Source: Candidatus Melainabacteria bacterium (lineage in GTDB: Bacteria; Cyanobacteriota; Vampirovibrionia; Obscuribacterales; Obscuribacteraceae). From it: DNA of 64,000 bases. The notes beneath the pieces are model-generated. The model did no database searches. It had not been told where the DNA came from and saw only the letters and a program-made list of their open reading frames with translations. Made by a program: the position numbers and the translations under genes. This document shows positions 1-64,000 of the stretch, piece by piece. The stretch covers positions 170,256 to 234,255 of the forward strand of contig RXJR01000020.1 in the NCBI GenBank assembly GCA_003963305.1, written 5' to 3'. Position 1 is the first letter of the stretch. Every line of letters starts with the position of its first letter.

Positions 1-2492
1 GGCTTGCGCACCGGCGCAGCGCGCAACTCAGTCGCCGTAGTCTCATCCAAAGTATGGTTGAGAGACTTGGCTTTGTGCGATGCGTAAGAAAGAATCGCTT
101 CAACCTGTCCCAGATAGCTGACAATATATTGAGCTCGATAACCGCGCTGAATAAATGCCTCCAGGCGCAACCAATTCTTGATTGTGTTGTGCAGTGTAGT
201 CACATCTTTCAGCACCGCTTCAATTGATTCAGGCGAAGATTTGCTGTTGAGCGAATGCATCGATTTCTGAATCGCGTCGATTTGCTGGAGCACATCGTTG
301 GTGCTGGCCTGGTCTGACATGATGTGTTTTTGCGGATCCTGCAAATAACGATTGACCATCGCCGCAAAGTCATCGACCAGCAATCGGCTGGCGCGCAACG
401 GCTCAGATTGCGGAGTCAAAAGAGGCTGACGTCGGTATGGACCAACTTTCAACACATTGGACTTCTTATCGTCGAGATGGGCAGCCGCGAACATCGTAGT
501 GCCGAGCGTTCCCATCTCGCGAGCAGAATCGAGTTGCTCCACCAGACCTGCTGTGTCCAGTTGCCTGATCGAAAGACCGGGATAGACAAGCACGCGGTCA
601 GCAGTTGACTCTCTCACGTAGCCAGCGGCCGTGGTGAGTTCCTTTGCCGTCGGCACATAAGTCATCGGATTGAGAGTGTCGATCCAACCGTTGGCGACCC
701 ACGTTTCCCATTCTTGCTGGATCAAATTGGTGCGCATTCTGCGAGGCATCGCATAGACAGCGCAAGAAATGCGCATCTTCGGTCGAGCGGCGCGCAATGT
801 AGTTGAAACGTCTTTGACAAAGTTATTGACGTTTTGAATCTTCCAGGCTTGCCAAACTTGTCTGGTTTCTTCATCAAGGTGGTCCAGGCTCAGCCCAGTG
901 TCTTGCTCGAAGCGCTGACGACCGAGCCAGTTGAAGCCCATTTCGCCGCCCTTGCCGTTGAACGGATAACGAATGTAGTCGAGCTGAATGCCATCGACAG
1001 CGTAGTTTTGCGCCACTTCCATGATCAAGTCCTTGATGTATCTCTTAGCATCAGGATTGGATGGATCAAGCCAGAACTCGCTTTGTTTGGGCGGAATCAG
1101 AGAACCTGTTTGCGAAGCAAGTGCCCAGGAAAAATCATGGGTAGACAACACAGGTCCCGGATAATCAGCAGGTTTTCCAACAATCGGATTATGTTTGGTA
1201 TTGCCAACGTTGAACACCCACATCCAGGCATGCAATTCCATGTTGTGGCGACGGGCTTCGAGCAACGCCGCGCCGAGGGGGTCCCAACCGAGTGTGTCGG
1301 GATTCTGAGTAGCCATTTTGCTCGGATACATTACGAATCCGGCGTTGTTGGTTTCAAAATAGACTACGTTGATACCAGCTGCTTTCAATTTGTCGAATAC
1401 AGCCGTCATTCCTTTTGGATTTTTGCAGTTGACGATGGTGCCACGATCCAACCAGACGGAACGAGCTTCTACTGGTCGAACCGGCATCGCCTGTGCGAAT
1501 GCCCGCGAGAAATCAGCACGCGCCTTCTGCAGATATTCATCAGCTTCATAGTAGCGACGCTCGTGATAGGCATCTTTGAATTTCTGAACATGGTCGGTAG
1601 CAGCATCGAGATCTTGCTGAATCACCTTAAAAGGAACTGCCAGATCAGCCTGTTTAGCAGTTTTGATAGTTTCCTCGGTGCGTTTAGTCAGATACTCGAG
1701 CTCTTGCTGGATCGTCTGAAACTCAGCGAAACTGATTTGAACTGCACTTTGCTGGGTGATACCAGGTGACAATTCTTCCAGCGCCAGCTGAAGCAATCGC
1801 GAATTGGCACTGATGTCGCCTTGCAGTCCAGGTGCCCAGGAAAGATAGAGTGCGTTATTCTTCCGCGCCGCGCCGGATCCTAATTTGTTACCTGACGCGT
1901 CAGACCATGTTGCAACCGGCGTCGCACCTTCTTGCAGGGTGATGTCTGCGGAGACACTGCCGATCGGAAACTCTTCGGCATTAACGCCGCTCTTGGACCA
2001 CTGCAACTTGTGCGCATCGGTGGAAGTAGACTGCTTGGAAATACTGACGCCGGCTAATGCTTCCAAAGCCTGAGCATTAGGCAAAGGAGAGCCAGCCGCA
2101 TCGGTGATTAAAAGCTTTCCGCCGCCCTTTTGAAACTCCGTCAAAGCGCTCACCACATCTGGTGGCTCATCAACTAGCAACGGCACGACGATAAGTTTGT
2201 ATCCCTGCAGCTTGGAAGGTCCGCCGCTAACATCAATATCGCTCAACTCATCAAAACGAACGTTGGCGGCATCAAGCGCGCGCTTGAAGATGTTCCAGTC
2301 CTCGTCATAAGTACCAAGATGTGCATCTTGATAGGCAATCGCATTGCGTGAACTTTTCAGCACCGCCACCGGTGCGGCAGCATATGCCGGAGTGCAGTTG
2401 AAAAACAAATTGCCGGTAAACGTCGTTATTGCCACCATGGTGGCAGTAATGATCTTCTGTGTTCCAGCGTGTGTTGGTTTCCCAAATGTCAC
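1..2492 (-). CDS. Secreted GHL10/DUF187-type glycosyl hydrolase-like protein (C-terminus outside window)
   Basis: Translating the minus strand gives one uninterrupted frame from a GTG at 2492 to the window edge, about 830 codons without a stop. The N-terminus has a signal peptide (hydrophobic stretch ending ...PAYA-A). Next comes a region that reads like a glutamine-amidotransferase-like fold (GYKLIVVPLL, FQKGGGKLLI). The catalytic-type domain lies at roughly 1480-480: WLDRGTIVNC, GINVVYFETNN, NMELHAWMWVFN, DGIQLDYIRYP and NPMTYVPTAKE, the pattern of the GHL10 (DUF187, PF02638) TIM barrel. Members are linked to cell-wall or polysaccharide hydrolysis, but the substrate here is unknown. GTG 2492 overlaps the smpB stop by one base and has AGAGGA seven bases upstream, so I prefer it to the in-frame ATG at 2438. 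The gene probably follows smpB in one transcript. Confidence 0.85.
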   Translation of the reverse strand, partial: MTFGKPTHAGTQKIITATMVAITTFTGNLFFNCTPAYAAAPVAVLKSSRNAIAYQDAHLGTYDEDWNIFKRALDAANVRFDELSDIDVSGGPSKLQGYKLIVVPLLVDEPPDVVSALTEFQKGGGKLLITDAAGSPLPNAQALEALAGVSISKQSTSTDAHKLQWSKSGVNAEEFPIGSVSADITLQEGATPVATWSDASGNKLGSGAARKNNALYLSWAPGLQGDISANSRLLQLALEELSPGITQQSAVQISFAEFQTIQQELEYLTKRTEETIKTAKQADLAVPFKVIQQDLDAATDHVQKFKDAYHERRYYEADEYLQKARADFSRAFAQAMPVRPVEARSVWLDRGTIVNCKNPKGMTAVFDKLKAAGINVVYFETNNAGFVMYPSKMATQNPDTLGWDPLGAALLEARRHNMELHAWMWVFNVGNTKHNPIVGKPADYPGPVLSTHDFSWALASQTGSLIPPKQSEFWLDPSNPDAKRYIKDLIMEVAQNYAVDGIQLDYIRYPFNGKGGEMGFNWLGRQRFEQDTGLSLDHLDEETRQVWQAWKIQNVNNFVKDVSTTLRAARPKMRISCAVYAMPRRMRTNLIQQEWETWVANGWIDTLNPMTYVPTAKELTTAAGYVRESTADRVLVYPGLSIRQLDTAGLVEQLDSAREMGTLGTTMFAAAHLDDKKSNVLKVGPYRRQPLLTPQSEPLRASRLLVDDFAAMVNRYLQDPQKHIMSDQASTNDVLQQIDAIQKSMHSLNSKSSPESIEAVLKDVTTLHNTIKNWLRLEAFIQRGYRAQYIVSYLGQVEAILSYASHKAKSLNHTLDETTATELRAAPVRK

Positions 2493-2989
2493 TAGCCATT
2501 CCTCTTCATTAGTCGTTCCAATTGACGGTTGCTGTCTTTTTTAGCAATCGACTCACGTTTGTCATAAAGGTGCTTACCTTTTGCCAGGGCGAGATCGACT
2601 TTGCACAGGTTTCCTTTGAAGACGAGCTTGAGAGGAATCAGCGTTAGACCCTTTTCCTGCATTTGCTGCTTCATTTTCAATATTTGTCGGGCGTGCATTA
2701 GCAGTTTACGCCTTCTGAGCGGATCGTGGTTGAAACGATTGCCATGGTCATAAGGAGATATATGGCAGTTATATAGCCAGAGCTCCCCGTCCTCGATGCG
2801 CGCAAAGGCATCAGCCAGATTGGCTCGCCCCTGCCGAATCGACTTGACCTCGGTTCCGACAAGCGCAATCCCAGCTTCGAAGGTTTCGATCAGGTGATAT
2901 TCATGGCGTGCTCGTCTATTGTCGGCAACGGTTTTAACAACCGGCTTGTCGTCCTTGGTCGCCTTGGATTTATCGGCTACCTTAGCCAT
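2492..2989 (-). CDS. smpB: SsrA-binding protein SmpB
   Basis: This 165-residue protein is the tmRNA partner that delivers SsrA RNA to stalled ribosomes (trans-translation). Family hallmarks are visible: NRRARHEYHLIETFEAG, GTEVKSIRQGRANL, the YNCHISPYDHG segment, and a basic C-terminal tail (LYDKRESIAKKDSNRQLERLMK) that enters the decoding channel. The first ~20 residues form a Lys-rich extension (VADKSKATKDDK) that is longer than usual. The ATG at 2989 is preceded by AGAAGG. No ssrA gene was recognised in the window. The stop codon shares a base with the GTG of the downstream glycosidase-like gene. Confidence 0.97.
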   Translation of the reverse strand: MAKVADKSKATKDDKPVVKTVADNRRARHEYHLIETFEAGIALVGTEVKSIRQGRANLADAFARIEDGELWLYNCHISPYDHGNRFNHDPLRRRKLLMHARQILKMKQQMQEKGLTLIPLKLVFKGNLCKVDLALAKGKHLYDKRESIAKKDSNRQLERLMKRNG

Positions 2990-3431
2990 TTCAACCTTCT
3001 ACTAATACCAAGCTTCAGTATAAGATATCCGCACTCTCTTGTCGTCGGCATTAGAAGCCGCTAGAAGCGAAATTCACCCCCAGATGAGTTACGCAGAGAA
3101 GCACAAATTTAGGTGGATGACGTCGAAATTCGTAGCAACCCGCACGGTGAGTGCTGCGCCGCCCTAAAATTGACAAATCTTTTCCAAATTGAAGGTTTTC
3201 TAATTAATAGCGACCTGGCGAAGATTCTTTACTGCTGTGCGAAATATGCAAGAAAGTGAATATGACGAATTGCCACCGTGGATAGTGCCATGAGGCGATA
3301 TTTCGAGCCATCACCCGCAGGCGGTGTCCAGAGCTCAGCCTTTACGAACAGGGCTCGAGGCGCGAGCTTTACCGGCATGGTATTATAAGAAAGCTGGAAA
3401 AGGTGATTCTGACCGGAAGTTAGCGCATCTT
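2990..3431. other. Divergent intergenic region between smpB and the GNAT gene
   Basis: About 330-440 bases (depending on the GNAT start) separate the divergently transcribed smpB and GNAT genes. A TTGACA at 3170-3175 on the plus strand has no well-spaced -10 partner. I see no convincing small gene, RNA or repeat. The region probably holds the promoters of both neighbours. Confidence 0.4.
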
Positions 3432-4499
3432 ATGATAAAAATTGAGCCGTTATTTGCCACTGATTGCACCCAGACAAGGGCGCTGCTCAGGCATCAGAAC
3501 GAGCCGATGCCATACGAGAGCTTCTGCGCCGAAGAAGCCCTGAGCCTGCGTGGTCTGACGTTCTGGCAACACTGGATGCCCTGCCGGATGCACATGGCAC
3601 CCTCCGTCTATATCGCCAAGGAAGATGGCGTCGTTCTGGGTCTGATTTCATTACGCACTCTTGGCAGATCCCGCGCCTGCTGGCGCATCGATCATCTCGT
3701 TGTGCACCCCAACCACCGCGGGCGCGGCATCGCGCAAGAATTGCTCAAGTTCGCCTTCGCCCTCTTCGGCAGCCAGGGCGTCAGCCACTTCATCGCCGAA
3801 GTTTCCGATCAAAATTCCGCCGCTTTGAATTTGATGGGAAATTGCGGCTTCCGCCGTTGTGCAAAAGTGACTGAATATCAGGTGCCGTCTGACTTTTCCG
3901 AACCAATTCTGACTGACGAAACCAGCCACTTTCGGCTTGCCATGCCGGAAGACAAGCTCCGACTCTATCAGTTGCATCAAGACGCCCTCCCTCCCGACCA
4001 TCGCCTAATTTATGAATGGTCTCCGGAAGATTTTGCAATCTCAGATCTTCCCGTCGAAAATTTCGACCGCACAATCAAGCGCTTGATAAAAGGCAAGACA
4101 TGGTTCTGGGTATCGCAAGACAGCGAACGAAAAGCGCTCACCTCGGCAGTGCGAGTCACGGCTCACCAGGAAGGCGACTACCATCTGGAATTCGCAGTGC
4201 ATCCAGGTTATCTGCATATGGCTGAAGAAATCGTCATCTTCACTCTTGGCATGATGAAGCGCGCCGGTATGCGCGGAGTCATTAATGCGAAAGGTTACGA
4301 CTACCAGGCGGCAGTCGTAGAAGCGCTTGAAAAGGCTGGTCTCGAACGCGCTGGAACGTTTTCATTGCTGGCCAGAGAACACTGGATGCGAGCGAAAAAG
4401 CCACGCACACTTCGATTAGACAAGAGTGTTTCACTCGCTCCGATTCCCGCCCCTGCCGTCAACCTGCCAAGAACAGCCAGACGCGGCGGAGAATCCTGA
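3432..4499 (+). CDS. Tandem GNAT-family N-acetyltransferase
   Basis: A roughly 355-residue protein with a clear GNAT acetyl-CoA-binding segment in its first half: IDHLVVHPNHRGRGIAQELL is motif A (R/Q-x-x-G-x-G/A), followed by NSAALNLMGNCGFRR, the usual motif B. The second half (after about residue 165) has the size and secondary-structure rhythm of a second, degenerate GNAT domain but lacks an obvious pyrophosphate-binding loop. The substrate cannot be read from the sequence. The start is uncertain: the frame stays open to a GTG at 3324, which would add 36 residues unlike a GNAT fold, so I chose the ATG at 3432. Neither start has a strong ribosome-binding site. It is a single gene, upstream of the str operon on the same strand. 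Confidence 0.8.
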   Translation: MIKIEPLFATDCTQTRALLRHQNEPMPYESFCAEEALSLRGLTFWQHWMPCRMHMAPSVYIAKEDGVVLGLISLRTLGRSRACWRIDHLVVHPNHRGRGIAQELLKFAFALFGSQGVSHFIAEVSDQNSAALNLMGNCGFRRCAKVTEYQVPSDFSEPILTDETSHFRLAMPEDKLRLYQLHQDALPPDHRLIYEWSPEDFAISDLPVENFDRTIKRLIKGKTWFWVSQDSERKALTSAVRVTAHQEGDYHLEFAVHPGYLHMAEEIVIFTLGMMKRAGMRGVINAKGYDYQAAVVEALEKAGLERAGTFSLLAREHWMRAKKPRTLRLDKSVSLAPIPAPAVNLPRTARRGGES

Positions 4500-4632
4500 T
4501 TGCAAAGTTGTATAAATAGATAAAGTATTTGCGAAGAACTGCATCTTAGTGGTCCACATCTGTTAACCTGACATACACTCATGCCCTATGGCTTGGGCGC
4601 ACTGGACTGTTTACAGCCAGGGCAGGCGCTAT

Positions 4633-4662
4633 TTGACAGCGGTACCGGTCTATCGGTATCAT
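4633..4662 (+). promoter_or_regulatory. Candidate promoter of the rpsL-rpsG-fusA operon
   Basis: TTGACA at 4633-4638 and TATCAT at 4657-4662 are separated by 18 bases, a near-consensus sigma70-type arrangement about 105 bases upstream of the rpsL start. The short open frame crossing this region (4588-4812) runs into rpsL out of frame and looks like chance. Confidence 0.45.
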
Positions 4663-4766
4663 TGCCAGTCGCCTTTCGCTAGTTCCCAGGAACGCCATCG
4701 CAGCCAGGCTGCAGGCCCATTCCCAGGAAGAAATCGCAACTTGTCAGCTATTCAGGAGCTTCTTCG

Positions 4767-5174
4767 GTGCCGACCATCAATCAACTTATCCGCAGAGAGC
4801 GCGCGAAAGTGACTTACAAAACCAAGTCACCAGCGCTCAAGTCTTGCCCGCAGCGCCGTGGCGTTTGCACTCAAGTCAAGACCACTACGCCAAAGAAGCC
4901 GAATTCAGCGCTTCGTAAAATTGCTCGTGTGCGCCTGACAAATGGCACCGAAATCACCGCCTACATCCCGGGTGTCGGCCACAATCTCCAGGAGCACAGT
5001 GTCGTGCTCGTAAGAGGTGGTCGTGTTAAGGACCTTCCGGGCGTCAGATATCACATCGTGCGCGGAGCACTCGACACCGCCGGTGTCAAAGACAGAATGC
5101 AGTCACGCTCCAAGTACGGCACCAAACGTCCAAAACCAGGCGCAGCAGCAGCCGCCGGCGCCAAGAAGAAGTAA
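4767..5174 (+). CDS. rpsL: 30S ribosomal protein S12
   Basis: The 135-residue product has the decoding-centre loops of S12: [18 protein letters not shown], and [18 protein letters not shown] followed by [14 protein letters not shown]. The Lys (KKPNS) and downstream loop positions known for streptomycin-resistance substitutions carry the wild-type residues. The C-terminus ends in a low-complexity Ala/Lys tail ([12 protein letters not shown]). Translation starts at GTG 4767, preceded by CAGGAG eight or nine bases upstream. It is the first gene of a str-type operon; rpsG follows after 21 bases. Confidence 0.98.
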
Positions 5175-5195
5175 TCTCAGACAGGATAAAAAGCA

Positions 5196-5669
5196 ATGTC
5201 ACGCAGAAACAGCCCAGAAAAACGTGTTCCCGAAGCGGATCCAGTATTTGGAAGCCAGCTTGTACAGCGCTTCATCAATAGAATGATGCAACGCGGCAAA
5301 CTCAGCACCGCGCAGAGAGCATTCTATGACTCCCTCAATATCCTTAAAGAAAGAAGCAAACAGCAAGAGCCGATGGACGTTTTCAACAAGGCTGTGAAGA
5401 ACGTTACTCCGCTCGTCGAAGTAAAAGCACGCCGCGTCGGCGGTTCGACTTATCAAGTTCCTGTTGAAGTGAAGCAGTCACGCGGTGTCGCGCTCGCCAC
5501 CCAGTGGATCATCACCAACAGCAGAAAGCGCCCAGGTCGTACATTCGCAGAACGCCTTTCTGCAGAATTGCTCGACGCATCGAACGGTGCTGGCAACTCA
5601 GTTAGAAAGAAAGACGAAACCCACAAAATGGCCGAAGCCAACAAAGCTTTCGCTCACTACCGGTACTAA
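5196..5669 (+). CDS. rpsG: 30S ribosomal protein S7
   Basis: At 157 residues it has normal S7 length. Recognisable segments are DPVFGSQLVQRFINRMMQRGK near the N-terminus, EVKARRVGGSTYQVPVEV in the rRNA-binding core, and the C-terminal EETHKMAEANKAFAHYRY-like helix (here DETHKMAEANKAFAHYRY). S7 starts assembly of the 30S head domain. The ATG at 5196 follows ACAGGATAAAAAGCA, with the Shine-Dalgarno-like AGGA about nine bases upstream. It is co-oriented with rpsL and fusA; the unusually long, structured gap before fusA suggests that fusA has its own control. Confidence 0.98.
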   Translation: MSRRNSPEKRVPEADPVFGSQLVQRFINRMMQRGKLSTAQRAFYDSLNILKERSKQQEPMDVFNKAVKNVTPLVEVKARRVGGSTYQVPVEVKQSRGVALATQWIITNSRKRPGRTFAERLSAELLDASNGAGNSVRKKDETHKMAEANKAFAHYRY

Positions 5670-5749
5670 ATCTTTCGGTGAATCAAGGCTAGTGGCTGTG
5701 CAGCAAAACTGCATGCATGGCCGTTGGCGATTCATATTATAGTTAGCTC

Positions 5750-5877
5750 AATAACACTGATTCTTTGTAAAGATACGCAAGGATTTCGAGCCATGATTGA
5801 TGAATTTTTTGTGGAGAATTCGCGTATCAGTGTTATTTTGCAATAGGCTGTCAACAGCGCGCCTCCACCGGGGCGCG
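5750..5877 (+). promoter_or_regulatory. Structured leader upstream of fusA
   Basis: A perfect 12-base inverted repeat pairs 5750-5761 with 5826-5837. A second stem (5772-5778 with 5822-5828) uses three of the same bases, so the two helices compete or form one interrupted stem. Downstream, CGCGCC at 5858-5863 pairs with GGCGCG at 5872-5877, ending shortly before the fusA ribosome-binding site (AAGG near 5895). Typical str operons have only short rpsG-fusA spacers, so independent regulation of EF-G is plausible. Confidence 0.5.
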
Positions 5878-5906
5878 TCGACACAGTCATTTCAAGGTAG
5901 TTACAC

Positions 5907-8060
5907 ATGGACACTTCCACCAGCGAAAGGAAACCCAACGCCGTGCAATCCACTAGAACCGTAGCACTCAAAGACATCCGCAACATGGGTATTGCTGCGC
6001 ACATCGATGCCGGCAAGACAACGACGACCGAACGTATCTTGTTTTACTCTGGGTTGATCCACAAGGTAGGCGAAGTGCATGAAGGCACCAGCGTCACTGA
6101 CTGGATGGAACAGGAAAAAGAGCGCGGTATCACAATCACCGCCGCAGCTATCACGAGCAACTGGCGCGGAAAGCGCATCAACTTGATCGACACCCCCGGA
6201 CACGTTGACTTCACAGTCGAAGTAGAACGCTCGATGCGCGTTCTCGACGGTGTAATCATCGTTCTCTGCGCAGTGGGCGGCGTTCAGCCTCAGACTGCAA
6301 CTGTCTGGAAGCAAGCCAATCGCTACGAAGTTCCTCGCATGATCTTCATCAACAAGATGGACCGCTCAGGAGCCGACTTCTATAAAGTAGTTTCACAAGT
6401 GAAAGAGCAACTGCCTGGAATGCATTCCACATGGGCTAATGCTCACCCTATTCAGCTGCCAATCGGCGCTGAAAGCGAATTTGTCGGCATTATCGATCTT
6501 CTCGAAACCAAAGCGATCATGTACGAAGAAGATGATCCAATGGGCAAGAAGTTCCGCGACGAGCCGATTCCAGAAAGCATGCGCGAGCAAGCCGAAGAAT
6601 ACAGACAGAAATTGGTCGACGCCATCGTCGAAACAGACGATGAACTGATGGAGAAATACCTCGAAGGCGCCACTGAATTCACAGTTGATGAGTTGCGCGC
6701 TGCTCTGCGCCGCGCTGTCTGCGCCAACAAAATCATTCCTGTTCTCTGCGGTTCAGCCTTCAAAAACAAAGGTGTACAGCCACTTCTCGACGCTATTGTC
6801 GACCTGTTGCCTTCACCTGAAGACGTTGCAGCGATCAAAGGCGTCACTCCTGACGGTGCAGAATCACTGCGCGCACCAGACGACACCGCCCCATTTGCAG
6901 CTCTCGCTTTCAAGGTCATGAACGACCCGTTCGTAGGCAAACTGACATTCTTGCGTGTCTACTCAGGCACGCTGGCTGCCGGCTCGTACGTGCAGAACAG
7001 CACTAAGGGCAAGCGTGAGCGCATCAGCCGACTGGTTCAGTTGCAGGCAGACGACAGAACAGACGTGGCAGAAGCATTCGCTGGAGACATCGTTGCCGCC
7101 GTCGGTCTGAAAGACACGACAACCGGTGACACACTCTGCGCTGATGGTCACCCGATCATTCTCGAATCAATGAAGTTCCCTGACCCAGTTATCTCGGTTG
7201 CTATCGAACCGAAGACTAAAGCTGACTCAGACAAGCTCGGCGTCTCACTGGGACGTCTGGCTGAAGAAGACCCTACCTTCAAAGTTAGAGTCGATCACGA
7301 AACTGGTCAGACAATCATTGCCGGAATGGGCGAACTCCACCTGGAAATCATTGTCGATCGTCTCTTGAGGGAATTCAAAGTGGAAGCCAACGTTGGTAAA
7401 CCACAAGTTGCCTACCGCGAAACCATCAAGAAACAAGTCAAGCAAGAAGGCAAGTTCGTTCGTCAGTCAGGTGGTCGTGGTCAATACGGTCACGTTGTCA
7501 TCGAACTCGAACCAACTGAACCAGGCGAAGGCTTCGTATTCGTCAACAAGATTGTTGGCGGTGTGATCCCGAAAGAATACATTCCAGGTGTTGAAGCTGG
7601 TATCAGAGAAGCTCTGCAAGGCGGCGTACTGGCGGGCTACCCGATCATCGACATCAAAACAACACTGGTCTTCGGTTCATATCACGAAGTTGACTCGTCT
7701 GAAATGGCGTTCAGAATCGCTGGCTCTATGGCTCTCAAAGAGGGCTTCATGAAGGCTAAGCCTATTCTGCTCGAACCGATCATGAAAGTGGAAGTAGACG
7801 TTCCTGAAGAATTCATGGGCGACGTCATCGGTGACATTTCCTCACGCCGCGGAAGAATTGAAGGCATGGATACTGCCGACAAACTCTCCAAGGTTCGCGC
7901 TACCGTTCCTCTCTCTGAGATGTTCGGTTATGCCACCGACATCCGCAACAAGACCCGTGGTCAAGGCACGTTCGTAATGGAATTCCTTCACTATGAAGAA
8001 GTACCTGCTGCGATTGCTGAAACCGTTATCAAGGGCAAACAAGCATCAGATAAGGCTTAA
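5907..8060 (+). CDS. fusA: Translation elongation factor G
   Basis: This 717-residue GTPase catalyses ribosomal translocation. The G motifs are intact: [15 protein letters not shown] (G1), RGITITAAA (G2), DTPGHVDFT (G3), [10 protein letters not shown] (G4) and [10 protein letters not shown] (G5). Domains II-V follow, with the domain IV tip region [15 protein letters not shown] and the domain V signature [10 protein letters not shown]. The N-terminus carries about 20 extra residues ([20 protein letters not shown]) before the usual [18 protein letters not shown] start. The ATG at 5907 is preceded by AAGGTAG. It is the last gene of the str cluster (no tuf follows in the window) and is followed by an intrinsic terminator. 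Confidence 0.98.
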
Positions 8061-8091
8061 TCGCACTGGCTGAGGCTTGAAAAAGTAACTG

Positions 8092-8119
8092 AAAAGGCGC
8101 GGCGAAAGCTGCGCCTTTT
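8092..8119 (+). terminator. Intrinsic terminator after fusA
   Basis: AAAAGGCGC at 8092-8100 pairs with GCGCCTTTT at 8111-8119 around a GGCGAAAGCT loop region that extends the stem. It lies 31 bases after the fusA stop, and the downstream arm supplies the U-tract. Confidence 0.8.
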
Positions 8120-8210
8120 GCTTGTGTAGCAAGCAAATAGGGTAAACTTTAGAACGCTTACTAACATGTTGGAGCACAAACCCCTTGAAATCAGGGCGGC
8201 GGGAATAGTC

Positions 8211-8624
8211 ATGAAATACCTACACAGCGGCTATCTATTATTCTGCGAAAAGGCAGACCACAGAGACGATGGACGAATTGATGCACTCGGGTTGTACGAT
8301 TTGTTCGTCGCAAAAGAGCTGCCAATTGCGATGAACTCCTGGTGGGTTCTAGGTTTTGGTACGCCCTATGAGCGTCGCCAGTACAAAGGTTCGCTGACCC
8401 TGGAAAATCCATCTGGAGAAATCGTTTTCCAGAAAGAATTCAGTGCCAACGATCCAGCCGACATTTTCAAAGGCCACTACATCTTTAAGCCTGAAATCAT
8501 CCTCGATAAAGAAGGTTGCTGGACAGCAAAAGCGACGCTGCGCAACTGGAAAGACGAATCAATGTGGGATGTGGAACGTCGATTCTGGACGATGCTTGAA
8601 ACGGATTCACCGCCAGATCCTTAG
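8211..8624 (+). CDS. Small soluble protein of unknown function (DUF6941-like pattern)
   Basis: About 137 residues with no signal peptide or membrane helix. The opening, MKYLHSGYLLFCEKADHRDDGRIDALGLYDLF, recalls beta-sandwich proteins of the DUF6941 type, which begin with a similar 'state the data, then G-x-F/Y-D' pattern and continue with paired strands (GSLTLENPSGEIVFQKEF). That assignment is from memory of the pattern only. The frame extends to an ATG at 8166, but 8211 has GGCGGGA seven bases upstream and starts the conserved-looking sequence. It is convergent with the ligase gene that ends at 8671. Confidence 0.7.
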   Translation: MKYLHSGYLLFCEKADHRDDGRIDALGLYDLFVAKELPIAMNSWWVLGFGTPYERRQYKGSLTLENPSGEIVFQKEFSANDPADIFKGHYIFKPEIILDKEGCWTAKATLRNWKDESMWDVERRFWTMLETDSPPDP

Positions 8625-8670
8625 AACGATTGGATCACAAACGATTGGAACAGCCATCGCATGCGGTGCT

Positions 8671-10047
8671 CTAGGTTCCACCAACTTCGCAATACCCTTT
8701 GCCGATCTTTTCTACAATCAGGTCGTCATAGTACTTTTTAGCAGCTTGATCGGTGGGGAAAGATTTTGGTTTTGTCATCCCAGCGGTGCCAATTTTGCCA
8801 AAACGAACAGTAACACTGCTGCCCTGCAATACGACTTCCCAGAATTTATTCGATGTGCCCTCAGAAAACTCGAACATACGAGGTTTAGTCGCGACGGCAG
8901 TTCCAGCAGGCACAGCCTCGGCCAACTGCACCGCATTTGATACCGCGGCTGTCTCTCGCTCAACAATGGCGGGCACGTGTTCGATATCGGTTCGCATTCT
9001 GACATAGGCCGGGAAACGCGGAACACCACGATCGGACAATTCCTGATAGCGAAAGGTTACGACGCTTCCGATGGGCGGAGGGTTGTTTCTCTCAGCGTCA
9101 GAAAAACCAGTACCGATGGAGAATTTGATACCATTGGCCAGTTCGACTGACAGTGCACCCAGCCTTCCTTGATGTTTACCAGTACCAGGTAAATGTTCGA
9201 TGACACGAGCTTCAGCGTCGTGCATACTTTTCACTTTCAACAACGAAAAGGAACGACCGATTTCGTACTTCGACGATGGCTTTCTCAGCATCAAACCTTC
9301 ACCACCAAGTTCCTCGACTCGTGCGAGTTCCTCACGAAGATGATCGGTGCCTTTACATCGTTCGTGAGTATGAGGACGGGCATATTTTGGCTGAGATTCG
9401 TCAAGCAACTGCGAAACAAAGGCCATACGCGCCTCAAAAACGTCGTCAATCTTGGGCGCATCGAAAACGAGGTAAGTAATTTCCTTCCAGTGGTCACTCT
9501 TATCCTGCCGACGCACGATGCTGACGGCTCGTTGAAATCCTTTGCGAGACAACCACAGCTCACCATCGAGGTGAACATCTCGAGGCAAATCTTCTATGAA
9601 CCAATCGGGGGCGTGATAAACGTTTCCCTGCCTGGAAACGAATTTTTCGCCGTCCCAGTAAGCGCGCACCCCATCAAGTTTTTCACTCATCCACCAGCCT
9701 GTCAGGTCTATATCTGAAGTCCAGCTGTGAGCCAATAAAATCGGCGGTCCAGAAACTGCATTGCCTGAATCGGAACTGCCCATGCCAGTTGGCGTCGTCG
9801 AATTTGAATTCGCTGTTCGGCGAGGACGAGATGCGCTTGTCGGGAGTTCACCTCCAAGCCGTGCCTTTTCTGCATCCTCGCCACAATACTGGCGCAGATG
9901 TTTGCAGGTGCGACGTTCGATGGCAGTCGATTGATTGCGCCATGCCGGGCAGGTGCAAGAATAAACTCCACCCACATTACGCAGCTGATAGGGATCTTTA
10001 GCCGATCCTTTAATTTCAACGGTTTCGCCATCCTCGATGTCCGGCAT
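8671..10047 (-). CDS. ATP-dependent DNA ligase with N-terminal SWIM zinc finger and C-terminal WGR domain
   Basis: Three modules are visible in ~458 residues. First, a SWIM-type zinc finger (CTCPAW, then CKHL after about a dozen residues) lies near residues 28-52. Second, a LigE-like adenylating ligase core carries motif I SEKLDGVRAYW with the AMP-accepting Lys, then SRQGNVYHAPDWF, LDGELW (motif III area), LVFDAP, EGLMLRK (motif IV) and LLKVKS (motif V), followed by a small OB-fold. Third, a WGR domain (FEFSEGTSNKFWEV, RFGKIGTAG) ends the protein. LigE proteins are usually small and exported; this one has no signal peptide and is framed by nucleic-acid-binding modules, so an intracellular repair role is likely. 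ATG 10047 has GAGG six bases upstream and is preferred over GTG 10059. Confidence 0.85.
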   Translation of the reverse strand: MPDIEDGETVEIKGSAKDPYQLRNVGGVYSCTCPAWRNQSTAIERRTCKHLRQYCGEDAEKARLGGELPTSASRPRRTANSNSTTPTGMGSSDSGNAVSGPPILLAHSWTSDIDLTGWWMSEKLDGVRAYWDGEKFVSRQGNVYHAPDWFIEDLPRDVHLDGELWLSRKGFQRAVSIVRRQDKSDHWKEITYLVFDAPKIDDVFEARMAFVSQLLDESQPKYARPHTHERCKGTDHLREELARVEELGGEGLMLRKPSSKYEIGRSFSLLKVKSMHDAEARVIEHLPGTGKHQGRLGALSVELANGIKFSIGTGFSDAERNNPPPIGSVVTFRYQELSDRGVPRFPAYVRMRTDIEHVPAIVERETAAVSNAVQLAEAVPAGTAVATKPRMFEFSEGTSNKFWEVVLQGSSVTVRFGKIGTAGMTKPKSFPTDQAAKKYYDDLIVEKIGKGYCEVGGT

Positions 10048-10118
10048 ATCACACCTCACAGTGAACGCGCTGTGATCTCTTGCCCAGTTCTGCTCAGATT
10101 AACTCCCGGCACCGGAAG

Positions 10119-10252
10119 TGTTGATCAGGCTAAACGTAAATCCCAGTCATCGCGGCTGTTGATTATGCTCAACACAACTACCGTCATCGCGCCCGTTGAA
10201 TATGCTAAACGTTACTACCATCATCGCGGCTGTTGGTTATGCTCAACGTAAC
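10119..10252. repeat. 37-38 bp tandem repeat, about 3.6 imperfect copies
   Basis: Units start at 10119, 10157, 10194 and 10231 (the last is partial). Each follows the pattern tGTTGAttatGCTaAACgt-aactaCc-TCATCGCGgC. The copies differ at several positions, so the array is not recent. It overlaps the last ten codons of the TPR gene, whose C-terminal residues EHNQQPR are encoded by repeat sequence. Confidence 0.8.
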
Positions 10253-10991
10253 CCAGCTCTCTGGCTTTCGCAAAGTCTCTCGCGGCAGCATCCTTATTGC
10301 CAAGTTTCAAATAAGCCATGGCTCGTGAATTGTAGGTCAGCGCGACATCATTCTGCTGCTTGATTGATTCGGTATAGTCCCGCACAGCCTGTTTGTAGTT
10401 TCCCATTTGATAATAAACATCGCCACGCGACCGAAGCGAGTCTTCATCTTCAGGCACTCTCTTGATGATGGTTGTGTAATCGTCGATTGCCTTTTGATAC
10501 TGCTTTATACGTGCAAAAGCAGCGGCGCGATGCGAAACGGTGTCGTTATCGGCAGGAGTAATCTTGAGGCAGCTCGTATAGTCAGGAATCGCTTTTTCCG
10601 AATGACCCATATTCTCAAAAGTCCTGGCTCGCTCGTACAGAGCAGCTTCGTAAAGGGGCTTCAATTTCAGGGCCGAATTTAAATCACTGATCGCCTGATC
10701 GTACTTTTCCTGAGAACGATAAGCTACTGCACGCTGATAGTAAGCTCTGGCATCGTCCTTGTTCATAGAGATGTACCTATTCAAAAGAGTCAAAGCCTTA
10801 TCGTATTCTTCATATTTATTCAGCTGACTGGCATTGAGAAGTAGCTCATAGTTCACAAACTGTCGTCTTTGTTCAGGTGCGGCTGCCACACAGAACTGTC
10901 CAGAAAAAACGGAAATACAACTTAGAAGAAGCGAACCAGCAAAAATAATTCGACCGAATGGGACTGCTCGATTATGCAAAATTGTTGCCAT
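10221..10991 (-). CDS. Exported tetratricopeptide-repeat protein
   Basis: About 256 residues. From ATG 10991 the N-terminus is a signal peptide or anchor (RAVPFGRIIFAGSLLLSCISVFS, ending near CVAAAPEQ). It is followed by five or six TPR units from about residue 50 (for example YDKALTLLNRYISMNKDDARAYYQRAVAYRSQEKYDQAI), which serve protein-protein contacts. The frame continues upstream to a GTG at 11054, but that would bury the signal peptide; neither start has a clear ribosome-binding site. The gene is downstream of, and probably cotranscribed with, the MFS exporter. Its extreme C-terminus is formed by the adjacent tandem repeat, which suggests the original stop was moved by repeat growth. Confidence 0.8.
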   Translation of the reverse strand: MATILHNRAVPFGRIIFAGSLLLSCISVFSGQFCVAAAPEQRRQFVNYELLLNASQLNKYEEYDKALTLLNRYISMNKDDARAYYQRAVAYRSQEKYDQAISDLNSALKLKPLYEAALYERARTFENMGHSEKAIPDYTSCLKITPADNDTVSHRAAAFARIKQYQKAIDDYTTIIKRVPEDEDSLRSRGDVYYQMGNYKQAVRDYTESIKQQNDVALTYNSRAMAYLKLGNKDAAARDFAKARELGYVEHNQQPR

Positions 10992-11063
10992 GGAATCTAG
11001 AGAAGCACTCGTGTTCTGAGATAGGCTGATTTCACAGACTATTGAAAAGGTCACGCCATACAG

Positions 11064-12356
11064 TTACCGCTTGGGCGTGTTTCCCTGCTCACTCACTATA
11101 CCAAAGCGAACCACCGGTCTAACAACAAAGACATAGGTGCAGACCGAAGCAATTACGAAAAATAGCATCGTCGAGGCCAATGCCCAGGGTGAATGACCAT
11201 CATACAAGTACGAGACGATTACGCCACCCAGGGCACCAACTACCATTTGCGAGAATGCCATCACAGCCGATACCACTCCCGCGATACGAGGCAGCGGATC
11301 AATGCAACCATGAGCCACTGACGGTGAGAGCATGCCATAAGCAAAAGTGAATAGGAACAGTGCCGGAAACAGCGTCACAGGGCTGGCAATACCTGTTATG
11401 GTCAAGCAACATATCGATACAACCGAGATAAGCGCAAGAACCAGGGCAAAATTAATCGATAATACAGGCGAGATCTTTCGCTTGTTCAACTGACCGTTTG
11501 AGAACGCACCAGTCATGATTCCGAACGACACTGCAGCAAACAAATATCCGAATTGTTGGTTGGACAGACCAAAATGCTGCATCATCAGCAATGGTGAATT
11601 AGTAACATAACCAAAAACTGCACCGAAATAAAGCGCATTCATCATCGCGAATCCAAAACTTTGGCGGTGCTTGAAGACCTGCATATATTCGTTCCATAAA
11701 GCCTGCACCGTAAGCGGTGCCTTATTCAGTTTGGCCGACTCAGCAAAACAAAAATTGACGACGAAAAATATCGCGGTACCGAGCAAGAAAAGCAAGCAGT
11801 ATATGTGACGCCACGTGCCCATAGTCAGGATCCAGGCTCCAATAGACGGTGCAATCATAGGAGCAAAACTGCGAATTGCCCCCACCTGTGCCAATCGAGC
11901 CCTGGCTTCCTGTCCCTCGAAGAGGTCCCGCACAAGGGCCGTATTCAGAACGGTAGCAGCTCCGGACCCCAACCCCTGAATGGTGCGACATATAAGAAGA
12001 GTCTGGATATTAGGGGCAAAAGTGCATCCAGCTGCAGCCAGCGCAAAGGCGGCACAGCCTGAAAGCAGAACAGGACGACGCCCATATCGATCTGACAGCG
12101 GTCCACAAAAAATTGGAGCAACAGCGAAACCAATCAAGAACAAACTCAACGTCATTGCTGAGGTGCGATCGGTAGTATGCAGATTACTTGCTATTAAGTC
12201 GAGCGCCGGCAAGCCCATGTCTATGGAAAGCGGTGGCAGTACTCCCAGGCTTACTAGAAAGAGAGTGAACCAGAAGGAGTGCTTATCCATGTTTCCATAG
12301 ACACGCTTTTTCGGCGCCGCATTTCTTTCTTCTTCCGAGATTGCGCAGTCGGTCAT
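11064..12356 (-). CDS. MFS multidrug exporter, Bcr/CflA type
   Basis: A 430-residue inner-membrane protein with about 12 hydrophobic segments. Features of DHA1 Bcr/CflA drug:proton antiporters are present: the N-terminal LPPLSIDMGLPALDLIA segment with the acidic residue in helix 1, the motif A loop GPLSDRYGRRPVLLSG after helix 2, RTIQGLGSGAATVLNTALVRDLF, and GAIRSFAPMIAPSIGAWIL (motif C antiporter region). A ~25-residue hydrophilic N-terminus precedes helix 1. Substrate is unknown. The stop lies next to the TPR gene start region, so the two may form a unit. Confidence 0.88.
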   Translation of the reverse strand: MTDCAISEEERNAAPKKRVYGNMDKHSFWFTLFLVSLGVLPPLSIDMGLPALDLIASNLHTTDRTSAMTLSLFLIGFAVAPIFCGPLSDRYGRRPVLLSGCAAFALAAAGCTFAPNIQTLLICRTIQGLGSGAATVLNTALVRDLFEGQEARARLAQVGAIRSFAPMIAPSIGAWILTMGTWRHIYCLLFLLGTAIFFVVNFCFAESAKLNKAPLTVQALWNEYMQVFKHRQSFGFAMMNALYFGAVFGYVTNSPLLMMQHFGLSNQQFGYLFAAVSFGIMTGAFSNGQLNKRKISPVLSINFALVLALISVVSICCLTITGIASPVTLFPALFLFTFAYGMLSPSVAHGCIDPLPRIAGVVSAVMAFSQMVVGALGGVIVSYLYDGHSPWALASTMLFFVIASVCTYVFVVRPVVRFGIVSEQGNTPKR

Positions 12357-12438
12357 TCCGAAAGCGTAACCGAAAGTGATGATGATCGGTAAGCAGTTCT
12401 AAGCAATAGATACTTACGATTTGTTGCGACTGCCCGGG

Positions 12439-13992
12439 CTAAGGGTCCATTCCAGTCAGGTAGCTGATGAAATTCCTCAGTCCAAAGAAGCTAGCGACAG
12501 GCTCACCATCGGTGCCACGAATTTCCACAGGAAACACGAGCCTTGTACGAATCGTTCTAACGTAGTTTTCGCTGAGAAGTATTCTAGAGCCATCTGTCGC
12601 CGCGCCAATCTCGAGATAATATGCCCAAGGTCCGATTGGGTCCCAGTATGAGTCCTCGCCAGTCGCGGGTTCCGCCTCTTGTTGTAACGAAATTATCCTG
12701 ACCTTGCTGAAGGGATGAAGCTTCCAGGTGACTCCAGCGCTGTCGGTGACGCTGAAACCATTACATTGCTTATACAGCTCGAAAAACTCGCCCGAAATAT
12801 TTATGCCGGCTCGCACCTGTCGCTGTAACTTTTCGGATAAAGCCGATATGACAGTAGACGGTAATGGTAGTTTCTTCCTTTTCACTCGAGTGCAAGCCAG
12901 AGAAGACCATGTCTGATCGCGTTTATGACGAACAGCCCAACCAATCTTGGGTTTAACCGCGCCTGTGGTTTGATCTTGCTCGATGCCCACGAAGCCACCG
13001 ATCATCTCCATCAGCGCACAATCGCCCTTGCGACGATCGATGCAGCGAAACGGGACCAGAGACATCCCGGCAGGAAGGGTGTCGCTTCTGACACCAATTT
13101 CGCCCCTGTGCTCTACGGACCCGTCATCTGTCAGGACCGGATTTATAAGATCCCAGTTACCGCTTAGTTTGTTTTGTACGTATGGAATCAGCTTCACAAT
13201 CCAGCCATTGATCAGGTCGCCACCATATGCGTCCGGAAGTTTGTACATACCTTTCCAGGTCTCGACATCGACCCGACCTTGCGCAGCATCGCAAAAAATG
13301 TCAGCAACTCGACGCAAATGAGGCAACCAGAAATCTATCTGGAATCGCTCCAGAAGATCGATTTTACGACGCAAATTACTCCAATCGTCGGCGGTACCAG
13401 TCAGAGTGATCTCAGGGAATCCACAGCCGCTCAGGAGTATGTATTCGTAATAGGATTCGAACACATCAAGCAAGCAGACCTGTGAAACCAGTTTCTCAAT
13501 TGGTCCAGTCGTGGAAAAATCACTCAACAAAGCTGCACTTCCCTGGGATTCTTCACACAAGGCACTGGCAAACGTGTTAATGGCATCATCCCAGGCACTC
13601 TCAGGGGAGTGGGCATCGAGTTCCATCGAAATTTGAATCTCTTTGCGCCCGGAATGCTGAACCAGTATCGGACGCAGTTCCTCAGCATGCAAATGAACAT
13701 GCAATGCCAGACCTTGCAAAATGGTTATCCAGACCATATCCGGAGACAAGATCAACGGTAAATGCCTGGCGTAGGCCGTGTGAATAGCATTGATAAATGC
13801 ATGAGAAACTGTTCCCGCTACAACATCAGAGTTATAACCAGAGCAAGCCAGAACTGGCTCTTCAACACGGTCTAAGACATGCCTGAGAATTCTGTCGATG
13901 CTATCGCGAGTCTTTCCAAACTCTAGCAGCTCGCCGGATTTCTCTACATCGTCCACACGAAAAGTCACACCAGCTGAAGATTTTAGCTTCAT
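12439..13992 (-). CDS. DUF4419 protein with C-terminal SMI1/KNR4-like region
   Basis: 517 residues, no signal peptide. Residues ~45-330 match the DUF4419 pattern known from bacteria and fungi: HAFINAIHTAYARHLPLILSPDMVWITILQGLALHVHLHAEELRPILVQH, and later FWLPHLRRVADIFCDAAQGR plus DAYGGDLINGWIVKLIPY. The C-terminal ~140 residues (FFELYKQCNGFSV ... DPIGPWAYYLEIGAATDGSRILLSE) look like a SMI1/KNR4 fold, a domain common in bacterial immunity and adaptor proteins. The function of DUF4419 is not established. A 446-base upstream gap (from 16667) holds the end of the next gene, so this one is probably transcribed alone. Confidence 0.8.
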   Translation of the reverse strand: MKLKSSAGVTFRVDDVEKSGELLEFGKTRDSIDRILRHVLDRVEEPVLACSGYNSDVVAGTVSHAFINAIHTAYARHLPLILSPDMVWITILQGLALHVHLHAEELRPILVQHSGRKEIQISMELDAHSPESAWDDAINTFASALCEESQGSAALLSDFSTTGPIEKLVSQVCLLDVFESYYEYILLSGCGFPEITLTGTADDWSNLRRKIDLLERFQIDFWLPHLRRVADIFCDAAQGRVDVETWKGMYKLPDAYGGDLINGWIVKLIPYVQNKLSGNWDLINPVLTDDGSVEHRGEIGVRSDTLPAGMSLVPFRCIDRRKGDCALMEMIGGFVGIEQDQTTGAVKPKIGWAVRHKRDQTWSSLACTRVKRKKLPLPSTVISALSEKLQRQVRAGINISGEFFELYKQCNGFSVTDSAGVTWKLHPFSKVRIISLQQEAEPATGEDSYWDPIGPWAYYLEIGAATDGSRILLSENYVRTIRTRLVFPVEIRGTDGEPVASFFGLRNFISYLTGMDP

Positions 13993-14144
13993 GCAAGCAC
14001 CTCAAATTTTTATACAGGGCGTAATTTGTACTTCTTATATTTTAGTTGAATTGCATATTTACTGCTCAGCACACCACCTCAAAACAGCGTCACCGCAAGC
14101 ATTTGCAGCCACAGAATAATTAATGTAGAGGCATCAAATCGCGG

Positions 14145-16517
14145 TCAGGTCTGTTTTGCTTCTGACTTGGAAAGCACTGTACGACAGTGTTCCAGCATCA
14201 GGGAGGTAGCTTTGTCACCCGGCATCATTCCTGCTGCAGTCGTGAAAAGTTGCTCAGCCTCTCTAAAACGTCCACTTTCGAAACACTGTCTGCCGCGCCT
14301 GAAAAGCTCCATCGCTTCTTCATGCACGCCGGAGAGAGCACCATCAACAGACAGAAGTTCGTAAATCGGCTGACTCTGATCTCTGGTGCCGATGGTAATG
14401 CGATCCAGCTCCCTGACGTCAGCTTCCGCTAACAACTGAGCCGTAGTCTGCCCGACAATGCAGGTGGTTCCGTAGTGTTCGTTCAAAGGATCTAAACGCA
14501 TGGCCAGATCTATTGCTGGTCCAAGAGCTCCGTACTGCACTAGAGAAGAATCGCGTGAGCCGGCATCGATTGTGCCGCAAATAGCATCTCCCGTATTAAT
14601 GGTACAAGTCAAACCGAACGGAGATTTTTGACCGCTCTGATCATTACCAGTCAGCCGTTTAAGACGCATTCTCATTTCAACGATACATTTTGAGGCTGCT
14701 TCAACCTGCGCATTACTATCCATAGCGATAGGGGCTCCCCACAGCCCGATGACGCCGCAATTCCAGACCCTCTCGACTAATCCACCATGCTCTCCAATTG
14801 TCGCCATCATTACGCCCAGACACTCGTTGAGGCTTTGCAAAACTGCTTCAGGAGACTTGCTGTCCAGTGCCTCTGAAAAATCATGAAGCTGGCACGCCGC
14901 CACTGTGACATTCATCAATTTACCGGTCAATCCAAGTTCAGCCAACAAACGGCGTTCGATTTCATTAGCCAGTGGTTTAGCCGCTAGAGAGCGGAAAAGC
15001 TTTGTCTGTTTTGCCTTCTCGCGCTTGATCTTAAAATACTGATCAAACAATACGATGATCGTCGCCGGCCATGCCACTCCGATTACAGGCACCGTAAACG
15101 GTATCAAAACCCGCAACGAAACAAAAGCATAGAAAGATACCGCCAACCAGAGTACCGAAAGCAGCGCCATCGCCGAAAGGCTGAGGAAGGGACGATACGC
15201 ACAACGCGCCAGTATTCTGCCCACTAGAAGCCCGCCGAAAATTATGAGAAGAAGCAGTTCCCACTGATCCGGTTCAGCCAGGAAACTGTTCTGCATAATA
15301 TTGGAAATCAGATTGGCCTGGATTTCCACGCCATTCATAAGCGTTGGAGGCGGAGCCGCCGGAGTCAAAAAATTGGAAATAGAACTGCCGTAAAAATAAT
15401 GCTGTTGGCTCATTCCCGGCACAGAAGGCTCGAACATGCCGATCAGAACAATTTTATTCATGAACGGATTCTGGGCGTCGACAACAGAGTCAGCAGCTTC
15501 CGGCTCATCGTCGCGACGGCTGGGCATGCTCTCAAACCAACCGTGTTGAGCATGTTTCTCCCAGTCGACGGCGCGCCAGACAGGTATAGCTCGATACGTA
15601 CCTGGTGGTCCGGCATAATTGATGCGCACGACTGTTGGTATCAATCGATCACGAATATAGACAAAGCCCCTATCATCAACGATGGAACGTGCGCCCATCT
15701 TTTTCTCGGCTACGCGCAAAGCCAGTGATTTATAGAATGATGGTCCGAGCTGATCAAACAACATTGTGCCGCGACGAACCATTCCATCTGTGTCGGCGAC
15801 TATGACGTTATTACCGACCGAACCGGAGTCTTCGCCGACCGCTTCTGTAAAAGGTGCACCCGGAGAACGCAGGAGAACCAGAGATTGATCGTGCATCGAG
15901 CCTGTGGTCGCTGGAGTTTTATCGATACCGGAAGTGAGCACCACATTTTTAGCTTTACGCAACTCTTCCAGTAAAGCAGCGTTATCGGCCTGGTCTATGT
16001 CACCGAGGCCGGTGGCAGCGGAAGTTAACGATGGACCTGTCAACTGTGGCGCCGCAGACCCCGTAGCAGCTGAAGAACCAGCATCTGCCTTGAGCTCGGT
16101 CGTTGCATCGAGTGGCACATCCAGAACAATCACAGCAGCATGGGCTTCCTCGAGTTTATTGATCAAACTCGCAAAGATCGCTTTCGGCCATTGATGCGCA
16201 TCTGCCACACCCAATTTTCTTGCCGACTCTTGATCCACAGAAATAAGGACTATGTCCTTAGCAGCCGACGTTCGCCATGCACCATTAGGCCACAGATAAT
16301 TGCGCAGCAAAAAATAGTGATCTTCCAGACGCATTTCCGCGTCCGATAACTCGGGATGCAGAGGCGGTAGATGAAAAAACTCCAGCAAGCATGCAACCAG
16401 CGCTGTTGCAGCACAAATTGCCATAGCCCGATTGCCAAGACTCTGAAAGCGTTTGCGGAGCTTGCCGAGCGCCGACGGCTTCGCATTAGGATTTGGTTCA
16501 TCCGCTGCTGAACTCAT
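14145..16517 (-). CDS. CHASE2-domain membrane protein with degenerate class III adenylyl/guanylyl cyclase domain
   Basis: About 790 residues. A transmembrane helix (AMAICAATALVACLLEFF) is followed by an extracytoplasmic CHASE2 sensor (DIVLISVDQESARKLG, AVIVLDVPLD, VRRGTMLF, NKIVLIGMFEPS). Three membrane helices (LLLLIIFGGLLVG, LSLSAMALLSVLWLAVSFYAF, IPFTVPVIGVAWPATIIVLF) and a cytoplasmic cyclase-like domain follow. Catalytic positions are lost: the first metal Asp is Gln (VTVAACQLHDF), the second is Cys (VERVWNCGVIGLWGAP for the usual KFIGDxVMAxFGAP), and the transition-state Asn is Asp (AIDLAMRLD), although the Arg remains. A TPR-like hairpin ends the protein. I infer a non-catalytic signalling or scaffold protein. 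The start is uncertain (open to GTG 16667); ATG 16517 precedes the first helix cleanly. Confidence 0.85.
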   Translation of the reverse strand: MSSAADEPNPNAKPSALGKLRKRFQSLGNRAMAICAATALVACLLEFFHLPPLHPELSDAEMRLEDHYFLLRNYLWPNGAWRTSAAKDIVLISVDQESARKLGVADAHQWPKAIFASLINKLEEAHAAVIVLDVPLDATTELKADAGSSAATGSAAPQLTGPSLTSAATGLGDIDQADNAALLEELRKAKNVVLTSGIDKTPATTGSMHDQSLVLLRSPGAPFTEAVGEDSGSVGNNVIVADTDGMVRRGTMLFDQLGPSFYKSLALRVAEKKMGARSIVDDRGFVYIRDRLIPTVVRINYAGPPGTYRAIPVWRAVDWEKHAQHGWFESMPSRRDDEPEAADSVVDAQNPFMNKIVLIGMFEPSVPGMSQQHYFYGSSISNFLTPAAPPPTLMNGVEIQANLISNIMQNSFLAEPDQWELLLLIIFGGLLVGRILARCAYRPFLSLSAMALLSVLWLAVSFYAFVSLRVLIPFTVPVIGVAWPATIIVLFDQYFKIKREKAKQTKLFRSLAAKPLANEIERRLLAELGLTGKLMNVTVAACQLHDFSEALDSKSPEAVLQSLNECLGVMMATIGEHGGLVERVWNCGVIGLWGAPIAMDSNAQVEAASKCIVEMRMRLKRLTGNDQSGQKSPFGLTCTINTGDAICGTIDAGSRDSSLVQYGALGPAIDLAMRLDPLNEHYGTTCIVGQTTAQLLAEADVRELDRITIGTRDQSQPIYELLSVDGALSGVHEEAMELFRRGRQCFESGRFREAEQLFTTAAGMMPGDKATSLMLEHCRTVLSKSEAKQT

Positions 16518-16779
16518 TTTCGACTCGCCTGAGGCGTGCAAGAGCACACGTTTGGAAACGACTATAAATGGTGATATTCCACGCGCCCGTGAAAAATACC
16601 CAAATCGTGCATCCATTCCGGCGCAGACTGATTTGAGAAGTGCAAAATCCGAACTTCTTTTATTCACGCCGGAGCAGCAGTGTTTAAATCAGTTTTGACA
16701 GTCAAAGAGACGAGACGCGTTGAACTAACGGAATTTCTAAGCCGGAAACTCCTGCACAATTTGCCACTGAGTAAAAATT

Positions 16780-16852
16780 TGGACAGTACAGGATTCGAAC
16801 CTGTGGCCTCTTCCATGTCAAGGAAACGCGCTACCAACTGCGCCAACTGTCC
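16780..16852 (-). tRNA. trnV: tRNA-Val (GAC)
   Basis: The reverse strand folds as a full cloverleaf: acceptor GGACAGT/ACTGTCC, D-arm GCGC...GCGC, anticodon stem TTTCC/GGAAG with loop TTGACAT (anticodon GAC), and T-arm ACAGG TTCGAAT CCTGT, with discriminator A. CCA is not encoded. Confidence 0.95.
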
Positions 16853-16944
16853 GTTCGAGGCATCATTTTAACCGAGCTGAGCCTGGGTCGCAAGTTCCTG
16901 GGCCGCGCAGTTGCCTCATCTGCTGAGTAGCCGGGGAGAAAGAC

Positions 16945-17016
16945 AGGCGGCACCCAGATTTGAACTGGGGGATGGAGCTTTTGCAGAGCTCTGCCTTACC
17001 ACTTGGCTATGCCGCC
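16945..17016 (-). tRNA. trnC: tRNA-Cys (GCA)
   Basis: Cloverleaf on the reverse strand: acceptor GGCGGCA/TGCCGCC, anticodon stem GAGCT/AGCTC with loop CTGCAAA (anticodon GCA), T-loop TTCAAAT, and discriminator U, the identity element of tRNA-Cys. CCA is not encoded. It sits 92 bases upstream of tRNA-Val on the same strand and is likely cotranscribed. Confidence 0.95.
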
Positions 17017-17157
17017 AAAATTTCCCCGCCACTCAAGGCAGTTGAAAGTATCGTATGCGGTTCAGACATCGTTTGTCAACGCAGAAGGCGGTTATGATAA
17101 ACCAGGTTGAGACAAGCAGCTTAAGGCTGCTATGCCGGGGCTTTACGGCGCCTCAAC

Positions 17158-18201
17158 GTGGTGGCCGCGGGAACAGAGGTATTTCGATTGCTGGTTTTGG
17201 TGTTGAAGCGCTGCTTGGGCTCGTTGCCTCTGCTGTTCCTGCTTTCGCTGGTTTCCTTCTGCATTATCAAAGTGTTACCGGGAGACCCTGTCGAAATCAT
17301 GCTTGGTTCCGCTGAAAAGGATGTTCCCGCCGAGCAAGTAGCACTTATGCGCAAAGAGTTGGGTCTGGACCAGCCGCCCGTAAAGCAATACACCGCCTGG
17401 CTGACCGGGGTCTTGACCAGGGCGGAATTTGGACGCTCTTACCGTGACGGCCGCCCCGCCATCGCCGTCATAAAGGAACGGCTACCAGCAACTCTGGTTC
17501 TGGTCGGAACAGCACTGACAATTTCATTTACAATCGGCATCGTTTGGGGGCTGATCATGGCCTGGTTGCGCTTGACCAGGTTTGCCCGTATCGATTCCGC
17601 ATTGATCGGGCTCGCCCTGGTCTTCTATTCAGCGCCCAGCTTCTGGGTCGGCTTTCTGGCTATTGCACTGGTAGCAAGCTACGGTCCACTCTCCGCAGTG
17701 CCGGTACTTGGATTGCATGCGCCAGGGCAGGTAGGCACGCTGCTGGCACTCTTCGGGCACGCAATCTTACCGGCACTGGTTCTGGCCAGCCGTCGAACCG
17801 CAAAAGTAGCACTTTTTGTACGCGCTTCAACAATCGAGGAAATGAACAAAGGCTACGTCACAACGGCTCGCAGCAAGGGTCTGAGCAACGCCGCGGTGAT
17901 TATTCGACATGTCATGAAAAACAGTTTCATGCCGGTTGCCAGCCTGATTGGCTTGTCTCTGCCGGCTCTCCTGGGCGGGTCTGTTCTCGTCGAATCGGTT
18001 TTTGCCTGGCCGGGCATGGGAAGACTGGCGGTTGACGCCACCTTCGGCAGAAACTATCCAGTGCTGCTGGCTCTGATCATGATCTATGGAGCACTGGTAA
18101 TAGCATCCAATCTCATTGCAGACATCGTGCATCTCTATCTTGACCCGCGCGCACGAGAATCCGAGTTGAGTCGCTCCCAACTGGCTAGAGGTAATGCCTG
18201 A
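17158..18201 (+). CDS. Oligopeptide/dipeptide-type ABC transporter permease (DppB/OppB family)
   Basis: 347 residues with six hydrophobic segments. The N-terminal pattern KRCLGSLPLLFLLSLVSFCIIKVLPGDPVEIMLG is diagnostic of the DppB/OppB branch, as is LGLDQPPVKQYTAWLTGVLTRAEFGRSY. The EAA-type coupling loop reads NKGYVTTARSKGLSNAAVIIRHVMKNSF. It would form a heterodimeric channel with the following permease, which overlaps it by one base (TGATG). No ATPase or solute-binding protein lies nearby, so the partners must be elsewhere; the substrate (peptide, nickel or other) is open. The start is GTG 17158; a second GTG directly follows. Confidence 0.88.
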   Translation: MVAAGTEVFRLLVLVLKRCLGSLPLLFLLSLVSFCIIKVLPGDPVEIMLGSAEKDVPAEQVALMRKELGLDQPPVKQYTAWLTGVLTRAEFGRSYRDGRPAIAVIKERLPATLVLVGTALTISFTIGIVWGLIMAWLRLTRFARIDSALIGLALVFYSAPSFWVGFLAIALVASYGPLSAVPVLGLHAPGQVGTLLALFGHAILPALVLASRRTAKVALFVRASTIEEMNKGYVTTARSKGLSNAAVIIRHVMKNSFMPVASLIGLSLPALLGGSVLVESVFAWPGMGRLAVDATFGRNYPVLLALIMIYGALVIASNLIADIVHLYLDPRARESELSRSQLARGNA

Positions 18202-19181
18202 TGCCGGTAATGAAGGAGTTTGAACATAAGCGCATTTTGTCGACAACCGACAAAGGCACCGTCGCCATCTATCGGGTGCGCTTCAGCAAGAGAATAGTCT
18301 TCGGTTCAATGGTTCTGGCTCTCATTGCTGCCATAGCCATTCTTGCGCCTCGGCTGGCTCCAATCACTTACGAATATTCACCGCTGGCTGTACACCTCAA
18401 TCAGATCAACCTGCCACCAAACTCACCCGGGCACTTATTCGGTACAGACTATCTTGGTCGCGACGTATTTGCCGAGACAATCTGGGGTAGCCGCGCTTCC
18501 TTGATAGTGGGGCTATGCGCGGCGCTGATTGCAGTTTCATTCGGAAGCATCTGGGGCTCCTTGAGCGCTTTTGCAGGCGGCATCGTCGACACGATAATGA
18601 TGCGCACAGTGGATGGACTCTTATCCATTCCGAGCATAATTCTCTTACTGGCTCTAAACTCGCTTCTGTCGGCTCCAAGCATCGTGGCCACGCTTCCGCA
18701 GCCTGTGCTCTCCTTTCTGCACATCACCAGCTACAGCTTTGGAGATCTGCCCATAGTGACCGTGGTGACAGTAATCAGTGCCACGACCTGGCTGGAAGCA
18801 GCACGTATATCCAGAGCCAAGATTACAAGTGTAAAGTCGGAAGAGTATATAGAAGCAGCATCGGCACTGGGAATGAGCACACAGAGAATGCTGTTCCGCC
18901 ACCTTCTCCCTAATGCCGCCTCTGTGCTGATGGTGGAGGCAACTCTTCTGGTTTCAGATGCGGTGCTAATGGAGTCGGGCTTGAGCTTCCTCGGTCTGGG
19001 ACTTGGACCGGCCAATCCCAGTTGGGGCAGCATGCTGACTGCAGCACAGATAAGTCTGACTCAGGGAAACTGGTGGGCTGTATTCATTCCAGGACTTTTG
19101 ATCACCCTGACGGTCGGGTCGGTTAACTTAATTGGCGAAGGATGGCTTGAAATGCTGGGTCGGCGACACCCGGCGGCATAA
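18201..19181 (+). CDS. Oligopeptide/dipeptide-type ABC transporter permease (DppC/OppC family)
   Basis: 326 residues. It has the DppC hallmarks: an N-terminal helix, the periplasmic PNSPGHLFGTDYLGRDVFAETIWGSRASL block, and the coupling loop SEEYIEAASALGMSTQRMLFRHLLPNA. The C-terminal LSFLGLGLGPANPSWGSML and LTVGSVNLIGEGWLEML follow the family. An insertion between helices (LLSAPSIVATLPQPVLSFLHITSYSF) makes one periplasmic loop longer than usual. The ATG overlaps the stop of the DppB-like gene, indicating coupled translation and a heterodimer. Confidence 0.88.
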   Translation: MPVMKEFEHKRILSTTDKGTVAIYRVRFSKRIVFGSMVLALIAAIAILAPRLAPITYEYSPLAVHLNQINLPPNSPGHLFGTDYLGRDVFAETIWGSRASLIVGLCAALIAVSFGSIWGSLSAFAGGIVDTIMMRTVDGLLSIPSIILLLALNSLLSAPSIVATLPQPVLSFLHITSYSFGDLPIVTVVTVISATTWLEAARISRAKITSVKSEEYIEAASALGMSTQRMLFRHLLPNAASVLMVEATLLVSDAVLMESGLSFLGLGLGPANPSWGSMLTAAQISLTQGNWWAVFIPGLLITLTVGSVNLIGEGWLEMLGRRHPAA

Positions 19182-19245
19182 TAAAATCCTCTCACACAGA
19201 GTATAAAGTGGTCGGCTAAAATGAAGGAAGTAAAGTGAGGAACTT

Positions 19246-19767
19246 ATGTCGAACCCGCTCCGCACAGCCAGTCTAATATTCATCGCTGCCTTCTCTGTCT
19301 TATCCTTATCTTCTTGCGGAAATCAAAAGGAAGTCTCGTTCAAGTCGGGTGGCATGACTCAAACCTTTGCGGAAGGTCAAGATGCTATTCCAAAAGATTT
19401 TCCGTTGCCGATTTATCCTGGCGCCACCACATCTGGTTCAGTTTCAGCTGGCGGCGAAGACCAGGAGCATTCCCAATTTTTGATGCTCTCCAGCAATGAT
19501 TCAATGGATAAGATCAGCGAGTTCTATCAAGGGCAGCTGAAAGACAAGGGTTGGGAGATAGACAAGGTCGATACAAGTCCCAAGCTGGTCAGCATTGACG
19601 CACATAAAGACAAACTGCAAGCCAATGCAGAACTGGTTGAAGACTCTGATTCAGACAAAACAACAATAAGCCTGCAAGTAAGCCAGCAGAGCGACAACCC
19701 TAAAGAAGACAGTGAAGCTGCGGCAGAAAATTTCAAGCCGGACAAAGTCACACCACCCACTGACTGA
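19246..19767 (+). CDS. Lipoprotein of unknown function with 'PIYPGA...FYxxxLxxxGW' domain
   Basis: 173 residues. The signal peptide ends in a lipobox, VLSLSSC, so residue 24 or so becomes the lipidated Cys. The mature part contains PKDFPLPIYPGATTSG and, about 45 residues later, DKISEFYQGQLKDKGWEI, a compact module seen in bacterial lipoproteins of unknown role. The C-terminal 35 residues are acidic and low-complexity (DNPKEDSEAAAENFKPDK). A similar module occurs in the secreted protein at 34233. It is separated by only two bases from the HAS-barrel gene, which suggests an operon. The start ATG 19246 is preceded by GTGAGGAACTT. Confidence 0.8.
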   Translation: MSNPLRTASLIFIAAFSVLSLSSCGNQKEVSFKSGGMTQTFAEGQDAIPKDFPLPIYPGATTSGSVSAGGEDQEHSQFLMLSSNDSMDKISEFYQGQLKDKGWEIDKVDTSPKLVSIDAHKDKLQANAELVEDSDSDKTTISLQVSQQSDNPKEDSEAAAENFKPDKVTPPTD

Positions 19768-19769
19768 GC

Positions 19770-20435
19770 GTGAACGAGAAGAATAAAGCCAAGTTGAATA
19801 CCAGAACCGACGCTGCAAAAGCAGAGGCTCTGGGCGAAGTGGTGTCTTCATCGATCACCGGGCTCGTCGCCGAGTGCTGGACAATCGAAGACTCTGACGG
19901 CATGCCGTCGGTGCAAAAACCGCGCTTCGGAAGTTTTCTCACAGTCGATTCAGAAGAAAGTGGTATACGCATTTACGCAGTCGTTTTCAACGTCATTACG
20001 GGTCCCCAGGATAATATGCACAGACCATCTGCGCTGGGACTGACGAGAGAGCGCTTGAAGGCTGAACAGCCCCATATCTTTTCACTCTTAAAGACCGAAG
20101 TGCACGCTGTCACAGTCGGCTACAAAAGTGGTGGCACCTCCTTCAACCACTTACCGCCGCAACCACCTGAGGTGCACGACTTTGTTTACAGAACCAGTAA
20201 TTCTGAGATTGCATCACTGACTGAAGGTTTTGAATTTCTACGTTTACTGACGACCATCTCGTCTGTTCCAACGGATGAATTACTGGCTGCAGCAGTGCGG
20301 GAAGCGTACCAAGCGCGCGGCAACGATTACCAATTTTTGATCGAAGCAGGGCAGTCTCTATCGCACCTGCTGAGGTCGGATTACGACAGATTGCTCAGCG
20401 TTCTTCGCAAGATCAAACCGGCAACAATGAATTAG
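19770..20435 (+). CDS. HAS-barrel domain protein of a cyanobacterial-type family
   Basis: 221 residues, soluble. The order of motifs matches a protein family I know from cyanobacteria: LGEVVSSSITGLVAECW, FGSFLTVDS, IYAVVFNVITG, HIFSLLKTEVHAVTVGY, HLPPQPPEVHDFVY, FLRLLTTISSVPTDELLAAAVREAY and a final FLIEAGQSLSHLLRSDYDRLLSVLRKI. The N-terminal part is a HAS-barrel like that at the start of HerA/FtsK-type ATPases, but no ATPase domain follows. The role is unknown. The start is GTG 19770, two bases after the lipoprotein stop. This gene is one of the better lineage markers in the window. Confidence 0.82.
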   Translation: MNEKNKAKLNTRTDAAKAEALGEVVSSSITGLVAECWTIEDSDGMPSVQKPRFGSFLTVDSEESGIRIYAVVFNVITGPQDNMHRPSALGLTRERLKAEQPHIFSLLKTEVHAVTVGYKSGGTSFNHLPPQPPEVHDFVYRTSNSEIASLTEGFEFLRLLTTISSVPTDELLAAAVREAYQARGNDYQFLIEAGQSLSHLLRSDYDRLLSVLRKIKPATMN

Positions 20436-20438
20436 CAT

Positions 20439-20669
20439 CTAGATTTGATGTGGTGGCAAATCAGCAAGCTCTAAAGCGTGATTCTTGCTTTCATACTTGC
20501 CTATTTCATCAAGCAGAACTTCAAGATAATCACTTTCGTCCTCTGAAACTGGCTCCTCTCTCATAATCAGACTCTGTACAACTTCATGAGCGGCATCAAG
20601 ATGGTTGTCGTTTTTGATTGGCACCAGCGGAAAGCGCTCAATCAGCGCTCTATACTTCTCGGTCACCAT
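20439..20669 (-). CDS. Stand-alone HigA-type antitoxin N-terminal domain, no HTH
   Basis: 76 residues. The sequence YRALIERFPLVPIKNDNHLD ... SEDESDYLEVLLDEIGKYESKNH follows the N-terminal segment of a common HigA-like antitoxin family (pattern FPLRPI-x-x-D, then E-x-x-YL-x-x-L-x-x-x-I-x-x-YE-x-x-x-H). In those proteins a helix-turn-helix follows; here the protein stops after ALELADLPPHQI. No RelE/HigB-type toxin frame lies next to it. It may be a truncated remnant, or a free regulator that forms mixed complexes elsewhere. It converges tightly (three bases) on the HAS-barrel gene. Confidence 0.65.
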   Translation of the reverse strand: MVTEKYRALIERFPLVPIKNDNHLDAAHEVVQSLIMREEPVSEDESDYLEVLLDEIGKYESKNHALELADLPPHQI

Positions 20670-20790
20670 CAGAATCTCTCCTTGTTCTACTCGGCATGAA
20701 TTATAATTTCAGGACGTAAACTCGCTCTTGTTTGCTCCAAAGCATCGCAGCGAGACGATAATTATTGCCTCAAATATTGAAAATGAACTT

Positions 20791-20823
20791 TTGAGAGGAG
20801 AAAAGCAATGGAAATCCTCTCAA
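20791..20823. other. Perfect 9-bp inverted repeat downstream of the PotB-type gene
   Basis: TTGAGAGGA (20791-20799) and TCCTCTCAA (20815-20823) form a hairpin with a 15-base loop, 40 bases past the minus-strand permease stop. No clean U-tract follows on either strand, so terminator function is only possible. The plus-strand loop also contains a seven-codon frame behind a GAGAGGAG ribosome-binding-like site, probably by chance. Confidence 0.4.
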
Positions 20824-20863
20824 TTCGATAGGATTTAATGTTATACCAACAGGCTGGGCTTCT

Positions 20864-21748
20864 TCAGCGATGTGCAGGGGCGGAATCGGGCTCGACATAC
20901 TTCAAATAGAGCCAGATCGCAATACTGACGATGACTATCAAAATGGTGGAAACAGCCGAACCAAAAGCCCAATCACGCACCGTTAGAAATTGATTCTGAA
21001 TCAGGTTGCCTATAAACATCGTTTTGGCACCACCTAGAAGATCGGGCGTAACATAATCACCCAGAGCAGGCACAAAGACCATGATGCTGCCTGCCACCAT
21101 TCCTTTTGATGAGAGCGGCAGTGTTACTTTCAAAAAAGATTGCCACGGCGTAGCACCAAGGTCAGCAGCGGCTTCCAGCAGACGAACATCCAGCTTTTCC
21201 AGTGATGCATAAAGTGGCAACACCATGAACGGCAGGTAGTTATAAACCATTCCTAACAGCACCGCCCACGGTGTGTATAGAATCACCGGACAGTTTTGCC
21301 ACCCAAGCGAATGCAAAGTTTCTGTGAGCAAACCAGTGGGCCGAAGTATCGTCATCCAGGCATAAATACGCAACAGAAAAGACGTCCATAGCGGTGCCAC
21401 CATAAGCGTCATGAAAAAATTTTGTCTGGCTTTGGGCACGGAAAATGCCAGCCACATAGAAAAAAGCGTGCCCAGAAATAAGCAAATCGCAGTCGTAGAT
21501 GAAGCCAACACTAAAGAACGAAAAAGCGATTTGAGATAAGGACCGCTAAAAAATCGAAAGTAATTCTCGAAGTTCAAACCAAGGACGATTTGCCCCAGGT
21601 CATCCCGACTGCCAAGGCTGTATACAAGAAGAATGGCAAGTGGCAAAACCATAAACACAGAAAGCCACAATCCGGCCGGCAACAGAATCAACTGCCCCTT
21701 GCTCCAGGGCAAACCGACAGAACCGTGCTTCTTGATTACTGTATTCAT
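20864..21748 (-). CDS. Spermidine/putrescine-type ABC transporter permease (PotB family)
   Basis: About 294 residues with six membrane helices. The N-terminus (LPAGLWLSVFMVLPLAILLVYSLGS) and the coupling loop LLEAAADLGATPWQSFLKVTLPLSSKGMVAG match the PotB/PotH permease family; TPDLLGGAKTMFIGNLIQNQFL is typical of polyamine permeases. No PotA, PotC or PotD partner is adjacent, so the rest of the transporter must be encoded elsewhere. ATG 21748 is preferred over TTG 21757; no clear ribosome-binding site precedes either. It is divergent from fmt. Confidence 0.85.
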   Translation of the reverse strand: MNTVIKKHGSVGLPWSKGQLILLPAGLWLSVFMVLPLAILLVYSLGSRDDLGQIVLGLNFENYFRFFSGPYLKSLFRSLVLASSTTAICLFLGTLFSMWLAFSVPKARQNFFMTLMVAPLWTSFLLRIYAWMTILRPTGLLTETLHSLGWQNCPVILYTPWAVLLGMVYNYLPFMVLPLYASLEKLDVRLLEAAADLGATPWQSFLKVTLPLSSKGMVAGSIMVFVPALGDYVTPDLLGGAKTMFIGNLIQNQFLTVRDWAFGSAVSTILIVIVSIAIWLYLKYVEPDSAPAHR

Positions 21749-21924
21749 AACGGTCAATAGACTAGCAAAAGGCGACCACGTAAGTAGCCCCTAAGTAGCC
21801 CCGGAAACTCTCTTGATTTCATACAAGGCCCGGCAAACCGGGTCTAATTCCAGACCAGACAGGCACAACATTATCAAAAGTACACCTTTTCTCCAGCCAG
21901 CTCGCCCCATTTGCAAGAATAGAC

Positions 21925-22938
21925 TTGGCTAACCCCAAACGGATAAAGAACTTGCGCGTTATTTTTCTCGGCACACCTGACTTCGCAGTCCCAACTCTGC
22001 AGCAACTTATCGACTTCCCGCACACCGATGTAGTTGCGGTTGTCACTCAACCCGACCGTCCATCAGGACGCGGCAACAAAATGCATGCACCGCCAACCAA
22101 AGTGCTCGCCGAGCAGCACAACATCAAAGTTTTTCAACCGGCAAAGCTTTCCAAATCACCAGAAATCGTACAAGCCATGCGAGACCTGCAGCCAGACTTG
22201 ATCGTTATGGTGGCATTTGGTCAGATTTTGAAAAAAGAAGTATTGAACATGCCGCCCAAAGGCGTGATCAACGTACACGCCTCACTTCTTCCTAAGCTGC
22301 GCGGTGCGGCTCCGCTGAACTGGTCGATCATCAACGGCGACACCACTGCCGGTGTCACTACGATGTTCACAGAAGCCGGTGTCGACAATGGACCAATGCT
22401 GCTCAAGAAGGAAACACATATTGACGACGAGATGAACGCCGAGCAACTGGCCAGAATACTGGCAGTCGATGGCGCCTACTTGCTCATCGAAACCATACAA
22501 AAGCTGCTCGACGGCACGCTCGTTGCCGAGCGGCAAGATGATTCGCAGGCGACCCTGGCACCTATGCTCGACAAAGAGTTGGGAAGAGTAAAGTGGAGCA
22601 ACTCCGCAAAAAACATCCACAATCTCGTGCGCGGCATTGTTCCATGGCCGGGTGCTTTCACTATCTTCAATAATGCACCGCTCAAAATCTGGAAAACCAA
22701 GGCGGCAGAAAATTCTGAAACGAAAATGCCAGTTGGCTCGATTGTCAAATCAGGAGACAAAATTCTCGTCGCCTGTGGCTCCGGTGATGAGAGACTGGAG
22801 CTACTGGAAGTGCAGCCCCCCAGCAAAGCAAAGATGCAGGCAAAAGATTGGGCCAACGGCGCGCATCTGAAAAGCGGAGATATGTTTCATAGTGAATTGA
22901 TTGAAGAACTTACCAGCGCCGGAGAAACACAGCGATGA
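21925..22938 (+). CDS. fmt: Methionyl-tRNA formyltransferase
   Basis: 337 residues. It transfers a formyl group from 10-formyl-tetrahydrofolate to initiator Met-tRNA. The N-terminal Rossmann part begins LRVIFLGTPDFAVPTL; the catalytic signature INVHASLLPKLRGAAPLNWSIINGD with Asn/His/Asp positions is intact, followed by GVTTMFTEAGVDNGPMLL. The C-terminal OB-like domain (VRGIVPWPGAFT) binds tRNA. The best start is TTG 21925, giving a nine-residue N-terminal extension; another TTG lies directly at LRVIF (21952). The stop overlaps the rsmB ATG by four bases, a common fmt-rsmB arrangement. Confidence 0.96.
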   Translation: MANPKRIKNLRVIFLGTPDFAVPTLQQLIDFPHTDVVAVVTQPDRPSGRGNKMHAPPTKVLAEQHNIKVFQPAKLSKSPEIVQAMRDLQPDLIVMVAFGQILKKEVLNMPPKGVINVHASLLPKLRGAAPLNWSIINGDTTAGVTTMFTEAGVDNGPMLLKKETHIDDEMNAEQLARILAVDGAYLLIETIQKLLDGTLVAERQDDSQATLAPMLDKELGRVKWSNSAKNIHNLVRGIVPWPGAFTIFNNAPLKIWKTKAAENSETKMPVGSIVKSGDKILVACGSGDERLELLEVQPPSKAKMQAKDWANGAHLKSGDMFHSELIEELTSAGETQR

Positions 22939-24362
22939 CCACGGCTATCACAGGTTTGACTTCGAGAAAGGTTGCTCTGGAGACTCTTATCAAAGTCGAT
23001 AAGCAGAAAGCTTATTCAAATCTTGCACTGAATGCGGCATTCAAGCGCTCACAAATGAGCGAGCGAGATCGCGCTTTCGTTACAGCCCTTGTTCAAGGCG
23101 TGATGAGAAACAAGCTGCATCTTGATGAAGTGATTCAATCGCTCTCCAGACATCCTCTCAAGAAACTGTCCCCGTCGGTTTTGAATATTCTCCGTCTTTC
23201 CATTTTTCAAATCGAAGAGATGTCAGACATTCCGCAGTCAGCAGTCGTCAACGTAGCAGTTGAGCTGGCTAAATCTGGCGGAAACAAAGGACATGCTCCA
23301 TTCGTTAACGGAGTTTTGCGCAGCTATCTGCGACACAAAGAAAAACAGTCGGAACATCCAGAGATAGTCGAAGCGGACATTGACAGCAGCGAAGAGAAGC
23401 TTTCAACAGATTATTCGGTGCCGCAATGGATAGTCAGACGATGGATAGCAAATTTCGGCAAGGAAGAAGCCATCGCCCTCCTCAAGTTCGCGAAGAGCAC
23501 TCCGCCTGTAATCGTGAGAACTTGCGATACGGCTATAACCCCGGAAGGACTGGAAACAGTCTTTGAAAACAGTGGTATAAAGTTCCACCGCGGCCAGCTT
23601 GTCGACTCATGCTTCATCATAGACAAGATGAAAGGTCCACCAGAAAAACAGCCCGGCTACAGCGAAGGACTGTTCAGCGTACAAGACGAAGCGGCCGCAT
23701 TTGCAGCGATTGTTGTAGAGCCTCAGAAGGGTGACTTCATTATCGACCTGTGCGCGGCGCCTGGCGGCAAGGCTCTTCAGCTCAGCGAAATGCTGGACAA
23801 CACGGGCAGAGTAATCGCCGTGGATATAAGCGAACCGCGCTTGAATTTAATCAAGAAGAATCGAACCAGATTGGGTTTGAAAAATCTCGAGACGGCTGTC
23901 GCCGATGGAAGACAGTATCGAACCGACCGGCTCGCCGACAAAGTTCTGCTCGACGCACCGTGCACCGGAACCGGTGTCATAAATCGCCGCGCTGATTTAC
24001 GCTATCAGAGAGAAGAGCTCGATATTGAGGCTCTGGTTGAGTTACAGAGAGAATTGCTGGCCAATGCATCGACGCTGGTAAAGCCCGGCGGCACTCTAAC
24101 CTACTCGACGTGCTCTCTGGAGCCGGAAGAAAACTTTGATAACATCAGGTGGTTTTTGCGCGAATTTGAAGACTTCGAAGCGGATGACTTTTCCCATTTG
24201 ATACCAGCACAAATTCGAGAACAATGCTCGGTGACGTCCGGTCCAATGTGCAAAACGGAAGCGGAGATGAACAGGCTCTGCCAGATCCAACTGCTTCCGA
24301 CACAGCACGGTGTCTCAGGCTTTTTTATTGCTCGCATGAGGAGAAAAGGGAATCAAGGCTAA
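22935..24362 (+). CDS. rsmB: 16S rRNA m5C967 methyltransferase RsmB
   Basis: 475 residues. The N-terminal NusB-like RNA-binding domain (RKVALETLIKVDKQKAYSNLAL ... RDRAFVTALVQGVMR) leads into a Rossmann methyltransferase: SVQDEAAAFA, IIDLCAAPGGKALQLSEML (SAM motif I), and the two cysteines in LLDAPCTGTGVINRRADLRY and TYSTCSLEPEENFDNI, the catalytic and release Cys of the RsmB/NOL1 family. It methylates a cytosine in 16S rRNA. The ATGA overlap with fmt implies coupled translation. Confidence 0.95.
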   Translation: MTTAITGLTSRKVALETLIKVDKQKAYSNLALNAAFKRSQMSERDRAFVTALVQGVMRNKLHLDEVIQSLSRHPLKKLSPSVLNILRLSIFQIEEMSDIPQSAVVNVAVELAKSGGNKGHAPFVNGVLRSYLRHKEKQSEHPEIVEADIDSSEEKLSTDYSVPQWIVRRWIANFGKEEAIALLKFAKSTPPVIVRTCDTAITPEGLETVFENSGIKFHRGQLVDSCFIIDKMKGPPEKQPGYSEGLFSVQDEAAAFAAIVVEPQKGDFIIDLCAAPGGKALQLSEMLDNTGRVIAVDISEPRLNLIKKNRTRLGLKNLETAVADGRQYRTDRLADKVLLDAPCTGTGVINRRADLRYQREELDIEALVELQRELLANASTLVKPGGTLTYSTCSLEPEENFDNIRWFLREFEDFEADDFSHLIPAQIREQCSVTSGPMCKTEAEMNRLCQIQLLPTQHGVSGFFIARMRRKGNQG

Positions 24363-24401
24363 CGGCGGAAATAGTCAGATCCTATTTGAGAGGAACGAAA
24401 C

Positions 24402-25187
24402 GTGTTAATTGAACTAGGAATTGCAGCAGCAGTCTTGTATGTTCTCTCCGGTGTAAAAGTCATCAAAGAATATGACAGGCTGGTCGTCTTCACTCTTGGC
24501 AAAGTGAACAATGTGATTGGACCAGGCATTCAGGTAGTTTTTCCCGGTATTCAGAATACGAAAAAAGTGGATCTGCGCATCATCACGATGGGCGTTCCGA
24601 TGCAGGAAATTATCACCAAAGACAATATTTCCTGTAAAACTGCAGCGGTGTGTTTCTTCCAAATTACCGATCCGTACAAAGCGGTAACCAAAATCGAAGA
24701 CCCAATCACAGCCACGAATCAGATTGCGCAAACGACATTGCGCAGCATTCTCGGTCAACACGAATTGGACGAGATCCTGACGGAGCGAGATGCAATCAAC
24801 GCCAAGCTGTCAGATATCATCGACAGACAAACTGAAGGCTGGGGCATCAAAGTTATCGCAGTCGAGCTGAAAGACGTTGAAATTCCCGAGCAGATGCAGC
24901 GAGCCATGGCAAGACAAGCTGAAGCAGAACGAGAACGGCGAGCCAAAATCGTGGCTGCAGAAGGAGAATTTCAGGCAGCTGAAAGATTGGCAGCTGCAGC
25001 CAATGTAATTGCATCTCAACCGGGCGCAATGCAATTGAGACAATTGCAGACCATGGTGGAGATCTCATCTGAACAGAAATCAACAGTGATCATTCCGATC
25101 CCCATGGAACTGCTCGAATTCGCAAAAAATGCTGTACCCAAGCAATCAATCAAAGTGGTAGCTGATGAAAAAAATCCGGTCGAATAG
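24402..25187 (+). CDS. SPFH/Band 7 slipin (stomatin-like) membrane protein
   Basis: 261 residues with one N-terminal membrane helix (IELGIAAAVLYVLSGVKVI), then a Band 7 domain: IKEYDRLVVFTLGKVNNVIGPGIQVVFPGIQNTKKVDLRI, AVCFFQITDPYKAV, and TTLRSILGQHELDEILTERDAINAKL. A charged helix follows (MARQAEAERERRAKIVAAEGEFQAAERLAAAA), the usual oligomerisation coiled coil. Slipins form ring-like membrane scaffolds and often pair with NfeD proteases, but no nfeD gene is present here. Start GTG 24402 follows AGAGGAACGAAAC. Confidence 0.92.
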   Translation: MLIELGIAAAVLYVLSGVKVIKEYDRLVVFTLGKVNNVIGPGIQVVFPGIQNTKKVDLRIITMGVPMQEIITKDNISCKTAAVCFFQITDPYKAVTKIEDPITATNQIAQTTLRSILGQHELDEILTERDAINAKLSDIIDRQTEGWGIKVIAVELKDVEIPEQMQRAMARQAEAERERRAKIVAAEGEFQAAERLAAAANVIASQPGAMQLRQLQTMVEISSEQKSTVIIPIPMELLEFAKNAVPKQSIKVVADEKNPVE

Positions 25188-25202
25188 ACCAGGCTAATCC
25201 GC

Positions 25203-25754
25203 TCAGCTCTCGCTCACTTGCTGTTTCAAATATTCCGAAAGAGTGGTCTGTTTAGGACGCTTCAATATCCAACTGCAGGCCTCGACAACAGCTGCCTGCA
25301 ACTGAACATCAGGCGATGGGTCGACAGCAGCCTCGAAAATTAGCTTATAAGCTGCTATTCCCTCACCATACCAGAGGAAGATGCGTGTCTTTTCACCTTT
25401 GCCGAAGTTGATGAGCAGATGGTCTATATCCTGGGAAGGGGTGACATCAAAATTTCGCTCGTAGTCGGCAATCACGTCGCCGCCTCCGCTCGCATCAAAA
25501 CCGGCTTTGCATTTACCGAACATGCCCGCGGCAAAAGCGCGCCCACGGCAGATAATCAAGGCATCATTTTTACGTTTGTAAGTCAGCCAACCTCGCCAGT
25601 TCTGAGGTACTTTCGCGGCAAGACTGACACCAATTTCAGACTCGATAGACTGCAATAGATAAAGGCACTCGGCAGTCATTTCTGTCACGCCGCGCGCCGC
25701 TTCTTCTTTGGCAATCAGCTCAGCTTCGAGTTCTAGAAGTTTAAAATGAAACAC
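25203..25754 (-). CDS. Hypothetical soluble protein, 183 residues
   Basis: I do not recognise this family. The N-terminal ~40 residues are predicted helical and acidic (LLELEAELIAKEEAARGVTEMTAECLYLL). The middle has GWLTYKRKNDALIICRGRAF and a Gly-rich turn (DASGGGDVIADYERNF), suggesting a mixed alpha/beta fold. There is no signal peptide. It converges with the slipin gene (15-base gap) and lies 17 bases downstream of the TauE gene, so it is likely the last gene of the 27237-25203 operon. Confidence 0.7.
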   Translation of the reverse strand: MFHFKLLELEAELIAKEEAARGVTEMTAECLYLLQSIESEIGVSLAAKVPQNWRGWLTYKRKNDALIICRGRAFAAGMFGKCKAGFDASGGGDVIADYERNFDVTPSQDIDHLLINFGKGEKTRIFLWYGEGIAAYKLIFEAAVDPSPDVQLQAAVVEACSWILKRPKQTTLSEYLKQQVSES

Positions 25755-25771
25755 GTCAATCTCTTACGCAT

Positions 25772-26572
25772 CTAAATTATGTTCAGTTCTTTTAGAGCAA
25801 GCATAACAGCCATAAGCAGCATCACTACACCAAAACCTCTCCGAAGAAAAGAATCTTTCAATCGCAAAGAAAGCAGGCTGCCAAGCCATGCGCCAGGCAC
25901 GGCACCAGCCACCATGGAGAGGGCGAGATGAAAATCCATATGCCCCTGACTGGCATGCGTCAAAGTCCCCGGAATCGACACAGCAGCGATAACGAGCAAA
26001 GAGGTTCCGAATGCCGCCTTCACCGAAATATTGAACGTGTAGAGAAGACACGGCACGAGAATAAAGCCGCCTCCGACCCCGAAGAACCCCGCCAGAAAAC
26101 CCGCCCAGAAGCCAATGCCAATGGCTACATGAGTGGGAACGACGGGCGCAACCTCATAGTCGGCAGCATTGCTTTCTCGTTTCTTTCGCGTCAATGACTC
26201 GCCTATGCCCAGAGCCAGGTCTAAACCTGCAACACTGGCAAAAATCGAAAACAGAATCATCAAAATAACCGGTTGCACGTAGTGAGTGCCGACCGCACCG
26301 AGCACCGTTCCCAGCACCGCCGAAGGAGCTAACAACTTCGCCAGACGCAAATCGATTTGCTTTTGTTTGATGTAATTGACGGCACCGACAATGGCAGTTG
26401 GAATAATCAACGCCATCGTCGTGCCTACGGCCACATGTGGTGACACGTTGAGAACAAGGCGTATTACCGGAGTGCAGAAAATGCCGCCGCCGACTCCAAA
26501 AGCACCAGATAAGATACCAGTAAGTAAACCAATCAGAAAAGTTTCAACGGTAGAAACGAGATCGATTGTCAC
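25772..26572 (-). CDS. TauE/SafE family anion permease
   Basis: 266 residues with about eight membrane segments and the family's internal duplication: the motif GAFGVGGGIFCTPVI in the first half recurs as GFFGVGGGFILVPCLL in the second. Members export or import sulfite, sulfoacetate or related organosulfur anions; the substrate here cannot be inferred. GTG 26572 overlaps the upstream gene's stop by four bases (GTGA), indicating translational coupling with the secreted protein before it. Confidence 0.9.
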   Translation of the reverse strand: MTIDLVSTVETFLIGLLTGILSGAFGVGGGIFCTPVIRLVLNVSPHVAVGTTMALIIPTAIVGAVNYIKQKQIDLRLAKLLAPSAVLGTVLGAVGTHYVQPVILMILFSIFASVAGLDLALGIGESLTRKKRESNAADYEVAPVVPTHVAIGIGFWAGFLAGFFGVGGGFILVPCLLYTFNISVKAAFGTSLLVIAAVSIPGTLTHASQGHMDFHLALSMVAGAVPGAWLGSLLSLRLKDSFLRRGFGVVMLLMAVMLALKELNII

Positions 26573-27237
26573 ATGTATGCCGCTACGAGTTTACCGAGGT
26601 CGGGATTGTCATAAACCATCTGATCGAACATCGGATTTTTTACAAGTCTGCGGGCCGTCGCTTTATCTCTACGAATAGCGCGATACATGCCCTCCGGGTC
26701 TAGCGCGACGACTTTGTCGGCTTCACCATTTTTTGCCAGGCGACGAGCTACTGTTTTCCATTTAGTCAGTCGCCGGCATAAGTAGTGGTCAGCCTCAGCG
26801 ATTTCGCCAAGGCGAGGATGCTTGGCCAACTCCAGAGCGGCAGTGTAGTGCGTCGTAATCGCTGCCACTATGCCTGGATCAGACTGAGCAACTTTATCAA
26901 GCCAGTGGTATTTAGCCATCTGTACGGCCGTGCGGCGATCGCTTCTAACATCGGTCGTAGAATATTTCTTCGAAACAGATGCTGTAACTGGTGCGCTCGC
27001 ATTGGAAGCGCCAGCGGTGGTGGTATCAGCACTGGTGCTGCGTGTGCTGCTGCTGCTGCTGCGCATGGTGTTACCGGTGCGCGTATCTGTTGTCTTGGTC
27101 GCTGTCGTTTCCGAGACGGCACTGACAGGCGGTCTGAGGGAAGGGTCTGACGACTGAGCAGGGGCGGCTACGACCGAAATTGAGAGGGCGAAGAAAATCG
27201 CAAAAAGGAATTGACTGCGATAGATAACATTGCTCAT
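26569..27237 (-). CDS. Secreted protein with Ser/Thr-rich linker and helical C-terminal domain
   Basis: About 222 residues. From ATG 27237 (GAGG six bases upstream) a signal peptide (FLFAIFFALSISVVAAPAQS) is followed by a 60-residue Ser/Thr/Ala linker (TTATKTTDTRTG, RSSSSSTRSTSADTTTAGAS). The C-terminal ~110 residues are helical with recurring blocks: WLDKVAQSDPGIVAAITTH, LAKHPRLGEIAEADHYL, TVARRLAKNGEADKVVALDPEG and TARRLVKNPMFDQMVYDNPDL. These look like about four repeats of a ~25-residue unit. I do not recognise the family. It is coupled to the TauE permease gene and divergent from the HldE-like gene. Confidence 0.78.
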   Translation of the reverse strand: MSNVIYRSQFLFAIFFALSISVVAAPAQSSDPSLRPPVSAVSETTATKTTDTRTGNTMRSSSSSTRSTSADTTTAGASNASAPVTASVSKKYSTTDVRSDRRTAVQMAKYHWLDKVAQSDPGIVAAITTHYTAALELAKHPRLGEIAEADHYLCRRLTKWKTVARRLAKNGEADKVVALDPEGMYRAIRRDKATARRLVKNPMFDQMVYDNPDLGKLVAAYM

Positions 27238-27305
27238 GCATAACCTCAATTCCGCTTACGAAAGAATTCTAACATGGCTGTACAATGATGATTGAGGCTG
27301 AGCCA

Positions 27306-29039
27306 ATGACTAATCCGTACGATTCCGAATCAGATTCGAAAGATCAAAAGCTGACGCAGAAAGCTGAAGGTGAGAGCAGCGAGACGCAGAGACTTTCACT
27401 TGACGACCTCGTATCCCGCGAGTCGAAAGCGTTTGCCATCGATCAAGGTCAGGTCGGCAAAGCCAGACTGCCCGGCAGCGACCTGAACAAGTTCATCAGC
27501 AAGGGTCTGACGCCAGAGCTCGGGCGAGAACTGTCAGGTCAAAAAGCCAATCCATCGCTGAGCGAACAGCCTCGTGAATTCAAGTGGGCGAACACGAAAG
27601 ATATCTCAAATACATCTCGTATAAGCAGTTTTGCGCCCGGTGGTCCACAGTTTTTGCAATTACGCAAATCAGAGTTCATCAAACCCGACGAAAAACCAAT
27701 CGGTGAACTTAAAGTTGCAGTCGATAATTTTTTAAAGAATACTGCCCGCGAGGACGACAAAAACCTCACCGCAGCTGAGGTTCTGGAGCTCGAGCAGACT
27801 CGCTGGGCCATTGAAAATGCCACAAACACCCCGGATCTACTCTCAAATACACTTCATCTAGCCAGACTTTATCAACATCTGCGTTATATTGATGAAGCCA
27901 AAAAGGCAGTGGAGTTTTCCCTAGGCATCGACCCGGAGCATATGTTAGGTAAGCAAGTTTTTTCAGAGCTGGAGCGCATGCATCCAGCAGATATGGGAAG
28001 TACCACGATCACACCATCTGCGGTGCCGCTTTCCCTGACGAAAAGTGTTTTACGGAAACGAATTCAGGGGTTGAGCGATGGCAGAGTAATTGTCATCGGT
28101 GACCTTCTCATCGATGAACTGCTGGAAGGCAAGCCCGAGCGGATTTCGCGCGAAGCTCCAGTGCTTATTCTCGAACACGTCGACACCGAGCTGATTCCAG
28201 GCGGCGCAGCCAACACGGCTCACAACATCTCTGCTCTGGGCGGCATCTGCCACGCCATCGGTGTTTGTGGTGACGATGAGTACGCTAACAAGCTCGAAAG
28301 CGTCCTTGAAGAGTGCGGCATTACTCATGCGCTCGTCAAAGATCCAACCAGACCAACTACGGTCAAAACCAGAATCGTCTCCAAGTCGCACTCGCTCATG
28401 CAGCAACTCTTGCGCCTGGACCGCATTTCACATGAGCCCTTGAGCAAAGAAATAGAGAACAAACTTGTCACCAAGTTGCGCAACGCCACAACCGGCTACA
28501 AAGCAATTGTTTTGTCGGACTATCGTGCCGGAGTAATCTCGGAAAGCGTTATCAACGCCTGCCGAGAAGAAGCGAAGAAAACCAACATTCTTGTAATCGT
28601 CGATGCCCAGGGCGACTTCTCTCGATTCAAAGACGTGACCTTGATGACGCCGAATCAACCGGATACTGAAAAGGCAGTCGGATACGCCCTGGAAACGAGC
28701 GAAGACTTGCGTCGAGCCGGAGCCGAGATTCTCAAATCTACAAATGCTAAATCGCTGCTTGTGACTCGTGGTCCACACGGCATGGCTTTGTTTCAACAGG
28801 GTCAGGAGATGGTGGAAATTCCAGTTTTCAATCGAAGCGACGTGTTCGACGTAACAGGCGCAGGCGATACTGTAGTAGCAACAATGGCTCTGGCCCTTGT
28901 ATCTGGCGCGACATTCGTAGAAGCCATGGCTTTAGGAAATTTAGCAGCAGGAATAGTAGTTCGAAAATCCGGCACAGCTGTAACCAGCCAGAAAGAGATG
29001 TTGGAAAATCTGGAACGCCTCAATCTTCCTGAGAACTAA
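27306..29039 (+). CDS. HldE/RfaE-type sugar kinase (PfkB family) with long N-terminal extension
   Basis: About 577 residues. The C-terminal ~320 form a PfkB carbohydrate kinase close to the heptose-7-phosphate kinase half of HldE: GRVIVIGDLLIDELLEGKPERISREAPVLIL, LIPGGAANTAHNISALGG, AIVLSDYRAGVIS, and the catalytic DVTGAGDTVVATMAL. There is no nucleotidyltransferase half. The N-terminal ~250 residues are hydrophilic and disordered at first, then include a TPR-like helix pair (ARLYQHLRYIDEAKKAVEFSLGIDPEH). The substrate is probably a phosphosugar for surface polysaccharide; this is inference. ATG 27306 has GAGG eight bases upstream and is chosen over 27285. Confidence 0.85.
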   Translation: MTNPYDSESDSKDQKLTQKAEGESSETQRLSLDDLVSRESKAFAIDQGQVGKARLPGSDLNKFISKGLTPELGRELSGQKANPSLSEQPREFKWANTKDISNTSRISSFAPGGPQFLQLRKSEFIKPDEKPIGELKVAVDNFLKNTAREDDKNLTAAEVLELEQTRWAIENATNTPDLLSNTLHLARLYQHLRYIDEAKKAVEFSLGIDPEHMLGKQVFSELERMHPADMGSTTITPSAVPLSLTKSVLRKRIQGLSDGRVIVIGDLLIDELLEGKPERISREAPVLILEHVDTELIPGGAANTAHNISALGGICHAIGVCGDDEYANKLESVLEECGITHALVKDPTRPTTVKTRIVSKSHSLMQQLLRLDRISHEPLSKEIENKLVTKLRNATTGYKAIVLSDYRAGVISESVINACREEAKKTNILVIVDAQGDFSRFKDVTLMTPNQPDTEKAVGYALETSEDLRRAGAEILKSTNAKSLLVTRGPHGMALFQQGQEMVEIPVFNRSDVFDVTGAGDTVVATMALALVSGATFVEAMALGNLAAGIVVRKSGTAVTSQKEMLENLERLNLPEN

Positions 29040-29046
29040 CCAGGAC

Positions 29047-29409
29047 TTAAACAAAGACTGAGCGCTCTGCCATCTGCTGTGCCTGATGCTTGTCAACGAG
29101 ACGGTTATACATCGGATAGTTTTCATTATCACCGTACATGTGTGGAGCGAATGACTCGAGCAAAGCTTCTTTGTAGGCTATCGGCAGTCTGTCGAACTTA
29201 GTGAGAATGTTGCTCCATGACTCAGTCGCCTGTTTGACGAGCTCTTCGTTTCCAGCAAGCAACTCATGAACTTCCGGCCGGCGCTCGATACGGCTGGCAT
29301 TAAATCGCTCGACAGTGGCACGGTCAGGACAAACGCTTGTCAGGTCCAAGCCGTTGTCGCCTTGTGCTTCATTTGGTACTGCTGCAATTTTGTGCTGTTC
29401 GAAAGTCAT
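29047..29409 (-). CDS. Hypothetical small protein, 120 residues
   Basis: No family recognised. The protein is polar and mostly helical (RPEVHELLAGNEELVKQATESW, FDRLPIAYKEALLESFAPHMYG), with no signal peptide, membrane segment or cysteine cluster beyond one Cys. A strong ribosome-binding site (CAGGAGAATGAGAG before ATG 29409) supports expression. It converges with the HldE-like gene at seven bases. Confidence 0.72.
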   Translation of the reverse strand: MTFEQHKIAAVPNEAQGDNGLDLTSVCPDRATVERFNASRIERRPEVHELLAGNEELVKQATESWSNILTKFDRLPIAYKEALLESFAPHMYGDNENYPMYNRLVDKHQAQQMAERSVFV

Positions 29410-29649
29410 CTCTCATTCTCCTGGGGGAATCATCGCCCGCTCAACGTATTCAGATGTATCGAGATTGATTCGCTTTTAGACACGCCTCTACGTAGTTTCC
29501 CCACAAGAATTTCAAAATATTTTCCTGCCACGATTCCAGGAAATCTTCCCAATAGAAAACTCTATAAATAAAGGGTTCGATCATATATATAGGATTGCCT
29601 TCAAGAACGAAAGGCTAATATTTTGCCGCTCGCACTTAGGTATCATGAA

Positions 29650-29700
29650 CTGGAGCGTCGGCATACTCTGCCTCAGACCGTCTTGAAGACGGCGCTCCAG
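29650..29700. repeat. Palindromic element with TGGAGCG ends
   Basis: CTGGAGCG (29650-29657) and CGCTCCAG (29693-29700) bracket an inner hairpin CCGTCTTGAAGACGG. The same TGGA-CGC ends appear in the arrays at 36125, 43208 and 57399. The remaining 29410-29730 interval shows no gene. Confidence 0.6.
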
Positions 29701-29736
29701 CTCAATTTGCGCACGCAGTCATAAAGAGGTATGAAA

Positions 29737-30231
29737 ATGGCTCAAAGGAAACTGAACCCAATAGACTCAGCGGTCGTCGTCATTTTGTTGCTCTCAGCGA
29801 CTGGTTTCGGATTGGCAAAGGCTGGACATGCAGGTGTGGACAAGGTCGTAGAGGGCGTAAATAAAGTCGCCATCGACGTTTGTATAACAGGGGTCAAAAC
29901 CAAAGACCTGGACATTTTCAAAGTCGGCGATCCATGCTCAATAACTATTCGCAATCAGCCGGTCACGCCTGCGATGAAGATTCTCGCAGTCAGCCATACG
30001 CCGAAGCAGGTCACCTTCCTCTCGCCTGACGGCAAGAAAGTACTGGCTTTTCCAGACCCAGCCAACCCGATCGCCAACGATTTTCTTGTCACAGTAGGCG
30101 ACGAAGCGGAAAAAACAGCTGATGGCTTCGTCATCCGCGGCAACAAAATCAAAATCGGCAATCAAATCGACCTGGAAGGCTTTAAATATCGCATACAGGG
30201 CGTCGTTGCAGACATCAAACCGATTCAGTAA
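29737..30231 (+). CDS. DUF4330 protein (cyanobacterial-type), membrane anchored
   Basis: About 164 residues. After RKLNPIDSAVVVILLLSATGFGLAKA (one membrane helix) comes the DUF4330 body: VAIDVCITGVKTKDLDIFKVGDPCSITIRNQPVTPAMKIL, DGKKVLAFPDPANPIANDFLVTVG, and KIKIGNQIDLEGFKYRIQGVVADI. These match the family typical of cyanobacteria; function unknown. ATG 29737 has AGAGG seven bases upstream, better than ATG 29731, which directly abuts it. It is followed after eight bases by the IctB-like gene, so both probably work at the membrane together. Confidence 0.85.
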   Translation: MAQRKLNPIDSAVVVILLLSATGFGLAKAGHAGVDKVVEGVNKVAIDVCITGVKTKDLDIFKVGDPCSITIRNQPVTPAMKILAVSHTPKQVTFLSPDGKKVLAFPDPANPIANDFLVTVGDEAEKTADGFVIRGNKIKIGNQIDLEGFKYRIQGVVADIKPIQ

Positions 30232-30239
30232 CTGTAATC

Positions 30240-31688
30240 ATGCAAGTGTTCTCTCAAATCGCCAACCTCGCCTCGTTGAACGACGTTGATTCTGCCTGGC
30301 AGAAGGCAGTGCAAAGCTCAGCGATAGTGGGCGTGGGCAGCGCCTTCAAGTCAGCAATGTCGAAAATCGACGGCGATGCGGTGCGAAAAGCCGGTTCACT
30401 TCTGCAGATGCTTGGATATCTGTCTGCGCTGGTTCTGTTTGCGGCGCTCGGCATGCGTCAGTTCGCAGAAGACAAAGGCGGCCTGGGAATTATTGCGCTG
30501 GGCGGCTTCGCCGTCTGGACACTGGGCTATCTGTTGGGCGGAAAAGAATCAAGACGATCGAACGCAGTCGACATCATCGTTTTGATATTTTTCGCCATCA
30601 ATATAGTTGCGGCATGTGCGTCTCATTATTTCATTCCATCTATAAAAGGATTGCAGAAAATCATCGTCTATATAAGTAGCTATTTCTACTTCACGGCGAT
30701 ACTGCGAGACTCTCCGAAACGGAAGTTGGTGCTTGTTTCAATACTGGTTCTGGCGGGTGTGGTGGAATCGCTTTACGGGTTCGACCAGTTCAGAAATCAC
30801 GTTCAACCTCTGGCTACATGGGAAGACCCGACGGTTGAATCTCAAGGCACACGCATATTTTCGTGGCTGGGAAATCCAAACCTCCTAGCCGGTTACCTCA
30901 TCCCAATCTGTCCGCTGGCTCTAGCACTGGGTTTCGGCGCTCTCAGCTCGGGTCGATTTTTACTCTCGATTCCCGCCCTGGTTTCGGCAGCGATAATTTG
31001 TGTGGCGATAGTTCTGACAGGCAGTCGTGGTGGCTACCTGGCAATCGCTGCGGCCGGCGCTACGATTTCCTGGATGGCAGTGGCAAGGTTCTGGGTGCTC
31101 AAGCCAAAGGCGCGAATATTCATCGTCATTCTGAGCATTGCAGTGCCAGTCATCCTTCTACTCGGATTGCACTTCGTGCCGTCGTTCGAACAGAGAGTCA
31201 CTTCCATCTTCGCAGGCAGAGAGCACAGCTCTAACTCTTACCGCATCAACGTCTGGATAGCATCCTGGCGTATGTTTCTAGACAACTGGTGGATCGGTAT
31301 CGGTCCAGGCAATCAGGTTTTCCGACTGGCCTACGGGCTCTACATGGTGAGCGGATTCGACGCTCTGGGCACATACTGCGTGCCGCTGGAAGTGGCAGTT
31401 GAATGCGGCATTTTCGGACTGGCTGCTTTCGCCCTTTTGTTAATCAGTTTGTTTGCCAGAGCCCACATCAGTTTCTGGTCGACGAATGCCGACAGCAGCA
31501 ACAAACTCTCTCTAGAGCAATGGCTTACTGCCGGGGCGACTGCAGCATTAATAGGATTGATGGCGCAGGGAATGGTCGATACTGTCTTTTATCGCCCGCA
31601 AGTTCACTTCATTTTCTGGCTGGCAGTAGCCCTGATCGTCACTGACAGCAAAGGCTCCAAAAAACCATTAAGCAGAACTCATAATTGA
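30240..31688 (+). CDS. IctB/O-antigen-ligase (WaaL) family membrane protein
   Basis: 482 residues with about 10-12 hydrophobic segments. Diagnostic blocks of the cyanobacterial IctB branch are visible: RIFSWLGNPNLLAGYLIPICPLALA, LTGSRGGYLAIAAAG, and NSYRINVWIASWRMFLDNW with WIGIGPGNQVFRLAYGLYM. IctB was first proposed as a bicarbonate transporter, but the family belongs to the O-antigen ligase/polymerase superfamily. In a non-photosynthetic cell a glycan-transfer role is more likely (inference). The periplasmic loop with conserved Arg (SRGG, YRINVW) fits WaaL chemistry. It is likely cotranscribed with the DUF4330 gene. Confidence 0.88.
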   Translation: MQVFSQIANLASLNDVDSAWQKAVQSSAIVGVGSAFKSAMSKIDGDAVRKAGSLLQMLGYLSALVLFAALGMRQFAEDKGGLGIIALGGFAVWTLGYLLGGKESRRSNAVDIIVLIFFAINIVAACASHYFIPSIKGLQKIIVYISSYFYFTAILRDSPKRKLVLVSILVLAGVVESLYGFDQFRNHVQPLATWEDPTVESQGTRIFSWLGNPNLLAGYLIPICPLALALGFGALSSGRFLLSIPALVSAAIICVAIVLTGSRGGYLAIAAAGATISWMAVARFWVLKPKARIFIVILSIAVPVILLLGLHFVPSFEQRVTSIFAGREHSSNSYRINVWIASWRMFLDNWWIGIGPGNQVFRLAYGLYMVSGFDALGTYCVPLEVAVECGIFGLAAFALLLISLFARAHISFWSTNADSSNKLSLEQWLTAGATAALIGLMAQGMVDTVFYRPQVHFIFWLAVALIVTDSKGSKKPLSRTHN

Positions 31689-31734
31689 TTAAATCATTCA
31701 ATTTTGGCGAAAAAGTTTCGAACTTCAGGGCTTA

Positions 31735-31754
31735 ATATTAGAGCCAGCTAATAT
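31735..31754. promoter_or_regulatory. Palindrome ATATTAG-N6-CTAATAT (operator-like copy 1)
   Basis: ATATTAG at 31735-31741 and CTAATAT at 31748-31754; one flanking base pair extends the match. The same half-sites recur 127 bases downstream. Both lie between the IctB-like gene and the TadG-like gene. Confidence 0.5.
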
Positions 31755-31861
31755 TTCTACGCTTGCAAAGCATGAGTATACGGAGGTTACGGGGTTGTCT
31801 AAAGTCAAAAATCGGGGAAGTTCCCTACTGTTGACAATTTCCGGCTCCTTAAAGGAAGATA

Positions 31862-31882
31862 ATATTAGCAGTTTACTAATAT
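31862..31882. promoter_or_regulatory. Palindrome ATATTAG-N7-CTAATAT (operator-like copy 2)
   Basis: Half-sites at 31862-31868 and 31876-31882, identical to those of copy 1 but with a seven-base spacer. A perfect TTGACA lies at 31831-31836, although the nearest -10-like GATAAT (31858) is 21 bases away. The site is 90 bases before the TadG-like ATG. Confidence 0.5.
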
Positions 31883-31971
31883 CTGACTGGTTGGTTTAAA
31901 CAACTTCCCAAGATCAGATCCCCAAACACTCATAAAGCCAATTCACAGTAGGGCAGGAGGGTTCCAACCAC

Positions 31972-34122
31972 ATGAAATCCCGTAGAAGACAAGGAGCAAC
32001 GCTAGGGCTGGTCGCAGTCTGCGTGCTTGTCATTATCGTAGTAGGAATCGGCTGCTTCTTCCTCGCCAAAATCTTTGGCGGTGGACGAGAAGTTGCCAAC
32101 GCTACTGACGCAGGCGCTTTGAACATCGCGAAAAACGTGATGAGCACCAAAGACGCGAACGTCGGTGTGTTTATCGATGATAGCGACCCATCGAAATATC
32201 CAGACTTTGTTCAATGCGCTGATCCTCTTCCAACCAAGCGAATCACGCTTTTGACCTACAACCGATGCGTTGCACAAGCATTGCTTGTGGCTTTGAACGC
32301 TCAGGCAGAAACAGCCGCCGGCTCGACTCAAGCAAATGGCAATGCTGCAAAAGTATTGGCAGAGCTGACCAGACTCGGCACAGACTTGAGAGCAAAACTC
32401 CAGGATAACCAGTTAACCTCCTATTTCGACAAAGTCGCAAACGACACCAGAATGTGGGGCAACAATCCTGTCAAAGTCGACACTTCGAAAGCCAATACTT
32501 ACGTAACAGCTTTCATGAAGCCTAAGCAATCGACCAACGTGTACTTCTATGCAGCCAGTTTGCCAGGCTCCGTGCCAGGCACACCAAGTGGTGTCGGTGA
32601 TCTTCCAAGCAACTGGAACACACAGACAGCATCGGCTCAGCTCAAACCGCCCGCCAGTACATATCAACGCAGCTACCTTGCTGGTTACGAGAACATAGTC
32701 GTACCTGGCGTAGGAAGCATCATGGGCGTCCCCGTGTTCCCTCAACAGAACCCCCACTTGGTTGCTAAAACTGAATTCGACGCAGCCGCCGCAGCTCCTG
32801 CTACTTACATTCCGCCTAACGCATTCAGCGTAGCTTCAAGCTCCACTGAATCGAAATCAGGCGTAGTCGGTGGTGCAGTTGCCGCAGCAATCGTCGGTGC
32901 AGTCAAACTGAACACAGCCAACAACAACTATGACTGGCCGGCAGCCATCCCTGGCGGCTACATCGAAATTCAAAACCCAGCTGGAAACACTCTTCCTGCA
33001 GGGTACAGAGGACTCGACCAGAGCGACAACATCTTCAACTGGGAGTTGTACAACGGACCGGGCATCGAAGTTGCACCAGTCGGTGCTGACGGTGCTGCCT
33101 ATACCACCAACGTTGGTGCCGTAAATGCATGGGCCGATTACAACAACTCAACCGGTGCAGACACTAACGGACACGATCCAGCGCTCTACCCACCGACCCT
33201 CGGATTCGCGAACAACACCATCTTCACAACGACTCAATCGTCTGCAGCTGGCACAACAGCGACAAACGATGCGTTCTTGCTGACGATCAAAAACAAACCA
33301 GTCAACTGCCTGACTCTGTTGCAGCAGAACAACTGGGGCTACCCATGCGACAAGTTCTTGTCATCCATGGAAGGCGCTTACGGCCGCACTCCAGTATCTG
33401 GAGCCGGAACGGACCCACGCGACTCTCTACCGATGTACTCAAACGTAGATCTGGTCAAGGGTCAAGTAATCGCAGCCTTCCAGAGCGGTGCTAAGAGCGT
33501 AAGCATCAGTGCACCTAGTGGTACCAGCGGATTGGGTGTATATCCGAACGGTGTCTACGGTTCCAACCCAACACCTTACTTTGATGCACCAATCCAGAGA
33601 ACAGGCACCATCGATGCACTACTCGACCAGGTCACAGGTGCAACAGCAGCTCCTGGTTACACAAACTGCACGAAGGCTAAGATCATCGCTTCAATGAGCG
33701 AGCGCTGCTATGAAATCAAACCAGACGCGACGCCAGCCGAGATCGCTGCACTATGGCAACAAGATTTGCCAATGGGCAAGACCTTCTACATCTACCTGGA
33801 TACAACAACCAACAAACTGATCATCAGCGAAACGCAACCTCCTACCTACAAGGGTGCGACTCCTGACGGCAATCCGAACGATACCAATACCGTTTGTGTG
33901 AGCCAATACGGTTTGACAGGCAACTTGATCGACGTGCCAATCGGTGGAACCCCAGCAGACCTCAACCTGCATGAAGTCCCATACGAAAACCACAGCGGCA
34001 ACTTGCAAGGACAAGACCACGCAACCTGGGTACTTTCAAGTGGATATCAAAACCTGCTCGGAAAACTCCAGTTTGCCAACACGACCACTGGTAATGTTGA
34101 AAACTTCAGCAGACCAAACTAG
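31972..34122 (+). CDS. Large TadE/TadG-like surface protein
   Basis: 716 residues. The N-terminus RRRQGATLGLVAVCVLVIIVVGIGCFFLAKIF, followed by EVANATDAGALNIAKN, is the TadG-like pilin pattern: a basic start, one membrane helix, then the 'D/N-A-ADAGALA' block. The remaining ~650 residues are extracellular in style, rich in Asn, Thr, Ala, Gly and Pro, with few charges and about nine cysteines. There are no sortase or autotransporter signals. It is likely a minor pilin or surface adhesin linked to a Flp/Tad system whose other genes are not here. AGGAGG is about 12 bases before the ATG. Two inverted operators lie upstream. Confidence 0.78.
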   Translation: MKSRRRQGATLGLVAVCVLVIIVVGIGCFFLAKIFGGGREVANATDAGALNIAKNVMSTKDANVGVFIDDSDPSKYPDFVQCADPLPTKRITLLTYNRCVAQALLVALNAQAETAAGSTQANGNAAKVLAELTRLGTDLRAKLQDNQLTSYFDKVANDTRMWGNNPVKVDTSKANTYVTAFMKPKQSTNVYFYAASLPGSVPGTPSGVGDLPSNWNTQTASAQLKPPASTYQRSYLAGYENIVVPGVGSIMGVPVFPQQNPHLVAKTEFDAAAAAPATYIPPNAFSVASSSTESKSGVVGGAVAAAIVGAVKLNTANNNYDWPAAIPGGYIEIQNPAGNTLPAGYRGLDQSDNIFNWELYNGPGIEVAPVGADGAAYTTNVGAVNAWADYNNSTGADTNGHDPALYPPTLGFANNTIFTTTQSSAAGTTATNDAFLLTIKNKPVNCLTLLQQNNWGYPCDKFLSSMEGAYGRTPVSGAGTDPRDSLPMYSNVDLVKGQVIAAFQSGAKSVSISAPSGTSGLGVYPNGVYGSNPTPYFDAPIQRTGTIDALLDQVTGATAAPGYTNCTKAKIIASMSERCYEIKPDATPAEIAALWQQDLPMGKTFYIYLDTTTNKLIISETQPPTYKGATPDGNPNDTNTVCVSQYGLTGNLIDVPIGGTPADLNLHEVPYENHSGNLQGQDHATWVLSSGYQNLLGKLQFANTTTGNVENFSRPN

Positions 34123-34232
34123 TCCGAACCTACTGTGAAATGCATGAGACCGGTCCTGTCTAGTATGATCTAGATGGGACCGGTTTCTAATGCAGTGCTA
34201 TGCACCAACACAACTGATAACGGAGAATCGAA

Positions 34233-34763
34233 TTGGATATTGTGGACGACAAAATCTTGAAATCTCGGTTGGCGCTTTTTGCAACCACTCTGCAAATCGC
34301 TGTCTGCAACCTTCCAGCATTGGCTCAGCTGCCGGCACAGAAAGCTTATCCTCCAACTAAATCAGCAACTGGTACGGCCATGCAGAAGCCTCAGCGGAAG
34401 GGCGGCCTTCAAACCACCCCACCAAACGACTGGGCAATCGAACCACTGAAAGACAAAGTCGATCTGCCGAACTTGCCAAACTTCACAGGTCACGCGAAAT
34501 TTATTATGGGCACAGTGCATCCGTCCGACAAAGGACCAAGCTATGTCATGCATTTTGCAACCAAGGAAGATCACAAGCTTGTTCTGGATTGGTACAAAAA
34601 CACCCTTAACATGTATGGTTGGAAGATCACCTTCGCAGATGGGCAGGTCGTTACTGCCCAGCTGAAGAATGCTAACTGCGCCGTTTCGGTTAACGATTGC
34701 ACGGGTCGCAGAGACGGCAATAATTCGGAAATTGAAATCGATTATTCACAACGCAATAAATAA
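34233..34763 (+). CDS. Secreted protein with a module like the 19246 lipoprotein
   Basis: 176 residues. A signal peptide (ALFATTLQIAVCNLPALA-QLPA) is followed by a proline/lysine linker, then LPNLPNFTGHAKF ... HKLVLDWYKNTLNMYGWKITF. The spacing of P-x-x-x-G-A/H, the D-W/F-Y-x-x-x-L helix and the G-W turn resembles the lipoprotein at 19246, so both probably share a fold. Function unknown. Start TTG 34233 has CGGAG eight bases upstream. Its 3' end overlaps the only workable start codons of the next gene. Confidence 0.75.
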   Translation: MDIVDDKILKSRLALFATTLQIAVCNLPALAQLPAQKAYPPTKSATGTAMQKPQRKGGLQTTPPNDWAIEPLKDKVDLPNLPNFTGHAKFIMGTVHPSDKGPSYVMHFATKEDHKLVLDWYKNTLNMYGWKITFADGQVVTAQLKNANCAVSVNDCTGRRDGNNSEIEIDYSQRNK

Positions 34764-35718
34764 GTTTCTGAATAAGAGTGTAGACAGCAGCGACTGGTTC
34801 GGAAACTATATAAAAATCCGGCTCACCAAAGCGGCTCTGCTGCTGGGCGCTTTTATGTTGCCTGTCTTAGGCTGTGCCCCCGGGAAAGCTAATGAAAACA
34901 AGTTATTGATTGGCGACCAGGCCATCAGTACCGGGCTGGAAATTCCTGTTCAGAAGCCAATCGATTTGAACTTCCGCAGCAAAGCCGAAATTTTAGAACT
35001 GAGACGCCACTATGTAGCTCTTACACCAAATCTGGTGGCACAACCGTATGAGCCATCGGCGGAAGTTTTTGGCGCTATCGAAGACAACAAACCCTGGTGG
35101 GGACTTGCAGGTCAGGGCATCTGGGGTCCAGGCTCCAACAGCGCCCTCGGACCGGCGGAGGAATCGCGTTTCATTGCCAACCCATTTCTTCTTGCCGGTG
35201 CAAATCCAGCAGTTGTAGAAATCTGGGACCCAGACAAGGTTCACGATGAAGACTGGCAGCGCAGCGACTTTCCGGTTTGCTGGCAGCCAAATTTCATTAA
35301 GTGGTGGCCCCAGCAGTCTTTAATGCAGGTTGAATATCCAGTTTCACAATTCAATCAAGACCTATATAACTGGCGCATGAAGATGCGCTCACAGGAGATA
35401 ACACCAGCCTTCGGAGTCGTCGCTTACAACGCGGTCGATTTCAATCTCAACTGGATCTACATCGATACGGCACGCTCTCTTAATATCGAAAACATCAATC
35501 ACCCGCCGGCTGAGGCTGTGAAAATCGGTCAATACATACATTGTGGTGGCACGTGCGGAATTGCCGGCGGCTGCAATAACATGAGCCCGGAAGTACGCGC
35601 CATCGACAAAATCAAATACAAAGCTTTGCCTGCCCGTGTCTGGGTGTCTTTATGGCGAAACAAACCCAGCAACATCAATGTGAAACCAGATATGGTGGTA
35701 TACATCGATCTGAAATAA
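34732..35718 (+). CDS. Putative lipoprotein of unknown function
   Basis: The frame is open from ATG 34669 to 35718. A lipoprotein signal sits inside it: IRLTKAALLLGAFMLPVLGC, lipid Cys at about codon 69 of the longest frame. No ATG, GTG or TTG lies between the end of the upstream gene and this signal, so the start must be in the overlap; TTG 34732 gives a 32-base overlap and ATG 34669 a 95-base one. The mature ~280 residues are Trp-rich and end with a Cys-rich loop (HCGGTCGIAGGCNNMSPE), which may bind a metal or form disulfides. I do not recognise the family. It is probably cotranscribed with the 34233 gene. Confidence 0.68.
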   Translation: MKSIIHNAINKFLNKSVDSSDWFGNYIKIRLTKAALLLGAFMLPVLGCAPGKANENKLLIGDQAISTGLEIPVQKPIDLNFRSKAEILELRRHYVALTPNLVAQPYEPSAEVFGAIEDNKPWWGLAGQGIWGPGSNSALGPAEESRFIANPFLLAGANPAVVEIWDPDKVHDEDWQRSDFPVCWQPNFIKWWPQQSLMQVEYPVSQFNQDLYNWRMKMRSQEITPAFGVVAYNAVDFNLNWIYIDTARSLNIENINHPPAEAVKIGQYIHCGGTCGIAGGCNNMSPEVRAIDKIKYKALPARVWVSLWRNKPSNINVKPDMVVYIDLK

Positions 35719-35811
35719 AACGTGCAAAAACTTCCAGAGCATTTTCGTACCAGAGCATTTCTCACCAGTTCTTTTCAACCAAAAATTAAAGTCACCATCC
35801 AAACTTTTCAA

Positions 35812-35842
35812 TTTTGATACCACTTGATTAGTGGTATCAAAA
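35812..35842. terminator. 12-bp hairpin after the lipoprotein gene
   Basis: TTTTGATACCAC (35812-35823) and GTGGTATCAAAA (35831-35842) form a perfect stem with loop TTGATTA, about 95 bases past the stop at 35718. The A/T-rich outer pairs could act as a terminator in either direction. Confidence 0.5.
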
Positions 35843-35869
35843 ATTTCTTCGAAACACTTTGAATTATAG

Positions 35870-36105
35870 GTCGCTCCAGAAGCTGCCAGCTATGGGGCTT
35901 TCAGAGAACGAGGTTTACAGCAGGTGGAAACCAGTAAAAACCCTAGGCAATTTGGGTTGGCATGAGGATACGATGATCTATAGCAGCCGCCAGGCTCTGT
36001 GAAAGCACGAGAAAGATTAACCAACCGACTCATCTGGCGGCCAGTTTTAAAAAGTGTAGAGGGGCAAGTGTTAGTTGGCAGACTACACAGCCCCTCTCTT
36101 CTTTT
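35870..36105 (+). ncRNA. Candidate structured RNA ending in a strong intrinsic terminator
   Basis: A gene-free stretch with several helices. GCCGCCAG (35986-35993) pairs with CTGGCGGC (36034-36041), and ACCC/GGGT forms a small hairpin around 35940-35955. A long terminator follows: AGAGGGGC (36058-36065) with GCCCCTCT (36090-36097), an inner stem GTGTtAG/CTACAC, and CTTCTTTT. No open frame over 60 codons fits inside (the 35999 frame crosses the terminator). I could not match it to RNase P, tmRNA, 6S, SRP or a riboswitch class that I know. It may be a free small RNA, since the only nearby downstream gene is on the opposite strand. Confidence 0.5.
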
Positions 36106-36124
36106 GCAAATCGTTGAAACAATA

Positions 36125-36190
36125 CGGAGCGCTCGCGGCGTCTCGCGGACATGGAGCGCACCCGTCTCGCGGGCATGGAGCGCACCATCG
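36125..36190. repeat. Short palindromic repeat cluster (2.5 copies)
   Basis: Units begin CGGAGCG (36125), TGGAGCG (36152) and TGGAGCG (36177), about 25-27 bases apart. Each carries a GTCTCGCGG core able to pair with the preceding CCG/CGC bases. It belongs with the arrays at 43208 and 57399. Confidence 0.65.
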
Positions 36191-36265
36191 ATTGGTCAGC
36201 CAATGGATCCGATTAAACCATCACGATAAGTGAGCGCCAGCAACCTGAGCAAATCCAATCTTTGA

Positions 36266-37057
36266 TCATTGAAGAAATGCTACCGCGCGGGTTTGCGCGG
36301 CCGAAGCACCAACGAACGGAATAGGGAAAAACGCGACCTTGAAACCGTGCGGCGGTAGTTTATCCAGATTCGCCAACTGCTGCACGATGTAAAACTCGCT
36401 CTCTCTTGCAGCATAATGCGCATCCCAGATTTTCGACTTGTCACCACTGGTTTGAAAGTCTTGCACCATCACCGTGAATGGACGGTCCCAACCGAATGCA
36501 TCAGTACCGCCGATTTTTGCGCCCTGCTCAATCAGCCAGAGCGTAGATTCTCTGGTCATGCCGGGATAGGCGTAGCGTGACGGGTCAAGCAGATCGAACT
36601 TATCATGGTCGGTGCGAATCAGCACCGCATCACCAGGCTTGATTGTATATGACACCGCCTGTAATGCCTTTTGCACGTCCTCAATAGTAATAGATTGTCC
36701 GGTCAACTTCTTCGCACTCATATCAAGCACCACAGCATCACAATACAAATCCTCAAGAGGAATCTGGTCAACAGTCTTCGCCGGCGCCCCGCCACACTTG
36801 CTGCCATAGTGCCACGGAGCATCAACATGAGTGCCCAGGTGACTGGAAATAGATACGTTATCTTCGGCCCAACCTTCGCCTTCTGGAAGGTCACTATCAC
36901 TGCATCCAAAAATGTGCCCCATGATTTTGGCGCCCTCGGCGTGTCCGACAAACTCAATGTCTGGAGAGATTATGCGATAAAGAGGCGATAGCGATTCGGG
37001 AAACTTATCTTTATCCAGCATTACCAACGGACGAGTCAGGTCAACAATTTTTGTCAT
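36266..37057 (-). CDS. Cyclase family protein (kynurenine-formamidase-like metal hydrolase)
   Basis: 263 residues, cytosolic. The PF04199 metal-binding signature is intact in SSHLGTHVDAPWHYG (HxGTHxDxPxH), and GDAVLIRTDHDKF plus GAKIGGTDAFGWDRPF match the rest of the family. Members hydrolyse N-formylkynurenine, isatin or similar amides. The protein is longer than bacterial KynB (~210 residues), with insertions near the N-terminus (FGCSDSDLPEGEGW) and after TDAFGWD, so the substrate is uncertain. Start ATG 37057. No tryptophan-catabolism genes are adjacent. Confidence 0.85.
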   Translation of the reverse strand: MTKIVDLTRPLVMLDKDKFPESLSPLYRIISPDIEFVGHAEGAKIMGHIFGCSDSDLPEGEGWAEDNVSISSHLGTHVDAPWHYGSKCGGAPAKTVDQIPLEDLYCDAVVLDMSAKKLTGQSITIEDVQKALQAVSYTIKPGDAVLIRTDHDKFDLLDPSRYAYPGMTRESTLWLIEQGAKIGGTDAFGWDRPFTVMVQDFQTSGDKSKIWDAHYAARESEFYIVQQLANLDKLPPHGFKVAFFPIPFVGASAAQTRAVAFLQ

Positions 37058-37260
37058 CTAATCAATACCCTTTAATTGGCAGCTAAAAGTGGGCAGCCAC
37101 TGCCATCGAGACCGTAATAGTCTGGCTATTTTGTCCGAGATTTACAAGAACAACATGAGATAACCGTGCACCACTAAGATCAATGAAGCACAGCTCGACT
37201 CTTGCGCTGAATGGCTGAGAGCCTGCCATAATATCCTCAACTTCGATATGGGCGACCGCG

Positions 37261-37740
37261 ATGAGATACGAAAAAACATTCACAATTGAGCAAGCAAAAG
37301 AACTCTTGCCTGCAGTCAAGCAAATGCTTATCAAAGCCAATGATGAGCTTAAGGCAATTGAGGAGCGCCTGCGCGCGGTCAACGAAGAATTTCAAGACTC
37401 TGAACGGGAGTTGGCTACAGTCAAAGCCACAAAAGATGATGCCGCCGAGTTGCAAAGATTACGAGAATGTCGAGCACGGTTTCAGGAGCGCACACAAAAA
37501 CTCTCTGCGGTACAGCATGAGTATGAAGATTGCCTCTACAAGTGGGTCCACAAGATTACGGATCTGGGCATCATTTTGCGAGACATTCCAACGGGGCTGA
37601 TAGACTTTCCAGCCGAGAAGGGCGAGACGCAGTATCTGCTGTGCTGGCGCCTGGACGACAAAGATCTTGACTTCTGGCATCTGCCCAACGATGGTTTCAT
37701 CGGGCGCCGTCCGCTCGCTGTACTGGATGAATATTTTTAG
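37261..37740 (+). CDS. DUF2203 family protein
   Basis: 159 residues: FTIEQAKELLPAVKQML at the start, a coiled-coil region (about residues 25-80, rich in Glu/Arg/Leu), then DLGIILRDIPTGLIDFPAEKGE, YLLCWRLDDKDLDFWHLPNDGFIGRRPL, which is the DUF2203 signature. Function is unknown; related proteins in bacteria are short cytosolic helical proteins. It converges with the UPF0145 gene 49 bases downstream. Confidence 0.88.
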   Translation: MRYEKTFTIEQAKELLPAVKQMLIKANDELKAIEERLRAVNEEFQDSERELATVKATKDDAAELQRLRECRARFQERTQKLSAVQHEYEDCLYKWVHKITDLGIILRDIPTGLIDFPAEKGETQYLLCWRLDDKDLDFWHLPNDGFIGRRPLAVLDEYF

Positions 37741-37789
37741 CACCACATATAGTGGCGGAAAGAAATTACGCGCTTTACTTGGTTCGGCT

Positions 37790-38263
37790 TTACTTGGGTT
37801 CGATCAAAACAGCCGTACCATAACAAACAACTTCACTGCCCATTTCATCGCTGCCACTGGAAAAGGCGGAGCTGTCATAACGCAGCCCCACGACCGCTTG
37901 CGCCCCAGCTTGATTAGCTCGCTCTACAAGCGAGTCGTAGGCGGCCTGACGCGCAGTCTCACACATGGAAATGAACGGTTGAATCTTGCCGCCGACGATT
38001 TGCTTAAAACCGGCTTTAAAACTCTGCCCGATGGTTGGCTGACGCACCGTGACGCCCCGCACGATGCCAATGTATTTGGTTATTTTGTAACCGTCCACGC
38101 CATCGGTTGTAGTCACTATCAAACCTGAATTAGACTGCGCGCGAACGGCGTTCAAACTGCCCTGGATGTTGGATTCCGAGCCTGCGTAACCAGCGGACTG
38201 GGATAGGGCTAGAGAAGCCAGAATCATGGCGCCTGCTGACAGTACCCGAAATTTGATGTGCAT
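37790..38263 (-). CDS. Exported YbjQ/UPF0145-type protein
   Basis: 157 residues. The C-terminal ~105 follow the UPF0145 (YbjQ) pattern: IVTTTDGVDGYKITKYIGIVRGVTVRQ, GGKIQPFISMCETARQAAYDSLVERANQAGAQAVVGLRYDSS, and VVCYGTAVLIEP. Members form pentameric rings and are usually cytosolic; here the first 28 residues are a clear signal peptide (ILASLALSQSAGYAGSES). The ATG at 38263 follows AAGGAGTTCAGTGAA, with the Shine-Dalgarno about nine bases upstream. Confidence 0.85.
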   Translation of the reverse strand: MHIKFRVLSAGAMILASLALSQSAGYAGSESNIQGSLNAVRAQSNSGLIVTTTDGVDGYKITKYIGIVRGVTVRQPTIGQSFKAGFKQIVGGKIQPFISMCETARQAAYDSLVERANQAGAQAVVGLRYDSSAFSSGSDEMGSEVVCYGTAVLIEPK

Positions 38264-38344
38264 TTCACTGAACTCCTTATTTGCCAGGACAACAGTAACT
38301 GAAATGCACTTTTTTTCTACAAAAAAAATCTAAGGCTGAAGTAA

Positions 38345-40750
38345 CTAGTTTGTCGATGACAGCTTCTCTTGCAGTTGCCTCAATCCGCGCCAGCGCTGAT
38401 ATTGCTCGACTTTAGCGGGAGCAGATGAATCTTCGTGATTATTGAGCCAAAAATCGAACCAATCCAGATTTGTTTCCATGGCAACGAAAGCAAGCTTTGG
38501 CTTGGATTCTGTGTGCGTGCCATCTCTAAAATAAAGCAAATCGACAGGCTTACCCAACATTCTCAAAACAGGATAGGTGCTCCAATCCAGGAGCCCATAA
38601 GGATTGTCATACTCAACCAGAATCGGCGCATGAATCTTATCGAGATTGAATCCGGACGCCTGGTCGATCCAAACTTTCAAGCCTTCGCCAAAAGGTTTCT
38701 TAGAATAATCTGTGTCGAGATAATTGCTGCCGTTATTGGAAAAATCTACATTGCGCAGATATTCTCCATAGCTGCTGCTGTTAGCGTCGGCAAGTGTAGC
38801 GGCTCTGAAATATCTAGGCTCATTTATAAGAGTATCGAGCACATACCAGCCGGTACGACTCCAGCCAATTATCCCGACTTTAGTGGGATCGATTAATCCC
38901 TCTCTCGCTAATCTCTCGATTGCAGCGACGTAACAGCCGCGTCCGTCCTTCTCCGCCTCCTGAGTGGTGCCACGATATTTAGATCCGCGTCTCGGCTCAC
39001 CGCATTGAAGCACAATCATTCCGCGAGCAGCAGCAGCGCGACCAGGAAAACCCGTTGCAGAAGCACCACACGAAAAGAATTCGTATTGATTGAAAGAATG
39101 AGTTTGCAGAAGAAGTGGATAGCGAACCCCGGGCTTAAAGTCGGGCGGCTTTACTAAACCACCAACACATTCACGCCCCTCCGCATCGGTCCACTTATAA
39201 ACCGAGACGTCACCAAGCTCGACATCTGTCAACTGAGGATCGGGATCCAAAATAGTGAGGAACTTGTTTCCCTCGAGCAACTGATCGATAGACTTTCCTG
39301 CTTCAGCCAGGCAAGCAACAACTGTCGGTCGCCGATTCAAGCGCTGCAACGTGAGTACCTCAAAGTCTTTTCTCGAAGAATCGACTGCAGCAGCCTTAGT
39401 GCGCGCGCCAACACTCCAGAGTGCACCACCACCTCTATCGGCAGATGCGCCTCGCTCAAATCTCTGCAAAAACCCGTTTCCTTCAATCTCTACGGCGCTG
39501 CCACTCTTATCCCAGTGCAAGTCCCAGACTGGAATGTGTTCTTTATCAGTCGCATCCAATTCTGCAACGAACTCAAGCGATCCTTCAGTGTTGGCGACCA
39601 CAATACAGGGGCGACTGCGGAAATTTGCACTGGAAGAATCTTTGGGCGGCGGAAAAAACGTATTTGCGATAACGACTCTCTTGCCGTCTGGCGACCAGAC
39701 GATGGTAAGGTCGTCTTCGTGATAGCCAGCATCAACACCCAATGGAGCATCAATCAAAATCCTGGATTTACCAGTCTTGAGCTCGACAATGCAAATCTGT
39801 TCAGGGCGAAGGACCTTAGAGTGGGCTCCTGGGAAGGCTGAAGGATTGTCAGCTTTAAACGGATGATAATCTTTGCTTCTGGTTTGAAACTTTTCCCATG
39901 ATGCTGGAATACTCTCTACTTGCGCTCTGTAAACAGCGTATCGAGCGTCAGGCGATATCAAAACTGTCGGTTCAAGAGATAGAAACGTGATTTCCTGTCT
40001 GGAATCTGATTCGAAAAGCGGCACCGGCTTACCATCAACAACAGAACAAAGCCGCCTGCGCTCGAGTCCGTAGCGAAGCTTTCCAAGATTGGGAAACATC
40101 AATTCAGTAGACGACACGCCGCCACCGCGGACGATATCAGGAACGTCTGAACCCGGGCCAGCCTGGTAAAGATCAGCAGGATCAGGCAACTTAGAATCAA
40201 CGAACACGATCGCATCATTACTCAGGTCAAACGCCGACACGTCTCTGCCATCGAAAGAGAGCTGATGGGATTGGTGCGTTTTCAAATCGTATGAAAAGAG
40301 CCGCCGCTCTGCCTTTCTACCTCTGGCAAGGAAATAGAACATATCGCTATTCTGCGCCCATTTGAGATTGCTGATCGTCGTCGCGTAACCAGTCTCATCA
40401 AGGGTTGGTGCTGAAATCTTGACGATCGAATCAGCAACCGAACGGACATTAGCTTTGGTTGCACCTGAGACAGACGCACAAAATTTCTTCACCTTATCTG
40501 AATCGAAACACCAGATCGTCGATTCGATTTCGTTGATGCTAATCACACCACGAGATGAGGTCACGCAAAAATGCGCGCCGTCTGGCGAGAATCGAGGCTG
40601 CCCGATCGCTCGAGACATCTCGACTGTGTCACGCGTCGTCCAGCGGCGTGCATCGGCTGGAAACACAAACAGAGAGGAAAGAGCAACAAATGAAAATAGA
40701 GCCGGAACGTATCGTTTCAAAGGAACTGCCTCAGATCGAAACAGCTTCAT
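38345..40750 (-). CDS. Exported prolyl-oligopeptidase-like serine peptidase (S9 family)
   Basis: About 801 residues. A signal sequence (YVPALFSFVALSSLFVFPADA) is followed by WTTRDTVEMSRAIGQPRFSPDGAHFCVTSS, the start of a WD40-like beta-propeller with repeated 'SPDG/SPDA' blades. The C-terminal ~260 residues form an alpha/beta hydrolase: YPLLLQTHSFNQYEFF, VGIIGWSRTGWYVL (GxSxxG nucleophile Ser), an Asp in ILVEYDNPYGLLDWS and the His in RDGTHTES. It may degrade peptides or act as an esterase in the cell envelope. ATG 40750 places the signal peptide normally; the longer frame starts at TTG 40783. Confidence 0.86.
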   Translation of the reverse strand: MKLFRSEAVPLKRYVPALFSFVALSSLFVFPADARRWTTRDTVEMSRAIGQPRFSPDGAHFCVTSSRGVISINEIESTIWCFDSDKVKKFCASVSGATKANVRSVADSIVKISAPTLDETGYATTISNLKWAQNSDMFYFLARGRKAERRLFSYDLKTHQSHQLSFDGRDVSAFDLSNDAIVFVDSKLPDPADLYQAGPGSDVPDIVRGGGVSSTELMFPNLGKLRYGLERRRLCSVVDGKPVPLFESDSRQEITFLSLEPTVLISPDARYAVYRAQVESIPASWEKFQTRSKDYHPFKADNPSAFPGAHSKVLRPEQICIVELKTGKSRILIDAPLGVDAGYHEDDLTIVWSPDGKRVVIANTFFPPPKDSSSANFRSRPCIVVANTEGSLEFVAELDATDKEHIPVWDLHWDKSGSAVEIEGNGFLQRFERGASADRGGGALWSVGARTKAAAVDSSRKDFEVLTLQRLNRRPTVVACLAEAGKSIDQLLEGNKFLTILDPDPQLTDVELGDVSVYKWTDAEGRECVGGLVKPPDFKPGVRYPLLLQTHSFNQYEFFSCGASATGFPGRAAAARGMIVLQCGEPRRGSKYRGTTQEAEKDGRGCYVAAIERLAREGLIDPTKVGIIGWSRTGWYVLDTLINEPRYFRAATLADANSSSYGEYLRNVDFSNNGSNYLDTDYSKKPFGEGLKVWIDQASGFNLDKIHAPILVEYDNPYGLLDWSTYPVLRMLGKPVDLLYFRDGTHTESKPKLAFVAMETNLDWFDFWLNNHEDSSAPAKVEQYQRWRGLRQLQEKLSSTN

Positions 40751-40880
40751 CTTAAGCAATTGCACATTACCAAATACTAACAAAGAACCAGCGAATCGTT
40801 TGGTGTTTCACGGAGCTCTTCTAAAGTGTGAGCTCCCGATCAAGCTGTGCTCTCAGAGCAATTAACAGAGAAGGACAACG

Positions 40881-41036
40881 TCAAGACGATAAACGAACGA
40901 GCGTAGTGCGCCAGACCTGTTCGATTCCTTCTTTGTAGATTTTCCAACCATCTCGGTTAAGAGCGAAAATCGTCTCGGAATATTCCTTGATAGTGGTGGT
41001 TACGTCGAAATTTATAACTTTGACTTCTAGCTTCAC
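40881..41036 (-). CDS. Small DUF4177-like protein, 51 residues
   Basis: On the minus strand a GTG at 41036, with AGGTGA four bases upstream, opens a 51-codon frame ending at TGA 40883-40881. The product (VKLEVKVINFDVTTTIKEYSETIFALNRDGWKIYKEG, continuing to TTLVRLSS) shows the beta-alpha-beta rhythm and 'L-N-x-x-G-W-x' turn of DUF4177-type small proteins. It is too short for most gene callers. It lies in an otherwise empty gap between the peptidase and the 41187 gene. Confidence 0.5.
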   Translation of the reverse strand: MKLEVKVINFDVTTTIKEYSETIFALNRDGWKIYKEGIEQVWRTTLVRLSS

Positions 41037-41186
41037 TGCGTCACCTGTTCATGACTGTCGCTAGTTTAATTCTATTCAGACACCATACACGGTGCAAATA
41101 TTTTCACGCTCACTTCATTTTGCATAGTCGTCGACTATCGACGCAGCCGTGAAAGTTCTTACTGTGCTCCGGCGAGTTATTCGACT

Positions 41187-41522
41187 TTATTCAACTTTTT
41201 TGACGCTGCCGGTTTTGATATTAACCTGATAGCGGGCGAAAGTAAGTGCTTGCTCAGGCTTATCTTCAAAAACGTGTACTACATAAACCGAGCCATGATG
41301 CGACTCGATGTCGAAACCAGGTCGGCCTTGCGTAGCGGGGTTTACCCCCCTGGGGCCAAACGCTTTCTCCCAGTCGCGCACTTCTTTTGTTTTCTCGGTG
41401 AGAGCAATCGCCTTATCCTCAGCAAGTTCCGAAGCTGACTTCCCTTTCGCCAGTACATTCTGAGAAACAAGTACAAAAAACATACTCAACGCAAATGCGG
41501 CCAAAAATCTCTTCAAAAACAT
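41187..41522 (-). CDS. Small secreted protein, PepSY-like C-terminus
   Basis: 111 residues with a signal peptide (RFLAAFALSMFFVLVSQNVLA-KG). The mature part begins helical (SASELAEDKAIALTEKTKEVRDWEKAFG) and ends in SVYVVHVFEDKPEQALTFARYQVNIKTGSVKKV, a strand pattern reminiscent of PepSY inhibitor-like domains. The family is not certain. ATG 41522 has a GGGGATTAATCAACA leader, with GGGG about 11 bases upstream. Confidence 0.72.
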   Translation of the reverse strand: MFLKRFLAAFALSMFFVLVSQNVLAKGKSASELAEDKAIALTEKTKEVRDWEKAFGPRGVNPATQGRPGFDIESHHGSVYVVHVFEDKPEQALTFARYQVNIKTGSVKKVE

Positions 41523-41647
41523 TGTTGATTAATCCCCTGGTTACTTGTTCTTATACAAAAACCGTTCCAGAAATAGGGTGGCTGATTGATTTTTCGGTTT
41601 AAGGGCGCTTCCAGCCAATACAAGAGCCCTGCCGAACCTGATAGTGG

Positions 41648-42127
41648 TTAACGCGGAGCCGGCGAGCTGTTCGAGCGAGCATAATCGAAGTCATAGCGCA
41701 CAAAACCACTCAGTCTTCCGACTTTGTCATAGAGAATTCGTGCCTGGGCATTGCTCTCTTGCGTCAACCAGTAGCACCTGTAGCAATCTAAATCCTTGGC
41801 GCGTTGCGCAACCGTTTCGATGAGCAGACGCGCGAGACCCTGCCCTCGAACGTCGGCATCGACAAACAAGTCTTGCAGATAACACATTTGCTTTGACGTC
41901 CAGGCTGACTCGTGCATCAGGTAATGAACGATTCCGAGTAACGGTCCCGATTCAGTCGCACGCACCCCGGCGCCACGAAGAGTGCCTGACTTGCTCAGCA
42001 TGCGTTCCCAGGTGGAATCAAAAACATCCGCCGGCAGATTTGTTTTGTAGAACCGCAAATAGGCCGTCCAGAGTTCAGTCCAACGGCTACGGTCTTCGGC
42101 GCGAAAATCGGTGACTACTGCTTGCAT
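41648..42127 (-). CDS. GNAT-family N-acetyltransferase
   Basis: About 159 residues. Motif A reads YLQDLFVDADVRGQGLARLLIETVAQRA (RGQGLA acetyl-CoA loop), and motif B includes CYRCYWLTQESNAQARILYDKVGRLSGF. This matches single-domain GNATs of the type acting on small amines or diamines. ATG 42127 has GAGGA six bases upstream and begins the fold (AVVTDFRAED); the longer frame from 42175 adds 16 residues without support. Confidence 0.88.
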   Translation of the reverse strand: MQAVVTDFRAEDRSRWTELWTAYLRFYKTNLPADVFDSTWERMLSKSGTLRGAGVRATESGPLLGIVHYLMHESAWTSKQMCYLQDLFVDADVRGQGLARLLIETVAQRAKDLDCYRCYWLTQESNAQARILYDKVGRLSGFVRYDFDYARSNSSPAPR

Positions 42128-42231
42128 GACTTTCCTCAGCGAGAACATATGTTCAACTAGAGTACCGCCTTTCAACGATACTCGCCTGGAATTAATCCCT
42201 TGTCAAGCCTGCAAGAAGTAAGGCTTGAAAG

Positions 42232-42867
42232 TTAGTTTGAGCGGTAATAAGACTCGATTGTGCCGGGCGTGTAACCGATGGCAATAGCGCGGTCCAGGTC
42301 GTCCTGAGCTTCGGCAATTAGACCGAGGGCTTCCAACGCCTTGCCACGATAAAAATGCGATTCACCGGAGGCAGGAAAGAGCTCTAAAGCCTTCGTGCAA
42401 CATTCCACAGCATCAGCATAACGGTCGAGCTTGTAATAGATTTCGCCCAGATTTGCAAAAGCAGGAGCGCATTTAGGGTCGAGGCGAATTGCTTCGCACA
42501 AGTCGGCAATAGCGCGGTCAAAGCGCTTCACAACAACGAAAAGTGCGCCACGATTGCAGTAACCCATTGCATCGTTCTTGTCCAACATAATCTGCTTCTT
42601 CAAATCATCAAAAGCATTGTCGAAGTTGTCTGTGCGAATGAAAACGACAGCGCGCGATGCATATGCTTTGGCGTTGTTGGGATCGATTTGAATTGCCGAA
42701 TTGAAATCTTTTAGCGCATCTTCGTAGCGACCGAAGGCTAGAAACGTATCGCCGCGCATGATCAGACGCTCAACATCAGCGGGCTTAGATTTGAGATGTT
42801 GCTCCAGCGCGGGCATTTCGCCAAAAAGCGTGGAGGATTCAGTTGTTTCCAGTGTTGCAATGTTCAT
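42232..42867 (-). CDS. Tetratricopeptide-repeat protein
   Basis: 211 residues with about five TPR units between residues 30 and 195 (for example LIMRGDTFLAFGRYEDALKDFNSAIQIDPNNAKAY, then AFANLGEIYYKLDRYADAVECCTKALELFP). There is no signal peptide, so it probably works in the cytosol as an adaptor. It resembles the exported TPR protein at 10221 in repeat style only. The last helix pair (AQDDLDRAIAIGYTPGTIESYY) is followed by a short tail. The start ATG 42867 has only a weak ribosome-binding site. Confidence 0.85.
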   Translation of the reverse strand: MNIATLETTESSTLFGEMPALEQHLKSKPADVERLIMRGDTFLAFGRYEDALKDFNSAIQIDPNNAKAYASRAVVFIRTDNFDNAFDDLKKQIMLDKNDAMGYCNRGALFVVVKRFDRAIADLCEAIRLDPKCAPAFANLGEIYYKLDRYADAVECCTKALELFPASGESHFYRGKALEALGLIAEAQDDLDRAIAIGYTPGTIESYYRSN

Positions 42868-43207
42868 TTTTTATCGTACTTTCTACTTCAGCGTTCAATC
42901 AAGCACTTGCCTGATCGTTGGTAAAACCGGACTCAGAGCCAACAAAGCCTGTTAGATAATCAGGCGATTCACAACCGATATAGCATCTGCCATCAATCGA
43001 TAAACCTTGTGAAACGGCTTGCAGAGTGGTTATCCGCGATTCTTGATTATAGAGATCCGCGCCGCAAATGGTACCACCTGGGAACTAAGATTTCGACCAT
43101 AAAGCCGATTTGCCTTGCGCAGAGAGGGTTTTCAGAATGCTGATTGTTTCGTGAATAGTTTAGATACAGCAATGAAGTTTTGTTGCCGATCAAATACAAA
43201 TAAAAAC
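42868..43207. other. Gene-free interval before the 43-bp repeat array
   Basis: No frame with coding character was found on either strand. A small hairpin GCCTG-N8-CAGGC lies near 42951-42964. The region presumably holds the promoter of the TPR gene and the end of the respiratory operon's transcript beyond the repeats. Confidence 0.4.
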
Positions 43208-43454
43208 CCATGGAACGCAGCCGTCCCGGCTGCTTTAAACATCCGAAATACCATGGAACGCAGCCGTCCCGGCTGCTTCAAACATCCGAATACCATGGAA
43301 CGCAGCCGTCCCGGCTGCTTCAAACATCCGAAATACCATGGAACGCAGCCGTTCCGGCTGCTTCAAACATCCGAAATACCATGGAACGCAGCCGTCCCGG
43401 CTGCTTCAAACATCCGAAATACCATGGGATGCAGCCGGGACGGCTGCGCTCCAT
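43208..43454. repeat. 43-bp tandem repeat array, five direct copies plus an inverted end copy
   Basis: ATGGAACGCAGCCG starts recur at 43210, 43253, 43295, 43338 and 43381 (spacing 42-43), each with a CAGCCGTCCCGGCTG palindrome and the spacer CTTCAAACATCCGAAATAC. A shorter ATGG at 43424 leads into an inverted copy (CAGCCGGGACGGCTGCGCTCCAT) that closes the array. Several chance open frames cross it because 43 is not a multiple of three. Confidence 0.9.
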
Positions 43455-43497
43455 ATGAGACTCAAATCTAAGGACGGCCTCGCGAACTCTTGACGAC

Positions 43498-43617
43498 CTA
43501 GAATTCTGCGACGAGTCCGAAACTTGCAATCAACAAGATACAGAAAAAATAGAAGACAAAGAACCACGCCCAGCGAGTGATTAGTTGAATCTCTGTGACT
43601 TTTGCTTCCTTAGCCAT
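43498..43617 (-). CDS. 39-residue single-helix membrane protein, end of respiratory operon
   Basis: On the minus strand ATG 43617, preceded by GGGGATAAGGTA, opens a 39-codon frame ending in TAG at 43500-43498. The product starts MAKEAKVTEIQLITRW, continues as one membrane helix (AWFFVFYFFCILLIASFGLV) and ends in AEF. It lies 44 bases after the MvhD-type gene in the same direction. Its size and topology are those of the tiny subunits of cytochrome b6f and cbb3 complexes (PetG/L/N, CcoQ type), but I see no specific match. It probably stabilises the complex encoded upstream (inference). Confidence 0.62.
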   Translation of the reverse strand: MAKEAKVTEIQLITRWAWFFVFYFFCILLIASFGLVAEF

Positions 43618-43661
43618 TACCTTATCCCCATTTGGCGTTCGATAGATTCTTCCAGACTACT

Positions 43662-44246
43662 TCAGGATTTAGCTTCACTGCTCGTGTCTTCAATCGGTCC
43701 TTTGTTTTCCTGAACTGGCGGCACTTCGGCTTTCGCGTCCTTGCCGTCTTCTGCTGCTTTCGCTTCAGCTGTTTCAGCTTTAGTTTCAGCGGGCTTTTCA
43801 GCTGCCTTGGCTGCCGGAGCCGGCTTTGCCGCAGCCGGGGCCGCAACCTCTGGCGCAGGCAGAGAAGCTACGAATTTGACAAATTCAGCCGTATCAGCGA
43901 GGAAACGATCCTTCTGCGGACGAGACAACCAGAGCGCGAGAATGCGCCGACGATCCGTAGCCTTCTTGAGAGTAGGCACGCGATTGCCGAGCAGTCTTTC
44001 GCGGATCATCTTATTACCTTCGCGGTAATAGCAGTCTCCAATCTGGCAGCCGCATACTACGACCCCAGCCGCCCCTGCCTTGAGGGCAGTCTCAATCATG
44101 TTGGGCTGAACCATTCCACTGCAGGGAAGCTTAACGACGTGCAGTCCATCAACGCCTTTGACCTTACCGTCGGCATCAAGTAAGTCATTCACGTCTGCTG
44201 AGCGTTCGCACATCAGCGTTATTACTCTGTTGTTTTCGTTAGCCAT
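43662..44246 (-). CDS. MvhD/FlpD-type iron-sulfur electron-transfer protein
   Basis: 194 residues. The first ~125 match the MvhD family (PF02662): an early Cys (LMCERSAD), VVKLPCSGMVQPNMIETALKAGAAGVVVCGCQIGDCYYREGN with the Cys ligands of the [2Fe-2S] cluster, and RRRILALWLSRPQKDRF. MvhD normally passes electrons between hydrogenase or formate dehydrogenase and heterodisulfide-reductase subunits; none of those is in the window. A ~70-residue Ala/Pro/Lys/Glu tail follows. It lies 32 bases after the cytochrome b-ferredoxin gene, which suggests that it exchanges electrons with those ferredoxin clusters. Confidence 0.85.
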   Translation of the reverse strand: MANENNRVITLMCERSADVNDLLDADGKVKGVDGLHVVKLPCSGMVQPNMIETALKAGAAGVVVCGCQIGDCYYREGNKMIRERLLGNRVPTLKKATDRRRILALWLSRPQKDRFLADTAEFVKFVASLPAPEVAAPAAAKPAPAAKAAEKPAETKAETAEAKAAEDGKDAKAEVPPVQENKGPIEDTSSEAKS

Positions 44247-44278
44247 CTCGACTTCCCTAATCTCCTGCGATGAAGAAC

Positions 44279-45451
44279 TTATTTCGCTTCCATAATTTGC
44301 TTAACTTGAGCCAGTACATTTGCATCCGGAAGATCCGGCAAATCGATTGCATCGAACGCACAAGCACCTACGCAGACACCGCAGCCCGAGCAGCGATACG
44401 GCAGAACCGTAGCGAGCAGTTTGAATCTCGAGTTCGCAGGAGCCGGCACCATTTCAATAGCCTGATAAGGGCAGTCGAGATAGCAAAGGTTGCAGCCCAC
44501 ACATTTGTTCAAGACAACTTCAGCTGCCTCCACCGGTGGTTCCTTAATCAAGAATGACCACGGCATCGGCAACAAGCAAGCTCCTACTGTGATACCGGCG
44601 ACGACTAACCAGTAGACGAGAGCGCTCGGAAGCGAATTCATCAAGGCGTAAGGAGCAAGGAAGAACCAATCCATCTCGAAACCGGTCGGAGGTGGACCAT
44701 TCAACGAAGCCATCTTGCCGCTGGTGATCGGGAACATGAACACAAACACGAGCAGCAACGCCATCAGAACATAGTTGATAGCCGGCGGCGGCGTCATCAC
44801 AGGGCGTGTCATGCGCACGTAGTGAATCCACAAACCAAACAGCAATGCAAATGACAAACCGATATGAATGAACAGGTAGTTCGACATTGTGTAGTTCGAG
44901 ATGGTGTCACCATTCAAGAACCACTCTTTCAGACCAGGTCCAAAGAAAGGCACGCCTTCGAGCGCATACACAGTCATGCGTGTGAGAGCCAGAGAGCGTT
45001 CATCCCAAACCAGGTAGTAGCCGGTCTGACCGATGAAGAGCACCATGACGAAAAGAACGATGCCGCTGAACCACTGCAACCAGCGGTACTGACGATAGCG
45101 ATCTGTGAACCAAACACGAATTGCGTGCAGCAAAATCGTTATCACCATGGCGTCACCGGCGTAACGGTGAATACCACGCACCACAGCGCCGAATGGAATC
45201 GAATCGTTGATGTACTCAACTGAAGTCCAGGCGTTGATCAGAGCCTTAGAGAGATAGGCATTATCTACAGTTGGAATGTAGTATGCGAAAAGCAGCAGTC
45301 CTGACAGATACAAGACCCAGAGATAAAACTGAGGCAGAGCGCCGTGATAATAGAGCGGGTTGTACTTGCTCGTCATTATCTTGTTTGTTAGGTCTTCAAA
45401 AACAAGGAAGAACTTATTCCCTGATTTGATTAGTTGTTCGTATGCCGACAT
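44279..45451 (-). CDS. Cytochrome b (bc/b6f type) fused to a two-cluster ferredoxin
   Basis: 390 residues. The N-terminal ~215 are a four-helix cytochrome b with all heme ligands: His95 and His109 in helix B (RGIHRYAGDAMVITILLHAIR), His196 and His210 in helix D (FIHIGLSFALLFGLWIHYVR). The Qo-loop region reads FEMDWFFLAPY where PEWY is usual. About three more helices follow, then a ferredoxin: CVGCNLCYLDCP and CSGCGVCVGACAFDAIDLP, which can hold two [4Fe-4S] clusters on the cytosolic side. It would let electrons enter or leave the quinone pool through ferredoxin-like carriers. It is the second cytochrome b in this operon. Confidence 0.9.
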   Translation of the reverse strand: MSAYEQLIKSGNKFFLVFEDLTNKIMTSKYNPLYYHGALPQFYLWVLYLSGLLLFAYYIPTVDNAYLSKALINAWTSVEYINDSIPFGAVVRGIHRYAGDAMVITILLHAIRVWFTDRYRQYRWLQWFSGIVLFVMVLFIGQTGYYLVWDERSLALTRMTVYALEGVPFFGPGLKEWFLNGDTISNYTMSNYLFIHIGLSFALLFGLWIHYVRMTRPVMTPPPAINYVLMALLLVFVFMFPITSGKMASLNGPPPTGFEMDWFFLAPYALMNSLPSALVYWLVVAGITVGACLLPMPWSFLIKEPPVEAAEVVLNKCVGCNLCYLDCPYQAIEMVPAPANSRFKLLATVLPYRCSGCGVCVGACAFDAIDLPDLPDANVLAQVKQIMEAK

Positions 45452-45489
45452 GGTCTTCCTCTTTCAGCTTCCCTGAAACTGCCGCTCAA

Positions 45490-45864
45490 CTACTTCTTCA
45501 CCGGAATAATCAATTTCTCTTCTGCATCGTCTTTTCCAACAAACATGATGGCGAAAGCAGCGAGAATCATCGCCACACCCATTGCCATCGCATATGTGTA
45601 ATTACCAGCAGCAATTGGATTGATTACGCCTTTTGCGCTCTCATCGTCCTTATCAACTTTTCCGCTCAATCTTTGCTGAGCCCAATCACCCAGAGGTTTA
45701 AGACCGGTGAAAGGGGGACTATCAAAAATCGGCTGCGACCAGGCCGGCAAAGCAGGCTTGTCGAAACCGAAGCCCGATTCGGCCCAGGGCATCAACATCA
45801 AGCTGACACCAACAACAGCAACGCCGATCAGGGCGACCACAACTAGCTTGGCATCATTATTCAT
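45490..45864 (-). CDS. Small two-helix membrane protein of the respiratory operon
   Basis: 124 residues: an N-terminal helix (KLVVVALIGVAVVGVSLMLMPWA), a ~50-residue extracytoplasmic loop rich in Pro, Phe and Gly, and a second helix (YAMAMGVAMILAAFAIMFVG) with a charged tail. No known family. It overlaps the preceding gene by eight bases and lies 38 bases before the cytochrome b-ferredoxin gene, so it is probably a structural subunit. Confidence 0.75.
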   Translation of the reverse strand: MNNDAKLVVVALIGVAVVGVSLMLMPWAESGFGFDKPALPAWSQPIFDSPPFTGLKPLGDWAQQRLSGKVDKDDESAKGVINPIAAGNYTYAMAMGVAMILAAFAIMFVGKDDAEEKLIIPVKK

Positions 45865-46228
45865 GATGTTCCTTTCTCCTTAGCTTCCTCTCCTCTTGAA
45901 GACGAATATGTATGTCTTCATAGAGTTTGATTTTCTTCTTCAAAGTGCCTTTGCTTTTTTCTTCGAAATAGGTCCAGTACCCCATGATTCCGAGAATCAA
46001 AAGAGTCAACGAAGTGCCGAACACAAGCAGCGCCACGCTGGCGATTCCTGGTGCTTGATTGACTTCGCGCCAGCCCTGGAAAAACCAGGAAAGCGAAAGT
46101 ACAGCCATGCAGAATGCCACCGTCTTCAGTGCGAAGCTGATCTTATACACGACAGGTGCGCCGGCATCAGATGCGGCGCCTCCGTCAATGTTCACTGAGT
46201 GGTTGTTGCCTGTGGCCAAAATCTCCAT
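45857..46228 (-). CDS. Membrane protein of the respiratory operon
   Basis: About 123 residues with two helices (ISFALKTVAFCMAVLSLSWFF and IASVALLVFGTSLTLLILGIMGYW), then a long cytosolic basic/acidic helix (FEEKSKGTLKKKIKLYEDIHIRLQEERKLRRKEHHE). No known family. The ATG at 46228 lies four bases after the cytochrome b stop; a TTG at 46219 behind GGAG is a rival start. Two further genes on each side overlap or abut, which supports one multisubunit complex. Confidence 0.72.
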   Translation of the reverse strand: MEILATGNNHSVNIDGGAASDAGAPVVYKISFALKTVAFCMAVLSLSWFFQGWREVNQAPGIASVALLVFGTSLTLLILGIMGYWTYFEEKSKGTLKKKIKLYEDIHIRLQEERKLRRKEHHE

Positions 46229-46232
46229 TCCT

Positions 46233-48038
46233 TTATGACGCCGATGCCGCCGGAACTTTAGGTGCCTGAGGCGCAGGAGCCTTAGCACTGCGGAACTTCA
46301 CCCAACCATACATGCACGCGGCGAAAACGATGAAGCCGGCAACCATCCAGAACCAGTCCAGATCAGGAATCGGTTGTGGATAAATGGTTGTTATTGTCGG
46401 CTGTTTAACACCGTCCATGCGGTCAGCGAAGTTCACGAAGTCGAAGCACCAGCGGTTGTTGACCATGAAGTCTATTTGACCTAGATACTCTGCGTGAGGG
46501 GCAGGAGTGAAAGTCGGAATCAGCTTATAGAGCCAATCGAGACCGGCCGGTTGTTGGCATACAGTCTGCAATTCGAGCAGCTTTGCCTTCTCCAGCGGTT
46601 CGCCCATCTTTTTGATCGTTTCAGGATCGAGAACGAAGGGATAGTTCCAATATTCTTTGTTTGTCGACCAGAGCGCACGCACGAGCTCTTCCGCTTTCTT
46701 CATGTTCTCGCCACCGAACGGACGGCAGAGACTGTAGAGGAAAGCATGCAACATGGGATCGAAGAAGATTTCAGTGCGCGCCATGAAGTAGTACCAGACA
46801 GCGCAGATACCCTGAATCAACCCGACAATAGCCATCACCAGAGCACCCTTGGCATTCTTAGCAGCCTGGATAGGATCTTTGTTCGTGAACATAAGACCCA
46901 ATTGCAAGAGGATACCGATGTCGACCATAAGGAAGAGTGCATCTCTCCAGTAAGGCGGGTCGACGTGAATATTGGCGATGTTGACGATGATCAGATAGGA
47001 GAATGCGATCCAGTTAAGCAGCCCCATCAGTGTGACGAGGAATATCAGTGGACGCTTCGAAATATCTTTCTCGGCACCGGTCACCCAGACGTCAATGAAG
47101 GGCAGCAAAATAACGGAGATCGGAATAATCAGCGTAATTTCAGTTGCCACTACCGGCTCGAGATATTTGTACATCTGGTACAGACCAAGGAAGTACCAGT
47201 CAGAGAGAATCGGCAGCGGAGTTACGTCTGGATCAGAACGGCGACCCTGCGCAGCAGGCAGGATGATGGCAACGATGACGAGCATCATTACGACGATGAT
47301 GCGTTTTGTCCAGTTGAGCGGAACACGCTTGTAAGCATTTTTGTAGAAATAAAGTTCGACGAAGATCAGCGGAATCAACGAGAACGCCAGGTGCAAAGAG
47401 AAGAATCGAGTGATCGTCTCTTGAGTGATGGCGGCGCCACCACCCAGCAATACTTCAGCTGTATTCCAACCGAGATGCAATGACTTGACCAGAGGCTGAT
47501 AGAAATCGCCCATGACCGGAAATTGATCCATATAAGTCGGGAATGTAGCAAACACCTTGGTCGCCCAAAATGCACGCTGGTTCCAGATCAAAAGATATCC
47601 AGTCAGACCTGAGTACATCGAGAGCAGAAGAGCAATAAGACCAAGCGCGATGTTGAATTCGCGACCTGGCTTATAGTCTGCATTTATGAACATTCTGTAG
47701 AGGCGCAGCGTTGCCGCGATAATCATCGCGTCTGCACCATATTTGTGCATGCCGCGAATCAAGCCGCCGAATGGAATTTCAGTCTGGATGCGGAAAATCG
47801 AATCGAAAGCCTCAGGCTTGGTGGGCACATACCAGATCATCAGCAACAAGCCACTGGCCATAACTATGAACCAGACCAGATAAAAAATCGGTCCGAGAGC
47901 ATAGAACGGATTCGTCTTAGCCTCGACGTTCTGATAGCTTTCATCGAAGATATCGATGTTTTTTATGCGCGTCTTGACGTAGTCAGTCACAGCAGTGACT
48001 GTTCCGGACAATCCCTTGTCAGAAGTTGTACTAGGCAA
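46233..48038 (-). CDS. Cytochrome b of Rieske/b complex lacking the heme bH ligands
   Basis: 601 residues. Helices A-D form a cytochrome b: RGMHKYGADAMIIAATLRLYRMF (His98) and TRFFSLHLAFSLIPLIFVELYF (His216) keep the bL-side ligand pair, but the partners 14 residues later are Arg112 and Tyr230 instead of His. The Qo motif is LSDWYFLGLYQ (SDWY for PEWY). Helices E-H follow without a break, so b6 and subunit IV parts are one chain, then a ~200-residue C-terminal domain with a final helix (FWMVAGFIVFAACMYGWVKF). It overlaps the Rieske gene by eight bases. I infer a quinol-oxidising subunit with one b heme. Confidence 0.88.
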   Translation of the reverse strand: MPSTTSDKGLSGTVTAVTDYVKTRIKNIDIFDESYQNVEAKTNPFYALGPIFYLVWFIVMASGLLLMIWYVPTKPEAFDSIFRIQTEIPFGGLIRGMHKYGADAMIIAATLRLYRMFINADYKPGREFNIALGLIALLLSMYSGLTGYLLIWNQRAFWATKVFATFPTYMDQFPVMGDFYQPLVKSLHLGWNTAEVLLGGGAAITQETITRFFSLHLAFSLIPLIFVELYFYKNAYKRVPLNWTKRIIVVMMLVIVAIILPAAQGRRSDPDVTPLPILSDWYFLGLYQMYKYLEPVVATEITLIIPISVILLPFIDVWVTGAEKDISKRPLIFLVTLMGLLNWIAFSYLIIVNIANIHVDPPYWRDALFLMVDIGILLQLGLMFTNKDPIQAAKNAKGALVMAIVGLIQGICAVWYYFMARTEIFFDPMLHAFLYSLCRPFGGENMKKAEELVRALWSTNKEYWNYPFVLDPETIKKMGEPLEKAKLLELQTVCQQPAGLDWLYKLIPTFTPAPHAEYLGQIDFMVNNRWCFDFVNFADRMDGVKQPTITTIYPQPIPDLDWFWMVAGFIVFAACMYGWVKFRSAKAPAPQAPKVPAASAS

Positions 48039-48600
48039 TTCCCCCGGCCTCCAAACTTAGAACTTGATATTCCTCGCCTACTTTTTTCACTTCGAAACTG
48101 CGCGGTGGTCTTGGTGCCGGTCCGCTCACGACTTTGCCACCATTTGCGATGTCATAGACGCTCAAGTGGCAGGGGCATGCGAATACTGGACCGTTTGGTG
48201 TGAAGTTGTAACCCTTGGCACACTCGGACGGATCTTTGACGAAATTGAAGATGCAACCAAGGTGCGGGCAAATGCGGCTATATGCGACAACGTCACCAGT
48301 CGGCAATTTGACGATGAAACCAGGAATCTGGCGAACTTCTTTGCCTTCAGGGTTGTACTCGATGTAGCTCTGCTTGAACATGAATGGCAAGCAGGTCCAA
48401 GGTTCAGGGAAATCGCTGTCTTTGAACGACGGCACAGGCAACTCAGCTACTGGCTGGTCAGATTTGCCGAGCACGTCGAGCGGCTTTCTGGTCGGCAGCA
48501 AGAAACGCAGGAAAGGCGACGCCAGCAAACCGAATGTAGCAGCCAGCGGAATCGCTGCCGCCGTCTTCAATAAGAATCGTCTTGATGTACCATCAGCCAT
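48031..48600 (-). CDS. Rieske [2Fe-2S] protein
   Basis: 189 residues. A Tat-type signal/anchor (TSRRFLLKTAAAIPLAATFG) precedes the Rieske domain: ICPHLGC (CxHxGC type) and CPCHLSVYD (CxCHxS type), giving two Cys and two His cluster ligands; GPAPRPPRSFEV is the Pro loop. About 35 residues are inserted before the cluster fold (LPVPSFKDSDFPEPWTCLPF). It takes electrons from quinol at the partner cytochrome b and passes them to cytochrome c. It is followed by the cytochrome b gene in the usual order. Confidence 0.94.
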   Translation of the reverse strand: MADGTSRRFLLKTAAAIPLAATFGLLASPFLRFLLPTRKPLDVLGKSDQPVAELPVPSFKDSDFPEPWTCLPFMFKQSYIEYNPEGKEVRQIPGFIVKLPTGDVVAYSRICPHLGCIFNFVKDPSECAKGYNFTPNGPVFACPCHLSVYDIANGGKVVSGPAPRPPRSFEVKKVGEEYQVLSLEAGGIA

Positions 48601-48619
48601 ATTGCTTCACCCTTGTTCC

Positions 48620-49414
48620 TTACTTACTTGAACTGGCTGCTGAGCCAGATTTGTTTGCACCAGTGTCTTCTGGCAATGTGGCCAAATTGGTTTCGTGGAA
48701 GTTTCGAACATACTGTACCAGTTTCCAGATGTAGGCCTCATCGAATTTTAGGTTCTTCGCCTTGTCTTCCTTACCGAGGAAGTTCGGCATGCCTTCCCAC
48801 TTAATGCCGTTGGCGATGTGGTCATAGAGAGTATCGTCAGTGCGATCGTAGAATCGGTTGTACTGAGAGAAGTTAGCAGGCACAGGCTCTAAAGCGTGAG
48901 CAAGCGGACCATCTCCTTTTCCCTTTTTGCCGTGGCAAACAGCACAGTTCGAACCAAAGACGGGATCGATTGCCATAATCTCAGCATCGTTCAGCTCAGG
49001 TACAGCAAGTGATCTTGTGTAGAAGACCAGGTCCCAGATCTGGCGTTTGCTCAATTTGTCTGCCAGAGCCGGATGATTGGTCCCAGGCTTGCCATAAGCA
49101 ACAAACAAGAATTGATCGATAGGCTTGATCTTGCGCATCCAGACTTTGTCGGACAAATTCACAGGTGCCGAGCCGCCACTGCCTGTGGCACCATGACACG
49201 AGGCGCAGTTCTGCTGGTTCCACCAAACTTTACCGTCAGGCACAGAAGGTCTGTCTTCGGGATAGGTCAAGATATCGGCTTTTCGAGTCAGATTAGCCGA
49301 AACCAGACTCTCGTTTTTTAGAGAAAAGTTGCTGGAGCATGAAGAGAGCAGCACCATACCCGGCGCCAGCAAAAGTAGGGAGAAAGCATGCTTCAGTCGA
49401 ATTGGTAATCGCAT
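48620..49414 (-). CDS. Diheme c-type cytochrome lipoprotein
   Basis: About 264 residues. The lipobox MVLLSSC anchors it to the membrane. Two heme-c sites are visible: CASCHG (with DGKVWWNQQN before it) and CAVCHG; likely Met ligands lie in KWEGMPNF and the first domain's KVWMRKIKP region. It probably carries electrons from the Rieske protein to the cbb3-type oxidase whose genes precede it. Start ATG 49414 places the signal peptide normally; no strong ribosome-binding site is seen, and the 67-residue gene ends eight bases upstream. Confidence 0.88.
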   Translation of the reverse strand: MRLPIRLKHAFSLLLLAPGMVLLSSCSSNFSLKNESLVSANLTRKADILTYPEDRPSVPDGKVWWNQQNCASCHGATGSGGSAPVNLSDKVWMRKIKPIDQFLFVAYGKPGTNHPALADKLSKRQIWDLVFYTRSLAVPELNDAEIMAIDPVFGSNCAVCHGKKGKGDGPLAHALEPVPANFSQYNRFYDRTDDTLYDHIANGIKWEGMPNFLGKEDKAKNLKFDEAYIWKLVQYVRNFHETNLATLPEDTGANKSGSAASSSK

Positions 49415-49422
49415 TTTTTTAG

Positions 49423-49626
49423 TTAGTATCCGAAGAAGGGAATCCAGGAGAAAAGCGCCCAACTAACGATGAACAAAAAGAAGAGAATGAGAAACAAAGG
49501 AGGCGGTCCTTCGCCGATGCGATATTCCGAAACTTCCTCGTAGTGCTCCTCTTCACCGGTGGCAGGTGCAGCCGCTGGTTTGAGCGGATCAGCCGCTCGA
49601 ACAGACTGTTTCGCGTCGTCAGCCAT
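49423..49626 (-). CDS. Single-helix protein of the oxidase operon (CcoQ/CcoP-N-like position)
   Basis: 67 residues: ~40 hydrophilic N-terminal residues (DPLKPAAAPATGEEEHYEEVSEYRIGEG), then one membrane helix (PPPLFLILFFLFIVSWALFSWIPFFGY) that reaches the C-terminus. It holds the place of the small CcoQ or the membrane anchor of CcoP, but I do not see a firm match. It overlaps the CcoS-like gene by eight bases. Confidence 0.72.
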   Translation of the reverse strand: MADDAKQSVRAADPLKPAAAPATGEEEHYEEVSEYRIGEGPPPLFLILFFLFIVSWALFSWIPFFGY

Positions 49627-49882
49627 TGGTTACCTCTTTTACTGAAGACAAATTTTTCATGCGTGCTTTTTCTGCCGCCAGACGAGCCCGAATACCATTC
49701 GGTCCGTCTTCGTCGTCATCCATCATCTCGAATTTAGTTGCTTCCATATCTTCGAATTCGCCGTTCTTGAAAGCCCAGAGAATACCGACGATAGCTACGA
49801 TAAAAAAGACTCCGCATACTCCGAAGGCAACGTACATGCCACCTTGCAGACCGGCTTGATTGAGAATGCAATTAGGACACAT
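49619..49882 (-). CDS. ccoS: CcoS/FixS-like oxidase maturation protein
   Basis: 87 residues. One membrane helix (YVAFGVCGVFFIVAIVGILWAF) is followed by KNGEFEDMEATKFEMMDDDED, close to the CcoS pattern 'lksGQFDDlegpa-x-x-iL-x-DD'. CcoS is needed for cofactor insertion into cbb3 oxidases. Unusual features are an N-terminal CPNC motif before the helix, which could bind a metal, and a ~25-residue Lys/Arg-rich tail. It overlaps CcoO by one base. The copper transporter and ferredoxin partners (CcoI, CcoG, CcoH) are not in the window. Confidence 0.66.
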   Translation of the reverse strand: MCPNCILNQAGLQGGMYVAFGVCGVFFIVAIVGILWAFKNGEFEDMEATKFEMMDDDEDGPNGIRARLAAEKARMKNLSSVKEVTNG

Positions 49883-50823
49883 TATTCTCCGCCTCCAGTG
49901 TGGGGCTCATACTCTTCGTGTGAGAGAACCGGCAGTTTGACCTGCTGTGCCTTCTCCACGTCTTCGAGCTTGTCTACTGTCTCTTCCGTATCTTTCTGCA
50001 GCGTCTTCAGATAAGCAACTACGTACCAGCGCTGCTCTTCTGTGAGAATCTGATTCCAACGAGGCATTCTGGTTCCAGCTACACCTTCGCTGGTGCGATA
50101 GAACCACATCGAATCGTCATACTGTTTGTAGAACGGACGAGTGAAATTAGCTGGTTTCTTTTCCAGAGTGATTGAGTTTGGACCGTTGCCTCGACCATCA
50201 AGTCCGTGGCAGGCAGCGCAGTTCTGTGTGTAGATACCGCGACCAGCATTGGCACTGGCAGAAGCGTTGGTGTCGACGTGGCGACGAGCGAGAAGAGCGC
50301 GACCGGCTTCGGTGGTATCACGATACTCATCCGGAGCTTCAACATAATGTTGGGGCAATCGCTTGTTTCCGAGAGTCTGAATGTATGCCACCAGGTCATT
50401 CATGTCTTCATCAGACAGGTAGCTGAATGAAGGCATTATCGAACCGGGCTTGACTGCACGAGGTTGTACAAGGTGAGCTTTCTGCCATTGCGATGGGAAG
50501 CGTCCGCCTTCGTTGGTCAGGTCTGGACCAGTGCGAGCGGTACCAAGTTGGTGAGGCGTTTCATAGTTGTAGTCACCAGCTTGCACGAGCGGTCCGTAGC
50601 CACGGTCTTGCAAACGCGTAAATTGCGTGTGGCAGTAGAAGCAACCTTCTCGAACGTAGATCTGGCGCCCGCGAGCAGCATTACCAACAGTCTCGGTACT
50701 GTAGTCGTTGCCGGTGTGAGCTGGTTTTGGTTGAAACAAGACCATCGGCATCAACACAGTTGAGAAGATGATTGTGAAAAACGTGATGACGATACCAATG
50801 GCACCGAGTCGGTAGCCGTACAT
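49882..50823 (-). CDS. ccoO: cbb3-type oxidase CcoO-like subunit with second cytochrome c domain
   Basis: 313 residues. A membrane helix (GAIGIVITFFTIIFSTVLMPMVLF) is followed by a CcoO-type monoheme domain: REGCFYCHTQFTRLQDRGYGP, then HQLGTARTGPDLTNEGGRFPSQWQKAHLVQPRAVKPGSIMPSFSYL. A second cytochrome c domain follows with CAACHGLDGRGNGPN and GTRMPRWNQILTEEQRWYVVAYLKTL. The second half stands in for CcoP, which is otherwise absent. It overlaps CcoN by one base. It carries electrons from the c lipoprotein to the catalytic subunit. Confidence 0.9.
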   Translation of the reverse strand: MYGYRLGAIGIVITFFTIIFSTVLMPMVLFQPKPAHTGNDYSTETVGNAARGRQIYVREGCFYCHTQFTRLQDRGYGPLVQAGDYNYETPHQLGTARTGPDLTNEGGRFPSQWQKAHLVQPRAVKPGSIMPSFSYLSDEDMNDLVAYIQTLGNKRLPQHYVEAPDEYRDTTEAGRALLARRHVDTNASASANAGRGIYTQNCAACHGLDGRGNGPNSITLEKKPANFTRPFYKQYDDSMWFYRTSEGVAGTRMPRWNQILTEEQRWYVVAYLKTLQKDTEETVDKLEDVEKAQQVKLPVLSHEEYEPHTGGGE

Positions 50824-52238
50824 TAGACTTTGACCTCCTTGGGTTTAGCGGCAGGAGCTACAACGACAGCCCGCGTGTACAGCGTCTTGTAGGTGTTGTA
50901 GGCGAATATGAATTGACCGGTGACGATCATGATTCCGCTGATGCTGCGCAAGAACCAGTAAGGAACAAGTTCAATAACCCACTGATCTACTGGGATGCCA
51001 TGGTGCCAGCCAGCTGACTGGACTAAGCCCGCAATCGTCAATGAAGTCATCATCAAACTGAACCCTAAAAACTTGAGCCAGTAGTGAGCTCGAATCAGAC
51101 CCTGACTGTGCCACTGCCGTCCAGTCAATCGCGGCATACTGTAATAGAACGCCGAAGTCAAAATGAATGAGAAAGTTCCGAGAAGTGCAAGGTGAGCGTG
51201 TCCTACTACCCATTGAGTAAAGTGGAGATACCAGTTAACCCAGCGAGTTGCCTGGAACGGACCCTGTGTGCAAGTAACCAGGTAGAACATGCAAGAAGTG
51301 ACGGCGAATCGCAACGGGATATCGGTTACGACCATTCCCCATTTGCCTTTCATGGTCATGAAGAAGTTGGTCAAGACGGTGAATACCGGCACGAGCAAGA
51401 AGATGGAAGAGATGACTGCAATAGCCTTCAACCATTCTGGTACCGGCGATTGCAAAATGTGGTGCGTCCCAGTCGGCGCATAGAAGAGGGCAATTCCCCA
51501 GAAGCCCAGCATCGATAGACCGTGGCTGTACAGCGGCGCCCCTGTCAGTCGTGGCAGCAAGTAATACATCATGCCGACACCGACTGTGGTGAACCACATA
51601 CCGAGAATGTTGTGACCGTAGAACCAACCGATGATGGCGTCGTTCAAACCAGGCAGAGAGACGAAAGTTCTCTGTCCGATGATGTATACGAGCGGGAACC
51701 AGAACAGTGAGCCGAGGAAATACCACAACGACACGTACAATTTTTTGACGCGTCGATTGACGACCGTCATATAGATGTTCCAGGCGACCGAAACAAGACC
51801 GACCATGACGATGACATCGAGCAGAGCACCGAGCTCGGCATACTCACGACCTTCTGTGTTGCCGTTGAGCAGAGTGCACATGGCGCCTATCATCAGCACG
51901 TTCCATGCCCACATGGTGAAGTTGCCTAAGCGCTCACTCCACAGCTTCGTCTTGCAAAGTGTCGGCACCATATGGAACATGGCAGCGACATAACCCATAG
52001 ACAGCCAACCGATGGCGACTGCGTTGACGTGGAACATTCGCAAGTGCGGCATCGCCAACTGCGGAATGTTGTGCACGAGGTCAGGCATTGAGAACTCAAG
52101 TCCAGCAAGCAAACCGGCGCTCATTCCCCAGAGGGACCACCAGAGCGCTGACAGGAAAAAGTTGCGGCTGGCGCTACCTTCCTGATTGCTTAAAAATTTG
52201 TCTACTAAACTGTTGGACAACTTGAGCCACCCCCGCAA
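50823..52238 (-). CDS. ccoN: cbb3-type cytochrome c oxidase catalytic subunit CcoN
   Basis: 471 residues with about 12 helices. It reduces oxygen to water at a heme b3-CuB centre. Ligands are in place: His70 (low-spin heme) in FHVNAVAIGW, the CuB His209 in WFYGHNILGMWFT and His259/His260 in APTGTHHIL, and His347/His349 in VVGHAHLALLG. The C-family Tyr that cross-links near CuB is likely Tyr319 (CMFYLVTCTQGP). These point to an oxygen reductase, not a nitric oxide reductase. It is the first gene of the 52238-43498 operon. The start is TTG 52238 or TTG 52220; the latter has GGGGTGG six bases upstream. Confidence 0.93.
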   Translation of the reverse strand: MRGWLKLSNSLVDKFLSNQEGSASRNFFLSALWWSLWGMSAGLLAGLEFSMPDLVHNIPQLAMPHLRMFHVNAVAIGWLSMGYVAAMFHMVPTLCKTKLWSERLGNFTMWAWNVLMIGAMCTLLNGNTEGREYAELGALLDVIVMVGLVSVAWNIYMTVVNRRVKKLYVSLWYFLGSLFWFPLVYIIGQRTFVSLPGLNDAIIGWFYGHNILGMWFTTVGVGMMYYLLPRLTGAPLYSHGLSMLGFWGIALFYAPTGTHHILQSPVPEWLKAIAVISSIFLLVPVFTVLTNFFMTMKGKWGMVVTDIPLRFAVTSCMFYLVTCTQGPFQATRWVNWYLHFTQWVVGHAHLALLGTFSFILTSAFYYSMPRLTGRQWHSQGLIRAHYWLKFLGFSLMMTSLTIAGLVQSAGWHHGIPVDQWVIELVPYWFLRSISGIMIVTGQFIFAYNTYKTLYTRAVVVAPAAKPKEVKV

Positions 52239-52618
52239 TCGCGAATGCCCGGACTGATTGTGAAAAATTCTAGGCTACTGACAAGGCGGTGAAATCGCCG
52301 TAACCATGATTTTTCGTTCAAATTATGGCAGTCTGCCTACCCTCGCCCGAAAGACAATCTCTGTTTGATACAAAGCGTAACGCGTGCCAGGTCGATTTCT
52401 TAAGTCTGAGTGATGTCTCAGGAAAGCTTTTAGCGAGGACCTTATCTGCGCCTTGCTTTCCATTCCTTACCAGAGCGAAAAAATCAAACTTGTCAATTAT
52501 CAAACAGGCAATTGTTTTCTTTTTCTCATCAAACTGGAATCAGATAGTCAAGCTGAGTTAGAGCCATCTTGAATTCCGCATAATCAGCGGCTCTTGTCAG
52601 GATCTTGAAAAGTTCCCA
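52239..52618. other. Divergence region between the respiratory operon and pth
   Basis: About 380 bases. It should contain the operon promoter, reading towards lower positions. A GGCGGTGAAATCGCC hairpin (52286-52300) lies about 50 bases upstream of ccoN. Short frames in both directions lack coding character. Confidence 0.4.
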
Positions 52619-53257
52619 CTACTCGGAAACTATGGGTTGAGGATTCTCAGGCGGAGGTGGTGCAAGGTTGATCGAGTTGTACTTGTTCATAGATTCAATT
52701 ACGCCTTTGCTCACCCAGAACGATATCGCCTCGGCCGATAAGCGCACCATCTTCTGATATAACTCCTGGTCCGCAGCTGGGATACGAGAGAGAACATACT
52801 GAGCACGTCTGGCACCACCAGGGTCAGGTCCGACGCCGAATTTGAGGCGGCTGAATTCTTTGCGACCTCCCAGCGCCTCGATAATCGACTCAACACCGTG
52901 CTGTCCTCCGGCGCCACCAGCCTTCTGCATGCGCAGTCGCCCCAGCGGCAACGAAACGTCGTCGTGCACGATGAGCAAATCGTGCAGCTCGATTTTGAAA
53001 TAATTGAGGATGGCGTTGACCGCTCTTCCGGACAGATTCATATAGGTAGTGGGCTTGGCAAGAATGACGCTTGAACCGTTAATAACTGCCTTGCCAACAT
53101 GCGAATGAAAGTCTTTGACCAGTTTGAAATCTGCAGCAATGCCGCCGGCAACGTTAGCCTGTGCTAATTCATCAATGACGGAAAACCCGGCGTTATGCCT
53201 GGTACCGACATATTCGTTGCCTATATTTCCCAGCCCGACAATCAGTTTGGTCGCCAT
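52619..53257 (-). CDS. pth: Peptidyl-tRNA hydrolase
   Basis: 212 residues. It releases peptides from dropped-off peptidyl-tRNA. The signatures are LIVGLGNIGNEYVGTRHNAGF (catalytic His in RHNAG), KPTTYMNLSG and LLIVHDDVSLPLGRLRMQKAGGAGG. The substrate-binding loop reads GGQHGVESI where most family members have GGHNGLKSI, so the usual Asn is replaced by His. A proline-rich tail (APPPPENPQPIVSE) is added. It is transcribed away from gcvPA. Confidence 0.95.
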   Translation of the reverse strand: MATKLIVGLGNIGNEYVGTRHNAGFSVIDELAQANVAGGIAADFKLVKDFHSHVGKAVINGSSVILAKPTTYMNLSGRAVNAILNYFKIELHDLLIVHDDVSLPLGRLRMQKAGGAGGQHGVESIIEALGGRKEFSRLKFGVGPDPGGARRAQYVLSRIPAADQELYQKMVRLSAEAISFWVSKGVIESMNKYNSINLAPPPPENPQPIVSE

Positions 53258-53476
53258 AAGTCAGTACATTAACAAATATTGGGTGAGCCCGAAAAGGGCG
53301 ATTCGCCTGAAACGCGCCACATCAGTGTATACAGTTGTGATCAAGCGTGATCAATCGGTAAAAACAGCGGCTACACTTATGTATTAAAGCCTTATGCAGC
53401 ATTATTGCTTGTTTGGTTTATGTGTCTGACTGACTATACAGCAGGCACCGTCACTTATTTAAGTAGCGAGCAGACG

Positions 53477-54883
53477 ATGACAGAAACAAATTTTGCCGGC
53501 TTTCCTTACCTGCCACACACCCAAGATGAGCGGCAAGAAATGCTGCACGAAATCGGGGTGCGCAGTTTCGAAGAATTGATCAGTCACATTCCCGCCGAAG
53601 TGAGAGCGAAGACTCTGGAGCTGAGCGCAGGGCTGAGCGAATTGGAATTGACCAAACACGTCGCTGCTCTGGCGGCCAAAAACAAACCTGCATCGTCATC
53701 TGCATCATTCCTTGGAGGCGGCTCGTACAGAAGATTCGTACCTTCGATCGTGCCGGCAGTAATATCGCGAGGAGAATTCGCCACAGCTTACACACCCTAT
53801 CAACCGGAAGTAAGTCAGGGCAGCCTGCAAGTCATCTACGAATTTCAAACGGCTATCTGCCTGCTCACAGGCATGGAAGTAGCAAACGCGTCGATGTACG
53901 ACGGACCGACCGCCTGCGCTGAAGCCGCTCTGATGGCTGCTCGCTTGAACAGCCGCAAGAAGATCGTCGTCAGCGCAAGCGTCAACCCTGAATACGAAAT
54001 GGTGACGCAGACATACGTGAATTCATGCGGACTCGAGTGGCAGACGGCTCCTGCAAAAGACGGCGTCACAGATATCGATGCCTTGAATCTAGACGAAGAC
54101 GTTGCAGCTCTGATTGTTCAATATCCAAATTACTTCGGTGCCCTCGAAGACATCTCAGAATTAGCCAAGAAAGCGCACGACAAAGGCGCATTGCTTGTTG
54201 TCGTGAGCGAACCAATCAGTCTCGGACTGTTGACACCACCTGGTGAGTTCGGCGCCGACATTGTAGTTGGCGATGCACAACCATGCGGAAATTCATTGTC
54301 CTTTGGCGGACCTTCAGCCGGTTATATGGCTTGCCGTAAGGATTTCATTCGTCAGTTGCCCGGTCGTCTGGCTGGAGTCACTGTCGACAATCGTGGCAAC
54401 AGAGCCTTCACACTGACTCTTCAGACCAGAGAACAACACATCAGACGCGCCAAAGCGACCTCGAACATCTGCACCAACCAGGCGCTCAATGCGCTGGCCA
54501 TGCTGGTCTACATAACAGCTATTGGACCGGGCGGCTTGAAGCAGCTGTGCTCGATCAGTGCACAACGCGCTCACTATCTGGCAGAACAACTGACCCAAAT
54601 TCCTGGCGTCACTCTCGCTTACAAGCAGCCATTCCTCAACGAATTTGTAATTCAAGTCGAGCAGCCAGTTTCAACTCTTCTCAGTGCATTGAAGGAGCGC
54701 GGCATACTTGCAGGTATCGACCTTTCTACGTTCCGTCCGGAGCTGAAGAACCAGATACTGATCGCCGTCACCGAAATGAATTCGCGCGAAGACCTCGACA
54801 AATTTGTGCAAGAATTCAAAACCCACTGCGCTACAGCCAAGCCAAGTGCTAAGCGTGAAGAAAGCAGCATGATGAAGGTATAA
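53477..54883 (+). CDS. gcvPA: Glycine dehydrogenase (decarboxylating) subunit 1
   Basis: About 468 residues. It is the N-terminal half of the P-protein of the glycine cleavage system, in the split (two-gene) form: YLPHTQDERQEMLHEIGVRSFEELISHIP, FLGGGSYRRFVPSIVPAVISRGEFATAYTPYQPEVSQGSLQVIYEFQTAICLLTGMEVANASMYDG, and LSFGGPSAGYMACRKDFIRQLPGRLAGV. The PLP-binding Lys lies in subunit 2, which is not in the window; nor are gcvT or gcvH. The start was set by homology at ATG 53477, although the frame is open to 53405. No glycine riboswitch was recognised upstream. Confidence 0.95.
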   Translation: MTETNFAGFPYLPHTQDERQEMLHEIGVRSFEELISHIPAEVRAKTLELSAGLSELELTKHVAALAAKNKPASSSASFLGGGSYRRFVPSIVPAVISRGEFATAYTPYQPEVSQGSLQVIYEFQTAICLLTGMEVANASMYDGPTACAEAALMAARLNSRKKIVVSASVNPEYEMVTQTYVNSCGLEWQTAPAKDGVTDIDALNLDEDVAALIVQYPNYFGALEDISELAKKAHDKGALLVVVSEPISLGLLTPPGEFGADIVVGDAQPCGNSLSFGGPSAGYMACRKDFIRQLPGRLAGVTVDNRGNRAFTLTLQTREQHIRRAKATSNICTNQALNALAMLVYITAIGPGGLKQLCSISAQRAHYLAEQLTQIPGVTLAYKQPFLNEFVIQVEQPVSTLLSALKERGILAGIDLSTFRPELKNQILIAVTEMNSREDLDKFVQEFKTHCATAKPSAKREESSMMKV

Positions 54884-54962
54884 TCTCCAGATAGCCGCAC
54901 TGCGGCAGCTGCCCTGCCAGGCGCCTTTGCGCTCACTACTACCTACGAGGCTCAACTCGTTC

Positions 54963-55742
54963 ATGGACCCAGACTCAATCACAACACAGAGAAGCGACAT
55001 GCCTTCAGACACAAAAACAACTGATGGTGCTTCCGAAACTAAGAAGGCAAAACCAAATTCGGTTCAGGGCTTCATTAGAGAAATCGTTGAGCTTGTAGTC
55101 GTCACTCTCGTTCTTTTGATTGTGATTCGCTGGGCGCTGGCTGAAGCAAGATACATTCCGTCGAGTTCGATGGAACCGACTCTGCAAATTAACGACCGCT
55201 TGCTCGTAGAAAAAGTATCCGGGCATCTGGGCAAGAAAATTCAGCGCGGCGACATTCTCGTTTTCTATCCACCACCCATCGAACTGGGCGGTCAAGATCT
55301 AAAGAATGATCCGCTGACAGTTCTGGGACGATTGACCGGTCTGCCTTTCCTTCCATATGAGCCAGCTTTCATTAAACGCACGATCGGTCTACCAGGCGAC
55401 CACATCCGCATTCAACACGGCGTGGGCGTCTACATTAACGGACAGCTGCTTGACGAATCTAGCTACATTAAAGAGAAGCCCAATTACGACTTGAATGTTT
55501 TAGGCGACATCGGCGGTCGCTCGACAGATGGTGGAGTAATTCAGCCCTACCGCGCCAATCAGCTCAACGAGCCCATCATTGTGCCGCCCGGTCACCTTTT
55601 CATGATGGGCGACAACCGCAACAACTCAGAAGACAGCCACGTATGGGGATTTCTTGACCAGAAACGGATTGTTGGACGAGCCTGTTTGCTTTTCTGGCGC
55701 CAGCTGAATCCGCCACCCTACCCACAAATTCTGGACGAATAA
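54963..55742 (+). CDS. lepB: Signal peptidase I
   Basis: About 259 residues. It cleaves signal peptides of exported proteins. An N-terminal helix (EIVELVVVTLVLLIVIRWAL) precedes box B YIPSSSMEPTLQINDRLLVEK (catalytic Ser in SSMEPTL), box D FIKRTIGLPGD (catalytic Lys) and box E FMMGDNRNNSEDSHVWGF. An insertion between boxes (IELGGQDLKNDPLTVLGRLTGLPFLPYEP) makes it longer than minimal enzymes, as in cyanobacteria. Possible starts are TTG 54927, ATG 54963 or ATG 54999; 54963 has a GAGG 12 bases upstream. Confidence 0.95.
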   Translation: MDPDSITTQRSDMPSDTKTTDGASETKKAKPNSVQGFIREIVELVVVTLVLLIVIRWALAEARYIPSSSMEPTLQINDRLLVEKVSGHLGKKIQRGDILVFYPPPIELGGQDLKNDPLTVLGRLTGLPFLPYEPAFIKRTIGLPGDHIRIQHGVGVYINGQLLDESSYIKEKPNYDLNVLGDIGGRSTDGGVIQPYRANQLNEPIIVPPGHLFMMGDNRNNSEDSHVWGFLDQKRIVGRACLLFWRQLNPPPYPQILDE

Positions 55743-55774
55743 AGTCAGTTCGGGCAAAGGCTTGCATTTCCACG

Positions 55775-55790
55775 CATTCTTGCAAGAATG
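55775..55790. promoter_or_regulatory. Perfect 16-bp palindrome CATTCTTGCAAGAATG
   Basis: An uninterrupted palindrome 33 bases after the lepB stop and 105 bases before the likely HD-GYP start. With no loop it is more like a protein-binding site than a terminator. Confidence 0.4.
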
Positions 55791-55894
55791 AGTAGACATT
55801 GGCAAGTGTTCCATGTACCACTGGGTATATAAGCATGGGATTGTCACGCATTGGGCGCGAAGGCTCATCACCTTCAGGGGGAGACAGCATACAC

Positions 55895-57388
55895 ATGACT
55901 TCGAGCAAAGACTCTGGTAGACCCAAATACGTTAAGGGAAGCCGTAAAGCCAGTTCCTCCAAAACCGAAGAGCCTTGCAGTTCTGCTCTGTCGTCGCTGG
56001 AAGGCAAGGGAGCCGAAGAACAAGTTGAAGAGCTGAAACAAATTCAGACAGACTTGAACAAGCGCGAAGTGCAATTGATTGAGCGCGAGATCAAAGCGCT
56101 GCGATTGCAAGAAGAATTAGATCGATTGCGCCCGCTCAGCGGACTCTATCGTGTCGTCAAAGCGATGGCAACCGAGCGTCGTTTAGATTCGCTGCTCGAT
56201 GTGATCACGCGCGAAACCCAGATGATGCTCAAATGCGATCGATGCAGTGTTTTCGTGTTGGAAGCAAGCAAGCAGGAACTGTGGACACAGGTCGCTCAGG
56301 GGTTGATCGGCCACCGCATGATTCGTATTCCATTGCAGGGAACGAGCATCGTCAGCGAGTGCGCCCGCACCGCGCAAGTAATCAACATTCCAGATGCCTA
56401 CGCCGATGGACGCTTCGATCCGGAGGTCGATAAATCCACCGGATACCACACGCAAAGTGTGCTCTGCGTTCCAATGCTCAATCGCAGCGGCGAAGTTATC
56501 GGTGTCTTCCAGGTCTTAAACAAAGTCGGCGGACCATTCACAAATGAAGATGAAGACTGGCTTCAGGGCTTAACTGCAGTTGCAGCCGGCTTGATCGAAC
56601 AAGCACAGGCTTATCAAGAAATCGAGCGATTTGTCGACAAGACACTCGAGACGCTCGCTCAGACAATTGACCGTCGCGACCCGCTCACAGCTGGTCATTC
56701 GATGCGCGTCACCAACTACAGCTTGCTGGTCGGACAGCACATGAGCATTGCTGACGATGATGTCGATGTGCTGCGCTATTCGGCCATGATGCATGACTAC
56801 GGAAAAATCGGAGTGCCTGAAGCAGTGCTCTGGAAGAACGGACGTCTGACTCCAGAAGAGTATGCGCTCGTGCAGCAGCATGCCAATATCACATACGAAC
56901 TGTTGTCTAATCTTCCATTTACTCGGCGGTTGGCATCAGTACCGTTTGTAGCTTCGTGCCACCATGAAAAGGTTGATGGTTCAGGTTATTACAGAGGATT
57001 GAAAGGCGACGATATTCCGTTTCTATCGCGAATCATCGCAGTCGCTGATGTCTTTGATGCGTTGACTTCGGTGCGTCATTACCGCAACCGTATGCCTATC
57101 GATAAGGTCAGCGAAATCATGCAGACCGGTAAAGATAATCACTTCGAAGCAGCTTGCGTCGACGCGTTCTATCAGATTCCATCACATCGAGTCATCAAAG
57201 TAATGGAGTCTGAACGCGGCAACAAGGAAGAACGCCCTGACTACGATATGTTCAAAAGCATCTCGTGGATGAGGCTGGTCGAGCTGTTGTGCGGGTCTAA
57301 TCCGAAAAAAGGCGAAGACGGGATCAAAGACGCCTTTGAAAAGATGTACAACGCTGGGTTACCAGCCGACTATCAATCGCTGGACTAA
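55895..57388 (+). CDS. GAF and HD-GYP domain cyclic-di-GMP phosphodiesterase-like regulator
   Basis: About 497 residues. A Ser/Lys-rich leader and a coiled coil (LEGKGAEEQVEELKQIQTDLNKREVQLIEREIKALRLQEELDRL) precede a GAF sensor (about residues 95-245: RCSVFVLEASKQELWT, FDPEVDKSTGYHTQSVLCVPM). The HD-GYP domain has the metal ligands YSAMMHDYGKIGVPEAVLWKNGRLTPEEY and CHHEKVDGSGYYRGLKGDDIP, plus VADVFDALTSVRHYR. The GYP tripeptide is GYY here, so partner binding may differ although the HD pair is intact. ATG 55895 has GGGGGAG about 11 bases upstream; the frame continues to 55799. Confidence 0.88.
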   Translation: MTSSKDSGRPKYVKGSRKASSSKTEEPCSSALSSLEGKGAEEQVEELKQIQTDLNKREVQLIEREIKALRLQEELDRLRPLSGLYRVVKAMATERRLDSLLDVITRETQMMLKCDRCSVFVLEASKQELWTQVAQGLIGHRMIRIPLQGTSIVSECARTAQVINIPDAYADGRFDPEVDKSTGYHTQSVLCVPMLNRSGEVIGVFQVLNKVGGPFTNEDEDWLQGLTAVAAGLIEQAQAYQEIERFVDKTLETLAQTIDRRDPLTAGHSMRVTNYSLLVGQHMSIADDDVDVLRYSAMMHDYGKIGVPEAVLWKNGRLTPEEYALVQQHANITYELLSNLPFTRRLASVPFVASCHHEKVDGSGYYRGLKGDDIPFLSRIIAVADVFDALTSVRHYRNRMPIDKVSEIMQTGKDNHFEAACVDAFYQIPSHRVIKVMESERGNKEERPDYDMFKSISWMRLVELLCGSNPKKGEDGIKDAFEKMYNAGLPADYQSLD

Positions 57389-57398
57389 CTCACGCAAG

Positions 57399-57571
57399 CG
57401 CAATGGACCGCACGCGAGACGCGTGCCAGATGGACCGCACGCGTCTCGCGTGCACATGGAACGCACGCATCCTGCGTGCACATGGAACGCACGCATCCTG
57501 CGTGCTTGCACATATGGCACTGCATCTGGTACCGGAGCGTATAAAGCAGACGCGGGACGCGTGCGGTCCAT
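57399..57571. repeat. Palindromic repeat array with inverted end copy
   Basis: Units of about 27 bp (pattern ATGGAcCGCACGCGtctCGCGTGCac) start near 57401, 57430, 57457 and 57482; each can fold as GCACGCG/CGCGTGC. After a degenerate stretch, GCAGACGCGGGACGCGTGCGGTCCAT (57546-57571) is an inverted copy. The layout is the same as at 43208. Confidence 0.85.
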
Positions 57572-57592
57572 ATTCCTGCCGCGTCAGAATAA

Positions 57593-57620
57593 AACGGCGC
57601 CTGGTCACCCAGACGCCGTT
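57593..57620. terminator. Bidirectional intrinsic terminator between convergent genes
   Basis: AACGGCG-c-CTGG (57593-57604) pairs with CCAG-a-CGCCGTT (57609-57620) around a four-base loop, with AAAA before it, giving a U-tract on the minus strand. It serves the Gly/Tyr-rich gene and possibly the HD-GYP transcript. Confidence 0.7.
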
Positions 57621-57665
57621 CGCTCTGCCAACGTCAACTGTCGCTGCCGACGTTCTCGAAACCGC

Positions 57666-58115
57666 TTAGTGATGATGCGGCATGGTTCGACCGTTGTAGT
57701 AGCCGCTGCCACCGTTGTAGTAGCCGTTGCTACCGCTGTAATAGCCATTGCCTCGTCCGTTCCAGTTATGGTTCTGGCGATAATTTGGCCTGTAGAATTG
57801 TGAGTTCATAAAACCCTGATTGGAATATGCTCTGTTGCCGCCCTGAGTTGCCAACCACTGTCGATACTGAGCTTTCTGGAATGCCAGCGGGTCGTTAGGA
57901 TCGATACCGGGGGCGCCAATTCCGCTGCCCTGACCGTAGCCATAACCATATCCGTAACCGTATTGCTGGTTGAGCAGATTTTGCTGATAGGCTTGCATGG
58001 CCTGTGCGTTTAGCAAATTCTGCAGGTCATTATTCCTGGCTTGCGCTGGTGAGTTCAAACTGGCAGCCAGGAATGTGGCTCCCACAAGTAATCCAGCTAA
58101 AAGTTTGTTGCTCAT
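57666..58115 (-). CDS. Secreted Gly/Tyr/Asn-rich low-complexity protein
   Basis: About 149 residues. A signal peptide (LLAGLLVGATFLAASLNSPAQA) is followed by an Asn/Gln/Leu-rich helix (NDLQNLLNAQAMQAYQQNLLNQQ), a YGYGYGYGYGQG run, a central DPNDPLAFQKAQYRQWLATQGG block, and a tail of Asn/Gly/Tyr repeats (NGYYSGSNGYYNGGSGYYNG) ending in MPHHH. Its composition suggests a surface or matrix protein; no family is recognised. ATG 58115 has AAAAGGA eight bases upstream, better than ATG 58133. Confidence 0.75.
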   Translation of the reverse strand: MSNKLLAGLLVGATFLAASLNSPAQARNNDLQNLLNAQAMQAYQQNLLNQQYGYGYGYGYGQGSGIGAPGIDPNDPLAFQKAQYRQWLATQGGNRAYSNQGFMNSQFYRPNYRQNHNWNGRGNGYYSGSNGYYNGGSGYYNGRTMPHHH

Positions 58116-58254
58116 GTCTTTGTTCCTTTTCATTCCGCCTTACGAATCTAACGACGCAGTCATCTCCGTTTAGATTCCTGTTTTCACATTAGACATATCT
58201 CATAATAGCCGCAATTGATGAACTGGAGGGCATTCCAGGGTGTCAAAATAATCA

Positions 58255-58268
58255 ACCAACCGGTTAGT
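58255..58268. promoter_or_regulatory. Near-palindrome ACCAACCGGTTAGT upstream of the dioxygenase-methyltransferase gene
   Basis: The site is symmetric except for one base pair and has the ACCGGT core often seen in TetR-family operators. It lies 238 bases before the ATG at 58506. The interval 58116-58505 has no other convincing feature. Confidence 0.35.
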
Positions 58269-58505
58269 AAGCACATCCCGCGTGACCACTTGCGGGGCTC
58301 GAAAGAGAAAAAACTACATCTACGTGCAGTCTTCAGACAGATACACATTTAACCGGCGCGTTATCCCTCAACAAGTAGCGCCCTATCCCATAACGGCCGA
58401 CCCGGTCACTCCAGCGTCACCACAGCCCGTCACCACACCCGATACCGCTACTGTCGGGCTACGAATGATATATTTAGTGCAGCTTCAATATTTCAGGAAC
58501 ATCCA

Positions 58506-61043
58506 ATGAACGAATTTCATTTGCGATTCGAGCAAGCACGAGACAAGAACTTCTGGCAGCGCCTGAACCCAGATTTGCACATTACTGATGAAGCAAAACC
58601 ATTTACGATAACACCGCTGGAAATTGATCCAGCCAAACTGGAAGAAGCAAAAGCCAGTCTGAAAGCCGAAGGGTATTTTCAAGTCCATAAACTACTGGAT
58701 CCCAAACTTACTACAAAACTCGCCAGAGGCGTCGAAAACCTTCACAAAGCGGGTTGGCCGACACCATTCGCCATCATCTATGACGAATACTGGGAGCTTT
58801 TCTTTTCACTGCAGCAACTATTTGAAGCCATTCTCGACAAGGGCTACAAGCAGGTGCCGAACTTCTGGTGCTGGTACATACCCACCGATAAAAACAGCAA
58901 AGGCTGGGGACATCATCGCGATCGTCCATCAGTAAACACAGTGCTTGAAACTGGTCTGCCAGCCACTCTCACCACCTGGATTCCGCTGACTGAAGCGACG
59001 CCGGCTAATGGTTGCATTTACATAGTGCCATCACCGCTTGATCCCAATTATCCGCCTGGAGATCTCGATCGTCGTGATCTGCATGAATTGCAGAATGTGC
59101 GCGCACTTCCTGCCAGCGAAGGCGACGTGTTGGGATGGACTGAAGCATTGCTGCACTGGGGCAGTCGCAGTTCCCCTAAGGCAGAGAATCCTCGTATCAG
59201 TATCTCATTCACATTCCAGAGAGCTGATCAAAATCCATTTGAAGTGCCACTTTTCGAGCCAGATCGTTATCAAACATTCAATGAAAGACTGGGATTGATA
59301 GCGCAAAATGTCTGCAATTACGACGCTCAGGGCAAAACGAGTCCGGAGATTCTATTTGCCTGCAGACGCTTGGGTGGCTTAATTCCGACCATAAGCGTAC
59401 AAGATGGCGTACCAAGACAGATTCTCGAAAGCGACAAGCGCTTGTCGGAGTCGATGCTCTGGTCGCTGCAAGAAGAATATTTTGAAAAGCAGCGTCAAAA
59501 TTTGTGGACAGGAGATCAGTTCTATTCAACCAACCGCATGCCATTCGTAGAAGCGTATGTTGAACTTGTAACTTCCGCACTCACCGATTGCTCTTCTCTG
59601 ATCGATCCGGAACAGCCACTCTACATTCTGGAAATTGGCGGCGGCAGCGGTTGTTTTGCATATCGCTTTCTCAACGATTTTGTTGAAAATCTGGAAGATT
59701 TCGACAATCTGAAAAAGGTGAAACTGAAATACATCCTGACTGATTTTTCGGAAGCGATTGTCAAAAAATGGGCAGAAAACAAAAATCTCAACGCCCTTTA
59801 TGAGCAGGGAATTTTAGACTTCGCTGTATTTAAAGCACAAAAAGATCGAAAACTCGAATTGCGTCGATCAGGACAAACGCTCACACCTAAGGACATAAAG
59901 AACCCGCTCATCGTCATTGCCAATCATGTTTTCGACAGCATCGAGCAAGATGCTTTCCGGATTACAAATGGCATCTTGCAAGAATCCAAAGTTACCGTCT
60001 TCAGAGAAGATCCCGATGGTTCGTTCGGAGCGCAGCCATCGCTGGACGATTTGCACATCGTAGAACGCTTTCTCGACGTCGAAGGTCCATACTATGAAAA
60101 CGCAGCATTCGACAATATCATGGCTGCCTTTAGAGACGAAATCAAAGAAGCCACGTTTACGATGCCGATTGGCGCGCTAAATTGCATAGACAACTTAGCG
60201 GCATTTTGCGACGAAAAACTGATCCTCATCTCGGCAGACCAGGGATACGTGAGATTCGATACAGAACGAACAACCGGTCTCAAGAAGCTGGATTTCGACA
60301 GGCACGGATACTGTACTTTCGATGTAAATTTCATGGCCATATCCAGACTCTTCAAAGAAAACGGCGGGACGTCTTTAGTTGAGAACCTGGACTATTCAGG
60401 TTTGCGCGTCGCGTTTAATTCAATGATCAGCAACCGTTTTCAAAACACTGCACATTATTTCAAGCACTATTTGCAAAGGAAAAATTTCCTCGATTCGCAA
60501 TTACAAATCGCCGACTTGATCAAAAATGGACTGCGCGCCGGTGACTACGAATCTTCCCGTGTCGCCCTGTTTCTGTCGATCGTGAAGGCATTCAATTACG
60601 ACCCTCAAATGTTTGCAATTGCTCACAAGGATCTACTCGACGAACGTTTTAAAGATCTCGAAGAGATGAATGTACAGGTGCGGAGCGAGCTACAAGAAAC
60701 TCTTCACCGCACCATACGAAACATATACATCATCGATGACAATCACAAAATTTTCGACAGTATCTTGCGTCTCTATATACAAATTGATTGGTTTGAAGAG
60801 TGCCTGAAGTTCAGCGAAGAGATCATTGAAACTTATGGTGACGTGAGCACAGCCATCGATCATGCCGCACTGAGTTGCGAAGCCTTGAAAAAATACCGAG
60901 AAGCTTATGAGTATTTCCAACGAGCGACCAGGCTTCCTACGAGCGACCGTGATTGGGCAGCGGCCGGAATGAAGCGCATGGGGAAGGTGCTTCTGCAAAA
61001 AGGCGATAGCATAGTCAAATTCACCATTGCCCGCGCCAATTAA
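58506..61043 (+). CDS. Fusion of Fe(II)/2OG dioxygenase-like, SAM methyltransferase-like and TPR-like domains
   Basis: 845 residues, cytosolic. Residues ~45-240 resemble phytanoyl-CoA dioxygenase-type enzymes: the HxD pair His137-Asp139 (GWGHHRDRP), the distal His217 (ALLHWGS) and Arg230 (RISISF), the usual iron and 2-oxoglutarate ligands. Residues ~310-650 contain a methyltransferase-like fold with motif I LYILEIGGGSGCFAYRFL and later LIVIANHVFDSIEQDAF, the layout of the NDUFAF7/COG1565-like group. The last ~150 residues are helical and TPR-like (AALSCEALKKYREAYEYFQRATRL). The substrate is unknown. A paralogue of the last two parts lies tail to tail at 61050. Confidence 0.82.
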   Translation: MNEFHLRFEQARDKNFWQRLNPDLHITDEAKPFTITPLEIDPAKLEEAKASLKAEGYFQVHKLLDPKLTTKLARGVENLHKAGWPTPFAIIYDEYWELFFSLQQLFEAILDKGYKQVPNFWCWYIPTDKNSKGWGHHRDRPSVNTVLETGLPATLTTWIPLTEATPANGCIYIVPSPLDPNYPPGDLDRRDLHELQNVRALPASEGDVLGWTEALLHWGSRSSPKAENPRISISFTFQRADQNPFEVPLFEPDRYQTFNERLGLIAQNVCNYDAQGKTSPEILFACRRLGGLIPTISVQDGVPRQILESDKRLSESMLWSLQEEYFEKQRQNLWTGDQFYSTNRMPFVEAYVELVTSALTDCSSLIDPEQPLYILEIGGGSGCFAYRFLNDFVENLEDFDNLKKVKLKYILTDFSEAIVKKWAENKNLNALYEQGILDFAVFKAQKDRKLELRRSGQTLTPKDIKNPLIVIANHVFDSIEQDAFRITNGILQESKVTVFREDPDGSFGAQPSLDDLHIVERFLDVEGPYYENAAFDNIMAAFRDEIKEATFTMPIGALNCIDNLAAFCDEKLILISADQGYVRFDTERTTGLKKLDFDRHGYCTFDVNFMAISRLFKENGGTSLVENLDYSGLRVAFNSMISNRFQNTAHYFKHYLQRKNFLDSQLQIADLIKNGLRAGDYESSRVALFLSIVKAFNYDPQMFAIAHKDLLDERFKDLEEMNVQVRSELQETLHRTIRNIYIIDDNHKIFDSILRLYIQIDWFEECLKFSEEIIETYGDVSTAIDHAALSCEALKKYREAYEYFQRATRLPTSDRDWAAAGMKRMGKVLLQKGDSIVKFTIARAN

Positions 61044-61049
61044 TAAGCA

Positions 61050-62744
61050 CTACTGAGGTTTATTGCGTTCCATTCCTTCGCGGGCCCAATCGTGATCTGG
61101 TTCCAATTCCAGAGCCTGACGAAAGTACTCGTACGCATCCTCTCGGCGATCTAGATGCTCGCTTGCAATGGCCGCATAGTCAAAAGCTTTCCGCGACACT
61201 CCAAGGCTGGCATTGGCTTCCTTAGCCAGTGCCAGACAAAATTCGTACTTCTGCCAGCACATGCAAAATTCAAAAATTGCGGCAAGATCGCAATAATCAT
61301 TGGCGACATTAAAAACGTTCCTGAAGGTACGACCCACCAGATCGGTAACCTCATGCTCCTGTTCAAGATCCATCTCCGTCAGCTCCGGCACAAGATTTTC
61401 GAATAGTCTTGCAAAGGCACCATCAAAGATAAACGGATCAAAATTAGAACTCTGAACAATCGAAATAAAATTTGTCAGATAGGGACGGACGAAATTTTGC
61501 CCTTTCTCACAACCGACAAAAGTAAACTCTTCCAGGTTATAGCTAGCATTGCAAATGTCGCGCTTTTGTAAGTACTGTCGAAAAAAGTGACGAGTAAGTT
61601 CACATGTTGGCTTCCAGGTGGTGGCAAACATAAATCCTAAACTGGAATGATCGCCTGACTCTATCAAAGCATTGCCGCCCCTGTTCTCAACGTACCTCTG
61701 CAAAGCGTCAAAATTGACGTCAAAGGAAAAGGCACCATGTTCAGCGAATTCCTGAGTTCTCAACCCAAGCACTTGCTTGGATTCCAGACTGGCAAAACCT
61801 TTGTCGCTGACGAAAAGTGCGAGCTTATCAGCAGCCAGGTGAGACAAATTGGCTATCGACCGCATTGCACCGATCGGAAAAATCACGCTTGAATCGCTCA
61901 GTTCGCTGCGATAGAAGTGGAGAATCGAATCAAGATGAGGATCGCGATAATATGGCAATTCTAGATCTGAGTAAACTTCGGACATTCTAATCTCTTGAAT
62001 GGTCGGATTAGTTCTGCGAGCGTCTGATCCGTCTTGATCATAGTCGCTCCCTGACAAGCGAGAGCCTGAGCCATCTCGATCACTGTCGCTGTCTGACTGA
62101 CGCGAAACTTCTCTAAACAGTGCGAACTTAGTTTCCTGCAAACTCCCGTCAACGACTCTAAACGCATCGTGCTTGATCGTGTCGAAAAGATAGTTAGCGA
62201 TGACCAAGAGCGGATTCTTTAGCGCGCCACGCTCCAATAATGCACCGGAAACTTCAAGCTTGATTGCGGTGTCATTCTCCGGACTGTAAACACCAACATC
62301 CAGCTCGCCGGAATCAAAAAAAGGCTTCAGACGCAAGTTGCTTAGATGCGCATCAATATTCGATTTCGTAAAGTCAGAAAGAATGTACCGCAGCTCGAGT
62401 TTCTTCAGTCTCTCGAAATCACCCATCAGCTCTTTCAGATGATTGATAAAACGATATGCGAAACATCCGCTGCCCCCGCCTAATTCCAAAATGTAAATCG
62501 GGCTTTGCGGATCAAACTCGTCGATACAATCCAACAAGAATGAATTTACCAATTCAGCAATGGCGCCAACAAACATCATGCGGCTGGTCGAATAGAACGG
62601 CACCCGCTCCCAGGCATTCAAACTTTGACTGGCATAATACTCTTCCTGCAAAGTCCACAAAAGCGACTCAGACAATCGTCGAGCGCTCTGGACTTCTTCG
62701 CATTCGATTCCATCTCTGATAAATCGCGATGGTGATTCGGTCAC
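61050..62744 (-). CDS. SAM methyltransferase-like protein with TPR tail (paralogue of the 58506 protein)
   Basis: 564 residues. It aligns with the C-terminal two thirds of the 845-residue protein: RRLSESLLWTLQEEYYASQ, VPFYSTSRMMFVGAIAELVNSF, PIYILELGGGSGCFAYRFINHL (motif I), LLVIANYLFDTIKHDAFRVVDG, HGAFSFDVNFDALQRYVENRGG. It lacks the dioxygenase. A Ser/Asp/Gly-rich insert (SDSDSDRDGSGSRLSGSDYD) interrupts the fold. It ends in a TPR pair (EDAYEYFRQALELEPDHDWAREG). GTG 62744 lies one base after the DUF6065 stop, so it is coupled to that gene. It converges on its paralogue with a six-base gap. Confidence 0.82.
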   Translation of the reverse strand: MTESPSRFIRDGIECEEVQSARRLSESLLWTLQEEYYASQSLNAWERVPFYSTSRMMFVGAIAELVNSFLLDCIDEFDPQSPIYILELGGGSGCFAYRFINHLKELMGDFERLKKLELRYILSDFTKSNIDAHLSNLRLKPFFDSGELDVGVYSPENDTAIKLEVSGALLERGALKNPLLVIANYLFDTIKHDAFRVVDGSLQETKFALFREVSRQSDSDSDRDGSGSRLSGSDYDQDGSDARRTNPTIQEIRMSEVYSDLELPYYRDPHLDSILHFYRSELSDSSVIFPIGAMRSIANLSHLAADKLALFVSDKGFASLESKQVLGLRTQEFAEHGAFSFDVNFDALQRYVENRGGNALIESGDHSSLGFMFATTWKPTCELTRHFFRQYLQKRDICNASYNLEEFTFVGCEKGQNFVRPYLTNFISIVQSSNFDPFIFDGAFARLFENLVPELTEMDLEQEHEVTDLVGRTFRNVFNVANDYCDLAAIFEFCMCWQKYEFCLALAKEANASLGVSRKAFDYAAIASEHLDRREDAYEYFRQALELEPDHDWAREGMERNKPQ

Positions 62745-62745
62745 G

Positions 62746-63738
62746 TCAGGAGTCTTCGTCTTTCAATTCTTTACCGGTGTGGTCGAATTTTTTGCCGGTG
62801 ACGGGGCACTGTAAAATCTGCGGCGCTTGTTGCTGAGCCGGTTGACTGGACGACTCGGAGGAAGCAGATTGACCTGGCTGCGGCGCATCCTTTCCGGCTG
62901 CAGGCTGGTCTTGCTGCATCTTCTTTCGCTCGACGCGCGCATCGGCAGAATTCCACCATTCACCACTATCGAGTGATTTCTGGTGCATGTCATAGAAATT
63001 GTTATAGATGTCTCGACCTTCCATGTAGCGCAATCTCGGTTTTTCACCATCGTACTGATCGCGTTCAATACCGTAGAAATTAGCAGTCTCGACAGCCTTG
63101 TTCAATTCTTCAGGGTCGCTCAGCGCCACCATTTCATATTTATCCAGGAAGAAGCGAGGATACGGAACGATGCAACCAAGCGGCGTGCCCTTCTCGATAT
63201 AAATATCCATTTGCGGGCGCGTAATTTTGATGTTGAAAGTAAAGTCGCGACGGAGGTTGTCTGTTTCAACGACAGCATCCATCCACGACAATCCATGCAC
63301 AGGATAGTTAGGCGGAGCCTTGACCATCATGTTTACGCCTTTTGGAGTGCGGAAATAATGACGCGATTGCACCGTCACAATGCCGTGCCCAAAGTGAGAC
63401 ACGACTGTCAAATCATCGCGATTCGTTGCGTCCAGCTGGTGAACCGAAACACCGTCATTCTTGTCCGTTCCATCCCAGCGAAGAACAAAAGAATTTGTCG
63501 CCGTCAACAAAAATCCATGCTGGCTGCCAAAGACAATCGGCAAGCAGTTGTAGAAGTAGCTTGTGAACCAGGCCCGCTTGCTGCCACACTTTTCAAAGTA
63601 ATATGGCTTACCGGCGAACTCCAGTTGATCCGGCACCAGATAGATAGTATTTGGCGGCACCACAAGAGTATCGGGGTGCACCACTGGTGGTATAAAAGGC
63701 GGTCGCCTGGTTTTTCTATTTTCTTCGTCGCTGCTCAT
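62746..63738 (-). CDS. DUF6065 family protein with Gln/Ser-rich tail
   Basis: 330 residues. The body reads AWFTSYFYNCLPIVFGSQHGFLLTATNSFVLRWDGTD, VVSHFGHGIVTVQSRHYFRTPKGVNMMVKAPPNYP, DAVVETDNLRRDFTFNIKITRPQMDIYIEKGTPLGCIVPYPRFFLDKYE, the pattern of DUF6065, whose function is unknown. The C-terminus adds ~60 residues of Gln/Ser/Ala linker and a small end piece (QCPVTGKKFDHTG) resembling a zinc-ribbon half. ATG 63738 overlaps the upstream stop by four bases (ATGA); the methyltransferase start follows one base after its own stop. Confidence 0.83.
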   Translation of the reverse strand: MSSDEENRKTRRPPFIPPVVHPDTLVVPPNTIYLVPDQLEFAGKPYYFEKCGSKRAWFTSYFYNCLPIVFGSQHGFLLTATNSFVLRWDGTDKNDGVSVHQLDATNRDDLTVVSHFGHGIVTVQSRHYFRTPKGVNMMVKAPPNYPVHGLSWMDAVVETDNLRRDFTFNIKITRPQMDIYIEKGTPLGCIVPYPRFFLDKYEMVALSDPEELNKAVETANFYGIERDQYDGEKPRLRYMEGRDIYNNFYDMHQKSLDSGEWWNSADARVERKKMQQDQPAAGKDAPQPGQSASSESSSQPAQQQAPQILQCPVTGKKFDHTGKELKDEDS

Positions 63739-64000
63739 AGCACTTTAAAATAACAACGCGGTTCGAATACAAATCCATCCATGGTCTTGAACTGAAATAA
63801 CTTCGAGAAATTGCTGCGCGTAGCAGCAGGAAGAAACTCGAAGCGCGCCATATCAGGATCACAAACAACAGAGATACCAAAGTCCGGCGTCAAGAATATT
63901 TCGCTCAAAATGACCGAACCATCAATCATATCGAACGTAATATTGCTCTTGTCATGGCGCAATTTGCCACTGCCAATGCGAAACGTTCTAAAGACTTCAA
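63735..64000 (-). CDS. Unknown protein, C-terminal part only (5' end outside window)
   Basis: The minus-strand frame is open from the window edge to a TGA at 63737-63735. The visible ~87 residues (RTFRIGSGKLRHD, FDMIDGSVILSEIFLTPDFGISVV, ARFEFLPAATRSNFSKLFQ, FVFEPRCYFKVL) look like beta strands. A TTG at 63962 could start a shorter product, but the open frame continues upstream. It overlaps the DUF6065 gene by four bases, so it belongs to the same operon. Confidence 0.65.
   Translation of the reverse strand, partial: EVFRTFRIGSGKLRHDKSNITFDMIDGSVILSEIFLTPDFGISVVCDPDMARFEFLPAATRSNFSKLFQFKTMDGFVFEPRCYFKVL

Follow-up and report, generated by a model that had tools for sequence, protein, structure and literature searches.

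To our knowledge, all solved Rieske/cytochrome b complexes are symmetric about two identical cytochromes b, and whether electrons must pass from one half to the other has been a matter of debate for decades. Dimers that depend on such crossing have been engineered in Rhodobacter: one half has lost its Qo site and the other a bH ligand, and they work by bL-to-bL transfer on the millisecond scale (PMC4330944). Association with an oxidase is also known, in the bc1-cbb3 (III2-IV) supercomplexes of Pseudomonas aeruginosa (8smr) and of the engineered Rhodobacter type (PMC7876108). The operon described here has in common with those supercomplexes a Rieske protein, a cytochrome b with a Qo site, c hemes, the cbb3 catalytic subunit and the cytochrome b fold. 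However, whereas the supercomplexes contain two identical four-histidine cytochromes b, the operon encodes two different ones, here called cytb1 and cytbFd, which split the cofactors between them; it adds a ferredoxin/MvhD arm, a diheme lipoprotein and a heme-fused CcoO, and it lacks a canonical CcoP and a cytochrome c1. Cytochrome b6f, whose b6 is the best sequence match of both cytb1 and cytbFd, offers a parallel in the idea of ferredoxin input on the n-side, but the operon has no cytochrome f and its two cytochromes b differ from each other.

Two further systems resemble the iron-sulfur arm. In Hdr/Mvh, the C-terminal arm of HdrA2 has the same order of two [4Fe-4S] sites (residues 571-643) followed by MvhD (residues 646-771), with the same set of MvhD cysteines. 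In the operon, by contrast, the arm is carried by a cytochrome b rather than by FAD-containing HdrA, and the MvhD of the operon is the only copy, being the sole FlpD protein in 20/20 carrier genomes. Cytochrome b-ferredoxin-FlpD fusion proteins of Proteobacteria, Spirochaetes and Chloroflexi (RME88945.1, listed in PMC8756737, is one) have the same domains in the same order as cytbFd-MvhD, are encoded beside a heme-copper enzyme and form a clade with cytbFd. Unlike the operon proteins, these are single chains, the neighboring enzyme is eNOR-like with Gln at the Tyr position, and no Rieske or cytb1 gene was found beside them.

The window, by which we mean the whole 64,000-nucleotide stretch of Candidatus Melainabacteria DNA that was analyzed, holds 12 co-directional, nearly gapless genes running from 52238 to 43498 on the minus strand. 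Eleven are recognizable open reading frames (ORFs), and one is a short single-transmembrane (TM) ORF:

50823..52238, minus strand: CcoN, catalytic subunit of a cbb3/C-type heme-copper O2 reductase, 471 aa (COX1, E 3e-78; ccoN TIGR00780, E 4e-82)
49882..50823, minus strand: CcoO with an additional cytochrome c domain fused to it, 313 aa, carrying two CxxCH motifs (FixO, E 9e-31, and Cytochrom_C)
49619..49882, minus strand: CcoS/FixS-like protein, 87 aa (FixS, E 5e-07, over the cut-off)
49423..49626, minus strand: 67-aa single-TM protein, position conserved across loci
48620..49462, minus strand: diheme cytochrome c, predicted lipoprotein (two Cytochrome_CBB3 matches)
48031..48600, minus strand: Rieske [2Fe-2S] protein, 189 aa (Rieske, E 2e-09, over the cut-off)
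46233..48038, minus strand: first cytochrome b (cytb1), 601 aa, with the Qo motif intact but ligands for heme bL alone (Cytochrome_B, E 9e-24)
45857..46228, minus strand: 123-aa protein, two hydrophobic segments, no family
45490..45864, minus strand: 124-aa protein, two hydrophobic segments, not detected outside Obscuribacterales
44279..45451, minus strand: cytochrome b no. 2 with two [4Fe-4S] ferredoxin sites (cytbFd), 390 aa (Cytochrome_B, E 6e-22, and Fer4_21, E 1e-09)
43662..44246, minus strand: MvhD/FlpD [2Fe-2S] protein, 194 aa (C-terminal part of HdrA2, E 4e-16; 5odc_D, the MvhD chain, E 4e-12)
43498..43617, minus strand: 39-aa single-TM protein, MAKEAKVTEIQLITRWAWFFVFYFFCILLIASFGLVAEF, the 12th gene, conserved position

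Several genes overlap, and no intergenic gap exceeds about 45 bases. A preliminary description of this DNA had counted about twelve same-strand genes with overlaps or gaps under 45 bases, encoding an oxidase, a Rieske protein, two different cytochromes b, a ferredoxin domain and an MvhD protein in one run; all of these are present as described, and the start it gave, 43498, is the exact end of the 39-aa ORF. A promoter scan returned exactly the number expected by chance, and operon status is therefore based on gaps and conservation rather than on promoters. The same description had held that finding the genes scattered in related genomes would refute a joint operon. In 70 Vampirovibrionia loci from three orders, Vampirovibrio chlorellavorus among them, we observed no violation of order or strand, and all seven core genes were found in 54/70 loci, over spans of 7.5-9.1 kb. 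CcoN and cytbFd each occur in 80/382 genomes of the class, 77 of which have both, and each in 44/319 of those of good quality. The cytb1 and cytbFd genes are never apart in the class wherever contigs permit checking, and a search of 238 genomes of the phylum at E 1e-45 for cytb1 outside the class returned only four matches, all of them class members; a bL-only cytochrome b may still occur in other phyla. The operon is invariant in this non-photosynthetic sister class of the cyanobacteria, and in it an unusual "complex III" is encoded together with an oxygen-reducing enzyme.

The oxidase is a divergent member of the cbb3 (C-type) family, as CcoN scores 276 of 583 bits against TIGR00780, under the cut-off. 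The heme and CuB ligands H70, H209, H259, H260, H347 and H349 and the active-site residue Y253 are kept in at least 97% of 56 orthologs. An assignment as a nitric oxide reductase (eNOR) was rejected, since this is a C-type CcoN with Y253 conserved and Gln occurs only in the heme-copper enzymes beside the distant fusions. The CcoN gene begins with TTG, and the true start may lie a few codons further in. CcoO is present with its extra c domain, and both CxxCH motifs of the fusion are invariant in the 56 orthologs. The diheme cytochrome c would be about 264 aa long if it starts at the ATG at 49414; both of its CxxCH motifs are conserved, and a lipobox-like Cys42 is found in 51/57. Its ccoP score is under the cut-off, although it occupies the place of CcoP or cytochrome c1 and may stand in for CcoP.

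The two cytochromes b divide between them what a single chain would be expected to carry. In cytb1, the heme bL ligands H98 and H216 are present in 64/64 sequences and the ef-loop TPLPILSDWYF, a PEWY/PDWY-type Qo motif, is likewise invariant (64/64), whereas the positions of the heme bH ligands are occupied by R/K112 and Y230, again in 64/64. In a joint alignment with cytbFd and cyanobacterial b6, R/K112 and Y230 coincide exactly with the bH ligands of those proteins, and H98 and H216 with their bL ligands; an alignment to a solved b6 was also made. Judged from its ligand residues, cytb1 would be without heme bH, unless another ligand serves. In contrast, cytbFd keeps H95, H109, H196 and H210 in 69/69, and thus both heme b sites, but its Qo region has degenerated: conservation is 95% (cd1) and 91% (ef) in cytb1 but 65% and 58% in cytbFd, the measure being identity to the window sequence for the cd1 figure and frequency of the commonest residue for the others, while helix B is about equally conserved (81% and 80%). 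Since cytbFd keeps D261 and mostly W262, a weak Qo site may remain in Obscuribacterales. The four bL/bH histidines plus a Qo motif are therefore found in neither chain singly, only in both together, and the two are not redundant because each is without what the other has. The Rieske protein encoded beside cytb1 has a 2-Cys/2-His [2Fe-2S] site, with C111, H113, C142 and H145, as well as Cys 116 and 144, invariant in 61/61.

In a tree, cytb1 lies on the b6-like side and cytbFd with the fusion proteins, although branches are long and the exact placing of cytb1 is unsure. A recent duplication of one cytochrome b was rejected on account of these different positions. Membership of the cytochrome b6f family was also rejected: at the column of the heme ci cysteine (Cys35 of b6, helix A; Cys in photosynthetic cyanobacterial b6), cytb1 has A, T, K or Q and cytbFd has Y, and both have a one-residue gap relative to b6 in the helix D histidine spacing, which is 14 rather than 15.

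All eight ferredoxin cysteines of cytbFd are conserved, with one exception at C327, and MvhD has C13, C42, C67 and C72 in 66/66 and scores over the cut-off for PF02662, as expected of the MvhD/FlpD family. The six TM helices of cytbFd would set its ferredoxin domain on the cytoplasmic n-side, beside bH. The preliminary description had tied MvhD to hydrogenase/Hdr systems. Such a role was rejected here, as no hydrogenase or HdrA gene adjoins MvhD in the operon, and no NiFe hydrogenase match was found in six of 20 carrier genomes.

Several readings of how these parts may work together were compared. The one toward which we lean, with moderate confidence, is that the operon encodes a quinol:O2 oxidoreductase, a Rieske complex with a heterodimeric cytochrome b plus a cbb3-type oxidase, whose arm most likely admits ferredoxin-level electrons. 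Quinol would be oxidized in cytb1, which has the only good Qo site. Of the two quinol electrons, one would reach CcoN and O2 by way of the Rieske protein and the c hemes, and the other would move from heme bL of cytb1, its sole heme, to heme bL and then heme bH of cytbFd on the cytoplasmic side. At that point it would encounter both a Qi-like site with quinone and the Fe-S arm, formed by the two [4Fe-4S] clusters of cytbFd and the [2Fe-2S] cluster of MvhD. Pairing a bL-only cytb1 with a heme-pair cytbFd would make bL-to-bL transfer compulsory, as in the cross-inactivated dimers of PMC4330944, where likewise one half supplies Qo, the other alone has bH/Qi, and bL-bL is the sole link; those are man-made point mutants, whereas the operon has apparently evolved two distinct proteins and added an Fe-S arm. 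The arm most likely carries ferredoxin-level electrons inward, although it could run outward, and the operon contains no conserved gene for a soluble donor, which speaks against this reading. With an inward arm, quinone would take one electron from the Q-cycle and one from ferredoxin, a built-in equivalent of the mechanism proposed for cyclic flow through cytochrome b6f.

The preliminary description had proposed an undescribed supercomplex in which ferredoxin-level or MvhD-carried electrons and quinol feed the same oxidase. There is strong support for the oxidase, Rieske protein, two cytochromes b and Fd-MvhD forming a single functional unit: gene order does not vary, the genes occur together, cofactor and quinone sites are lost in a complementary way, and cytb-Fd-MvhD fusions exist in other groups. 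Ferredoxin-level electrons and quinol most likely do feed the same oxidase, and the subunits may assemble into a physical supercomplex. As to novelty, PMC6349859 already places petB/petC beside an O2 reductase in Melainabacteria as a complex III/IV combination, so that co-location as such is not undescribed, but no description of the two-cytochrome-b/Fd/MvhD design was found in the literature searched; Soo et al. 2017 (Science) may hold related remarks on III/IV clusters. The pairing of a bL-only with a Qo-degenerate cytochrome b was not part of the preliminary description. The cytb1/cytbFd heterodimer is well supported, though unproven. We would put at even chances the fuller claim of a natural obligate heterodimer, with a bL-only quinol-oxidizing subunit and a heme-pair subunit whose ferredoxin/MvhD arm hard-wires ferredoxin electrons into the Q-cycle of an oxygen-respiring supercomplex.

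Alternatively, the genes may specify two separate complexes. In one, a cytb1 homodimer with the Rieske protein would act as a simple quinol:cytochrome c reductase whose Q-cycle is incomplete; in the other, cytbFd/MvhD would be an independent ferredoxin:quinone oxidoreductase. The different origins of cytb1 and cytbFd and the occurrence of cytbFd-MvhD fusions without a nearby cytb1 are consistent with this. However, with no bH ligand in 64/64 sequences, a cytb1 homodimer would leave the second quinol electron stranded on heme bL, engineered bH knockouts lose Qi-linked reactions (PMC4330944), and the constant pairing of the two genes in the class also argues for a joint product. We therefore regard separate complexes as unlikely.

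Rather unlikely, in our estimate, is the same heterodimer with an outward arm, in which bifurcation at Qo would send the low-potential electron along bL-bL-bH to the Fe-S arm, MvhD and a cytoplasmic acceptor. In favor of this direction, MvhD and the ferredoxin pair resemble the C-terminal arm of HdrA2, a component of systems that bifurcate electrons, and the absence of a complex I NADH module leaves room for other carriers. But transfer from p-side heme bL to an n-side low-potential cluster is uphill in midpoint potential and opposes the membrane potential, the operon has no acceptor gene, and reduced ferredoxin is already obtainable from POR-family 2-oxoacid:acceptor oxidoreductases, present in 20/20 carrier genomes.

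CcoG carries two [4Fe-4S] sites. As cytbFd does too, and as the fused protein in other phyla adjoins a heme-copper enzyme and SCO1 copper chaperones, cytbFd/MvhD might be a CcoG/RdxA-like assembly or copper-reducing factor that takes electrons from the cytoplasm and delivers them through the membrane for the reduction of copper or thiols while the oxidase matures. This would leave the loss of heme bH ligands in cytb1 unexplained, and the cytbFd gene follows Rieske-cytb1, rather than lying by assembly genes, in all loci; we consider it very unlikely. Finally, an ordinary bc1 or b6f plus cbb3 cluster with a duplicated cytochrome b and no special mechanism, for which one could cite the III-IV co-location in Melainabacteria reported in PMC6349859 and the known bc1-cbb3 supercomplexes (8smr was among the matches), appears largely refuted and least credible of all, since the two cytochromes b have long been distinct, show complementary losses that never vary and are not recent or redundant duplicates.

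If our proposal is correct, the operon would encode a naturally asymmetric form of a respiratory enzyme that textbooks show as symmetric, and a natural complex obliged to use crossing between halves would allow the need for such crossing to be tested directly, with no recourse to mutants. Its ferredoxin/MvhD arm would represent a permanent form of the disputed ferredoxin-to-cytochrome-b cyclic route, in the sister class of the cyanobacteria. The arm could also explain how ferredoxin-linked metabolism is coupled to oxygen despite a complex I without NuoF, its NADH-binding subunit, which is absent in 19/20 carrier genomes.

In structure models, the cytochrome b cores were good, and that of cytbFd had a cytochrome b fold (VIA Z 25), while its ferredoxin domain was poor (block pLDDT about 37-56). 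Searches of Pfam and NCBIfam gave no family match for the 67-aa single-TM protein. In 41 Obscuribacterales loci, the gene for the 39-aa single-TM protein lies directly after that for MvhD.

The operon consists of twelve minus-strand genes, overlapping or closely spaced, that run from window position 52238 to 43498. In operon order they are as follows; assignments marked "family match" were made by that means.

Gene 1, minus strand: CcoN (family match)
Gene 2, minus strand: CcoO with an additional c-type heme domain (family match)
Gene 3, minus strand: CcoS/FixS-like protein (family match)
Gene 4, minus strand: 67-aa membrane protein
Gene 5, minus strand: diheme c-type cytochrome (family match), a predicted lipoprotein
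Gene 6, minus strand: Rieske protein (family match)
Gene 7, 46233-48038, minus strand: cytb1, the first cytochrome b, 601 aa (family match)
Genes 8 and 9, minus strand: two small membrane proteins
Gene 10, 44279-45451, minus strand: cytbFd, 390 aa, two [4Fe-4S] ferredoxin sites fused to a cytochrome b (family match)
Gene 11, 43662-44246, minus strand: MvhD/FlpD (family match)
Gene 12, minus strand: 39-aa membrane protein

Directly downstream lies a 43-bp tandem repeat of 5.4 copies (window 43208-43437); every copy holds a GC-rich stem-loop (GGGACGGCTGCGTTCC), and on the minus strand the scores of several resemble those of terminators.

The preliminary description had joined these genes in one operon. 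We searched a one-per-species genome collection with cytbFd and annotated the 80 loci recovered with profiles built from the window genes. Among the Vampirovibrionia relatives the genes were not scattered: the order was identical in Obscuribacterales, Caenarcaniphilales and Vampirovibrionales, including Obscuribacter phosphatis (L050) and Vampirovibrio chlorellavorus NCIMB 11383 (L102), with no violation of order or strand in 70 loci, which upholds that grouping. All seven core genes were present in 54 loci, spanning 7.5 to 9.1 kb, and by the same annotation a 124-aa gene was found in Obscuribacterales only. The oxidase gene and cytbFd were each present in 80 of 382 class genomes (44 of the 319 of good quality), and 77 genomes carried both; the six with one gene and not the other were incomplete or, once (G297), 6% contaminated. 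Most of the remaining class genomes had neither gene. Of 53 Obscuribacterales genomes, 47 contained cytb1, including every one of the 22 of good quality. Two loci labelled Chloroflexi (L065) and Proteobacteria (L069) hold typical Obscuribacterales operons (~67 to 70% identity) and are probably mis-binned or mislabelled MAG contigs.

Both cytochromes b were aligned jointly with cyanobacterial b6, and separately with solved b6 proteins, and the heme ligands were counted across all orthologs. From established cytochrome b topology, we take the first histidine of helices B and D to ligate heme bL (p-side) and the second heme bH (n-side). In cytb1 the bL positions, H98 and H216, were kept in 64/64 orthologs; of the bH positions, one was R (55) or K (9) and the other Y (64), with an invariant E228 adjoining. 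Its Qo motif, TPLPILSDWYF, was invariant. CytbFd kept all four heme histidines (69/69) and had a degenerate Qo loop (e.g., FDLLY, LDGLY, or IDVFF). Conservation of the Qo regions was 95% in cytb1 versus 65% in cytbFd for cd1, and 91% versus 58% for ef, while helix B was equally conserved (81% and 80%). These sequence patterns suggest that the two cytochromes b share out the work between them. The heme-ci cysteine present in b6f is missing from both. One residue past that position, H36 of cytbFd (window 45344-45346) is invariant in 69 cytbFd proteins, has no equivalent in b6, cytb1 or the cytochrome b-Fd-FlpD fusions described below, and is possibly part of a Qi-like site.

In a phylogenetic tree, cytb1 fell on the b6-like side, its exact joining point being uncertain owing to long branches, and cytbFd grouped with the fusion proteins. 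As the two lie on different sides of the tree, recent duplication of one cytochrome b was rejected. The genome from which the window comes encodes two more Rieske/cytochrome b sets, whose cytochromes b have four histidines; therefore, ligand loss is not a general trait of this organism's cytochromes b. One (L120, contig C4) is a conventional-looking cluster of an A-type oxidase, a Rieske protein and a 676-aa cytochrome b with CxxCH and all four heme histidines. The other (L121, contig C23; 223 and 372 aa, four histidines) has membrane proteins for neighbors, together with a protein that binds c-type heme.

Relatives of cytbFd in Delta-, Gamma- and Alphaproteobacteria, Spirochaetes and Chloroflexi are longer chains, and in 5/5 scanned, cytochrome b, Fd and FlpD domains followed in that order, each above the Pfam cut-off. 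Because both are fused in one chain elsewhere, MvhD may dock on cytbFd. The eight cysteines of the cytbFd ferredoxin domain were conserved, with a single exception at C327, as were four in MvhD. Consecutive segments of the HdrA2 C-terminal arm are matched by the Fd part (571-643) and MvhD (646-771). The cytochrome b core of the cytbFd model matched bc1-type cytochromes b (Z 25). Five helices by hydropathy plus helix B from the model make six, which would place the Fd domain, a low-confidence part of the model, on the cytoplasmic side next to heme bH.

Lacking bH, cytb1 alone could not relay the second electron of quinol as far as the n-side. CytbFd would be its obvious partner, because it has a bL-bH pair and is always encoded together with cytb1. 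In engineered bc1 dimers, G158W inactivates Qo in one half and H212N inactivates bH in the other, yet millisecond-scale electron transfer between the two bL hemes sustains turnover (PMC4330944); the operon resembles an evolved counterpart of this design. The Fe-S arm (the Fd domain plus MvhD) would give heme bH a second neighbor, with electrons entering from the ferredoxin level. We favor this inward direction, the weakest step of the proposal, because the opposite would be uphill and because carrier genomes appear to make ferredoxin-linked electrons without the NADH module of complex I. A POR-family 2-oxoacid:acceptor oxidoreductase was present in 20/20 carrier genomes, and NuoF, the NADH-binding subunit, was absent from 19/20, in agreement with previous reports of partial complex I. 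None of the 20 had an FlpD protein other than MvhD, and six of the 20 gave no NiFe hydrogenase match.

In Melainabacteria, petB and petC are reported to adjoin the O2 reductase, termed a complex III/IV combination (PMC6349859), and a cbb3 oxidase and complexes I to IV have been reported for V. chlorellavorus (PMC4451040). We class the present system as a variant of the Rieske/cytochrome b plus cbb3 kind; in the limited literature searched, we found no description of the two unlike cytochromes b, the bH-ligand loss or the Fd/MvhD arm.

Many of the fusions adjoin heme-copper enzymes with Gln for the active-site Tyr (eight aligned), a published hallmark of eNOR (PMC8756737); one fused protein appears, uncommented, in that paper. 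At the fusion loci L108 to L119, from several phyla, such eNOR-like neighbors recur, with Gln for Tyr, a cupredoxin/CuA-like subunit II and SCO1, an arrangement of which we found no discussion in the literature searched. On one gammaproteobacterial contig (L109:8298-11545), two different fusion genes lie side by side, and their products might form a heterodimer too.

Follow-up and report, generated by a model that had tools for sequence, protein, structure and literature searches.

Gene content of the locus

The window, a stretch of 64,000 nucleotides from Candidatus Melainabacteria bacterium (GCA_003963305.1, contig RXJR01000020.1, positions 170,256 to 234,255 of the forward strand; genome G000), ends in a fusion gene, a paralogue of it, a DUF6065 gene and a further small gene, u134, all at the positions given by an earlier sequence-only reading:

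58506..61043, + strand: PhyH-Methyltransf_28-TPR fusion, 845 aa (open reading frame list, Pfam, orthologues)
58506..59390, + strand: PhyH (Fe(II)/2OG dioxygenase) domain of the fusion (Pfam; His137, Asp139, His217, Arg230)
59391..60455, + strand: Methyltransf_28 (NDUFAF7/MidA-type) domain of the fusion (Pfam; ILEIGGGSG and NHVFD intact)
60456..61040, + strand: helical TPR-like C-terminal region of the fusion (weak TPR match; helical repeats in the model)
61050..62744, - strand: Methyltransf_28-TPR paralogue without PhyH, 564 aa (Pfam, similarity to the fusion)
62746..63738, - strand: DUF6065 protein, 330 aa, predicted dUTPase-like beta fold (Pfam, model, profile comparison)
63735..64000, - strand: u134, small protein of 134 aa (gene runs to 64139; reading frame cut at the window end)

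The fusion and the paralogue were convergent, with stop codons separated by 6 bp. The spacing of the paralogue, DUF6065 and u134 was operon-like (a 1-bp gap, then a 4-bp overlap between DUF6065 and u134), consistent with the earlier proposal that the PhyH-less paralogue is coupled to DUF6065 and a further gene. The contig extends 2.4 kb past the window, and there a 609-aa DUF6065-TPR gene continues the operon after u134. Fusion orthologues were found in genomes G001 and G005 at 50%, 40% and 35% identity; the presence of orthologous clusters in two other genomes indicates that the G000 cluster is not a chance arrangement.

The PhyH domain of the fusion scored 26.7 bits (Pfam cut-off 22). The iron triad HxD...H and the 2OG-binding arginine were all present (His137/Asp139/His217/Arg230), and 16 of the 18 PhyH proteins of the family kept these ligands. 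The other window paralogue had no PhyH domain, confirming that only one of the two keeps a dioxygenase with intact ligands. In fold family and in every metal and 2OG ligand the domain matches PhyH-type Fe/2OG dioxygenases, but the window protein differs from these in the methyltransferase and TPR regions joined on, and every solved member was only distantly similar to it; the nearest PDB sequences were DhiD, PHYHD1 and SnoK. A structure model of the fusion, built from three sequences, had a mean pLDDT of 44 and its PhyH part was unusable; the TPR region, a weak Pfam match, was modelled as helical repeats with residues 761-830 at pLDDT 71-87.

Methyltransf_28 was matched in the fusion at 26.5-29.4 bits (cut-off 23.3) and in 8 of 12 family members. 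The whole paralogue, which also contains TPR, scored 20.8 bits, just under the cut-off; it shared 38% identity with the fusion (E 5e-109) and carried an acidic insert of Asp, Ser and Gly, located approximately at residues 219-246. The SAM-binding glycine motif read ILEIGGGSG in the fusion and ILELGGGSG in the paralogue, and its final GSG was kept in most relatives; loss of SAM-binding residues, which had been named as evidence against the sequence-only reading, was thus not seen in the window pair. The methyltransferase type of Methyltransf_28 (PF02636) takes its name from a human relative, NDUFAF7. The motif NE.FDALP of NDUFAF7 has the counterpart NHVFDSIEQ in the window. The window proteins share the Pfam domain and an intact SAM motif with NDUFAF7/MidA and differ by the PhyH and TPR regions joined on; a PDB search with the methyltransferase profile found no NDUFAF7 structure at E up to 10.

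In a phylogeny of the methyltransferase domain, the PhyH-less paralogue grouped with the fusions, and six of the seven stand-alone methyltransferase-TPR (MT-TPR) proteins lay outside this group; the seventh, from G002, formed a long branch. The tree gave only this grouping, in which the paralogue may be sister to a fusion. A Hanks-type kinase-TPR gene lay immediately upstream of five of the seven stand-alone MT-TPR genes.

Distribution of the genes across the order

Among 53 genomes of the order, several of them incomplete, three (G000, G001 and G005) had the full fusion, in four copies altogether. Proteins with PhyH alone were commoner, occurring in about 15 genomes, as were those with MT-TPR alone, in seven. 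G001 had one fusion and no paralogue, and G005 two fusions and no PhyH-less paralogue. The sequence-only reading had treated the two paralogues as a defining pair and frequent occurrence of the genes apart as evidence against itself; fusions without the paralogue, together with common PhyH-only and MT-TPR-only genes, are what was observed, and the pair as a defining unit was not supported. Two genomes combined an active copy with one whose dioxygenase is lost or dead, each in its own way: in G000 the domain is missing, and in one of the two G005 fusions the iron ligands were replaced (Gln/Gly) and the arginine changed to Ser. The G005 operon ran on one strand as u134, DUF6065.DUF6065-TPR, DUF6065-TPR and PhyH-MT-TPR, with neighbours overlapping by 4-11 bp. 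Its last gene was the fusion with the inactive dioxygenase, in the slot taken by the PhyH-less paralogue in G000.

The u134 profile matched exactly 6 of the 53 genomes, those with DUF6065, and had no match in the remaining 47 (naive p 4e-8, kinship ignored); each match sat immediately upstream of a DUF6065 gene. These six include the three fusion-bearing genomes. The constant unit of the set is therefore u134-DUF6065, and the second methyltransferase is not a stable partner. In the congener G002 both flanks of the locus were collinear (HD-GYP, signal peptidase and pth; HTTM and TadE/G-like), and the locus contained no DUF6065, u134 or fusion genes; profile searches found no DUF6065 and no u134 in the whole G002 genome. 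The collinear but empty locus indicates that the set was gained or lost as a whole. Operon overlaps, co-inheritance and joint absence in G002 support the earlier view that the genes belong together as a putative modification set. The third DUF6065 gene of G000 (C32, its second DUF6065-TPR) lay 60 bp downstream of a kinase-TPR gene.

Predicted fold and neighbours of DUF6065

The 330-aa protein matched DUF6065 (PF19541) at 122 bits (cut-off 26.6), and sequence searches of the PDB with DUF6065 gave no match. An AlphaFold2 model built from ten divergent rows had a mean pLDDT of 48, although the greater part of the core reached 60-74. The top Foldseek rows for this model were nearly all dUTPases (E 6.6e-4), as were 49 of the 50 rows listed by VIA-align (Z up to 10.4). 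The sole exception was HCMV pp71, a dUTPase-derived protein. Profile-profile comparison with dUTPases of the same lineage gave E 1.6e-4, compared with 0.14-0.95 for reversed or unrelated controls, and the homologue in phage S-CREM1 is annotated in GenBank as 'triphosphate nucleotidohydrolase'. The fold of DUF6065 is thus predicted, with limited confidence, to be dUTPase-like. The structural search earlier advised for each domain was informative here.

The Arg-Ser-Ser of dUTPase motif 2 was replaced in DUF6065 by PPN/GPxN/VSN. Motif 3 was recognisable as GVIETDW / AVVETDN, with its Asp changed to Glu (Glu158) and, in the window protein, its Tyr absent; motif 5 was not seen. Since the active-site motifs are not kept, DUF6065 is probably a dUTPase-fold protein that is not itself a dUTPase. 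Genomes of the order carry an ordinary dUTPase. Relative to the dUTPase superfamily, including herpesvirus pp71-type proteins, DUF6065 is predicted to have the same fold but differs in its altered or absent catalytic motifs, C-terminal additions and fusions to TPR or prolyl-4-hydroxylase (P4H)-like domains.

Analysis of the DUF6065 neighbourhood, proposed earlier, revealed recurrent 2OG-Fe(II) hydroxylases in individual cases across bacteria and phages. In the congener G001, one DUF6065 was fused to a P4H-like domain (PDB 3itq/5hv0, E 1.2e-12) whose HxD was replaced, and the locus also encoded a Cupin_8/JmjC and 2OG-FeII_Oxy_3 protein. In G030, a 2OG oxygenase gene lay just upstream of DUF6065. 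Phage relatives were reached only through more typical family members; direct search of viral contigs with a DUF6065 protein of this bacterial group gave no match. Cyanophages syn9/Syn10, S-CREM1, S-RIM44, P-TIM40, Sf-FP1 and Sf-FR1 had one or more tryptophan halogenases, a DUF6065-like gene and then 2OG/JmjC genes, in a block that, where annotated, has tail-fibre or collagen-like genes on one side and head-neck genes on the other. Ten 2OG oxygenases have been reported in S-CREM1 (PMC9964418), in passages that make no mention of the DUF6065-like partner. A 2OG oxygenase gene (2OG-FeII_Oxy_3/5 among the families) adjoined the DUF6065-like gene in each of the phage contigs L098, L141 and L142, and L141 had in addition an Asp/Asn beta-hydroxylase two genes away. 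The exceptions were other phage relatives (haloviruses, S-RIM4, L139/L140 and others), which had nucleotide-metabolism or other neighbours (RNR, ThyX, true dUTPase, UvdE), mostly lacking a hydroxylase, and the few DUF6065 genes seen in bacteria of other groups, near which no hydroxylase was found; in Sinorhizobium and Niveispirillum, the neighbours of DUF6065 were an autotransporter and a giant RTX-like protein.

The cyanophage operon of syn9, Syn10, S-CREM1, S-RIM44 and P-TIM40 is among the closest known systems: its DUF6065-like phrog_7084 is closely syntenic with Fe/2OG and JmjC oxygenases, but tryptophan halogenases are present, and Methyltransf_28, TPR and u134 were not seen there.

Interpretation as a candidate protein-modification set

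The reading that we favour, at close to an even chance, is a small, patchily inherited set for protein or peptide modification by hydroxylation and methylation, with TPR and dUTPase-fold handlers. A PhyH-fold Fe(II)/2OG hydroxylase and an NDUFAF7/MidA-type SAM methyltransferase, carried on one TPR protein, would modify a shared polypeptide; the TPR regions would bind peptide, and the DUF6065 proteins and u134 would be non-catalytic partners that bind the substrate, present it or serve as a scaffold for the complex. The operon methyltransferase copy appears to have lost its dioxygenase (absent in G000, ligands mutated in G005), so hydroxylation would be done by the separate intact fusion. The domain identities, metal ligands, SAM motif, operons, co-inheritance and hydroxylase neighbourhood described above are seen in the sequences; protein as the substrate, the chemistry, the order of the reactions and the roles of DUF6065 and u134 are inferred. 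This reading is strengthened by the overlapping G005 operon, the co-inheritance, the absence from G002, the hydroxylase neighbours, the predicted fold and the activity of NDUFAF7, a protein-arginine methylase (PMC3829151). It is weakened by the nucleotide-metabolism neighbours and the bacteria outside the group with no nearby hydroxylase, the PDB search in which the methyltransferase profile did not match NDUFAF7, the mostly small-molecule substrates of PhyH enzymes, the ligands lost in the P4H-like domain and in one G005 PhyH, and the low confidence of the DUF6065 model. A further point against it is that no substrate gene was identified. The secreted Gly/Tyr-rich neighbour (57666-58133) also occurs in the cluster-less congener G002, showing no specific link, and collagen-like proteins were uninformative, since 27 of 38 relatives have them whether or not the cluster is there. 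The shared substrate had been proposed as a peptide or lipid; the DUF6065 context would narrow this towards protein or peptide.

Tailoring of a secondary metabolite or acyl chain, hydroxylated by PhyH and methylated by Methyltransf_28, is rather unlikely. Most of the PDB entries related to PhyH are natural-product or acyl-CoA oxygenases, and the G001 locus encodes an FkbH-like HAD protein as well as an acyltransferase_3, and about 10 kb further an AMP-ligase; however, none of these three was in the G000 or G005 pieces, no NRPS, PKS, carrier protein or RiPP precursor was recognised in the scanned clusters of the three genomes (the G000 contig ending 2.4 kb past the window, G005 in small pieces), and Methyltransf_28 is of protein-methylase type. 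The dUTPase-like fold (model and profile), the RNR, ThyX, dUTPase and UvdE genes near phage relatives and the S-CREM1 annotation would fit a nucleotide or nucleic-acid system in which DUF6065 keeps nucleotide binding or hydrolysis and the oxygenase and methyltransferase act on bases or nucleotides. We consider this improbable, given the altered motifs 2 and 3, the unseen motif 5, the ordinary dUTPase already in these genomes, and partners that are TPR proteins, halogenases and peptide-type hydroxylases. About equally improbable is a signalling module in which MT-TPR and DUF6065-TPR proteins serve as Hanks-type Ser/Thr kinase adaptors regulated by the enzymatic domains: C32 and most stand-alone MT-TPR genes do follow kinase-TPR genes, but the G000, G001 and G005 clusters contain no kinase gene, and the fact that nearly all family members keep the PhyH ligands speaks for catalysis.

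This rare bacterial cluster is a new combination of known families and, with its hydroxylase, methyltransferase and dUTPase-fold proteins, may be an undescribed modification system; the earlier expectation of a new system would apply to the combination, new in the searched literature, and not for the domains, each already known. The open-licence literature searched did not mention DUF6065, and the domain combination, the u134-DUF6065 pairing, the DUF6065 fold and its hydroxylase company were not found there. More tentatively than for the protein-modification reading itself, DUF6065 may be a widespread and so far undescribed class of dUTPase-fold partners for Fe/2OG hydroxylases (with halogenases or methyltransferases) in dedicated polypeptide-modification systems of bacteria and tailed phages, the window holding the PhyH-methyltransferase-TPR and u134 version. 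If true, the cyanophage operons by the tail-fibre genes would gain a candidate explanation. The uncharacterised family DUF6065 gains a predicted fold and a candidate partner, 2OG hydroxylases; bacterial and phage gene sets become linked through it, a connection new in the searched literature; and the results point to polypeptide hydroxylation and methylation in a poorly studied bacterial lineage. Genome G009 carried an independent fusion of PhyH (ligands lost) and TPR with a methyltransferase that, judged by eye, seems to be a different one.

Repeats and a secreted neighbour of the cluster

The protein adjoining the cluster and two of the repeats lie at the following positions.

Window 57666-58133, minus strand: secreted Gly/Tyr/Asn-rich repeat protein, adjoining the cluster
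Window 57392-57505 (L004:1648-1761): 26-27-bp tandem repeat, directly past the HD-GYP gene
L004:10538-10645, beyond the window: GGT microsatellite lying upstream of the DUF6065-TPR gene, where the contig ends

Counterparts of the Gly/Tyr/Asn-rich protein were found in both congeners at 62-79% identity, and comparison of the congeners showed that it is retained even where the cluster is missing. The paralogue lacking the PhyH domain (window 61050-62744, minus strand) carries an acidic Asp/Ser/Gly insert at about residues 219-246; a 42-bp tandem repeat is the coding sequence of this insert.

Kinase genes beside TPR genes, and a separate fusion

At five loci (L054, L055, L057, L059 and L062), a Hanks-type Ser/Thr kinase-TPR gene was followed directly downstream by a methyltransferase-TPR gene without PhyH, the spacing between the two genes ranging from -4 to 68 bp. 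In the source genome, a Ser/Thr kinase-TPR gene precedes the third DUF6065 gene by 60 bp.

L005:6376-10151 (G000:C32): third DUF6065 gene of the source genome, DUF6065-TPR
L070:7237-9699 (G009:C264): fusion of PhyH, TPR repeats and methyltransferase, separate from the cluster's fusion

The PhyH domain of the G009 fusion, from another genome of the order, has lost its metal ligands, and its methyltransferase part looks like a different class.

DUF6065 in other bacteria and phages, and one record title

In many Sinorhizobium meliloti strains the match to the DUF6065 gene, on megaplasmids, was split into two or three pieces, as would be expected of a frameshifted gene; in S. medicae the match was unbroken, in one piece. 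One phage carries both a DUF6065-like gene and a true dUTPase gene (viral contig L140:5366-6774), the dUTPase gene lying two genes further upstream. Contig L008, titled 'Actinobacteria bacterium', equals contig G005:C175 in length and match. G005 is a genome assigned to the family of the window itself, and the title of L008 appears to be wrong.
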